This document shows, piece after piece, positions 1 through 33,402 of a stretch of DNA of 33,402 bases. A model generated the notes under the pieces. The model was given only the letters and a program-made list of their open reading frames with translations, ran no database searches and was not told where the DNA came from. The stretch covers positions 1 through 33,402 of the forward strand of contig CADCOT010000050.1 of NCBI GenBank assembly GCA_902803145.1, given 5' to 3'. The position numbers and the translations under genes are program-made. Origin of the DNA: an uncultured Spirochaetales bacterium (GTDB lineage: Bacteria > Spirochaetota > Spirochaetia > Sphaerochaetales > Sphaerochaetaceae). Position 1 is the stretch's first letter. The number at the start of each line of letters is the position of its first letter.

Positions 1-1
1 G

Positions 2-988
2 GTCAGAACATATGAGAATGTCCATGCAGTTGAAAATGTCAGTCTTTCCATACCTTCTAACCAGATTTTTGGAATAATCGGCCTTTCAGGTGCAGGCAAA
101 AGCACTCTTGTACGTCTTATAAGCCTCCTTGAAAAACCGGACAGCGGGGAAGTCTGGTACGATAATACTCGTGTGGACAATCTTCCTGAAAAGGAAATTA
201 TCCAGAGAAGACGTCGCATTGGAATGATATTCCAGAACTTCAACCTATTCTCATCCCGAACCGCAGGGCAGAATATTGCCTATCCAATGGAAATCTGCAA
301 GTATCCCAAGGAAGAAATTGAGGCAAGAGTAAAAGAGCTCTTGGAAGTTGTAGGTCTTTCAGACCGTAAAGATGCTCCCATCTCAACACTTTCCGGTGGT
401 CAGAAACAGAGAATTGCAATTGCAAGAGCTCTTGCATGTAAGCCGGACATTCTTTTCTGTGATGAAGCAACAAGTGCCCTTGATCCTAAAACAACACAGT
501 CAATTCTTGCCCTCATTAAGAGTATTCAGAGGAAGATGAATCTGACCGTAGTCATGATTACTCACCAGATGGAAGTTGTAAGAGACTCCTGCGATTATGT
601 AGCAGTTCTTTCAGACGGAGTTGTTGTTGAGCAGGGGCCTGTAAAAGATCTCTTTGAGCATCCTAAAACAAATGTTACCAAAGAATTCCTCAGTCATTTG
701 ACTTCAAATACACATAAGGAAACAGAAGAGGGTGTTGTTTTCTTCTCAGACCTTCCTGCACGCTATACTTTGCGTTTTATGGACAACAAGGTTGAAACTC
801 CTGTTATTTCAGACGTTATTCGCAAGTATGATGTTTCTTTCAACATTATCGGCGCCGGAATACAGAAGGTTGCAGATGTAAAGGTCGGAACCATGGTTTG
901 TGATATTTCCGGAAATCCTGATGCTGTTGCAAAAGCTGTAGCATCACTGAGAAAAAGAGGAATTACTGTAGAGGAGGCACAGGTATGA
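2..988 (+). CDS. metN: Methionine ABC transporter ATP-binding protein MetN (5' partial)
   Basis: ATPase of the MetNIQ D-/L-methionine importer, acting on the cytoplasmic face of the inner membrane. The reading frame is open from base 2, so the start lies outside the window; 328 residues are visible, and I estimate about 15 are missing compared with E. coli MetN (343). Walker A (GLSGAGKST) is encoded near 88-114, the ABC signature LSGGQKQR near 390-413, and Walker B (ILFCDEATS) near 448-474; the H-loop histidine is in MITHQ. The last ~80 residues form the C-terminal NIL (ACT-like) domain, which in characterised MetN binds methionine and shuts the transporter (transinhibition). The stop overlaps the metI start by 4 bp (ATGA), so the two are translationally coupled. 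Confidence 0.95.
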   Translation, partial: VRTYENVHAVENVSLSIPSNQIFGIIGLSGAGKSTLVRLISLLEKPDSGEVWYDNTRVDNLPEKEIIQRRRRIGMIFQNFNLFSSRTAGQNIAYPMEICKYPKEEIEARVKELLEVVGLSDRKDAPISTLSGGQKQRIAIARALACKPDILFCDEATSALDPKTTQSILALIKSIQRKMNLTVVMITHQMEVVRDSCDYVAVLSDGVVVEQGPVKDLFEHPKTNVTKEFLSHLTSNTHKETEEGVVFFSDLPARYTLRFMDNKVETPVISDVIRKYDVSFNIIGAGIQKVADVKVGTMVCDISGNPDAVAKAVASLRKRGITVEEAQV

Positions 989-1659
989 GCAACATAACTC
1001 CGCAGATTTGGGGTCTTATCTGGACAAGCACTCTTCAGACTCTTCAGATGGTTTCACTTTCAACTCTGTTCTCAGTTCTTTTGGGACTGCCGCTTGGAAT
1101 TTTCCTGTGCATCACAAGTCCTGCAAGCCAGGGCGGACTAAGACCAAAGCCTGTATTGAATGAAGTATTGAGCAGAATAGTAAACGTTTTGCGTTCTTTC
1201 CCGTTCATTATTCTTATTATCCTTTTGTTCCCTCTTTCAAGATTGATTGTAGGAACAGCCATAGGAACAAAATCTACAATAGTTCCGCTTTCAATAGCTG
1301 CAGCTCCTTTTGTTGCAAGACTTGTAGAAACTTCACTTAAAGAAGTTGATCCGGGAGTAATTCAGGCTGCAAGAACAATGGGTTCGACGGACAGTCAGAT
1401 TGTATTTAAGGTTCTGCTTCCTGAAGCTCTGCCTTCATTGATTGCTGGTCTTACACTTACAATCATCAACCTTATCGGTTACAGCGCAATGGCCGGAGCA
1501 GTAGGCGGCGGCGGACTTGGAGACTTGGCAATCCGTTACGGATATCAGCGCTTTAGAACAGATGTTCTGTTGGTTGCAGTTGTAATAATTATCATCCTTG
1601 TAGAGCTTATTCAGTTCATCGGCAACAAAATTAGTGCAAAAATGATGTCAAAACGCTGA
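985..1659 (+). CDS. metI: Methionine ABC transporter permease MetI
   Basis: Membrane-spanning permease of the methionine importer, 224 residues (E. coli MetI 217). About five hydrophobic segments are visible, and the EAA-type cytoplasmic loop that contacts MetN is in the stretch starting ARTMGSTDSQ. The chosen ATG overlaps the metN stop by 4 bp and has a strong Shine-Dalgarno GAGGAGG at 971-977, 7 bases upstream. No hairpin directly follows the stop; the next terminator-like hairpin is about 100 bases downstream and also overlaps a small leader ORF. MetI with MetN and MetQ makes a complete importer, so the substrate assignment is firm at family level. Confidence 0.95.
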   Translation: MSNITPQIWGLIWTSTLQTLQMVSLSTLFSVLLGLPLGIFLCITSPASQGGLRPKPVLNEVLSRIVNVLRSFPFIILIILLFPLSRLIVGTAIGTKSTIVPLSIAAAPFVARLVETSLKEVDPGVIQAARTMGSTDSQIVFKVLLPEALPSLIAGLTLTIINLIGYSAMAGAVGGGGLGDLAIRYGYQRFRTDVLLVAVVIIIILVELIQFIGNKISAKMMSKR

Positions 1660-1674
1660 ATATTTATGCAAAAC

Positions 1675-1690
1675 TGTTGCAATTGCAACA
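1675..1690. promoter_or_regulatory. 16-bp perfect palindrome overlapping a -35 box
   Basis: TGTTGCAATTGCAACA is perfectly self-complementary. It covers the -35 hexamer TTGCAA (1677-1682) of the promoter in front of the metQ leader. A palindrome in this position is the usual layout of a repressor operator. Which protein would bind it is unknown. Confidence 0.45.
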
Positions 1691-1706
1691 CGTTTCTGTG
1701 TATAGT
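1677..1706 (+). promoter_or_regulatory. Promoter for metQ leader transcript
   Basis: -35 TTGCAA (1677-1682), 18-bp spacer, -10 TATAGT (1701-1706). Transcription would start near 1713, immediately at the ATG of the small leader ORF (1714). Hence metQ would have a promoter separate from metNI. Confidence 0.5.
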
Positions 1707-1713
1707 ATGGCCA

Positions 1714-1779
1714 ATGACAACATTTAGTTTTAGAAAAACAACAATGTACTGCTCAATGATGATGCCCCTTGGGGCATAA
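1714..1779 (+). CDS. Candidate methionine-rich leader peptide (attenuator)
   Basis: A 21-codon ORF, ATG 1714 to TAA 1777-1779. Five of its residues are Met including the start; codons 15-17 (1756-1764) are three ATGs in a row, followed by codons for PLGA and stop. The third ATG codon lies in the 5' arm of the hairpin at 1762-1777. The expected transcript start (about 1713) would make it a leaderless mRNA; there is no Shine-Dalgarno sequence. Inference: under methionine starvation a ribosome stalled on the Met run would cover the 5' arm, stop the terminator from folding, and allow transcription into metQ. This follows the logic of amino-acid biosynthetic leader peptides. Chance occurrence cannot be ruled out for an ORF of this size. 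Confidence 0.5.
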   Translation: MTTFSFRKTTMYCSMMMPLGA

Positions 1780-1795
1780 TATTCTTTTATTTTTT
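1762..1795 (+). terminator. Terminator/attenuator hairpin between metI and metQ
   Basis: Inverted repeat ATGCCC (1762-1767) / GGGCAT (1772-1777) with a CTTG loop, followed by a T-rich tract (1779-1796, broken by A and C). It may end metNI transcripts and also act as the conditional terminator of the metQ leader. Confidence 0.6.
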
Positions 1796-1812
1796 CATAA
1801 CATTTTAATATT

Positions 1813-1849
1813 TATAGTAGGGACAGAAACATAAGTTTTCTGTTATAGT
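1813..1849 (+). promoter_or_regulatory. Possible second metQ promoter with inverted repeat
   Basis: Two TATAGT hexamers (1813-1818 and 1844-1849) lie close to metQ, and between them is an inverted repeat ACAGAAA (1823-1829) / TTTCTGT (1837-1843). No good -35 was found for either. This could be an additional promoter with an operator, or a 5' UTR hairpin. Confidence 0.25.
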
Positions 1850-1891
1850 AATTCAACAAATTTTAGAAAATGATTAATGGGAGATTATATA

Positions 1892-2695
1892 ATGAAGAAA
1901 GTATTAGTTTTTGCATTAGTTCTTCTTACAGCATTCTGCGTATTTGCAGGTGGAAATAAAGAAGCCAAGTCAGGAAGGATAACACTTGTTATTGCATGTA
2001 CACCGGAACCTCATGCAAGCATGCTCAACCTTGTAAAGGATGATCTTGCAGCTCAGGGAATTGACCTTGTCATTCAGGAATACAATGAATACAACGTTGA
2101 GAATGAAGCAGTTGAAGCAGGTGAGGCAGATGCAAACTTCTTCCAGCATATTCCTTATATGAACAAATATATTTCAATGGGTTATCACCTTGTTAACGCA
2201 GGCGGAATCCATGTAGAGCCCCTTGCACTGTATTCAAAGAAGTACAAGTCTCTTTCTGCAATTCCCGCAGGTGCAACAATTGCAATTCCCAATGACCCCA
2301 CAAACGAGGGAAGAGCTCTTCTGCTTCTGCAGAGTGCAGGTCTTATCAAGCTTGCAGATTCTTCAAACCTTGAGGCAACAGAACTTGATGTTGTCAGCAA
2401 TCCCAAGAACCTGAAGTTCCATGCTGTAGACGCAGCAACACTTCCCAGAGTTCTTGAAGATGTTGATGCAGCAGTTATCAACGGAAACTATGCAATTCCT
2501 GCAGGTTTCAATGCTGCTAAGGACGGCCTTTTTGTTGAAGGCGCTGACAGCCCCTATGTAAACATTGTTACAGTAAAGGCCGGAAGGGAAAACGATCCTG
2601 CAATCAAAGCCCTTGTCTCAGCTCTTCAGAGCCAGAAGGTAAAGGATTGGGTTGCCAAGACTTATCCGGACGGAAACGTTGTTACAGTTTTCTAA
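1892..2695 (+). CDS. metQ: Methionine-binding lipoprotein MetQ (TpN32-like)
   Basis: Substrate-binding component of the methionine importer, 267 residues. I start it at ATG 1892 because GGGAG (1879-1883) lies 8 bases upstream; the in-frame ATG at 1877 has no ribosome site. An N-terminal signal (MKKVLVFALVLLTAFC) ends in a cysteine at residue 16, compatible with a relaxed spirochaetal lipobox; signal peptidase I cleavage after FA is the alternative. Conserved NLPA/MetQ stretches include EPHASML, NFFQHIPYM, HVEPLALYS, IPNDPTNEGRALLLL and AVINGNYAI, matching what I recall of T. pallidum TpN32 (Tp0821). It stands downstream of metNI with its own promoter and attenuator-like leader, and is closed by a strong terminator at 2714-2746. 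Confidence 0.93.
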   Translation: MKKVLVFALVLLTAFCVFAGGNKEAKSGRITLVIACTPEPHASMLNLVKDDLAAQGIDLVIQEYNEYNVENEAVEAGEADANFFQHIPYMNKYISMGYHLVNAGGIHVEPLALYSKKYKSLSAIPAGATIAIPNDPTNEGRALLLLQSAGLIKLADSSNLEATELDVVSNPKNLKFHAVDAATLPRVLEDVDAAVINGNYAIPAGFNAAKDGLFVEGADSPYVNIVTVKAGRENDPAIKALVSALQSQKVKDWVAKTYPDGNVVTVF

Positions 2696-2713
2696 TTAAC
2701 AGAGACAATTTAC

Positions 2714-2746
2714 AGACGGCTGCCAAAAGCAGCCGTCTCTTTGTCT
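2714..2746 (+). terminator. Intrinsic terminator after metQ
   Basis: Ten-base-pair stem AGACGGCTGC (2714-2723) / GCAGCCGTCT (2729-2738), loop CAAAA, followed by a modest T-rich stretch (CTTTGTCT). Confidence 0.8.
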
Positions 2747-2769
2747 AAAAATACCTATTGTGATATACT
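2741..2769 (+). promoter_or_regulatory. Promoter of the permease-diguanylate cyclase gene
   Basis: -35 TTGTCT (2741-2746), 17-bp spacer, -10 TATACT (2764-2769). The predicted start of transcription (about 2776) lies 2 bases before the GTG codon at 2778, implying a leaderless mRNA. Confidence 0.55.
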
Positions 2770-2777
2770 AATAACTT

Positions 2778-5700
2778 GTGACAGAAAAAAAGACTGGTTT
2801 TTCGGTATTAGCTATTTGGGCATTCTCAATCGGAGCCGCCGTGGGATGGGGCTCTTTCATTGTGCCCTGCAGCACATATCTTCTTAAATCCGGTCTGCTT
2901 GGAACAATACTTGGTCTTTTTATGGGCCTTGCATTTGTTCTTGTGGTTGTATGGAACCTTCAGTATGTTATCTGCAAACATCCTTCTGCAGGTGGAATAT
3001 ACATATTTGAGAAAAAATCTTCCGGAGGAAGAGATTTAGGGTTTCTTGCTTTCTGGTTTATTCTTCTGACCTATCTTGGTCTCTTGTGGACAAATGTTAC
3101 TTCTCTGCCGCTTTTTGCAGGTTTCTTTCTTGGAAATACATTTAAATTCGGTTTCAGATACACCATTTTCGGATATGATGTCTGGCTCGGAGAAGTCCTT
3201 TTATCAATATTTGCACTGATTGTAATCGGTCTTATATGCAGCAGAAGCAAAAAATGTGCAAGTCGCATTGTAATTGTGTCAGCTCTTGTCTTTGTTATAT
3301 GTTTCATAGCCTGTGAATTTCTGGTTGCTCTGAAACATGACAGCTCTTTCAGTTATTCTCCGCTCTATATTGAAAATTCCAATGCCTTTGCCCAAATTCT
3401 GCGTATTGCAGTTATTTCACCATGGGCTTTCGTTGGTTTTGAGAATGTAGCCCATTTCTCTGAGGAATTCTCATTTCCAATTAAGAAAATACGCAAGATT
3501 CTTATTCTTTCAGTAGTAATTGCAGCTTTTCTCTATATTGCTGTAACTGCTCTTTCTGTTTCCGCATATCCGGCCGAATACGGCAGTTGGCTTGAATATA
3601 TTCGCGATATGGGAAACCTTAAGGGTCTTAAGGCTGTACCGGCTTTTTATGCCGCCTATACGTATTTGGGCAGACCCGGTGTAATCATCCTTATTCTTGC
3701 CTTGTTTGCAGTTATTCTGACAAGCCTTATCGGAAATATGATGGCACTGAGCCGTCTCATCAGTTCTGCAAGCAGAGAAGGGGATGTTCCTAGGGTACTT
3801 GATTCCCCCAATAAAGCCATTGTTGCTGTTGTTGTTTTTTCTGTATTTATACCTTTCCTCGGAAGAACAGCAATAGGATGGATAGTTGATATTTCTACAA
3901 TCTGCGCCACAATTGTGTATTGCATGGTTTCCCATGCAGCCTTAAGCACAGCTCGTAGGCTTGGTGATAAACCTGAACAGATAACCGGTTTGGTCGGCAT
4001 GATTATTATGCTGGTTTCAACACTTCTCATGCTTATTCCGGGACTTCTGCCTTCCCACAACATTGCGAAGGAAACATACATTTTGTTCATTGCATGGATT
4101 CTTCTTGGTCTGTTGTGTTTCCGTTCTCTACACATAAGAGAGAAAAAATCAGCAGAGGCAGGGCATGTTGTTATATGGATTATACCGCTTTTGCTTGTCT
4201 TGTTTTCCTCTATGATGCTGGTTTCCAAAATTACCGAAAGTGCAGCAGACAATGCAGTAGAAAGTATTTATGCGTATCATCAAGAGAACCCCTATTTTGA
4301 TACGGAAGAACAGCAGATTGCAATCAGAAAACAGTTCATTCAGGAGCAGGAAAAGAGAATAAGCAAAACAAATACTCTCTTCTCAATACTTTCAATCGGA
4401 CTGTTTACGATATTCTCCGGAGTAGTGTTTAGCAGTTACAAAGACTACAAATTGCTTGGCAAACGCCTTTCAGAGGCAGAGAAAATTGCATCTCTGAAAG
4501 AATCTGTAAGTGCAATGATTAACAACATGCCGGTTATGAGTTTTTCAAAGGATGCCAAGACGGGAAAGTATCTTGCATGTAACAAGATGTTCTCCGAGTA
4601 TGCAATCAAAGGCGAACCAGCAGATCTGATAGGACTTACGGATTATAACTTTGTTGATAAGGAACTTGCAGATAAATATGCACAAGAGGATAGGCTGGTT
4701 CTTGAAATGGACAAGCCTTTGGTTCAGTACGGTACATCTACTGATTCCTCCGGTAATGTCAGAAAAATACAATCAACAAAGCTCAAATACCACGATACAA
4801 ACGGCAGACTTTGCATTTTGGGAATGCTTGTTGACGTTACCGAAATGGAGAACCTCAAAAGTTCAAATGCCATCTATGAGAATATAGTCACCTCACTTAC
4901 AGAAGACTACTTCAACATGTTCTATGTAGATCTTGATACAGACAATTACATTGAATATGGCCTAAGAACAGAGGTGAAGCGTGATGCCTCAGAAAGAATA
5001 GGAGAAGGTTTCTTTAAAACAATTCTGACAAACGCCCGCTCCATTATCTATCCTGAAGATCAGGAAAGAGTCATGGCAGAACTGGACAGAGACCATATTC
5101 TGAAAACAATAGACAAGAACGGCTCTTTTGAAATTGAGTACCGCATTGTTCTAGGCGGAGTTCCTACATATGTCGGTCTGAAGGCAAGAAGAGCCTCCGG
5201 CAATGGCAACCATCTGATTGTCGGAATTAGCAACATAGATTCACAGGTTAAGGGTCGTGAGGCAATACGTCAGGCAGAAGAGGACAGTAAGACATATCTG
5301 AGACTCAGCGCCCTGAACGGAAACCTTTTGGTTTTGTACTACGTTGATCCCGAAACAGATTCTTACAGTGAATTCAGCACAACTCAGATTATTGACAATC
5401 TTGGCATTTCCAAGCATGGAGATGACTTTTTTACAACATCCTATCAGAACAGCTTGAAAACTATTCATCCGGATGATCTTGATTTGATTAAAACACAGTT
5501 CAACAAAGAAAATATTCTCAAAACTATAGAACGCAACAAAGTCTTCAGTTTGGAATATCGCCTGAAACTTCAGGATAGCTACAAATACATAATGCTCAAG
5601 GCCACAGAGGTTGAGGACTCCGGAAAGAGACTGATGATTGTCGGTGTCTTTGATATTGACGCCCAGGTCAGGCAGGAGCAGGAAATTGAACATGATCTGT

Positions 5701-6161
5701 CAGAGGCCAGAAGAATGGCAAGTAAGGACTCGCTGACCGGAGTGAGAAACAAGCGCGCCTATCAAGATGAAGAACATAAGCTTAACGAAAAAATTGCCTC
5801 CGGCGATGTTTCCGAGTTTGCACTTGTTGTCTTTGATATCAACGACCTTAAGCTTGAAAATGATACTTACGGTCATCAAGCCGGAGATGAATTGATTAAG
5901 AAGGCAAGCTACACTATTTGTAATATTTTCAAGCACAGCCCTGTATTCCGCATAGGTGGTGATGAATTTGCCGTAATCTGTCAAGGGGATGATTATCACT
6001 CCATAGATGAGCTTCTTGCAAAGATGGATGCTGCAAACAAGCGTTCTTTCAAGGTTGCCTATGGAATGTCACGTTATGACGGAAAGGGTACTGTGGCAGA
6101 TGTCTTTGAGCGTGCAGACCATAACATGTACAAAAACAAAGTCATGCTCAAAGAGATGTAA
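2778..6161 (+). CDS. APC-family permease fused to PAS domains and GGDEF diguanylate cyclase
   Basis: An 1127-residue membrane fusion protein. Residues 1-~460 are an amino acid-polyamine-organocation (APC) transporter-like domain: many membrane segments, a glycine-rich first helix (VGWGSFIVP) and the family loop RLISSASREGDVPRVL. Another membrane helix follows (~463-486), then a ~45-residue probably periplasmic loop and a helix at ~531-553. The cytoplasmic part has a PAS domain (~572-692), two mutually similar PAS-like modules (~695-825 and ~835-960), and a GGDEF domain (~975-1127) with intact DSLTGVRNKRAY and GGDEF (1060-1064). The RxxD inhibitory site is absent. Inference: an amino-acid-responsive c-di-GMP synthase (transceptor). 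The start is GTG 2778, without a Shine-Dalgarno sequence, 8 bp after a -10 box. Transport activity and substrate are unknown. Confidence 0.88.
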   Translation: MTEKKTGFSVLAIWAFSIGAAVGWGSFIVPCSTYLLKSGLLGTILGLFMGLAFVLVVVWNLQYVICKHPSAGGIYIFEKKSSGGRDLGFLAFWFILLTYLGLLWTNVTSLPLFAGFFLGNTFKFGFRYTIFGYDVWLGEVLLSIFALIVIGLICSRSKKCASRIVIVSALVFVICFIACEFLVALKHDSSFSYSPLYIENSNAFAQILRIAVISPWAFVGFENVAHFSEEFSFPIKKIRKILILSVVIAAFLYIAVTALSVSAYPAEYGSWLEYIRDMGNLKGLKAVPAFYAAYTYLGRPGVIILILALFAVILTSLIGNMMALSRLISSASREGDVPRVLDSPNKAIVAVVVFSVFIPFLGRTAIGWIVDISTICATIVYCMVSHAALSTARRLGDKPEQITGLVGMIIMLVSTLLMLIPGLLPSHNIAKETYILFIAWILLGLLCFRSLHIREKKSAEAGHVVIWIIPLLLVLFSSMMLVSKITESAADNAVESIYAYHQENPYFDTEEQQIAIRKQFIQEQEKRISKTNTLFSILSIGLFTIFSGVVFSSYKDYKLLGKRLSEAEKIASLKESVSAMINNMPVMSFSKDAKTGKYLACNKMFSEYAIKGEPADLIGLTDYNFVDKELADKYAQEDRLVLEMDKPLVQYGTSTDSSGNVRKIQSTKLKYHDTNGRLCILGMLVDVTEMENLKSSNAIYENIVTSLTEDYFNMFYVDLDTDNYIEYGLRTEVKRDASERIGEGFFKTILTNARSIIYPEDQERVMAELDRDHILKTIDKNGSFEIEYRIVLGGVPTYVGLKARRASGNGNHLIVGISNIDSQVKGREAIRQAEEDSKTYLRLSALNGNLLVLYYVDPETDSYSEFSTTQIIDNLGISKHGDDFFTTSYQNSLKTIHPDDLDLIKTQFNKENILKTIERNKVFSLEYRLKLQDSYKYIMLKATEVEDSGKRLMIVGVFDIDAQVRQEQEIEHDLSEARRMASKDSLTGVRNKRAYQDEEHKLNEKIASGDVSEFALVVFDINDLKLENDTYGHQAGDELIKKASYTICNIFKHSPVFRIGGDEFAVICQGDDYHSIDELLAKMDAANKRSFKVAYGMSRYDGKGTVADVFERADHNMYKNKVMLKEM

Positions 6162-6185
6162 CTTTTTTCCCCTAAATAATATTTT
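6157..6185 (+). promoter_or_regulatory. Possible promoter of first beta-barrel gene
   Basis: TGTAAC (6157-6162) followed after 17 bp by TATTTT (6180-6185). TGTAAC also occurs before the second and third paralogs. The TAA stop of the upstream cyclase gene is part of this box. Confidence 0.3.
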
Positions 6186-6225
6186 AGTAGTTGAAACAAA
6201 AACTCAAACAAAACAGGACATAGAA

Positions 6226-6984
6226 ATGAAGAGATTCTTTTCATTATTGGCAATACTATTTGTAGCAACAGCTCTGTTTGCTACTTCAGGCGCTGTGCTC
6301 AAAGCAGGCGGAACATACACTTTTGTTAATCTCAACACTGCAACAGATGCAGAGTCAAACGGGTTTGAAGAATCTCTTAATGTTAAGTTCGGCGGCCTTG
6401 GTTTTGATATCGGAATCCTAGCTGATGTTACGGATAAATTTGCTGTTTTCAGCAACTTCACAATGATTTTCCCTAAGGATGCCACATTTAAAAACGGAGA
6501 AGAGACAAAGAAGCTTAGCAAGGCAGTTGAAGAAATTCAAACTGCATTGAAGGCTGTAGATGAAAAAGCTTCTGTCAGCTCCAAACTCAACTTCTTCAGC
6601 ATTTCAGCAGGTGCTGCATACAAGCTTGATTTCAAAGCTGTGAAACTTGCAATCGGTGCCGGTTTTACACTGAATGCAACCAATATGGCAGTAACCGGTT
6701 CTGCAAAGATTTCAGATACAGATTGTAAGCTTTCTATCAATCAGACTTATACTAACTTTGGCTTAAGCGGACTTGTTGATGCCAAGTATATGTTTACAGA
6801 TAGAATCGGTGTTGGTATTACGCTTTTCCCGCAGATGGGTTTTTACAACATTACAAATGCCTCCGTTACAGCTCCTGACGTAATCAAGGAGCAGGTAGGG
6901 CAGGATTTTGATACCGGAAATGTGGACGGCTTTAAAATCAGTTTTGCAATGCCTATTATTGTCGGAGTTTCTTACATATTCTAA
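6226..6984 (+). CDS. Outer-membrane beta-barrel protein, paralog 1 of 4
   Basis: 252 residues. I start at ATG 6226 because AGGA (6215-6218) is 7 bases upstream and the protein then begins with a classical signal peptide (residues 1-19, MKRFFSLLAILFVATALFA). The mature part alternates hydrophobic and polar residues, is rich in glycine and aromatic residues, and ends in phenylalanine (IVGVSYIF), the signal for BAM-assisted insertion of outer-membrane barrels. Shared blocks with the next three genes are FFSISAGAAYKLDF, VDAKYMFTDRIGVG and the C-terminus. A putative long periplasmic or surface loop lies at ~85-115 (charged, KNGEETKKLSKAVEE). Specific function (porin, adhesin or other) is not recognisable. 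Confidence 0.85.
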   Translation: MKRFFSLLAILFVATALFATSGAVLKAGGTYTFVNLNTATDAESNGFEESLNVKFGGLGFDIGILADVTDKFAVFSNFTMIFPKDATFKNGEETKKLSKAVEEIQTALKAVDEKASVSSKLNFFSISAGAAYKLDFKAVKLAIGAGFTLNATNMAVTGSAKISDTDCKLSINQTYTNFGLSGLVDAKYMFTDRIGVGITLFPQMGFYNITNASVTAPDVIKEQVGQDFDTGNVDGFKISFAMPIIVGVSYIF

Positions 6985-6989
6985 TTTTT

Positions 6990-7018
6990 TTGTAACTTTC
7001 TACAGATTGAGGTATTAT
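6990..7018 (+). promoter_or_regulatory. Promoter of beta-barrel paralog 2
   Basis: -35 TTGTAA (6990-6995), 17-bp spacer, -10 TATTAT (7013-7018). It lies just after the paralog 1 stop, so the paralogs are likely transcribed separately. Confidence 0.55.
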
Positions 7019-7029
7019 ATATGTGTCGG

Positions 7030-7049
7030 AACACCCACTGACGGGTGTT
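7030..7049 (+). other. Stem-loop at 5' end of paralog 2 mRNA
   Basis: AACACCC (7030-7036) / GGGTGTT (7043-7049), loop ACTGAC, with no T tract after it. It lies about 5 bases after the expected transcript start and 19 bases before the Shine-Dalgarno sequence, so it is not a typical terminator; a 5' mRNA-stabilising hairpin is more likely. Confidence 0.45.
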
Positions 7050-7080
7050 ATCACAAAACGAACAAATAGGAGAAACGATT

Positions 7081-7839
7081 ATGAAGAAATTATTCACAGT
7101 TCTTGCAGTCCTGCTCGTAGCAACAGCATTGTTTGCAGCAGCAGGCGTAACAGCCAAGGTAGGTGGCACATTTGCATTTGCAAATCTTAATTCAGCAACA
7201 GATTCAAACAGTGAAGACTTTGCCGAATCAATGAACATGAAATCCAACGCTTTCGGTTTTGATGTAGGCGCACAGTATGACATTGCAGACAATCTTGCAG
7301 TCTATGCTGATTTTGTTATGGTTTTCCCGACTGATGCCACTATGAAAGATGGCGGAGAAGAAAAGAAGCTTAGTGTAGCTATTAAAGAACTGGAAGATGG
7401 TTTTAAGACTATTGATGAAGATGCTTCAGTTTCTTATAAACTCAACTTCTTCAGTGTTTCAGCAGGTGTTGCATATAAGCTTGACTTTAATGCAGTAAAG
7501 CTTGCAGTAGGTGGTGGTCTTACACTCAATCGCGCTACAATGACAGTTAATGGTTCTGCAGAAGCATTAGACGAGGTTTATTCACTTTCTGTTAAGCAGA
7601 CATTCACAAATATCGGTCTGAATGCCCTTGTTGACGCAAAGTATATGTTCAATGACAACATTGGTGTCGGTGTAGCTCTCAATCCCCAGCTTGGCCTTTA
7701 CAACATCACAAAGGCATCAATGAAAATGTCTGAAGCATTAGAGGCATACTTTGAGGACTACTTTGATGATGGTAGCGTAAACGGTTTCAAGGTCAACTTT
7801 GCAATGCCCATCACAGTTGGTGTTTCTTACACATTCTGA
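7081..7839 (+). CDS. Outer-membrane beta-barrel protein, paralog 2 of 4
   Basis: 252 residues from ATG 7081, with AGGAG (7068-7072) 8 bases upstream. Signal peptide residues 1-19 (MKKLFTVLAVLLVATALFA) is nearly identical to those of its neighbours. The mature domain carries the family blocks FFSVSAGVAYKLDFNAVKLA, VDAKYMFNDNIGVGVALNPQ and C-terminal VNFAMPITVGVSYTF, with phenylalanine at the very end. It has the same length as paralog 1 and differs mainly in the charged loop segments. It has its own promoter and a strong terminator, so expression can be tuned independently. The function beyond being an outer-membrane barrel cannot be assigned. Confidence 0.87.
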   Translation: MKKLFTVLAVLLVATALFAAAGVTAKVGGTFAFANLNSATDSNSEDFAESMNMKSNAFGFDVGAQYDIADNLAVYADFVMVFPTDATMKDGGEEKKLSVAIKELEDGFKTIDEDASVSYKLNFFSVSAGVAYKLDFNAVKLAVGGGLTLNRATMTVNGSAEALDEVYSLSVKQTFTNIGLNALVDAKYMFNDNIGVGVALNPQLGLYNITKASMKMSEALEAYFEDYFDDGSVNGFKVNFAMPITVGVSYTF

Positions 7840-7862
7840 TTGTTGAATCAGGTTTGATTATT

Positions 7863-7890
7863 GACCCGTCTGCAAAGGCGGGTCTTTTTT
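7863..7890 (+). terminator. Intrinsic terminator after paralog 2
   Basis: Nine-base-pair stem GACCCGTCT (7863-7871) / AGGCGGGTC (7876-7884) with one G-U pair, a GCAA tetraloop and six T's (7885-7890). Confidence 0.9.
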
Positions 7891-7894
7891 GTTC

Positions 7895-7923
7895 TGTAAC
7901 CATATATCCATTTTTGGTATTAT
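7895..7923 (+). promoter_or_regulatory. Promoter of beta-barrel paralog 3
   Basis: TGTAAC (7895-7900), 17-bp spacer, TATTAT (7918-7923), inside a GGTATTATAT block that also precedes paralog 2. Confidence 0.5.
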
Positions 7924-7951
7924 ATTAACAACAGAAAAGGAGAAACAAATC

Positions 7952-8824
7952 ATGAAGAAATTGTTTTCAATTCTCGCAGTTCTGCTCGTAGCAACAGCAT
8001 TGTTTGCTCAGGTAGGCCTCACAGTTAAGGCTGGCGGTACATTCGGTTTTGCTTCTTACAAATCAGTTGCAGAAGGCAAGGATAATAATGGCGAAACAGA
8101 AAAATTTGAAGATTCTATGGTTGACAAGGCCCTTGTTCTCAAAACCAATGGTTTCGGTTTTGATGTAGGTGTTCAGTATGACATTACTGATAAACTTCTT
8201 GCCTATGTTGATTTCAACATGCTGTTCCCAGGAGATGCAAAGGTCAATTTTCCTGATTCTTTTTTGATTTCAGATCTTAAATATTATGGAGCTCCTGATG
8301 ATGTTATTAAGAAGTATGTTGTTGATGTTGATGCTGAAGATTTATTGTTTAAGGTTTACTCAATTAAGGGCTCGATTGCGGACTTGAATGAGTACATTGA
8401 AGGGTTTAAGGATCATGTGACTGTTTTAGCAAAGAATGCATTTTTCAGTGTATCAGCAGGCGCTGCATACAAGTTTGATTTCAACCCTGTAAAGCTTGCA
8501 GTCGGTGGTGGCTTAACACTTAACAAAGCATCCGCAAAATTTGTTATGACTCCTGAAGAGGGGGCCGCTGAATATTATGGCAAGATAGATGCTTCTTATA
8601 CCTTTACAACATTTGGTCTCAACGCAATGGTTGATGCAAAATACATGGTTGCAGAGAATGTCGGTGTTGGCGTAACTCTTATTCCTCAGGTCGGTCTCTA
8701 CAACAAGTCCGTACTTGAAGTAAGTGCGACTTATGTTGAGACTGTGGAAGGAACTGTTACAGCCAAGGGTTTTGCTCTCAGCTTTGCAATGCCCATCGTT
8801 GTCGGAGTTTCCTACACATTCTGA
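7952..8824 (+). CDS. Outer-membrane beta-barrel protein, paralog 3 of 4 (long form)
   Basis: 290 residues from ATG 7952, with AAGGAG (7937-7942) 9 bases upstream. Signal peptide residues 1-19 (MKKLFSILAVLLVATALFA). It is about 40 residues longer than paralogs 1 and 2; the extra length sits in an acidic variable segment (~100-160, including DVDAEDLLFKVYSIKGSIAD) just before the conserved FFSVSAGAAYKFDFNPVKLA block, and in a second loop near EEGAAEYYGKIDAS. The C-terminus is LSFAMPIVVGVSYTF. Loop-length variation on a conserved barrel is typical of surface-exposed loops, though exposure is inferred. It is flanked by its own promoter and terminator. Confidence 0.87.
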   Translation: MKKLFSILAVLLVATALFAQVGLTVKAGGTFGFASYKSVAEGKDNNGETEKFEDSMVDKALVLKTNGFGFDVGVQYDITDKLLAYVDFNMLFPGDAKVNFPDSFLISDLKYYGAPDDVIKKYVVDVDAEDLLFKVYSIKGSIADLNEYIEGFKDHVTVLAKNAFFSVSAGAAYKFDFNPVKLAVGGGLTLNKASAKFVMTPEEGAAEYYGKIDASYTFTTFGLNAMVDAKYMVAENVGVGVTLIPQVGLYNKSVLEVSATYVETVEGTVTAKGFALSFAMPIVVGVSYTF

Positions 8825-8848
8825 TTGTCATAAGCAATTTTATCCTGT

Positions 8849-8896
8849 ACCCGCCTGAAATGAACTGGGGTCAGTTCAAAAAGGGCGGGTTTTTTA
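8849..8896 (+). terminator. Composite terminator after paralog 3
   Basis: Outer stem ACCCGCC (8849-8855) / GGCGGGT (8884-8890) leads straight into a T run (to 8896). The 28-base interior holds a second small hairpin, TGAACT (8861-8866) / AGTTCA (8873-8878). Confidence 0.8.
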
Positions 8897-8917
8897 TTAA
8901 ACAGGTATACAATAATC

Positions 8918-8947
8918 TTGCTGATTATTATTTGACTCTTCTAAAAT
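8918..8947 (+). promoter_or_regulatory. Possible promoter of paralog 4
   Basis: TTGCTG (8918-8923), 18 bp, TAAAAT (8942-8947). Unlike paralogs 1-3 there is no TGTAAC box at this spacing, so the assignment is weak. Confidence 0.25.
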
Positions 8948-8967
8948 CAAACTCAAAGGAGAAAGAA

Positions 8968-9630
8968 ATGAAAAAACTTCTTACAGTTCTTATAGTGTTG
9001 CTTGTTGCAACAGCATTGTTCGCAGGCGTAACAGTCAAGGCAGGCGGTACATTTGCATATGCAAATTTCAAGAGTCCGGTTGATAAAAATACATTTTTAT
9101 TTAGCGATGAAATGAATTTGAAGACCAGCGGCTTCGGTTTCGATGCAGGTGTTCTTGCAGATATATCCGACAATCTTGCTGCATATGCAGAGTTCCGCAT
9201 GGTTTTCCCGAAGGATGCTGATTTTAAAGACGGCAATGATGACTGGGAGAAACTAAGCGATGATAGTAAAGGCCTGAAAATCCACTTCTACAACATTTCA
9301 ACAGGTGTTGCCTACAAGCTTGATTTCAATGCTGTGAAGCTTGCAGTCGGAGCCGGCGTTTCAATGAGCAGCTTAGTAGTACATAACAAGATTGAAGAAG
9401 CTGAGTTTAAGATTTCACATTCATCCATCGGTCTGAATGTACTGGTTGATGCAAAGTACATGTTTACAGAGAACATCGGAGCCGGTGTAACAATTAATCC
9501 TCAGATTGGTCTGTTTGACATTGCAAGCGGAACATCAAAAATGGGTGAGCTCATCAAGAATGACAAGATAACCGGTTTCAAGGTCAACTTTGCATTGCCC
9601 GTCACAGTTGGTGTTTCCTACACATTCTGA
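8968..9630 (+). CDS. Outer-membrane beta-barrel protein, paralog 4 of 4 (short form)
   Basis: 220 residues from ATG 8968, with AAAGGAG (8955-8961) 6 bases upstream. Signal peptide residues 1-19 (MKKLLTVLIVLLVATALFA). It is the shortest of the four; the variable loop after the DGNDDWEKLSDD segment is reduced. Conserved blocks are YNISTGVAYKLDFNAVKLAV, VDAKYMFTENIGAGVTINPQ and the C-terminal VNFALPVTVGVSYTF. The four genes form a head-to-tail array that probably arose by duplication followed by loop divergence. Precise function unknown. Confidence 0.86.
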   Translation: MKKLLTVLIVLLVATALFAGVTVKAGGTFAYANFKSPVDKNTFLFSDEMNLKTSGFGFDAGVLADISDNLAAYAEFRMVFPKDADFKDGNDDWEKLSDDSKGLKIHFYNISTGVAYKLDFNAVKLAVGAGVSMSSLVVHNKIEEAEFKISHSSIGLNVLVDAKYMFTENIGAGVTINPQIGLFDIASGTSKMGELIKNDKITGFKVNFALPVTVGVSYTF

Positions 9631-9654
9631 TTGTTTTAGTATTCAGTTAGTGTT

Positions 9655-9689
9655 TGGTGGGTCGGTTTTTGCCGACCCATCATTTTTTT
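9655..9689 (+). terminator. Intrinsic terminator after paralog 4
   Basis: Eleven-pair stem 9655-9665 / 9672-9682 (core GGGTCGG / CCGACCC, one G-U pair), loop TTTTTG, followed by seven T's (9683-9689). Confidence 0.9.
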
Positions 9690-9711
9690 GATTTGAATGA
9701 TGTGCTATGAT
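9683..9711 (+). promoter_or_regulatory. Possible rmuC-argF promoter
   Basis: -10 TATGAT (9706-9711), 17 bp after a T-only hexamer (9683-9688) that doubles as the terminator tail. The -10 is close to the candidate starts of rmuC (GTG 9716, ATG 9722). Confidence 0.35.
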
Positions 9712-9721
9712 AGGTGTGACT

Positions 9722-10837
9722 ATGCAGATTGTGATTATTTGCCTTTTGGCTTTATTGATAGTTTTGGGAATTCTCATCCTTTTAAAATTAAGTAGGAAGG
9801 ACCCGGAGGCATCGGCCGTTCAGGCCCAGCTTGGAGTAATTTCAGGACGTCTGGATGAGATTTCAAGGACCAATGTACTTGTGGCCCAGACAGCAGACCA
9901 AAGGCTGAAAGAGATAAGGGCAGACAACGAGAAGCGCCTGGAAGAGATAAGACAGACTGTGGATGAGAAACTTCAGAAGACCCTGGAAAACAGGCTGTCG
10001 GTGACCTTCAGGACTGTGAGCGAGCAGCTTGAAAGCGTATATAAGCAGCTTGGAGAGATGAAAAGTCTTGCAAAGGGCGTGGATAATCTTGAGAAGGTAC
10101 TGACCAACGTTAAGACCCGCGGAATGTGGGGAGAACTTCAGGCCGAGCGTATTTTGCAGGAAATTCTGACCCCAGAGCAGTATGTGAAAAACGTTGCTAC
10201 AAAGCCAGGAAGTCACGATGTTGTTGAGTTTGCCATCAGGCTGCCGGGACCGGATGAGGGTAGTGTTGTTCTTATGCCCATAGACTCCAAATTCCCACGC
10301 GAGGACTATGAGAGGCTTTGTCAGGCAACTGAACGTGGAGACCTTACAGAGGCAGCTCAGTGTAGGGCGGCCCTTGAGCGCAGAGTCAAAACTGAGGCAA
10401 AGAGCATTAGGGAAAAGTATATTGAGGTTCCATATACTACGGAGTTTGCAATCCTGTTCCTGCCAATTGAAGGGCTTTATGCAGAGATTCTCTCAGTGCC
10501 AGGACTTCAGGATCTTCTTCAGCGCGAATACCGTGTTATGGTTGCAGGACCTGCAACTCTTGCCAGTCTGCTGAACAGCCTTCAGATGGGTTTCAGGACA
10601 TTGGCAATAGAGAAAAAGAGTGCTGAAGTTTGGAATATTCTGGGTCAGGTAAAAACCCAGTTTGGCAAGTTTGAAGATATACTGGTTAAGGTTCAAAACA
10701 AACTTAAGAGCGCAAGCAACGATGTTGAAGAGGTGTTTACACGCCAGCGTGTTATGTCTCGTAAACTTAAGAATGTTGAAGCTATTGAAGTAATTGAGGC
10801 CGATGAGGCCGTTTTGGGAGATGACGATGAAGAATAA
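9722..10837 (+). CDS. rmuC: DNA recombination protein RmuC family
   Basis: 371 residues from ATG 9722, preferred because AGGTG (9712-9716) is 5 bases upstream; GTG 9716 and ATG 9707 are in-frame alternatives. Residues 1-~22 form a hydrophobic membrane anchor, ~30-110 a heptad-rich coiled coil, and from ~130 the RmuC domain with RGMWGELQAERILQ (from residue 133) and PIDSKFPREDYERL (~186). The E. coli protein is about 475 residues; the difference is mainly in the coiled coil and C-terminus. RmuC limits recombination at inverted repeats in E. coli and is predicted to carry a nuclease-like core; the biochemical role is uncertain. The very acidic C-terminus is followed by a stop that overlaps the argF start, so the two are cotranscribed. 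Confidence 0.88.
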   Translation: MQIVIICLLALLIVLGILILLKLSRKDPEASAVQAQLGVISGRLDEISRTNVLVAQTADQRLKEIRADNEKRLEEIRQTVDEKLQKTLENRLSVTFRTVSEQLESVYKQLGEMKSLAKGVDNLEKVLTNVKTRGMWGELQAERILQEILTPEQYVKNVATKPGSHDVVEFAIRLPGPDEGSVVLMPIDSKFPREDYERLCQATERGDLTEAAQCRAALERRVKTEAKSIREKYIEVPYTTEFAILFLPIEGLYAEILSVPGLQDLLQREYRVMVAGPATLASLLNSLQMGFRTLAIEKKSAEVWNILGQVKTQFGKFEDILVKVQNKLKSASNDVEEVFTRQRVMSRKLKNVEAIEVIEADEAVLGDDDEE

Positions 10838-11870
10838 TGGTTCTATTAATCTGCAGGGAAGAAGTTTTCTGACACTTCAGGATTATTCAAAAGAAGAAAT
10901 TCTGTACATGCTTGATCTTGCTGCACAGCTTAAGGCCAAGAAGAAAAGAGGTGAAGTAGGTCATCTTCTTGAAGGTAAGAACATTGTTCTGATCTTTGAC
11001 AAAACATCAACACGCACAAGGTGCAGTTTTGAAGTTGCCGCTCTTGATGAAGGCGGTCATGCAACATTCCTTACAAATTCTCAGATGGGAAAAAAGGAAT
11101 CAATTGAGGACACAGCCCGTGTTCTTGGCAGACTGTACGACGGTATTGAGTACAGGGGTTTTGAAATGGATGTTTGCCGCGCCTTGCGCGATTTCTCCGG
11201 TGTCCCCGTATTCAACGGTTTGACTGACGATGACCATCCTACACAGGTTCTTGCAGACTTTATGACTGCTACAGAGCATCTTGGAAAACCTCTTGATCAG
11301 ATGAAGATGGCCTACATTGGCGATGGTCGTAACAATGTTGCCCTTGCCTTGATGACAGGAGCTGTAAAGGTTGGAATGGACTTTTCAATCGGAAGCCCTG
11401 CAGAGCTTTTCCCGCAGGAAGAGTTTCTGAAAAAGATGGACAAGTTTGCCGCTGAGAGCGGAAGTGTTTTGGAAGTTACTACAGACCCGTATGAGGCTGT
11501 TGAAGGTGCTGACATTATTTACACCGATGTCTGGGTTTCAATGGGTGAAGAAGATCAGATGGAGAATCGAATAAAACTTCTCAGAGATTATCAGGTAACC
11601 ATGGATCTTCTGAATTCAACAGGGAAGAAGACTATTTTTGAACACTGTCTGCCTTCATTTCATGACTTAAATACTATTGTCAGCCGTGATGTTGCACAGA
11701 AGTACGGAGAAAAGTACGGACTAGCAACCGGTGAGATGGAAGTTACAGATCAGGTTTTCAGAAGCGACGCCAGTGTAGTATTTGATGAAGCAGAGAACCG
11801 CATGCACACAATCAAAGCTGTTCTTGTTTCACACTTAGTGAGTCCAGATAAGCTTCCATCAACTCTCTGA
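10827..11870 (+). CDS. argF: Ornithine carbamoyltransferase
   Basis: Carbamoyl phosphate + ornithine to citrulline + phosphate; 347 residues. Start ATG 10827, with GGGAG (10816-10820) 6 bases upstream and lying inside the rmuC 3' end (11-bp overlap). The carbamoyl-phosphate motif STRTR is at residues 61-65, HPTQ at 137-140 and the ornithine-site HCLP at 273-276, all intact. The enzyme could be biosynthetic (ArgF) or belong to the arginine deiminase route (ArcB); no other arginine gene is nearby, so direction is undecided. Its 3' end overlaps the convergent TetR gene by 59 bp, with no terminator between them. Confidence 0.95.
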   Translation: MKNNGSINLQGRSFLTLQDYSKEEILYMLDLAAQLKAKKKRGEVGHLLEGKNIVLIFDKTSTRTRCSFEVAALDEGGHATFLTNSQMGKKESIEDTARVLGRLYDGIEYRGFEMDVCRALRDFSGVPVFNGLTDDDHPTQVLADFMTATEHLGKPLDQMKMAYIGDGRNNVALALMTGAVKVGMDFSIGSPAELFPQEEFLKKMDKFAAESGSVLEVTTDPYEAVEGADIIYTDVWVSMGEEDQMENRIKLLRDYQVTMDLLNSTGKKTIFEHCLPSFHDLNTIVSRDVAQKYGEKYGLATGEMEVTDQVFRSDASVVFDEAENRMHTIKAVLVSHLVSPDKLPSTL

Positions 11871-12408
11871 CAAGCGTTGTCTGTTCTTCAAAGTAGACCA
11901 GATGAAAACAGTATGACTCAATGAAGATAAGCAGTTTTGCAACGCAGTCATGTGCGCTGCACTTCTTCATTTCTCCTGATTTTTGAGCTGCTCTTACAAG
12001 GCGGGAAAGAAGCAGATTCAGTTTTGCTGTTCTTCTGTGAACAGAACCTCTTAGGTCTATATCTATGTCCCTCATGCTGAGAATGAAGTTTGAAAGTTCA
12101 TCACTGTGCTGGTCTATCTGGTCAAGAATATCTGTACAGATGCTCTGAACAAGTGTAAACGGGGAATTATTGCCCTGCCAGCCTGCGCTGTTGTACTTCT
12201 CAAAGAGGGTATCCATAACTCTCTTGACGGCGTAGACCAGAATATCGTCCACAGAAGAGAAGTACTGATAAACCGTTGTTCTGGAAAGATTGCACTCCTG
12301 AGCAATAAGGGTAAGGTTTGTTTCTCTGTAGCCGCGAGTAGCAAAAACCTTTAAAGCTGTCAGTATTATCAGTTGTTTTCTTTCTTCATGGTTTATGTTT
12401 TTAGGCAT
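11812..12408 (-). CDS. TetR-family transcriptional regulator
   Basis: 198 residues. The start is ATG at 12408-12406, only 7 bases after a TATAAT box, so the mRNA is probably leaderless; a longer TTG start at 12429 would overlap the promoter and is rejected. The N-terminal DNA-binding domain (~1-55) has the TetR pattern: ALKVFATRGYRETNLTLIAQ followed by the recognition segment CNLSRTTVYQYFSS. The C-terminal ligand domain shows no specific match I can name. It is divergent from the M20 peptidase gene over a 14-bp palindrome, suggesting autoregulation plus control of the peptidase. The last 59 bp lie antisense to argF. Confidence 0.88.
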   Translation of the reverse strand: MPKNINHEERKQLIILTALKVFATRGYRETNLTLIAQECNLSRTTVYQYFSSVDDILVYAVKRVMDTLFEKYNSAGWQGNNSPFTLVQSICTDILDQIDQHSDELSNFILSMRDIDIDLRGSVHRRTAKLNLLLSRLVRAAQKSGEMKKCSAHDCVAKLLIFIESYCFHLVYFEEQTTLVRELMEAYLDSLSVKQEQL

Positions 12409-12412
12409 GTGC

Positions 12413-12426
12413 AATATTATAATATT
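12413..12426. promoter_or_regulatory. Palindromic operator candidate in TetR / M20 divergent promoter
   Basis: AATATTATAATATT is a perfect 14-bp palindrome that contains the TetR gene's -10 box. TetR proteins commonly autoregulate through such sites. AT-only palindromes arise easily by chance. Confidence 0.4.
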
Positions 12427-12444
12427 CAAGGCGGGTATAGTAAA
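12416..12444 (-). promoter_or_regulatory. Promoter of TetR gene (leaderless)
   Basis: On the minus strand: -35 TTTACT (12444-12439), 17 bp, -10 TATAAT (12421-12416), then 7 bases and the ATG (12408). The -35 overlaps the peptidase's TATAGT (12436-12441) and its start codon. Confidence 0.55.
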
Positions 12445-13754
12445 TGTTGGACAAGAATCTTGCAGTCAATGCTCTGAGTCAGGCTGTTTCTTTTAGGACT
12501 GTTGCCGGAAACAAAGAGGCTTTTGTAGGTCTTCATAAGGCTTTGAAGTCTCTTTTTCCTGTTGTTTTTGAGAAGTGCGAGACTCTTGATGTTCCCGGAA
12601 CCTGTGCTCTTTTATTGAAGCTTAAGGGCAAATCTTCTGAAAAGCCTGCCATGTTTACCGCCCATCAGGATGTTGTTCCTGCAGACAACGAGCAGGTTTG
12701 GACACACGCTCCGTTTGAGGGTTTTTGCGATGACACTTGGGTTTGGGGTCGCGGCAGCTTTGATGATAAAGTCTCACTGATAGCTATACTTGCAAGTCTT
12801 GATAGTTTGCTTTCCGATGGTTTTATTCCAGAAAATGACCTCTACTTTGGTTTCGGTGATGATGAAGAAACAATGGGGCACGGTGCACAAGATATTTGCA
12901 GAGTTCTTTCTGAACGGGGAGTAAAACTTGACATGCTTGTTGATGAGGGCGGTGCTGTTATGAAGGAGTTCCTGCCCGGCATGAAAGGTCTTGTAGGAGC
13001 AATCGGTGTTGCAGAGAAGGGCAGCATGGCAGTCAGACTTACAGTCAAAGGTGAGGGCGGCCACAGTTCAACTCCGGTAAATCCAAGTCCTTTGGCAAGA
13101 CTTGGAGAAGCAGTGCACCGCTGTGAGATGGCTCATTTTCCGGTCAAGTGGCTTCCGTGTGTGGAAAAGATGTTAAGCCTGGTTTCAAGCGAGCTTAACG
13201 GCGTACTTGGTTTTGCTGCAAAACATAACAAGGCTCTTAGGCGTCCTGTTTCAAAGGTATTGTGCAATATTCCCAAACTGGCTCCGTTTATCAGAACAAC
13301 CTGTGTAGCAACTATGGCTTCGGGTTCCGAAGCTTTTAATGTAATTTCCCCAAGCTGTAATGCTACTTTGAATCTCAGAATGCTACCCGGCCAAAAGACT
13401 GAAGAGGTTATTGAGATACTGAGAAAGGCCATCAATGATCCTGAGGTTAATATTGAAGTTGTCCGGGACCGCGCTCCGTCATCAATTATTACTGACAGTA
13501 AAGGTCCTCAGTATTCTTTGGTCAAAGATGTTCTTGAAAAAGTCTACGAGGGTGTGAAGGTAATTCCTTATCTGATGGTCGGTGCATCGGATGCCTACAA
13601 CTATGAGTCAATCTGCCAAAATATTCTGAGAATCAGTCCTGTAGCTATGAATACTGAAGAACTTGGCCGCATGCATGGTGTAGATGAACGCATCTCTATT
13701 GAAAATGTTGGCAAAGCCTGCGAGTTCTATACTTCTTTGCTGAGCAAGCTATAA
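12444..13754 (+). CDS. M20-family metallopeptidase (carboxypeptidase PS-like)
   Basis: 436 residues; a cytosolic zinc peptidase or amidase of the M20 (CPS1/PM20D1-like) type, since no signal peptide is seen. The metal and catalytic pattern is complete: AHQDVVPAD with H74 and D76, GRGSFDDK with bridging D107, DDEET with the E141/E142 pair, VDEGG, and GGHSS. The ~200-330 segment is the dimerisation lid. The substrate is probably a dipeptide or N-acyl amino acid; it cannot be fixed from sequence. The start is ATG 12444 with a weak GGCGGG 8 bases upstream; TATAGT at 12436-12441 lies so close that a start at TTG 12447 on a leaderless mRNA is also possible. The 3' end overlaps the convergent hypothetical gene by 6 bp. 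Confidence 0.87.
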   Translation: MLDKNLAVNALSQAVSFRTVAGNKEAFVGLHKALKSLFPVVFEKCETLDVPGTCALLLKLKGKSSEKPAMFTAHQDVVPADNEQVWTHAPFEGFCDDTWVWGRGSFDDKVSLIAILASLDSLLSDGFIPENDLYFGFGDDEETMGHGAQDICRVLSERGVKLDMLVDEGGAVMKEFLPGMKGLVGAIGVAEKGSMAVRLTVKGEGGHSSTPVNPSPLARLGEAVHRCEMAHFPVKWLPCVEKMLSLVSSELNGVLGFAAKHNKALRRPVSKVLCNIPKLAPFIRTTCVATMASGSEAFNVISPSCNATLNLRMLPGQKTEEVIEILRKAINDPEVNIEVVRDRAPSSIITDSKGPQYSLVKDVLEKVYEGVKVIPYLMVGASDAYNYESICQNILRISPVAMNTEELGRMHGVDERISIENVGKACEFYTSLLSKL

Positions 13755-14561
13755 CAGGAACTTTTCAATCAGACCTGAAACATAACTGTACCTGAAAGGG
13801 ATGCTGTTTGACTCGTAAGTTACAATCAGTCCGTTTCCCGGATAGATGCCGTATGCTCCGTAGTTCATTATTCTGTTTATATTCTTGGAAACGTATTCAA
13901 CGTCATCCATTTTTCCAAGGTGTTCCCAGTAGTATGTCTTTCCTGTCCTTTTGTTCAAGCATGTAAAGTCCGGATAGAGGTTATACCGGGGTGCTCCAAA
14001 GTACATGGACCCATAATCGTCAAAGGGCTTTTCATAGTAGTAGGGGACCTTATAATCATCCAGAATCTTGGCAATCATCCATTCTGATTTTGATTTGACT
14101 ATCAAGCCTGAAGGTGTTTCATATTCTTTTTCTGTCTTTTTAGGATTCTTGTTCTGTATTATCTCATCTCCCCATTTCTTTGCATACTCGTTGTCTATAT
14201 TTGTGCCTGTGTCTATGAATTGATGTAGGGCTTTGGGAATGCTGTCCAATATTGATTTTGAGGGATCTTTGCTCAGAATATCTATACACTCACTGATTTG
14301 AGCCTTGTCCTTTTCTGCCATATCAATGGTTTTTGTGTTGTATAGTTTTTGGGATAGGGACTTTATTGTTTTTGTATCCTTTTTGGAAATGTATTCCTGT
14401 TTTCCGTTAATCAGTTTTACATAGTAGGGCATACCTGCAACTGTTTTGACGGTTATTTTGTCTTTTACATTGCTATAATCCTTTTTTCTGAGCTCCTCGA
14501 TAAGGTTTTCAAGTTCATTTTTGGATTCAATCAATTGATTTATAAGCTGAGCTTTGTTCAT
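13749..14561 (-). CDS. Hypothetical protein with PD-(D/E)XK nuclease-like motifs
   Basis: 270 residues, function not recognised. Residues 1-~30 are a charged helix (possible coiled coil), and ~30-150 is lysine-rich with no domain I can name. The C-terminal half has the layout of a restriction-endonuclease-like fold: E160 in KSKSEWMIAKIL, P197-D198 in YPDFT, and E213 in YYWEHLG (WEH in place of the usual ExK). Similar PDF...WEH patterns occur in uncharacterised nuclease-like proteins. The start ATG at 14561 has AAAGGTG 5 bases upstream and a promoter (TTGGCA, 17 bp, TATATA) on the minus strand. The gene appears more A+T- and lysine-rich than its neighbours, which may indicate acquisition by transfer. 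A stand-alone nuclease role is inference. Confidence 0.6.
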   Translation of the reverse strand: MNKAQLINQLIESKNELENLIEELRKKDYSNVKDKITVKTVAGMPYYVKLINGKQEYISKKDTKTIKSLSQKLYNTKTIDMAEKDKAQISECIDILSKDPSKSILDSIPKALHQFIDTGTNIDNEYAKKWGDEIIQNKNPKKTEKEYETPSGLIVKSKSEWMIAKILDDYKVPYYYEKPFDDYGSMYFGAPRYNLYPDFTCLNKRTGKTYYWEHLGKMDDVEYVSKNINRIMNYGAYGIYPGNGLIVTYESNSIPFRYSYVSGLIEKFLL

Positions 14562-14581
14562 TTAAACACCTTTTTTCCTAT

Positions 14582-14610
14582 TATATAAGAATTTCTTAAT
14601 CTCATGCCAA
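14582..14610 (-). promoter_or_regulatory. Promoter of the hypothetical nuclease-like gene
   Basis: Minus strand: -35 TTGGCA (14610-14605), 17-bp spacer, -10 TATATA (about 14587-14582). A leader of about 15-20 bases carries the AAAGGTG ribosome site. Confidence 0.5.
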
Positions 14611-14621
14611 AAAATTGGCAT
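14604..14621. promoter_or_regulatory. Inverted repeat ATGCCAA-N4-TTGGCAT
   Basis: Perfect 7-bp arms (14604-14610 and 14615-14621) around AAAA, overlapping the -35 of the hypothetical gene and lying upstream of clpB. It could be an operator for either gene; it is not the CIRCE sequence. Confidence 0.4.
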
Positions 14622-14688
14622 AAAATAGAAAAATAATAAGAAAATAAGAAAAATGTGTCAGAATGATGCATAAAAAATTGCCGAATAA

Positions 14689-14740
14689 ACATCTCTTTTG
14701 TATTTTTGCGTTGGGACCAGTTCCCAAACAAAAGAGGTGT
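14689..14740 (+). promoter_or_regulatory. Candidate RNA thermometer in the clpB 5' UTR
   Basis: ACATCTCTTTTG (14689-14700) pairs along its full length with CAAAAGAGGTGT (14729-14740): 12 pairs including one G-U. The 3' arm is the clpB Shine-Dalgarno region (AAGAGGTG), so the ribosome site would be fully buried. Inside is a second hairpin TTGGGA (14711-14716) / TCCCAA (14722-14727). A/U-rich pairing of a U run with the Shine-Dalgarno region in front of a heat-shock gene is the layout of fourU-type thermometers. Thermal behaviour is inference. Confidence 0.55.
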
Positions 14741-14742
14741 AT

Positions 14743-17361
14743 ATGAATTACGATAAATTGACTATAAAACTCAAAGAAGCCGTTCAGAATGCGGCAAACA
14801 ACGCCCAGGAGTTCGGCAATCCTCAGGTGACAACTGAGCACCTGCTTCTTGCAATGCTTGAGCAAAAAGATGCAATAGTGCAGCCCTTGCTTGCAAAGAC
14901 AGGAGTGAATGTTCCTCAGATAATTTCAGAACTGAAAAGTGCAGTTGAAAGACTTCCGAAGGCATACGGCCAGTCTGTATCTCAACCTACAGTTTCTCCT
15001 CAGCTTATCCAGCTGTTCAATGCTGCAGAAAAAGAAGCATTAGCCTTCAAGGATGAATTTGTTTCAGCAGAACATGTGCTTCTTGCTCTTCTTGACCAGG
15101 ATGATCCGGCCGGCAGAATTCTTACATCCAACGGGGTGAAGAAAGATGAGATTATGCAGGCTCTTGTCAGCATAAGAGGAAGCGAAAGGATAACAACAGA
15201 GGACCCGGAGAGCAGATACCAGGCTCTTGAGAAGTACTGTCGTGACCTTACTTCTTTGGCTTCACAGGGAAAGATGGATCCTGTTATCGGTCGTGATGAA
15301 GAAATAAGACGTGTCATGCAGGTTCTGTCAAGAAAGACAAAAAACAACCCTGTTCTCATAGGTGAGCCCGGAGTAGGTAAAACCGCAATAGTTGAAGGTC
15401 TTGCTCAAAGAATTGTATCAGGAGATGTTCCTGATAATCTTAAAAACAAGAGACTTCTTGCCCTTGATATGGGCGCCCTTGTTGCAGGAGCCAAGTTTCG
15501 CGGAGAATTTGAGGAACGTCTGAAGGCTGTTGTGAATGCAATCTCTCAGAGTGAAGGAAAGATTATTCTTTTCATAGATGAGCTTCACACAATTGTCGGA
15601 GCCGGAGCTGCAGAAGGATCAACAGATGCATCCAACCTAATTAAGCCTGCCCTTGCCAGAGGTGAACTGCATGCAGTCGGAGCCACAACCCTTGACGAGT
15701 ACAGAAAGTACATTGAAAAGGATAAGGCACTTGAACGCCGTTTCCAGGTTGTATATGCATCAGAGCCAACAGTTGAGGATACAATTGCAATTCTCAGAGG
15801 TCTTAAAGAGCGATACGAGGTACACCACGGAGTGCGTATCACAGATGATGCAATTGTTGCAGCAGCAACTCTGAGTAACAGGTATATTACAAACCGTTTC
15901 CTTCCTGATAAGGCCATAGACCTTATAGATGAGGCTGCATCCCAGCTTAAGATGGAAATTGAAAGCCAGCCTGTTGAACTGGATAAGATTGAAAGAAAAC
16001 TTCTCAAACTGAAGATTGAGCAGCAGGCTCTCTCAAAGGAGGATGATGCATCTTCCAAGGCCAGACTGGACAAGATAAATGCAGAGGTTGCAGAACTGAC
16101 ATCTGAGCGTGATGCAATGCATCTGCGCTGGGAAAATGAGAGAAGTGCAATTGAAGGCATAAGAGAAAAGAAGAGCCAGCTGGAACAGCTTAAGAACCAG
16201 GAAGCCATTGCAGAGCGTGACGGAGACCTGGCAAAGGCTGCACAGATTATGCACGGCCAGATTCCTGAACTGACCAAAGAGATTGAAGAGATGACTCAGA
16301 AGCTCAACCAGGTTCAGGGGGAGAACAAACTCCTCAGAGAAGAGGTTGATGCAGATGATGTTGCACGCATTGTTTCTTCTTGGACAGGAGTTCCTGTTGC
16401 AAAGATGCAGGGCTCAGAGATGCAGAAGTATCTGGATCTGGAAAAGATTCTTTCAGAGAGAGTCATAGGCCAGATGCCTGCAATCAAGGCTGTTGCAAAT
16501 GCAATAAGAAGAAACAAGACAGGAATCGGAGACGAGCACAGACCTTTGGGAACCTTCCTTTTTGCAGGCCCTACCGGTGTTGGAAAAACTGAACTTGCAA
16601 AGGTTCTTGCATCCTTTTTGTTTGATGACGAGAAGGCCTTAACCAGAATTGATATGTCCGAGTACATGGAAAAGTTCTCAGTAAGCCGTCTTATCGGAGC
16701 ACCCCCGGGATACGTCGGATACGAAGAGGGCGGTCAGCTTACAGAAGTTGTAAGACGCAGACCTTACTCTGTTGTGCTGTTTGATGAAATTGAGAAGGCT
16801 CATCCGGATGTCTTTAACGTTCTTCTTCAGTTGTTTGATGACGGACGTCTGACAGACGGACAGGGAAGGGTTGTAGACTTTACCAACACAATCATCATCA
16901 TGACCAGCAACCTTGGAAGCAGGGATTTGATTGACTACACCGACAAGGATCCTGTTAACGGATTTGAAGAAGGAAAGAAGGCTGTCTTGGAAACAATCAA
17001 GGGCGCTTTCAAACCTGAATTCCTGAACCGTATTGATGAGATTATTGTTTTCAACAGACTTGGACGCGAGCAGATTGGCCGTATTGCAAAGATTCAGCTG
17101 GATAGACTTGCTTCAAGGCTTGAGAACAGAAGCCTGCATCTTGAATGGGATGACAGCGTGACTAACATGATTGCAGACAGCGGCTTTGATCCTGACTTCG
17201 GTGCAAGACCTGTTAAGAGAGCTGTTCAGAATATGATTGAAGATCCGCTTGCAGTTCAAATGCTTTCAGGAAGATTCTCAGACGGTGATACTATTAAACT
17301 GAGTTTCAGAAACGGTCAGCTTTTGATTAACGGTAATCCTGCGGATAATCCACGTCAGTAA
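14743..17361 (+). CDS. clpB: ATP-dependent chaperone ClpB
   Basis: Hsp100 disaggregase that works with DnaK to rescue aggregated proteins; 872 residues (E. coli ClpB 857). ATG 14743 follows AAGAGGTG (14732-14739) by 3 bases and gives the canonical N-terminus. Order: N-terminal Clp domain (~1-145, two repeats), first AAA+ module with Walker A GEPGVGKT (207-214) and Walker B ILFIDE (~277), middle coiled coil (~400-530, characteristic of ClpB rather than ClpA or ClpC), second AAA+ module with Walker A GPTGVGKT (609-616) and pore loop GYVGYEEGG. It ends in the usual C-terminal oligomerisation domain. No ClpP-binding IGF/L loop was noticed. The 5' UTR may be a thermosensor. The 3' end overlaps the convergent nucleotidyltransferase gene by 35 bp. 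Confidence 0.97.
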
Positions 17362-17947
17362 TCCAGGATTCTCCTTCAACTGGGGCATTTAAGGTGTTGC
17401 ATGTCTCAAGAAGACTGCGAACTGAAGCCTTGTCATCCATGGATAAGATCTTCTCTTTTATAGCAGAAGCATGAATGACGGGGTGTCCCGGCTGCCCGTT
17501 TACAAACGGTCTTACCGCATCATAGTCTTTCAGAAGAGAGCAGAGGCTTGAATAGTTTTCAGCTCTGATTTGTGGCATATCTGCAAGGGCAATGAAAAAG
17601 GGTACGTTCTCTCTTACAAGGGCAACGCCTGTCTTTGTGGAACTGAACTGGCCTTTGCGGTAATCTGCATTGCGGGTGAGTATCAGTTTGACCGGCATTG
17701 AGGTTTTTGAAACATAATCAATACAGGGAGCAAGAGTTTTCTCAAGCTCCCTGCTTTTGTATCCGGTAACAATGATAAGATTTCCGCCCTCGGACAGGGA
17801 TTCAAGAAACTTAAGTCCCTGCAGGGCGCTATGGGCGCACATGCTCATTCCGTTAACCGGAAGGAGCATTTTGTTTGTGCTTCCCATTCTCTTTGAGAGG
17901 CCTGCGGCCAAAAGAACTATATCAACGGTCTGCAGGTTTTTTGGCAT
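17327..17947 (-). CDS. MocA/MobA-like NTP transferase
   Basis: 206 residues, single Rossmann-like nucleotidyltransferase domain. The nucleotide-binding signature [20 protein letters not shown] is at ~13-32 and the metal-binding aspartate is in ALADMPQI (~119). GQPGHPVI resembles the molybdopterin-site region of MocA (CTP:molybdopterin cytidylyltransferase) and related enzymes. The exact substrate is unproven; no molybdenum cofactor gene is in view. The start ATG at 17947 lies inside the 3' end of glgP (26-bp overlap) without a clear Shine-Dalgarno sequence, so translation probably depends on coupling to glgP. Its 3' end overlaps clpB convergently. Confidence 0.75.
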
Positions 17948-20456
17948 CGCTAAGAGAAGTGTCGCTCATATCAACTTTTTCAACAGGGCACGGAACGGCG
18001 TTCCAAATATCCTTTGCATACTCTCTGATTGTACGGTCAGAACTGAACTTTGCGCTTGAAGCAACGTTCATAATTGCCTTTCTGTTGAATGTTGCAAAGT
18101 CATCTTTGTAGAGCTTGAAAATATCCGAACGAGCATCATCATACATGCGCAGGTCTGCAAAGATGCAGAATCTGTCACCGTTTTCAAATATGTCTCTGAA
18201 CAGATGATCAAAGGCATTTGTCTCGTTGATGTTGAAGAATCCTGAGCGGATAAGGTTTACAGCATCCTTAATCTCTTCATCGCTGTTGATGAAGTTCCAA
18301 GGATTGTAGCCGTGTTTCTTAAGGCTTGTAATCTGGCTTTCAGTATTGCCGAAGATGTAGCAGTTTTCTTCTCCGGCCTCTGCAAGAATCTCTACGTTTG
18401 CACCGTCAAGAGTTCCAAGGGTGAGGGCACCGTTGAGCATGAACTTCATGTTACCTGTTCCGGAAGCCTCAAGACCTGCAGTAGAAATCTGTTCGGAGAT
18501 GTTGGTTGCAGGAATAATGGCCTCTGCCATTGTGACTCTGTAGTCAGGCATGAAGCAGACATGAGTCTTGTCTCTGACCTGAGGGTCTGAGTTGATTACT
18601 TCTGCAATGCTGTTGATGAACTTAATTGAAAGCTTTGCATTTATATAGCCCGGGGCGCTCTTTCCGCCAAACAGGAATGTTGTGGGCGGAAAGTTTGCAG
18701 CATAGTTTCTGTCACTCTTGAGCCTGTGGTAAATCATGACAATATCAAAAGCATTGAGAAGCTGTCTCTTATACTCGTGAATTCTCTTTACCTGAACATC
18801 AAAAACTGTTTCCGGGTCAATGATAACTCCGCAGTCGTTCTTGAGGAACTGAGCTGCTCTAATCTTGTTCTGAGCTTTGACCTTTGCAAACTTCTCTGCA
18901 AATGCAGGGTCATCTGCAAACTTTTTAAGCTTTGCAAGTTCAGATGTTTCTGTAATCCACTTGTCTCCGATTGCTTCTGTAATAAGTGAAGACAATCCGG
19001 GGTTTGCACTGAGCAACCAACGTCTGGGAGTAATTCCGTTTGTCTTGTTCTGGAACTTCTCAGGCCAAATCTTATTGAACTCCGGGAACATTGTGTCTTT
19101 CAGAAGCTGGGTGTGAAGCTGGGCAACTCCGTTTACGCTGTGGCTTCCGATAATTGCAAGGTTTGCCATTCTGACGTTCTTGGGGTTTGACTCTTCAATA
19201 ATGCTGACGGCTCTGATGGACTCTTCCATGTTGGGTCCCTTGAAGAAGGAGACAGCCTTTCTGAGGAAGCGTCTGTTGATTTCATAGATAATCTGCATGT
19301 GACGGGGGAGGATGGTTTCCATCATGGGAACGGGCCACTTCTCAAGTGCTTCCGGCATGAGAGTGTGGTTTGTGTAGCCCATTGAGCGGCATGTAATGTT
19401 CCATGCGCTGTCCCATGAGATGTCCTCTTCATCAACAAGGATTCTCATAAGCTCTGCAACTGCAATTGCGGGGTGAGTATCGTTTAGCTGAATGGCAGTA
19501 TAATCCGGGAAGTAGTTGAAGCTGAGTTTCAGGCGTCTGAAACGCCTGACGATATCGGCAAGGGAGCAGGCAACAAAGAAGTACTGCTGCTTGAGCCTGA
19601 GGACCTTTCCGGAGTACTGAGTGTCGTTGGGGTAGAGGACCTGAGAAATGTTCTCTGCCAGCATCTTATCACGTACTGCCTGTGTGTAGTCACCGTCGTT
19701 GAAGTTCTGGAAGTTGAAGTCTTCAACTGCCTTTGCGCTCCAAAGTCTGAGAGTGTTTACAGTCTTTCCGCCGTAACCGATTATGGGCATGTCATATGCC
19801 ATTCCGATAACCTGGTCGGCATCAACCCACTTGTAGGAATCCTTTCCCTTTTCTCTGATGCACTGAACACGGCCGCCGAATTTTACAATGTAGCGGACAT
19901 CTGAACGGGGAATTTCCCAAGGGTTGCCGAATCTGAGCCAGTTATCAGGCTGCTCAAACTGGTAGCCGTTTGCAATAAGCTGTCTGAAAATTCCGTAGTT
20001 ATATCTGATTCCGTATCCGTAGGCGGGAATATCCAAAGTAGCCATTGAATCAAGGAAACATGCTGCAAGTCTTCCAAGACCTCCGTTTCCAAGTCCTGCA
20101 TCCGGCTCAACAGAGGCAAGCTCCTCATAAGTGTATCCAAGATCCTTCAGGGCCTTGGTTACTTCGTCCATCATTCCCATGTTGTTGATATTGTTGGTCA
20201 TTGCACGACCCATAAGGAATTCAAGGCTCAGATAGTGAACTCTCTTTGGCTTCTTCTGCCTCTGGGTAAGTCTGGAGTAGTTCCACTGATGAACTATTCT
20301 GTCTCTGATTGTTTTTGCAAGGGCCTCGTAACGTCCTTCCTGGGTTGTATGGAATACGTCTGCATCTTCGTCATACTTGAGGTGGTCTGCAAAACCTTTG
20401 GCAATGCTTGCACTGTCATGACCGAATCTGTCGTGCGTTTCTTTTGAAGATTTCAT
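17922..20456 (-). CDS. glgP: Glycogen/starch/maltodextrin phosphorylase
   Basis: Releases glucose-1-phosphate from alpha-1,4-glucans with phosphate and pyridoxal phosphate; cytoplasmic. 844 residues, typical for the GT35 family. The PLP lysine is K671 in EASGTGNMKFMLNG, followed by GTLDGANVEI; other family blocks are DAGLGNGGLGRLAACFLDS and KRIHEYKRQLLN. ATG at 20456 is preceded by AGGAGT with a 5-base gap. A phosphorylase implies storage or uptake of glucans as a carbon reserve. It is first in a two-gene minus-strand unit with the MocA-like gene. Substrate preference (glycogen or maltodextrin) cannot be told from sequence. Confidence 0.96.
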   Translation of the reverse strand: MKSSKETHDRFGHDSASIAKGFADHLKYDEDADVFHTTQEGRYEALAKTIRDRIVHQWNYSRLTQRQKKPKRVHYLSLEFLMGRAMTNNINNMGMMDEVTKALKDLGYTYEELASVEPDAGLGNGGLGRLAACFLDSMATLDIPAYGYGIRYNYGIFRQLIANGYQFEQPDNWLRFGNPWEIPRSDVRYIVKFGGRVQCIREKGKDSYKWVDADQVIGMAYDMPIIGYGGKTVNTLRLWSAKAVEDFNFQNFNDGDYTQAVRDKMLAENISQVLYPNDTQYSGKVLRLKQQYFFVACSLADIVRRFRRLKLSFNYFPDYTAIQLNDTHPAIAVAELMRILVDEEDISWDSAWNITCRSMGYTNHTLMPEALEKWPVPMMETILPRHMQIIYEINRRFLRKAVSFFKGPNMEESIRAVSIIEESNPKNVRMANLAIIGSHSVNGVAQLHTQLLKDTMFPEFNKIWPEKFQNKTNGITPRRWLLSANPGLSSLITEAIGDKWITETSELAKLKKFADDPAFAEKFAKVKAQNKIRAAQFLKNDCGVIIDPETVFDVQVKRIHEYKRQLLNAFDIVMIYHRLKSDRNYAANFPPTTFLFGGKSAPGYINAKLSIKFINSIAEVINSDPQVRDKTHVCFMPDYRVTMAEAIIPATNISEQISTAGLEASGTGNMKFMLNGALTLGTLDGANVEILAEAGEENCYIFGNTESQITSLKKHGYNPWNFINSDEEIKDAVNLIRSGFFNINETNAFDHLFRDIFENGDRFCIFADLRMYDDARSDIFKLYKDDFATFNRKAIMNVASSAKFSSDRTIREYAKDIWNAVPCPVEKVDMSDTSLSDAKKPADR

Positions 20457-20533
20457 ATATAACTCCTGGTGCCCAAAATCAGGGCTTCAAGAATTATTAA
20501 CATTTTTGAGTAAAAGAGTACACCCGTCGTACG

Positions 20534-20539
20534 ATTATA
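20534..20539 (-). promoter_or_regulatory. Possible -10 box of glgP
   Basis: TATAAT on the minus strand about 78 bases before the glgP start; no convincing -35 hexamer at normal spacing. It sits back to back with the TTGACA of the plus-strand promoter. Confidence 0.3.
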
Positions 20540-20541
20540 TG

Positions 20542-20570
20542 TTGACAGAGTTTACAATTTTTTGTTAAGT
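20542..20570 (+). promoter_or_regulatory. Possible promoter of the tRNA-Thr/rpmG operon
   Basis: A consensus -35 TTGACA (20542-20547) with a weak -10 TTAAGT (20565-20570) 17 bp downstream. It lies about 30 bases before tRNA-Thr. A small hairpin GCGCA (20579-20583) / TGCGC (20588-20592) falls between. Confidence 0.4.
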
Positions 20571-20601
20571 TGGTCTTTGCGCATTTCTGCGCTACCACTA
20601 T

Positions 20602-20674
20602 GCCCTTGTAGCTCAGTCGGTAGAGCACCACCTTGGTAAGGTGGGGGTCAGCGGTTCAAGTCCGCCCGAGGGCT
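20602..20674 (+). tRNA. tRNA-Thr (anticodon GGT)
   Basis: Cloverleaf seen by eye: acceptor GCCCTTG / CGAGGGC, D-arm GCTC...GAGC, anticodon stem CCACC / GGTGG around loop TTGGTAA (anticodon GGT), T-arm with GGTTCAAGTCC. The CCA end is not encoded. It is first in a unit with rpmG. Confidence 0.95.
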
Positions 20675-20712
20675 GACTTGGGTTGTTGGTGCAGAAAACA
20701 GGAGATAAAAAG

Positions 20713-20889
20713 ATGGCAGATAAGAAGAAAAGCCCGGTTGAAAAAATTGCTCTGCAGTGCACAGAGTGCAACAGAAAAAACTACACAACTGAGAAAAACC
20801 GCCGCAATAGCCCGAACAAGTTCGAGTTTATGAAGTATTGTCCGTTTGACAGGAAGCACACCCTGCACAAGGAAACTAAGGTTAAATAA
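20713..20889 (+). CDS. rpmG: 50S ribosomal protein L33
   Basis: 58 residues, with the bL33 ending [17 protein letters not shown] 20713 follows AGGAG with a short gap. The first zinc pair CTEC is present, but the second pair is reduced to one cysteine: YCPFD instead of CPxC. That leaves three of four cysteines, so zinc binding is uncertain. It sits between tRNA-Thr and tRNA-Trp, upstream of secE, a common bacterial order. Confidence 0.95.
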
Positions 20890-20908
20890 TTTATAGACAG
20901 AGATATTT

Positions 20909-20982
20909 AGGCCAGTAGCTCGAACGGTTAGAGCACTGGTCTCCAAAACCGGGTGTTGGGGGTTCGAATCCCTCCTGGCCTG
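20909..20982 (+). tRNA. tRNA-Trp (anticodon CCA)
   Basis: Acceptor AGGCCAG / CTGGCCT, anticodon stem CTGGT / ACCGG (one T-G pair) with loop CTCCAAA (anticodon CCA), T-arm GGGGGTTCGAATCCCTC, discriminator G. CCA is not encoded. tRNA-Trp upstream of secE is a widespread arrangement. Confidence 0.96.
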
Positions 20983-21006
20983 AATGAACTCTGTTGGGAG
21001 ATACTG

Positions 21007-21186
21007 ATGAAGAGATTTTTCAGATATTTGAGAGAGTGTGGTCTTGAGATGAAGAAGGTTGCATGGCCGTCAAGAAATACGGTTATCACCTATACAAGGA
21101 TCGTACTTATTACATCCCTGATTTTTGCTGTCCTTCTGGGACTTGTTGACTATGTCCTCCTGAAGGGTGTCTATCTGGTTTTCTAA
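21007..21186 (+). CDS. secE: Preprotein translocase subunit SecE
   Basis: 59 residues, the short bacterial form with one membrane helix. The conserved cytoplasmic segment ECGLEMKKVAWPSRNTVITY precedes the helix (VLITSLIFAVLLGLVDYVLL). SecE clamps SecY in the SecYEG channel. ATG 21007 has GGGAG (20996-21000) 6 bases upstream. It is placed between tRNA-Trp and nusG as usual. Confidence 0.96.
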   Translation: MKRFFRYLRECGLEMKKVAWPSRNTVITYTRIVLITSLIFAVLLGLVDYVLLKGVYLVF

Positions 21187-21207
21187 TTAATATAAGGAAG
21201 GAAAGAT

Positions 21208-21768
21208 ATGGCAAAAGGCTGGTACGCAGTACATACATACTCCGGTTACGAACAGAAGATTGAGCGTCAGATTAACAGCATGTTGCAGGCTGATCCTGAC
21301 TTTGCACGTGTGTGTCTTGACGTCAAGGTTCCGTTCGAGATTCTTGTAGAGACAAGAGACGGGGTCAGAAAAGAATCCAAACACAAGGTTCTTCCCGGCT
21401 ATATTCTTGTTCAGCTTGAACTGCCGGAAGACGACAGTTGGAAGAAGTACTGTGACCAGATTAAGAGCATTCAGGGTGTTACAGGTTTTCTTACAGCAAC
21501 AAGAGCTGCACGTCCTCTTCCTCTTTCAAAAGAAGAGATGGACAATATCCTGCTCAGAACAGGAGAGCTTAAGGCTGAGAAGACTTTCAGACCCAAGCAG
21601 AGTTTTTCAACTGGAGAGACCGTCAGAATTACAGATGGTCCGTTCTCCGGCTTTACCGGTGTTGTTGAGGAAATCAACAGTGAGAAAAACCGCATGAGGG
21701 TTACAGTCGAAATCTTTGGCAGACCCACTCCGGTTGACATTGAGTTTACTCAGGTTGAGAAACTCTGA
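21208..21768 (+). CDS. nusG: Transcription termination/antitermination protein NusG
   Basis: 186 residues. NGN domain (~1-115) with KGWYAVHTYSGYEQK and the LPGYILV segment that meets RNA polymerase, then a KOW domain (~130-186, GPFSGFTGVVEEIN). NusG travels with RNA polymerase and links it to Rho or to the ribosome. AAGGAAGG precedes ATG 21208. It is followed by a 187-base structured leader before rplK. Confidence 0.97.
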   Translation: MAKGWYAVHTYSGYEQKIERQINSMLQADPDFARVCLDVKVPFEILVETRDGVRKESKHKVLPGYILVQLELPEDDSWKKYCDQIKSIQGVTGFLTATRAARPLPLSKEEMDNILLRTGELKAEKTFRPKQSFSTGETVRITDGPFSGFTGVVEEINSEKNRMRVTVEIFGRPTPVDIEFTQVEKL

Positions 21769-21770
21769 CA

Positions 21771-21810
21771 TCGGGGTGTGCATAGGTCCCGGACGTACCT
21801 AGCACACCGA
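21771..21810 (+). other. Stem-loop after nusG
   Basis: GGTGTGC (21775-21781) / GCACACC (21802-21808) continues, past one unpaired A, into TAGGT (21783-21787) / ACCTA (21797-21801), with a nine-base loop. No T run follows, so it is probably an RNA-processing or stability element rather than a terminator. Confidence 0.6.
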
Positions 21811-21841
21811 GTTTTACATACGTCCTGTACATGTGAATACT

Positions 21842-21936
21842 CCTCCCCGGAAACGGGAAGGTGGGAGCCTGATCGTATGACAGGCGTTAATACCAGCGTG
21901 GAGGTCTGACTTTTTCCGCCAACCCAGGCGAGACCT
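21842..21936 (+). promoter_or_regulatory. Ribosomal protein L1-binding leader of rplKA
   Basis: The core 21860-21894 has GGTGGGAG, a GCCTG / CAGGC stem (21866-21870 / 21881-21885), then AATACC. This resembles the L1 site of 23S rRNA helices 76-78 (GGUGGGAGGC ... AAUACCACC), which L1 is known to copy-recognise on its own mRNA. It is preceded by a small CCCG-GAAA-CGGG hairpin (21846-21857) and followed by another, AGGTCT (21902-21907) / AGACCT (21931-21936). Expected role: excess L1 binds here and represses rplK-rplA translation. Confidence 0.75.
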
Positions 21937-21955
21937 TGCACGTAAGGAGAAAGAT

Positions 21956-22387
21956 ATGGCAAAGAAAAAGGTTACCGCAATTATTAAATTGCAGTGCCCG
22001 GCACAGAAGGCCACACCGGCACCACCCATTGGCCCGGCTCTCGGACCCCATGGCGTAAGTGCCCCGCAGTTCGTCCAGCAGTTCAATGACCGTACAAAGG
22101 CATTTGAAGCCGGACTCACCGTCCCGGTAGTCATTACCGTTTATGCAGACAAATCATTCACCTTTGTCCTCAAGACACCGCCCGCAGCAGTTCTTATCAA
22201 GAAGGCTCTGCACCTTGAAAAGGCCAGCGGCGTACCTAACAAGGAGAAGGTTGGCACAATCACAAGAGCTCAGCTCGAGGAAATTGCCAAGATGAAAATG
22301 CCTGATTTGAACGCTAATGATCTTGAAGCAGCTGTTCACACAATCGCTGGAACAGCAAGAAGCATGGGCGTGGAGGTAGAGAAATGA
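21956..22387 (+). CDS. rplK: 50S ribosomal protein L11
   Basis: 143 residues. The N-terminal proline-rich domain ([14 protein letters not shown]) that contacts the GTPase centre is intact, and the C-terminal RNA-binding domain ends [22 protein letters not shown] precedes ATG 21956. Its stop overlaps the rplA start (ATGA), consistent with coupled translation and L1 control of both. Confidence 0.98.
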
Positions 22388-23064
22388 AGCACGGAAAGAA
22401 GTACCAGGAAGCAGTCAAGAAAATTGACAGAACAAAGGAATATGCTCTTTCTGAAGCTACAGCACTTATCAAAGAGATTGCTTTTGCAAAGTTTGATGAG
22501 TCAGTAGAGCTTCATGTGAGACTTACACTCAAGAAAAGCCAGTCAGTAAGAGACACTGTAGTTCTTCCCAACCAGTTTGCTGCTGAGAAGAGAATCCTGG
22601 TTTTTGCTAAGGGTGACAAGGCTCAGGAGGCACTTGATGCCGGAGCTACCTACGTTGGCGATGCAGAGCTGATTGAGAAGGTTCGCAGCGGATGGATGGA
22701 CTTCGATGTTGCAGTTGCAACACCGGACATGATGAAGGACGTTGGACGTCTTGGTCCTATTCTCGGTAGAAGAGGACTTATGCCCAACCCCAAGACACAG
22801 ACAGTCACTATGGACCTCAAGGGTGCACTTGCTGAACTGAGAAAGGGTAGAACCGAGTTCCGTTCAGATAAGACCGGTGTTGTCCACATGACAGTTGGAA
22901 AAGTTTCCATGGATCCTGAAAAGGTTGCAGAGAATGCAAGCGTTGCTCTGAAAGAAATTGTCAGAAGAAAGCCTGCAGACGCCAAGGGAGACTTTGTACA
23001 GAGTGTTGCCGTTGCAACAACAATGGGCCCCGGAGTCATGGTTGACTCAAGGGAACTCATCTGA
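22384..23064 (+). CDS. rplA: 50S ribosomal protein L1
   Basis: 226 residues, the L1 stalk protein and the probable repressor acting on the leader upstream of rplK. Family blocks are [11 protein letters not shown] and the RNA-binding [14 protein letters not shown]. It overlaps rplK by 4 bp, with GGAGG inside rplK as its ribosome site. Confidence 0.98.
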
Positions 23065-23078
23065 TTGAGAGGTGAAGT

Positions 23079-23591
23079 ATGGATTATCAGACAAGAGTAA
23101 ACGCTGAGAAAGAAGCTGCTGTAAAACAGCTCAAGGAAGAGTTTGGTCAGTATTCCGGATTCATCTTCGCTGACTACCGTGGTCTTACTGTTGAGGAGAT
23201 TACAAACCTCCGCAAACAGCTCAGAGCCAAGGAAGCAGTATGCCGTGTTGTCAAGAACCGCTATGCAAAGATTGCAATGAAGGAACTTGGACATGACGGT
23301 CTTGATGATCAGATGGTCGGACCCACAGCAGTAGTAATGGCCAATGACGAGCAGAACGCTATTGCAAAGATAGTGTTTGAAGCAGCAAAGAACAGCGGAA
23401 ATAAGATGCAGGTTCGCGGTGCACTGCTCGATGGAAACGTAATGGATGCAGCTGCAGCAGAAGCATTCTCCAAGCTGCCTGGCAGGCTTGAACTTATCAG
23501 CATGCTTATGGCAACAATGAAAGCTCCTGTACAGAAGCTTGCAGCCACACTTCTTGCTTACAAAGAAAAGCTTGAAGCATCACAGAACTAA
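23079..23591 (+). CDS. rplJ: 50S ribosomal protein L10
   Basis: 170 residues, base of the L10-(L7/L12) stalk. It has GFIFADYRGLTVEEITNLRKQLR and a C-terminal helix that binds L12 dimers. Only 14 bases separate it from rplA, so the usual L10 leader upstream of rplJ is absent. GAGAGGTG precedes ATG 23079. Confidence 0.97.
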   Translation: MDYQTRVNAEKEAAVKQLKEEFGQYSGFIFADYRGLTVEEITNLRKQLRAKEAVCRVVKNRYAKIAMKELGHDGLDDQMVGPTAVVMANDEQNAIAKIVFEAAKNSGNKMQVRGALLDGNVMDAAAAEAFSKLPGRLELISMLMATMKAPVQKLAATLLAYKEKLEASQN

Positions 23592-23630
23592 TACGTTATT
23601 AGTCTTCAGACGTAACCTGCTATTAACGTA
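23592..23630 (+). other. Hairpin between rplJ and rplL
   Basis: TACGTTATTAG (23592-23602) pairs with CTATTAACGTA (23620-23630), 10 of 11 positions, starting right after the rplJ stop. No T run follows. It may be a processing or stabilising hairpin that helps set the higher L7/L12 output. Confidence 0.6.
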
Positions 23631-23661
23631 AGAAAAAGAAAATTTTTAAGGAGAAGGTAAT

Positions 23662-24045
23662 ATGGCTACTATTTCAAAAGACGAAATTCTTGAGGCTATT
23701 GCCAACATGACAGTTCTTGAGGTCTCTGATCTCATCAAAGCAATGGAAGAAAAGTTCGGTGTCACAGCCGCTGCAGCAGTTGTAGCTGGCCCCGCAGCCG
23801 GTGCTGCTCCCGCAGAAGAAGCTGAAGAGAAGACAGAGTTTGATGTTATTCTCAAGAGCTTTGATCCTGCTAAGAAGATTGCAGCAATTAAGGCAGTCAG
23901 AGGCGTTGTTCCCGAGCTCGGTCTCAAGGAAGCAAAAGACCTTGTTGAAGCCGGTGGAAAGGTTAAGGAAGGCGTTTCCAAAGCAGATGCAGCAGATATC
24001 AAGGCAAAACTCGAAGCTGAAGGCTGCGTAGTCGAGGTCAAATAA
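23662..24045 (+). CDS. rplL: 50S ribosomal protein L7/L12
   Basis: 127 residues: N-terminal dimerisation helices, an Ala/Gly/Pro-rich hinge (~38-52), and the C-terminal domain with [20 protein letters not shown] that recruits translation factors. AAGGAGAAGG lies before ATG 23662. It is multicopy on the ribosome, so separate high translation is expected. Confidence 0.98.
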
Positions 24046-24060
24046 TTAATTAATTTTCCG

Positions 24061-24098
24061 GAAACCTCCTATGCCCGAAAAGGGCACAGGAGGGTTTC
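24061..24098 (+). terminator. Attenuator-like hairpin between rplL and rpoB
   Basis: GAAA-CCTCCT arms (24061-24070) pair with AGGAGG-G-TTTC (24088-24098, one bulged G). An inner stem TGCCC (24072-24076) / GGGCA (24082-24086) closes a GAAAA loop. There is no long T run, so it is better seen as a partial terminator or processing site, as found between rplL and rpoB in E. coli. Confidence 0.6.
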
Positions 24099-24116
24099 TG
24101 TCAGTTGGGGGTAAAC

Positions 24117-27100
24117 ATGGTTGCCGGAAAAAGCAAACCCATAAACAGGACCTATATCGGTACTGACTACAGAGAAGTTTGTACTCTTCCCGATCTTATC
24201 GGTATTCAGAAGGACTCTTACGAGAATTTCCTCGGAGAAGGGCTTGAAGACGTATTCAAGTCTATTTTCCCTATTGAAAGTTCAAACGGAGAGATGACCC
24301 TTCTCTATGATTCCTATTCTCTTGATTACGACGGAATCAAATATAACGAGATTGAGTGCAAAAAGAAGGGCAGAACATATAGTGTTCCTCTTAAGGCAGT
24401 CATCAGCCTTGAACTCTCAGCAAATGACGAGTTGAGGGAAAAAGAGATATTCCTGGGGGACATTCCTCTCATGACAGACCGCGGTACATTTATTGTCAAC
24501 GGTGCTGAGCGTGTAGTGGTAAGCCAGATCCACAGATCTCCAGGCGTAATCTTCTCATATGAAAAGAGCACAGGTTCCAGCGAGAAGGATAAGAGTGTCT
24601 ACTCATCAAGAATCATTCCTTACCGCGGATCATGGCTTGAATTTGAAATAGACGAAAAGAAGCACGTTATTGCAGCCAAGATTGACCGCAAGAAGAGGAT
24701 TCTCGGAACCCTTTTCCTCAGAGCAATCGGTCTGAACACACGTGAAAAGATTATAAACGCTTTCTACAGCACAAAAACTGTTCAGCTTTCAGATGCAATT
24801 GAAGGCTGCTATCCTTCAAAGGACATCTTTGTAGAAGAAGGCAACGGCGCAAAGAAGGAGCTTGTTAAGGAATTCCAGGCCGGAAGAAAGCTTCTGCGTG
24901 CCGATATTGACCATCTTGCAGAACTGGGAATCAAAGAGCTGGAAATTGCAGACCTTGATGCTCCTGAATCACTGCATTCTGAAATGATTTTCAGATGCTT
25001 TGAGATGGAAGAGTCAAAGTACACAAGACCGGATGTCAGCGATGAGCCCACAAAGGAAGATGTTCTTACAAGTATCTATGCTGTTCTCATGCCCGGTGAA
25101 ATTATCACCGTTGAAAGAGGAGAAAAAGATCTTAACGATATGTTCTTCTCTTCAAGACGTTATGACTTGGGTGCAGTAGGTAGATATAAGCTCTATAAGA
25201 AATTCCACGCAGGCGAGGAAGAGTCTGAAGACTACGACGAGTCTGTTACAACTCTTACTCCGCAGGACATTGTAGACACAATGAAGTTCCTCATGAAGGT
25301 CTACATTGGAGAAGAGACTATTGACGATATTGACCACCTTGGAAACCGCCGTGTAAGAAGCGTTGGAGAACTTCTCCAGCAGCAGCTCAAGGCAGCTTTT
25401 TCAAGAATGGAAAGAACCGCCAAGGAAAGAATGAACGCAACCCAGGATGATCAGAAGGGCCCGCTCAAGCCGCAGGATCTTGTTTCAAACAAGCCCATCG
25501 TTGCAGCTATCAAGGACTTCTTCGGTTCATCACAGTTCTCACAGTTCATGGATCAGATTAACCCGCTGGCAGAACTGACCCACAAGAGAAGACTTACAGC
25601 TCTTGGTAACGGCGGTCTTAACAGAGATCGTGCAGGCTTTGAGGTTCGTGACGTTCACTACACACATTACGGAAGAATGTGTCCTATTGAAACTCCTGAA
25701 GGTCCGAACATTGGTCTTATCGTTTCTCTTGCTAACTACACAAGGATCAACAAGCACGGCTTCCTGGTAACTCCGTACCGCAAGGTTGTTGACGGAAAGG
25801 CTACAGATGAAGTTCGTTTCCTTGATGCAAATGATGAAGAGAAATACTTCATTGCACAGGCCAACGCAAAACTTAACGCAGACGGAAGTTTTGCAGATAC
25901 AGATATTCCTGTAAGAAACAAGGGTGATTACACCACAAGAAAGGCCGGAGATCCGGAAATCAAGTACATGGACGTATCTCCCAAACAGGTAGTTTCTGTT
26001 GCTGCATCACTTATTCCGTTCCTTGAACACGACGACGCAAACCGCGCACTGATGGGTTCAAACATGCAGCGCCAGGGCGTTCCTCTTTTGTTCCCCGAGG
26101 CACCTAGAGTAGGTACCGGAATGGAAACCAAGACAGCTTATGACTCAGGTGTTCTGGTTAAGTCAGTACACGCAGGTACAGTTGTTTATGTTTCTTCTAC
26201 AAGAATAATTGTTGCCCCCGAAAGTCACGAACTCATTGAACTTGAGGACGGCGTTTGTGCAACAGTAGGCTTTGGTGACAAACTCGGTAAGGGTTCAGTT
26301 GTTGCAAAATCCTCTTCTAAGTCTATAAAGACAAAGAACGGCGGTTACGTTGTACACATTTCAAAGACTCTTGTAGATGTTGTTCCGGAATCTGAGACAG
26401 TTGTTCAGGAAATTCCTGCCTGTGAAAGAGACTACGGCCGCACATCTTATGTTTCAGTCGGTCAGGTTGTCTCTGCAAAGCAGGTAATGTATGAAGATGT
26501 CCGTGAAAAGACAGACAGAAACAAGCCTGCAACAAAGAAGGAAATCAGGGCAGCAGCAACCGGTTATGTTGTTGCAATTACTCCTGACAGCGTTGTCATT
26601 GCAAAGACAGACAAGTACGAAATCCAGAAGTACCAGAGAACAAACCAGGATACATGTTTCACACAGGTTCCTATTGTTTCATACGGTCAGAAAGTTGAAG
26701 CCGGTGCAGTAATTGCAGACGGACCTGCAACAGACCGCGGAGATCTGGCACTTGGAAGAAACATCCTTGTCGGATTTGTTCCATGGAACGGATACAACTA
26801 CGAAGACGCAGTTCTCATCTCTGAAAGAGTTGTTAAGGAAGATATTTACACATCTATCCATATCCATGAGTTCACCGCAGAGGTTCGTGAGACAAAACTT
26901 GGACCTGAGCGCCTGACAAAGGATATCCCCAATGTCGGAGAAAACATGACACGTCATTTGGATGAAGAGGGTATTGTAAATATTGGTACCATGGTTCATC
27001 CGGGCCACATCCTTGTAGGTAAGGTCACTCCTAAGAGTGAGACAGATACAACTCCCGAATTCAAGCTTCTTAACTCAATCTTCGGTGAGAAGGCTAAGGA

Positions 27101-27995
27101 AGTAAGGGATACATCGCTGAAGGTTCCACACGGAACCGAAGGCATTGTTATCGATGTCCAGAGACTGAAGAAGTCAGATTCTGACGAGCTTTCACCGGGC
27201 GTTGAGGAGAGCATCAAGGTTCTCATTGCAACAAAGAGAAAGCTCCGCCAGGGTGATAAGATGGCTGGTCGTCATGGAAACAAGGGTGTTGTTTCAAGAA
27301 TTCTTCCTGAAGAAGATATGCCGTTCATGGAAGACGGAACATCTTTGGATGTCTGTCTGAACCCGCTCGGCGTTCCTTCTCGTATGAACATTGGACAGCT
27401 TATGGAAACCCAGCTTGGTTGGGCTGCAGTAAAGCTTGACCAGTGGTATTCAACACCTGTATTCCAGAGCGCAACAATGGAACAGATTGAGCAGAAGTGC
27501 GTTGAAGCAGGTCTTCCTGAGAACTCAAAGGTCACACTTTATGACGGAAGAACAGGAACACCGTTTGTAAACAAGGTATTCTGCGGATACATCTATTATC
27601 TGAAACTGCATCACCTTGTTGATGACAAGATGCATGCAAGAAGTACCGGACCTTATTCACTGGTTACACAGCAGCCTCTGGGCGGTAAAGCTCAGTTCGG
27701 CGGCCAGAGACTGGGAGAAATGGAGGTATGGGCACTTGAGGCTTACGGTGCAGCCAACACACTGCAGGAGCTTCTTACCATCAAGTCTGATGATATGAAC
27801 GGCCGTGTGAAGATTTACGAAAGCATTGTTAAGGGCGAGCCCTCAATCAATGCAGGTATGCCGGAAGCATTCAACGTGCTTGTACAGGAAATCAGAGGAC
27901 TTGCACTTGATATGAGTGTTTACGATTCCAGAGGTAAACAGGTAGCCCTTACCGAACGTGATGATGAGATCATCAGGAAAAAGGGCCAGAACTGA
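24117..27995 (+). CDS. rpoB: DNA-directed RNA polymerase subunit beta
   Basis: 1292 residues. I start at ATG 24117, with GGGGG (24107-24111) 5 bases upstream; a TTG at 24105 is in frame but less likely. Catalytic core blocks are intact: [50 protein letters not shown] and [12 protein letters not shown]. It is over 100 residues longer than the roughly 1170-1180 I recall for other Treponema. The extra length lies at about residues 690-812, between two similar GxVVxxxxxxxVV stretches. The rifampicin region has Thr at the E. coli S531 position and Asn at P535. It lies 21 bases before rpoC as usual. Confidence 0.97.
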
Positions 27996-28012
27996 GAAGG
28001 GAGGAGCATAGA

Positions 28013-31000
28013 ATGAAAGAAATTCAGGATTTTGACAGTGTAATGATCAAACTTGCTTCACCCGAGCAGATCAAGGCCTGGTCTTACGGTGAGGTGAAGA
28101 AGCCCGAGACCATCAACTACAGAACTCTCAGACCGGAGAGAGAAGGTCTTTTCTGTGAAAAGATTTTCGGAACCACAAAGGAATGGGAGTGCTACTGCGG
28201 AAAGTTCAAGAGCATCCGTTACAAGGGTGTTGTCTGTGACCGCTGTGGAGTTGAAGTTACAAACACAAAAGTGAGAAGAGAGAGAATGGGTCATATTACC
28301 CTGGCTTCTCCCGTATCACACATTTGGTATTACAGAAGCGTGCCCTCTCGCATGGGTTATCTGCTGGATCTGAACCGCAATGCCCTGCAGAGTGTTCTGT
28401 ACTATGAGAAGTACATTGTCATCAACCCCGGTGACGAGAACAAGGGCAAGCAGATTGAGATTGGCCCCGGAAGGACAATTGAACTGAAGGAAATGCAGCT
28501 TCTCAGCGAAGAAGAGTATGTTGCTCTCAGAGATAAGGTGGGTGACACCTTTACAGCAGCAATGGGCGCAGAGGCAATCAGAACTCTTCTTGCAAACCTT
28601 GATCTTGAAGCTCTGAGCATCAAACTCAGAGACCAGATGAGAGCAAAGGGCGATAAGGCTGATAAGAAACTCCTCAAGAGAATTGAGGTTGTAGACAACT
28701 TCCTTGCTTCAGACAACCGTCCTGAGTGGATGATTCTCACAGTCATCCCCGTTATCCCGCCGGATCTCAGACCTATGGTTCAGCTTGATGGCGGAAGATT
28801 TGCCACAAGTGACCTCAATGACCTTTACAGAAGAGTCATTAACAGAAACAACCGCCTCCAGCGCCTCATCAGCCTGCACGCTCCTGACATCATTGTCCGC
28901 AATGAGAAGAGAATGCTGCAGGAAGCAGTAGATGCCCTCTTTGACAACTCAAAGAGAAAGCGCGGCGCAGTAAAGGGTGCAAACAGCAGACCTCTCAAGT
29001 CCCTGTCAGACATGCTCAAAGGTAAGCAGGGCAGATTCAGACAGAACCTCCTTGGTAAGCGTGTTGACTATTCAGGACGTTCAGTAATTGTTGTAGGTCC
29101 GGAACTCAGAATCCATCAGTGCGGTCTCCCGTCAAAGATGGCTCTTGAGCTTTACAAGCCCTTCCTTATGAAGAAGCTTGTTCAGAGCGGAATTGCATCC
29201 AACGTAAAGAAGGCAAAGACAATTGTTGAGCAGGAGACCAACGAAGTCTGGTCAGTTCTTGACGAGGTTGTCAAAGAACATCCAGTCATGCTCAACCGTG
29301 CACCCACACTGCACAGACTTGGTATCCAGGCCTTTGAGCCTGTTCTGGTAGACGGAAAGGCCATCAAACTCCACCCGCTCGTTTGTCATGCATTCAACGC
29401 AGACTTTGACGGTGACCAGATGGCAGTCCACGTACCTCTTACCCAGGCAGCTCAGCTTGAGTGTTGGACACTCATGCTCAGTGCTACAAACCTTCTTGAC
29501 CCGGCAAACGGTAAGCCCATTGTCTATCCTTCACAGGATATGGTTCTGGGAATTAACTACCTGACCAGAGAAAAGAACAACGACAAGGGTGAGGGCCGCT
29601 ACTACGATAATATTGAAGAAGTTATTCTCGCAATTGAGAACAACGTTCTTTCATACAATGCAAAGATCGGTTACAGACTCCCCAACGGTGACAGATTCCT
29701 GTTCCCCAAGGATCCGGATGACTACACAACACCCGGCAGACTTCTCTTTGCAGATGCTCTTCCCCAGGTTCCCGGAATTGACTTCCGTAAGGATCTGAAC
29801 AAGTGCTTTGGAGACAAGGGACTTAAGAAACTCATTACCCAGGCTTTGAAGACAAGCCCGAACTCTGTTGTCTGTCAGCTTGTAGACGCCATCAAGGATG
29901 TAGGTTACAAGTACGCAACAATCTTCGGTGCAACAATCGGTCTTTCAGACATGATTATTCCTGAAGCAAAGAAGGAAATCATTGAGCAGGCCAACAAGAA
30001 ACAGTCAGAAGTTCTGGATCAGTACCACCACGGTCAGATTTCTCAGGAAGAGCGTTACAACACCTTGATCAGCACATGGTCAGAGGCAAATGAAAAACTC
30101 GCTGACAAGCTGATGGAAGACATGAAGAAGAGCCAGGACGGTTTCAACCCGCTGTTCCTCATGGCAGACTCCGGAGCTAGAGGTTCTAAGACCCAGATCA
30201 GACAGTTGGGCGGAATGCGCGGACTCATGGCTAAGCCAAACGGCGATATCATTGAGTTCCCGATTAAGTCAAACTTCAAGGAAGGCCTTTCAATTATCGA
30301 GTTCTTCATTTCAACAAACGGTGCTCGTAAGGGTCTTTCAGATACAGCTCTGAAAACTGCTGAAGCAGGTTACCTGACAAGAAGACTTGTTGATATCTCT
30401 CAGGACGTTGTTGTAAACGAGGAAGACTGCGGAACAATCAACGGTCTTGAAAGAACAGCAATCAAGGACGGTGAAGACATTGTTGCAACACTTGCAGAGC
30501 GCATTACCGGCCACTACACACTTGAAAATGTAATCAATCCTTCAACAGGAGAGATTATTGTTCCTCTTGATCATGAGATTACAGATGAAGAGGCAAAGCA
30601 GATTGAAGATGCCGGTGTAGAAAAGGTTCTTGTAAGAACAGTTCTTACCTGTGAATCAAAGCACGGTGTATGTAAGAAGTGTTACGGACGCAACCTTGCA
30701 ACCAACAAGCCTGTTTCAGTCGGTGAGGCAGTAGGTATCATTGCAGCTCAGTCAATCGGACAGCCCGGTACACAGCTGACCATGAGAACGTTCCACGTCG
30801 GTGGTACTGCTTCTACAAGTGCTGAAGGCAACAAGGTTTCATTCAAGCACCCCATCTTTGTTGAAGCAATTAACGGAAACACTGTTTTCCGTGAACCCGA
30901 TCCTGCAGAAAAACTTGGACCTGCAGTCCTGTTCACAAGAAAGGGAAGCATTGTTTACAGAAACGTTATTGATAACTTTGATCTTCCTGCAGATGCAGAA

Positions 31001-32386
31001 CTTCTGGTTGCAGACGGAGACAAGGTTGCCGGAAAACAGGAACTGTTCAGAGGCGCCTTTGCCAACCCGCACGGCGGATTTGTCAGAATTACCGGCAACA
31101 GAAAGAAGAAGCTCTATGTTTTGGGACCTGTTGAGCGCGTAAACGCAAGAACAGGTGCAGAACTTAAGATTGAAGGACCCGGCTATGTTGAAGCCAATAC
31201 TGCAATTATCACATTTGATCCGTTCTCAGAACCGATCATCAGTGAGTTTGACGGTATGGTCCATTTCAAGGATCTTGTTCTTGGTACAACACTTGTCAAG
31301 GAAGTCAACGAAGAAACCGGTACAATCGGATACAGAGTTACAGACCATGTTCTGGAGTCAACAGAACCTGCTCTCGTAATCTACGATGAGTTCGGAGATC
31401 CGTACGAAGAGAACGGTAAGGTTGTTTCAGAATACCTGCTGCCCGGTTCATCTTACATCCTGGTCCAGGAAGGCCAGCTTGTTAAGAAGGGTCATACAAT
31501 TGCCAAGCTGCTTACAGCCGGTGCAAAGACTAAGGATATTACCGGTGGTCTTCCCCGTGTCGGAGAACTCTTTGAAGCCAGAAGACCCAGAAACGTTGCA
31601 GTTCTTGCTGCAGTTTCCGGAGAGGTTATCTTTGGTAAGATTGTTAAGGGTAAGAGAGAGATTCTGGTCAGAGACGAGTATGGTAAGCTTCACAAGCACA
31701 TGATTCTGCTTGGAAAGCACATCCTGGTCAGAGACGGAGACCATGTTGATGCAGGAGAGCGTCTGTGTGACGGAAACTACAACCCGCACGACATTCTTTC
31801 AATCAACGGAGAGAACGCACTTCAGCAGTTCCTGCTTGATGAAGTCCAGGAAGTTTACAGACTTCAGGGCGTAGATATCAACGACAAGCACCTGGGAATT
31901 GTTGTTAGACAGATGCTCCGCAAGGTTGTGATTGTCCGTGTTGGCGATACTTCCTTCATTCAGGATCAGCGCGTTGACAAGTTCCGTTTCCACGAAGAGA
32001 ACCGCAAGGTAATAGCAGGAGGCGGACAGCCTGCAGTTGCAAGACCGTGTCTGCTCGGTATTACCCATGCATCTCTTTCAATTGACTCATTTGTCAGTGC
32101 TGCATCATTCCAGGAGACAACAAGAGTTCTTACAAATGCTGCTATTGCCGGTAGCCGTGATGAGCTCAGAGGTCTTAAGGAGAACGTCATTATCGGTCAC
32201 CTCATCCCTGCAGGAACAGGTATGAAGTGCTATCGTGATGTCAAACTCAAGAATGAAGATATGTATCGTCTTGAGGATGCAGAGAAGGCCAAGGCTGAGG
32301 ATAATTTTGCAGAGGATCTTGTTCCGGAGATGTCCTTTGTAGAAGATGATAATTCCGATGCTGACTATATGGACGAAGAAGACTGA
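28013..32386 (+). CDS. rpoC: DNA-directed RNA polymerase subunit beta'
   Basis: 1457 residues. First zinc site C60, C62, C75, C78; the catalytic NADFDGD magnesium site is at 462-468. The second zinc site is in EEDCGTI and [11 protein letters not shown], and the trigger-loop region has [33 protein letters not shown] precedes ATG 28013. The C-terminus ends in a highly acidic tail ([14 protein letters not shown]). It assembles with RpoB, alpha and sigma. Confidence 0.98.
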
Positions 32387-32398
32387 GACTGATATAAT
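32370..32398 (+). promoter_or_regulatory. Possible promoter of rpsL-rpsG
   Basis: TGGACG (32370-32375), 17 bp, TATAAT (32393-32398), partly inside the 3' end of rpoC. It would give the rpsL operon its own transcript with a structured leader. Confidence 0.45.
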
Positions 32399-32402
32399 CG
32401 GT

Positions 32403-32476
32403 CTCTGTCTTCAGAGATATATGTCCGGCGTATGCCGGATTGAATTGCGTATTCAACAGATTTACGCCTTGAGCGT
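32403..32476 (+). other. Structured leader of rpsL
   Basis: Three small hairpins in the 121 bases between rpoC and rpsL: CTCTG / CAGAG (32403-32416), TCCGGC / GCCGGA (32424-32439, loop GTAT) and ACGC / GCGT (32464-32476). It could be an autoregulatory site for S7 or S12, but I do not recognise a known motif. Confidence 0.4.
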
Positions 32477-32507
32477 AGCGTTGTTTACGGAGAGGAGGGC
32501 ATAAGAA

Positions 32508-32882
32508 ATGCCTACAATTAACCAGTTGATCAGAAAGGGTCGTTCAACGCCGAAGTCAAAGACAAAGTCTCCGGCTCTTGAAGGTTGCCCGCAGAAACGT
32601 GGTGTCTGCACAAAGGTTATGACAGTTACACCTAAGAAACCTAACTCAGCTCTGAGAAAGGTTGCCCGTGTACGTCTGTCAAACGGAATTGAAGTTACAG
32701 CTTACATTCCCGGTATCGGACATAACCTGCAGGAACACTCCGTTGTTCTCCTCCGTGGCGGTAGAGTTAAGGACCTGCCTGGTGTTCGTTATCACATTGT
32801 CCGTGGTACAAAGGATACTCAGGGTGTCACCGACAGAAAGAGAAGCCGCTCCAAGTACGGTACAAAGAAACCAAAGGCTTGA
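32508..32882 (+). CDS. rpsL: 30S ribosomal protein S12
   Basis: 124 residues, decoding-centre protein. [16 protein letters not shown] and [13 protein letters not shown] keep the lysines that correspond to streptomycin-sensitive S12. A very strong ribosome site (GGAGAGGAGGG) lies before ATG 32508. First gene of the str-type operon with rpsG. Confidence 0.98.
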
Positions 32883-32897
32883 TGAGGAGGAACTGTT

Positions 32898-33368
32898 ATG
32901 TCAAGAAGAACAAACGCACCCGTCAGGGAAATCCTTCCGGATTCAGTTTACAACAGCGTCACAGTTGAGAAATTCATCAACCGCATGATGCTCGACGGAA
33001 AGAAGTCTGTCAGCACTCGCATTCTCTACGATGCAATGACAATCATGGGCGAGAAGACCGGTGAGTCTCCGCTTGATGTATTCACAAAGGCTCTTGAGAA
33101 TGTAAAGCCTGTTGTTGAAGTCAAGTCAAAGCGTGTAGGTGGAGCTACATACCAGGTTCCTACGGAAATCCGTGAGCCCAGACGTGAAGCTCTTGCAATG
33201 CGCTGGCTCATTGCTGCCGCACGTGGTCGTGCAGGTAAGTCAATGTCAGAAAAGCTTGCAGCCGAAATGCTTGATGCATACGGCAATACAGGTACAGCCT
33301 TCAAGAAGAAGGAAGACATGCACCGCATGGCAGAAGCAAACAAGGCATTTGCCCACATCCGCTTCTGA
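32898..33368 (+). CDS. rpsG: 30S ribosomal protein S7
   Basis: 156 residues, primary assembly protein of the 30S head. Recognisable by [15 protein letters not shown] and [28 protein letters not shown] precedes ATG 32898, 15 bases after rpsL. The 34 bases beyond the stop show nothing; fusA or another str-operon gene may follow outside the window. Confidence 0.98.
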
Positions 33369-33402
33369 TTATTGCAAAACTTCAGATGAAAGAGATTGGA
33401 AC

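Follow-up and report, generated by a model that had tools for sequence, protein, structure and literature searches.

A methionine-codon leader joined to a conserved hairpin precedes metQ in Sphaerochaetaceae and may act as a ribosome-read attenuator

In the Sphaerochaetaceae, genes for the methionine-binding protein MetQ are preceded by a short open reading frame (ORF) rich in Met codons that runs into a hairpin, and comparison among relatives indicates that this arrangement is real and old. It was analyzed in a stretch of 33,402 nucleotides from an uncultured Spirochaetales bacterium (contig CADCOT010000050.1; hereafter the window) and in related genomes. Judged from these sequences, a Met-codon leader of this kind probably regulates metQ, and we also consider it likely that the whole is best explained by a leader that is translated, senses methionine and controls metQ through the dwell time of ribosomes on Met codons. 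Control by leader peptides is textbook knowledge for Trp, His, Leu, Thr and Phe, and the known controls of methionine genes are SAM riboswitches, T-boxes and repressors (MetJ). These systems share with the metQ leader the control of methionine genes, whereas the leader would act through translation of Met codons. No precedent for a Met leader peptide, or for any leader peptide in spirochaetes, was found in Rfam or in literature searches (most subscription journals lying outside their reach). The occurrence of leaders before metQ in dozens of gut spirochaetes suggests that methionine is sensed by the reading speed of the ribosome, a device known for other amino acids. A conserved Met leader would widen the leader-peptide rule, and it brings a puzzle of its own, since every leader also starts with Met.

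The gene order read from the window sequence is metN (partial), metI, leader and metQ, and the features described below lie on the forward strand. Upstream of the leader is the metI permease gene (985..1659; PF00528), and downstream is metQ (1892..2695; NlpA lipoprotein family, methionine-binding; PF03180, E=3.4e-86) with a Shine-Dalgarno (SD) sequence at 1879-1883. A preliminary description of this DNA had placed a promoter, a 21-codon ORF with Met at codons 11 and 15-17, and a hairpin on the last Met codon between the two genes, and direct reading confirmed all of them. The promoter of the leader/metQ transcript (TTGCAA-18-TATAGT, 1677..1706) has its -35 box at 1677-1682, a spacer of 18 nt and its -10 box at 1701-1706; it has 9/12 consensus matches, a grade of site that is no commoner than in shuffles, and the closest relatives have TTGCA-N17-TAYAGT at the equivalent position. 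A perfect palindrome, TGTTGCAATTGCAACA, covers the -35 box (1675-1690); an operator at this site was considered and rejected, as relatives keep only TGTTGCA, which is the -35 region. The leader ORF (1714..1779; 21 codons encoding MTTFSFRKTTMYCSMMMPLGA, with coding part 1714-1776 and TAA at 1777-1779) has homologs in 61 non-redundant leaders. Its Met control-codon region (1744..1764), in which Met is kept across leaders, includes the ATG of codon 11 (1744-1746) and three consecutive ATGs at codons 15-17 (1756-1764), and the intervening codons also encode Tyr-Cys-Ser, which had been overlooked before. The hairpin, P2 (ATGCCC-CTTG-GGGCAT, 1762..1777), overlaps the last Met codon and the stop: its 5' arm opens on the third ATG of codons 15-17, and the 6-bp stem has an energy of -8.1 kcal/mol.

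The genome had been taken for a relative of Treponema; it belongs to the Sphaerochaetaceae, and its relatives are gut genomes of Sphaerochaetaceae/Spirochaetales together with Bullifex porci. In these relatives it was not the hairpin alone that persisted, and the ORF, the Met codons and the hairpin were all kept before methionine-binding protein genes. Their metI-metQ spacers contain an SD sequence, a short ORF with a Met-rich end and then ATGCCC-NNNN-GGGCAT. We collected 95 leaders in Sphaerochaetaceae (61 non-redundant), nearly all ahead of metQ-type genes. The pattern ATGATGCCCN{2,8}GGGC was present in 95 of the 139 family genomes, and the reversed control pattern was near zero. When 84,980 species genomes were scanned with a stricter pattern, all matches with a leader-type ORF were spirochaetal, and nearly all of them had metQ behind (at two sites, L149 and L185, the stretch first read stopped soon after the motif, and metQ was present when the sites were read further). 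The remaining ∼25 matches came from other phyla and had neither metQ nor a leader-type ORF, most of them lying inside longer open frames. On the basis of the reversed control and the absence of leader-type ORFs from the non-spirochaetal matches, a chance origin was rejected. Class-wide pattern searches for leaders outside the family gave matches at about chance level only. One carrier, B. porci NM-380-WT-3C1, is cultured and has two copies of the leader (L191 and L205). The leader also precedes a gene for another, divergent MetQ, as well as a gene for a MetN-type ABC ATPase and genes for family-5 (oligopeptide) binding proteins; the copies before genes other than metQ (L118, L119 and L120) hint at a wider regulon.

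The short ORF appears to be translated. In frame 0, 56 of the 61 non-redundant leaders have an ATG that follows an SD and opens into the Met run (2 and 0 in the other frames), and the alignment gaps among them are multiples of 3 without exception (190/190). Met accounts for 25.5% of the residues after the start (Cys for 3.6%), with a mean of 5.2 non-start Met per peptide and a minimum of 3, at least three Met being also the ORF criterion by which 18 of the 95 leaders were recognised. Met codons shift, vanish and are gained (L031 has MMMM, L037 has gained an MQ, and MCMA is duplicated in L244 compared with L243), and the region takes forms such as MMMM, MCM and MMC in which Met stays. Codons that move and expand in this way fit control codons better than a fixed peptide. 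The same variation bears on whether the nascent chain (...MMMP) is an arrest peptide of the TnaC kind, detecting SAM or free methionine within the exit tunnel as TnaC detects tryptophan. The peptide is short and its end is conserved, with Pro after the last Met in 54 of 61 leaders; but this Pro gives way to Arg-stop in five leaders and to Cys in two, the Met positions move, and the residues upstream are unconserved, so that the conserved nascent-chain residues beyond the control residue that mark a TnaC-type system were not found. We regard an arrest peptide as very improbable.

The invariance of P2 in the first leader set was an artefact of the search pattern, and P2 was re-examined in metQ-upstream regions fetched pattern-free, in which leaders were recognised by an ORF with at least three Met. 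In the divergent MetQ copies (L264-L268), ATGCGC-loop-GCGCA takes the place of ATGCCC-NNNN-GGGCAT, both arms being changed and the pairing kept. The change from CCC/GGG to CGC/GCG accompanies that from Pro to Arg, with the stop shifted into the loop, and P2 loops vary freely in sequence. Such a compensatory change, made at the cost of Pro, indicates that pairing and Met codons are under selection and the C-terminus of the peptide is not. RNAalifold on a MAFFT alignment recovered P2 alone because the spacing between SD and ATG varies, and a swap test was used instead.

The preliminary description had not included a second helix, P1, which most relatives have and in which the leader SD sequence (GGAGGACAT) can pair with the Met-Ser codons of the same leader (ATGTCCTCC). 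Variants of the two segments co-vary: GAGAGACAT occurs with ATGTCTCTC, GGAGGAAAGACAT with ATGTCTTTCTTC, and GGAGGCA with TGCCTC. The mean duplex energy was -15.3 kcal/mol for a leader's own segments versus -12.2 kcal/mol when segments from different species were paired (permutation p<5e-5, n=59), and the covariation was also tested in sets of n=32-33. In a strict set of nine very distant leaders it persisted but was weak (p=0.04, with one of eight control windows at p=0.039). Ten of eleven other region pairs had no covariation, and one was borderline (downstream region with the Met segment, p=0.057). Sequestration of the metQ SD by the Met codons was rejected for lack of covariation (p=0.84), and so was an outer stem (5' CCATCA / TGATG) that appears in the minimum-energy folds of several relatives (p=0.52). 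No mutually exclusive antiterminator was found, SD with Met codons being the only pair to co-vary among the regions tested. That control codons are predicted to pair with the ribosome-binding site of their own leader appears to be a new observation; it is open to test, and a cultured carrier exists. The Cys codon TGC often stands beside Met (M-C-M; L053, L054, L239-L245 and L255), as if sulfur amino acids may be sensed together; alternatively, TGC may serve P1 pairing.

Two conserved helices, P1 and P2, and folding better than that of shuffles (mean z -2.6) would also be expected of a purely RNA-based element, such as a metabolite riboswitch, in which the ORF would play no part. Such an element is contradicted by the unconserved loops, by gaps that all preserve the frame and by the retention of frame, SD and ATG; moreover, an Rfam search at the leader gave no match, including to SAM riboswitch and T-box families. 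We consider it very improbable. SAM-I riboswitches were found in a few family members (G010, G015 and G017), and none in the window's genome.

The stretch that follows P2 is nearly free of G, another feature absent from the preliminary description. In the window it is G-poor and U-rich (1778..1820; C-containing in relatives) and is a candidate pause/termination or Rho-loading region. Across leaders, G makes up 7%, 2% and 6% of successive tens of bases, and C ∼25%, over 40 nt. The T-run begins 4-6 nt past the stem, and the mean terminator tail score is 0.65 versus 1.30 for random AT-rich sequence. The tail of the window (AATATTCTTTTATTTTTTC) is U-rich, but its run starts 5 nt past the stem, and the usual T-tail score rates it as a weak terminator; the tails of several divergent copies (L264, L266 and L267) are very poor in U. 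NusG-dependent pausing occurs at T-rich TTNTTT motifs, and TTNTTT was present in 25 of 61 tails versus 8.1 after mononucleotide shuffling. P2 resembles a pause hairpin no less than it does an intrinsic terminator. Thus, of the Met leader-peptide attenuator proposed in the preliminary description, the Met-codon ORF joined to a hairpin before metQ stands, whereas the late or missing U-run makes a terminator role for P2 less certain. We give transcription termination as the output of the leader somewhat less than an even chance. Methionine might also be sensed by waiting ribosomes with a different output: ribosomes that wait or queue could protect the 5' end of the mRNA from decay, or the leader could govern the loading of Rho in the G-free region. 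The late or missing U-run and the C-containing, G-depleted 40 nt speak for this, as do the Rho gene encoded in the window's genome and the C-rich, U-poor tail retained by the MMMR-stop copies; but a ribosome stopped at the Met codons leaves the G-free region uncovered, so that blocking of Rho would need an extra step. We hold such an output to be possible, though rather doubtful. Also in the G-free stretch, ∼15-25 nt after P2, the motif CCACSACAT recurs (L024, L026, L060, L107, L180 and L264-L267); AC[CG]ACAT was found in 11 of 52 leaders versus 0.7 in shuffles. A second small hairpin resembling GGTCCCTNNGGGACATC lies ∼50-60 nt after P2, between leader and metQ, in many species (L057, L058, L060, L097, L242 and others).

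If the leader senses methionine through translation, as we favor, a shortage of charged Met-tRNA would make ribosomes wait on the Met codons. A waiting ribosome would hold P1 open, so that the leader could be reloaded, and a ribosome at the last Met codons would cover the 5' arm of P2, which then could not act on RNA polymerase, and transcription would continue into metQ. With plentiful methionine, the ribosome would leave at once, P1 would close the leader SD and P2 would fold; polymerase would then pause in the T-rich stretch and either stop there or be removed by Rho in the G-free region. The step from ribosome dwell to metQ may be pausing, intrinsic or Rho termination, or mRNA stability. 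Masking of the 5' arm by a stalled ribosome, as originally suggested, fits waiting at the last three Met codons and fails at the earlier conserved ones, where a ribosome would leave P2 free and starvation could then favor termination. Terminators that lie within the first 100 bp of a coding sequence are reported to be efficient in E. coli (PMC4824070). Taken together, these two points make it uncertain in which direction the response runs and what the output step is.

In its sequence features, the leader appears to work like an amino-acid attenuator. It shares with trpL, hisL, thrL and the ilv/leu attenuators a short ORF in which codons for the amino acid handled by the downstream gene form a run, followed by an RNA hairpin before the structural gene; the reading-frame and gap counts support such an ORF, and the abundance of Met, with Met transporter genes downstream, supports control codons for the end product. 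It differs from those systems in using Met, in a hairpin that begins on the final control codon, in a stop that lies in the hairpin loop or at the hairpin's 3' end, in a tail that has no clean U-run and in an SD that pairs with the leader's own control codons. With the U-run late or absent and no antiterminator found, membership in the class is incomplete; the ribosome may mask P2 directly. The cys-operon leader peptides of Actinobacteria have Cys codons near the stop, no clear terminator and a pyrimidine-rich stretch proposed for Rho (PMC1262725). A run of sulfur amino acid codons near the stop, the lack of a clear terminator and a pyrimidine-rich stretch are thus common to both, whereas the cys leaders use Cys rather than Met, have no conserved hairpin and belong to another phylum and other genes. 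The same comparative study found no conserved RNA structures before methionine operons in Actinobacteria (PMC1262725). In the LEU element of that phylum, the control-codon run was proposed to pair with an SD box that belongs to the structural gene leuA (PMC1262725); control codons are paired with an SD box in both cases, but in the metQ leader this is its own and not that of metQ (p=0.84). For tlrB of Bacillus subtilis, a leader peptide combined with RNA polymerase pausing (NusG-pause/ribosome-stall) that responds to an antibiotic has been described (PMC6851288). The resemblance lies in the leader peptide and in a T-rich stretch at which polymerase may pause; tlrB is antibiotic-responsive, while a pause at the metQ leader is suggested by motif enrichment only.

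The window departs from its relatives at the start of the leader. The leaderless mRNA start previously proposed is a fair description here, where only 7 nt (1707..1713) separate the -10 box from the ATG and no SD is present, but it is not the rule in the family, nearly all relatives having a strong SD. The nearest relative by MetQ (L180 in G158; 75%) reads TATAGT-AAGGCCATCTCAGATAGGAGGAATGCATA-ATGACAACA and the window TATAGT-ATGGCCA-ATGACAACA, which is ∼22 nt fewer and without the SD. The anti-SD codons (ATGTCCTCC in relatives) have decayed to TACTGCTCA (1747..1755), P1 is lost and folding is no better than in shuffles (z -0.28). A leaderless start is thus plausible here and is a derived exception, the evidence coming from one metagenome-assembled genome. 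The window's leader alone might instead be a decaying relic that perhaps no longer regulates, in line with the missing ∼22 nt, the decayed anti-SD codons and the finding that no other genome of the window's genus holds the locus. The ORF, the Met run, P2 and the promoter are nevertheless intact, the spacing fits a leaderless mRNA, and another SD-less leader, L108, also has a -10-like box just before its ATG (TAGATT, 6 nt upstream by eye; the automatic promoter scan chose another site), and a relic seems unlikely to us. We give an even chance to the broader proposal of a class of ribosome-read methionine attenuators confined to Sphaerochaetaceae, whose control codons would both measure Met-tRNA and lock their own SD, so that only a waiting ribosome would keep the leader open, and in which a few lineages would have dropped the lock and gone leaderless. 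Elsewhere in the window, the gene after metQ (2778-6161) encodes an unusual transporter-signalling fusion that joins PAS domains and a diguanylate cyclase (GGDEF) domain to an amino-acid permease, and ∼6200-9630 holds a row of small outer-membrane beta-barrel proteins that resemble one another (PF13505 in the one tested).
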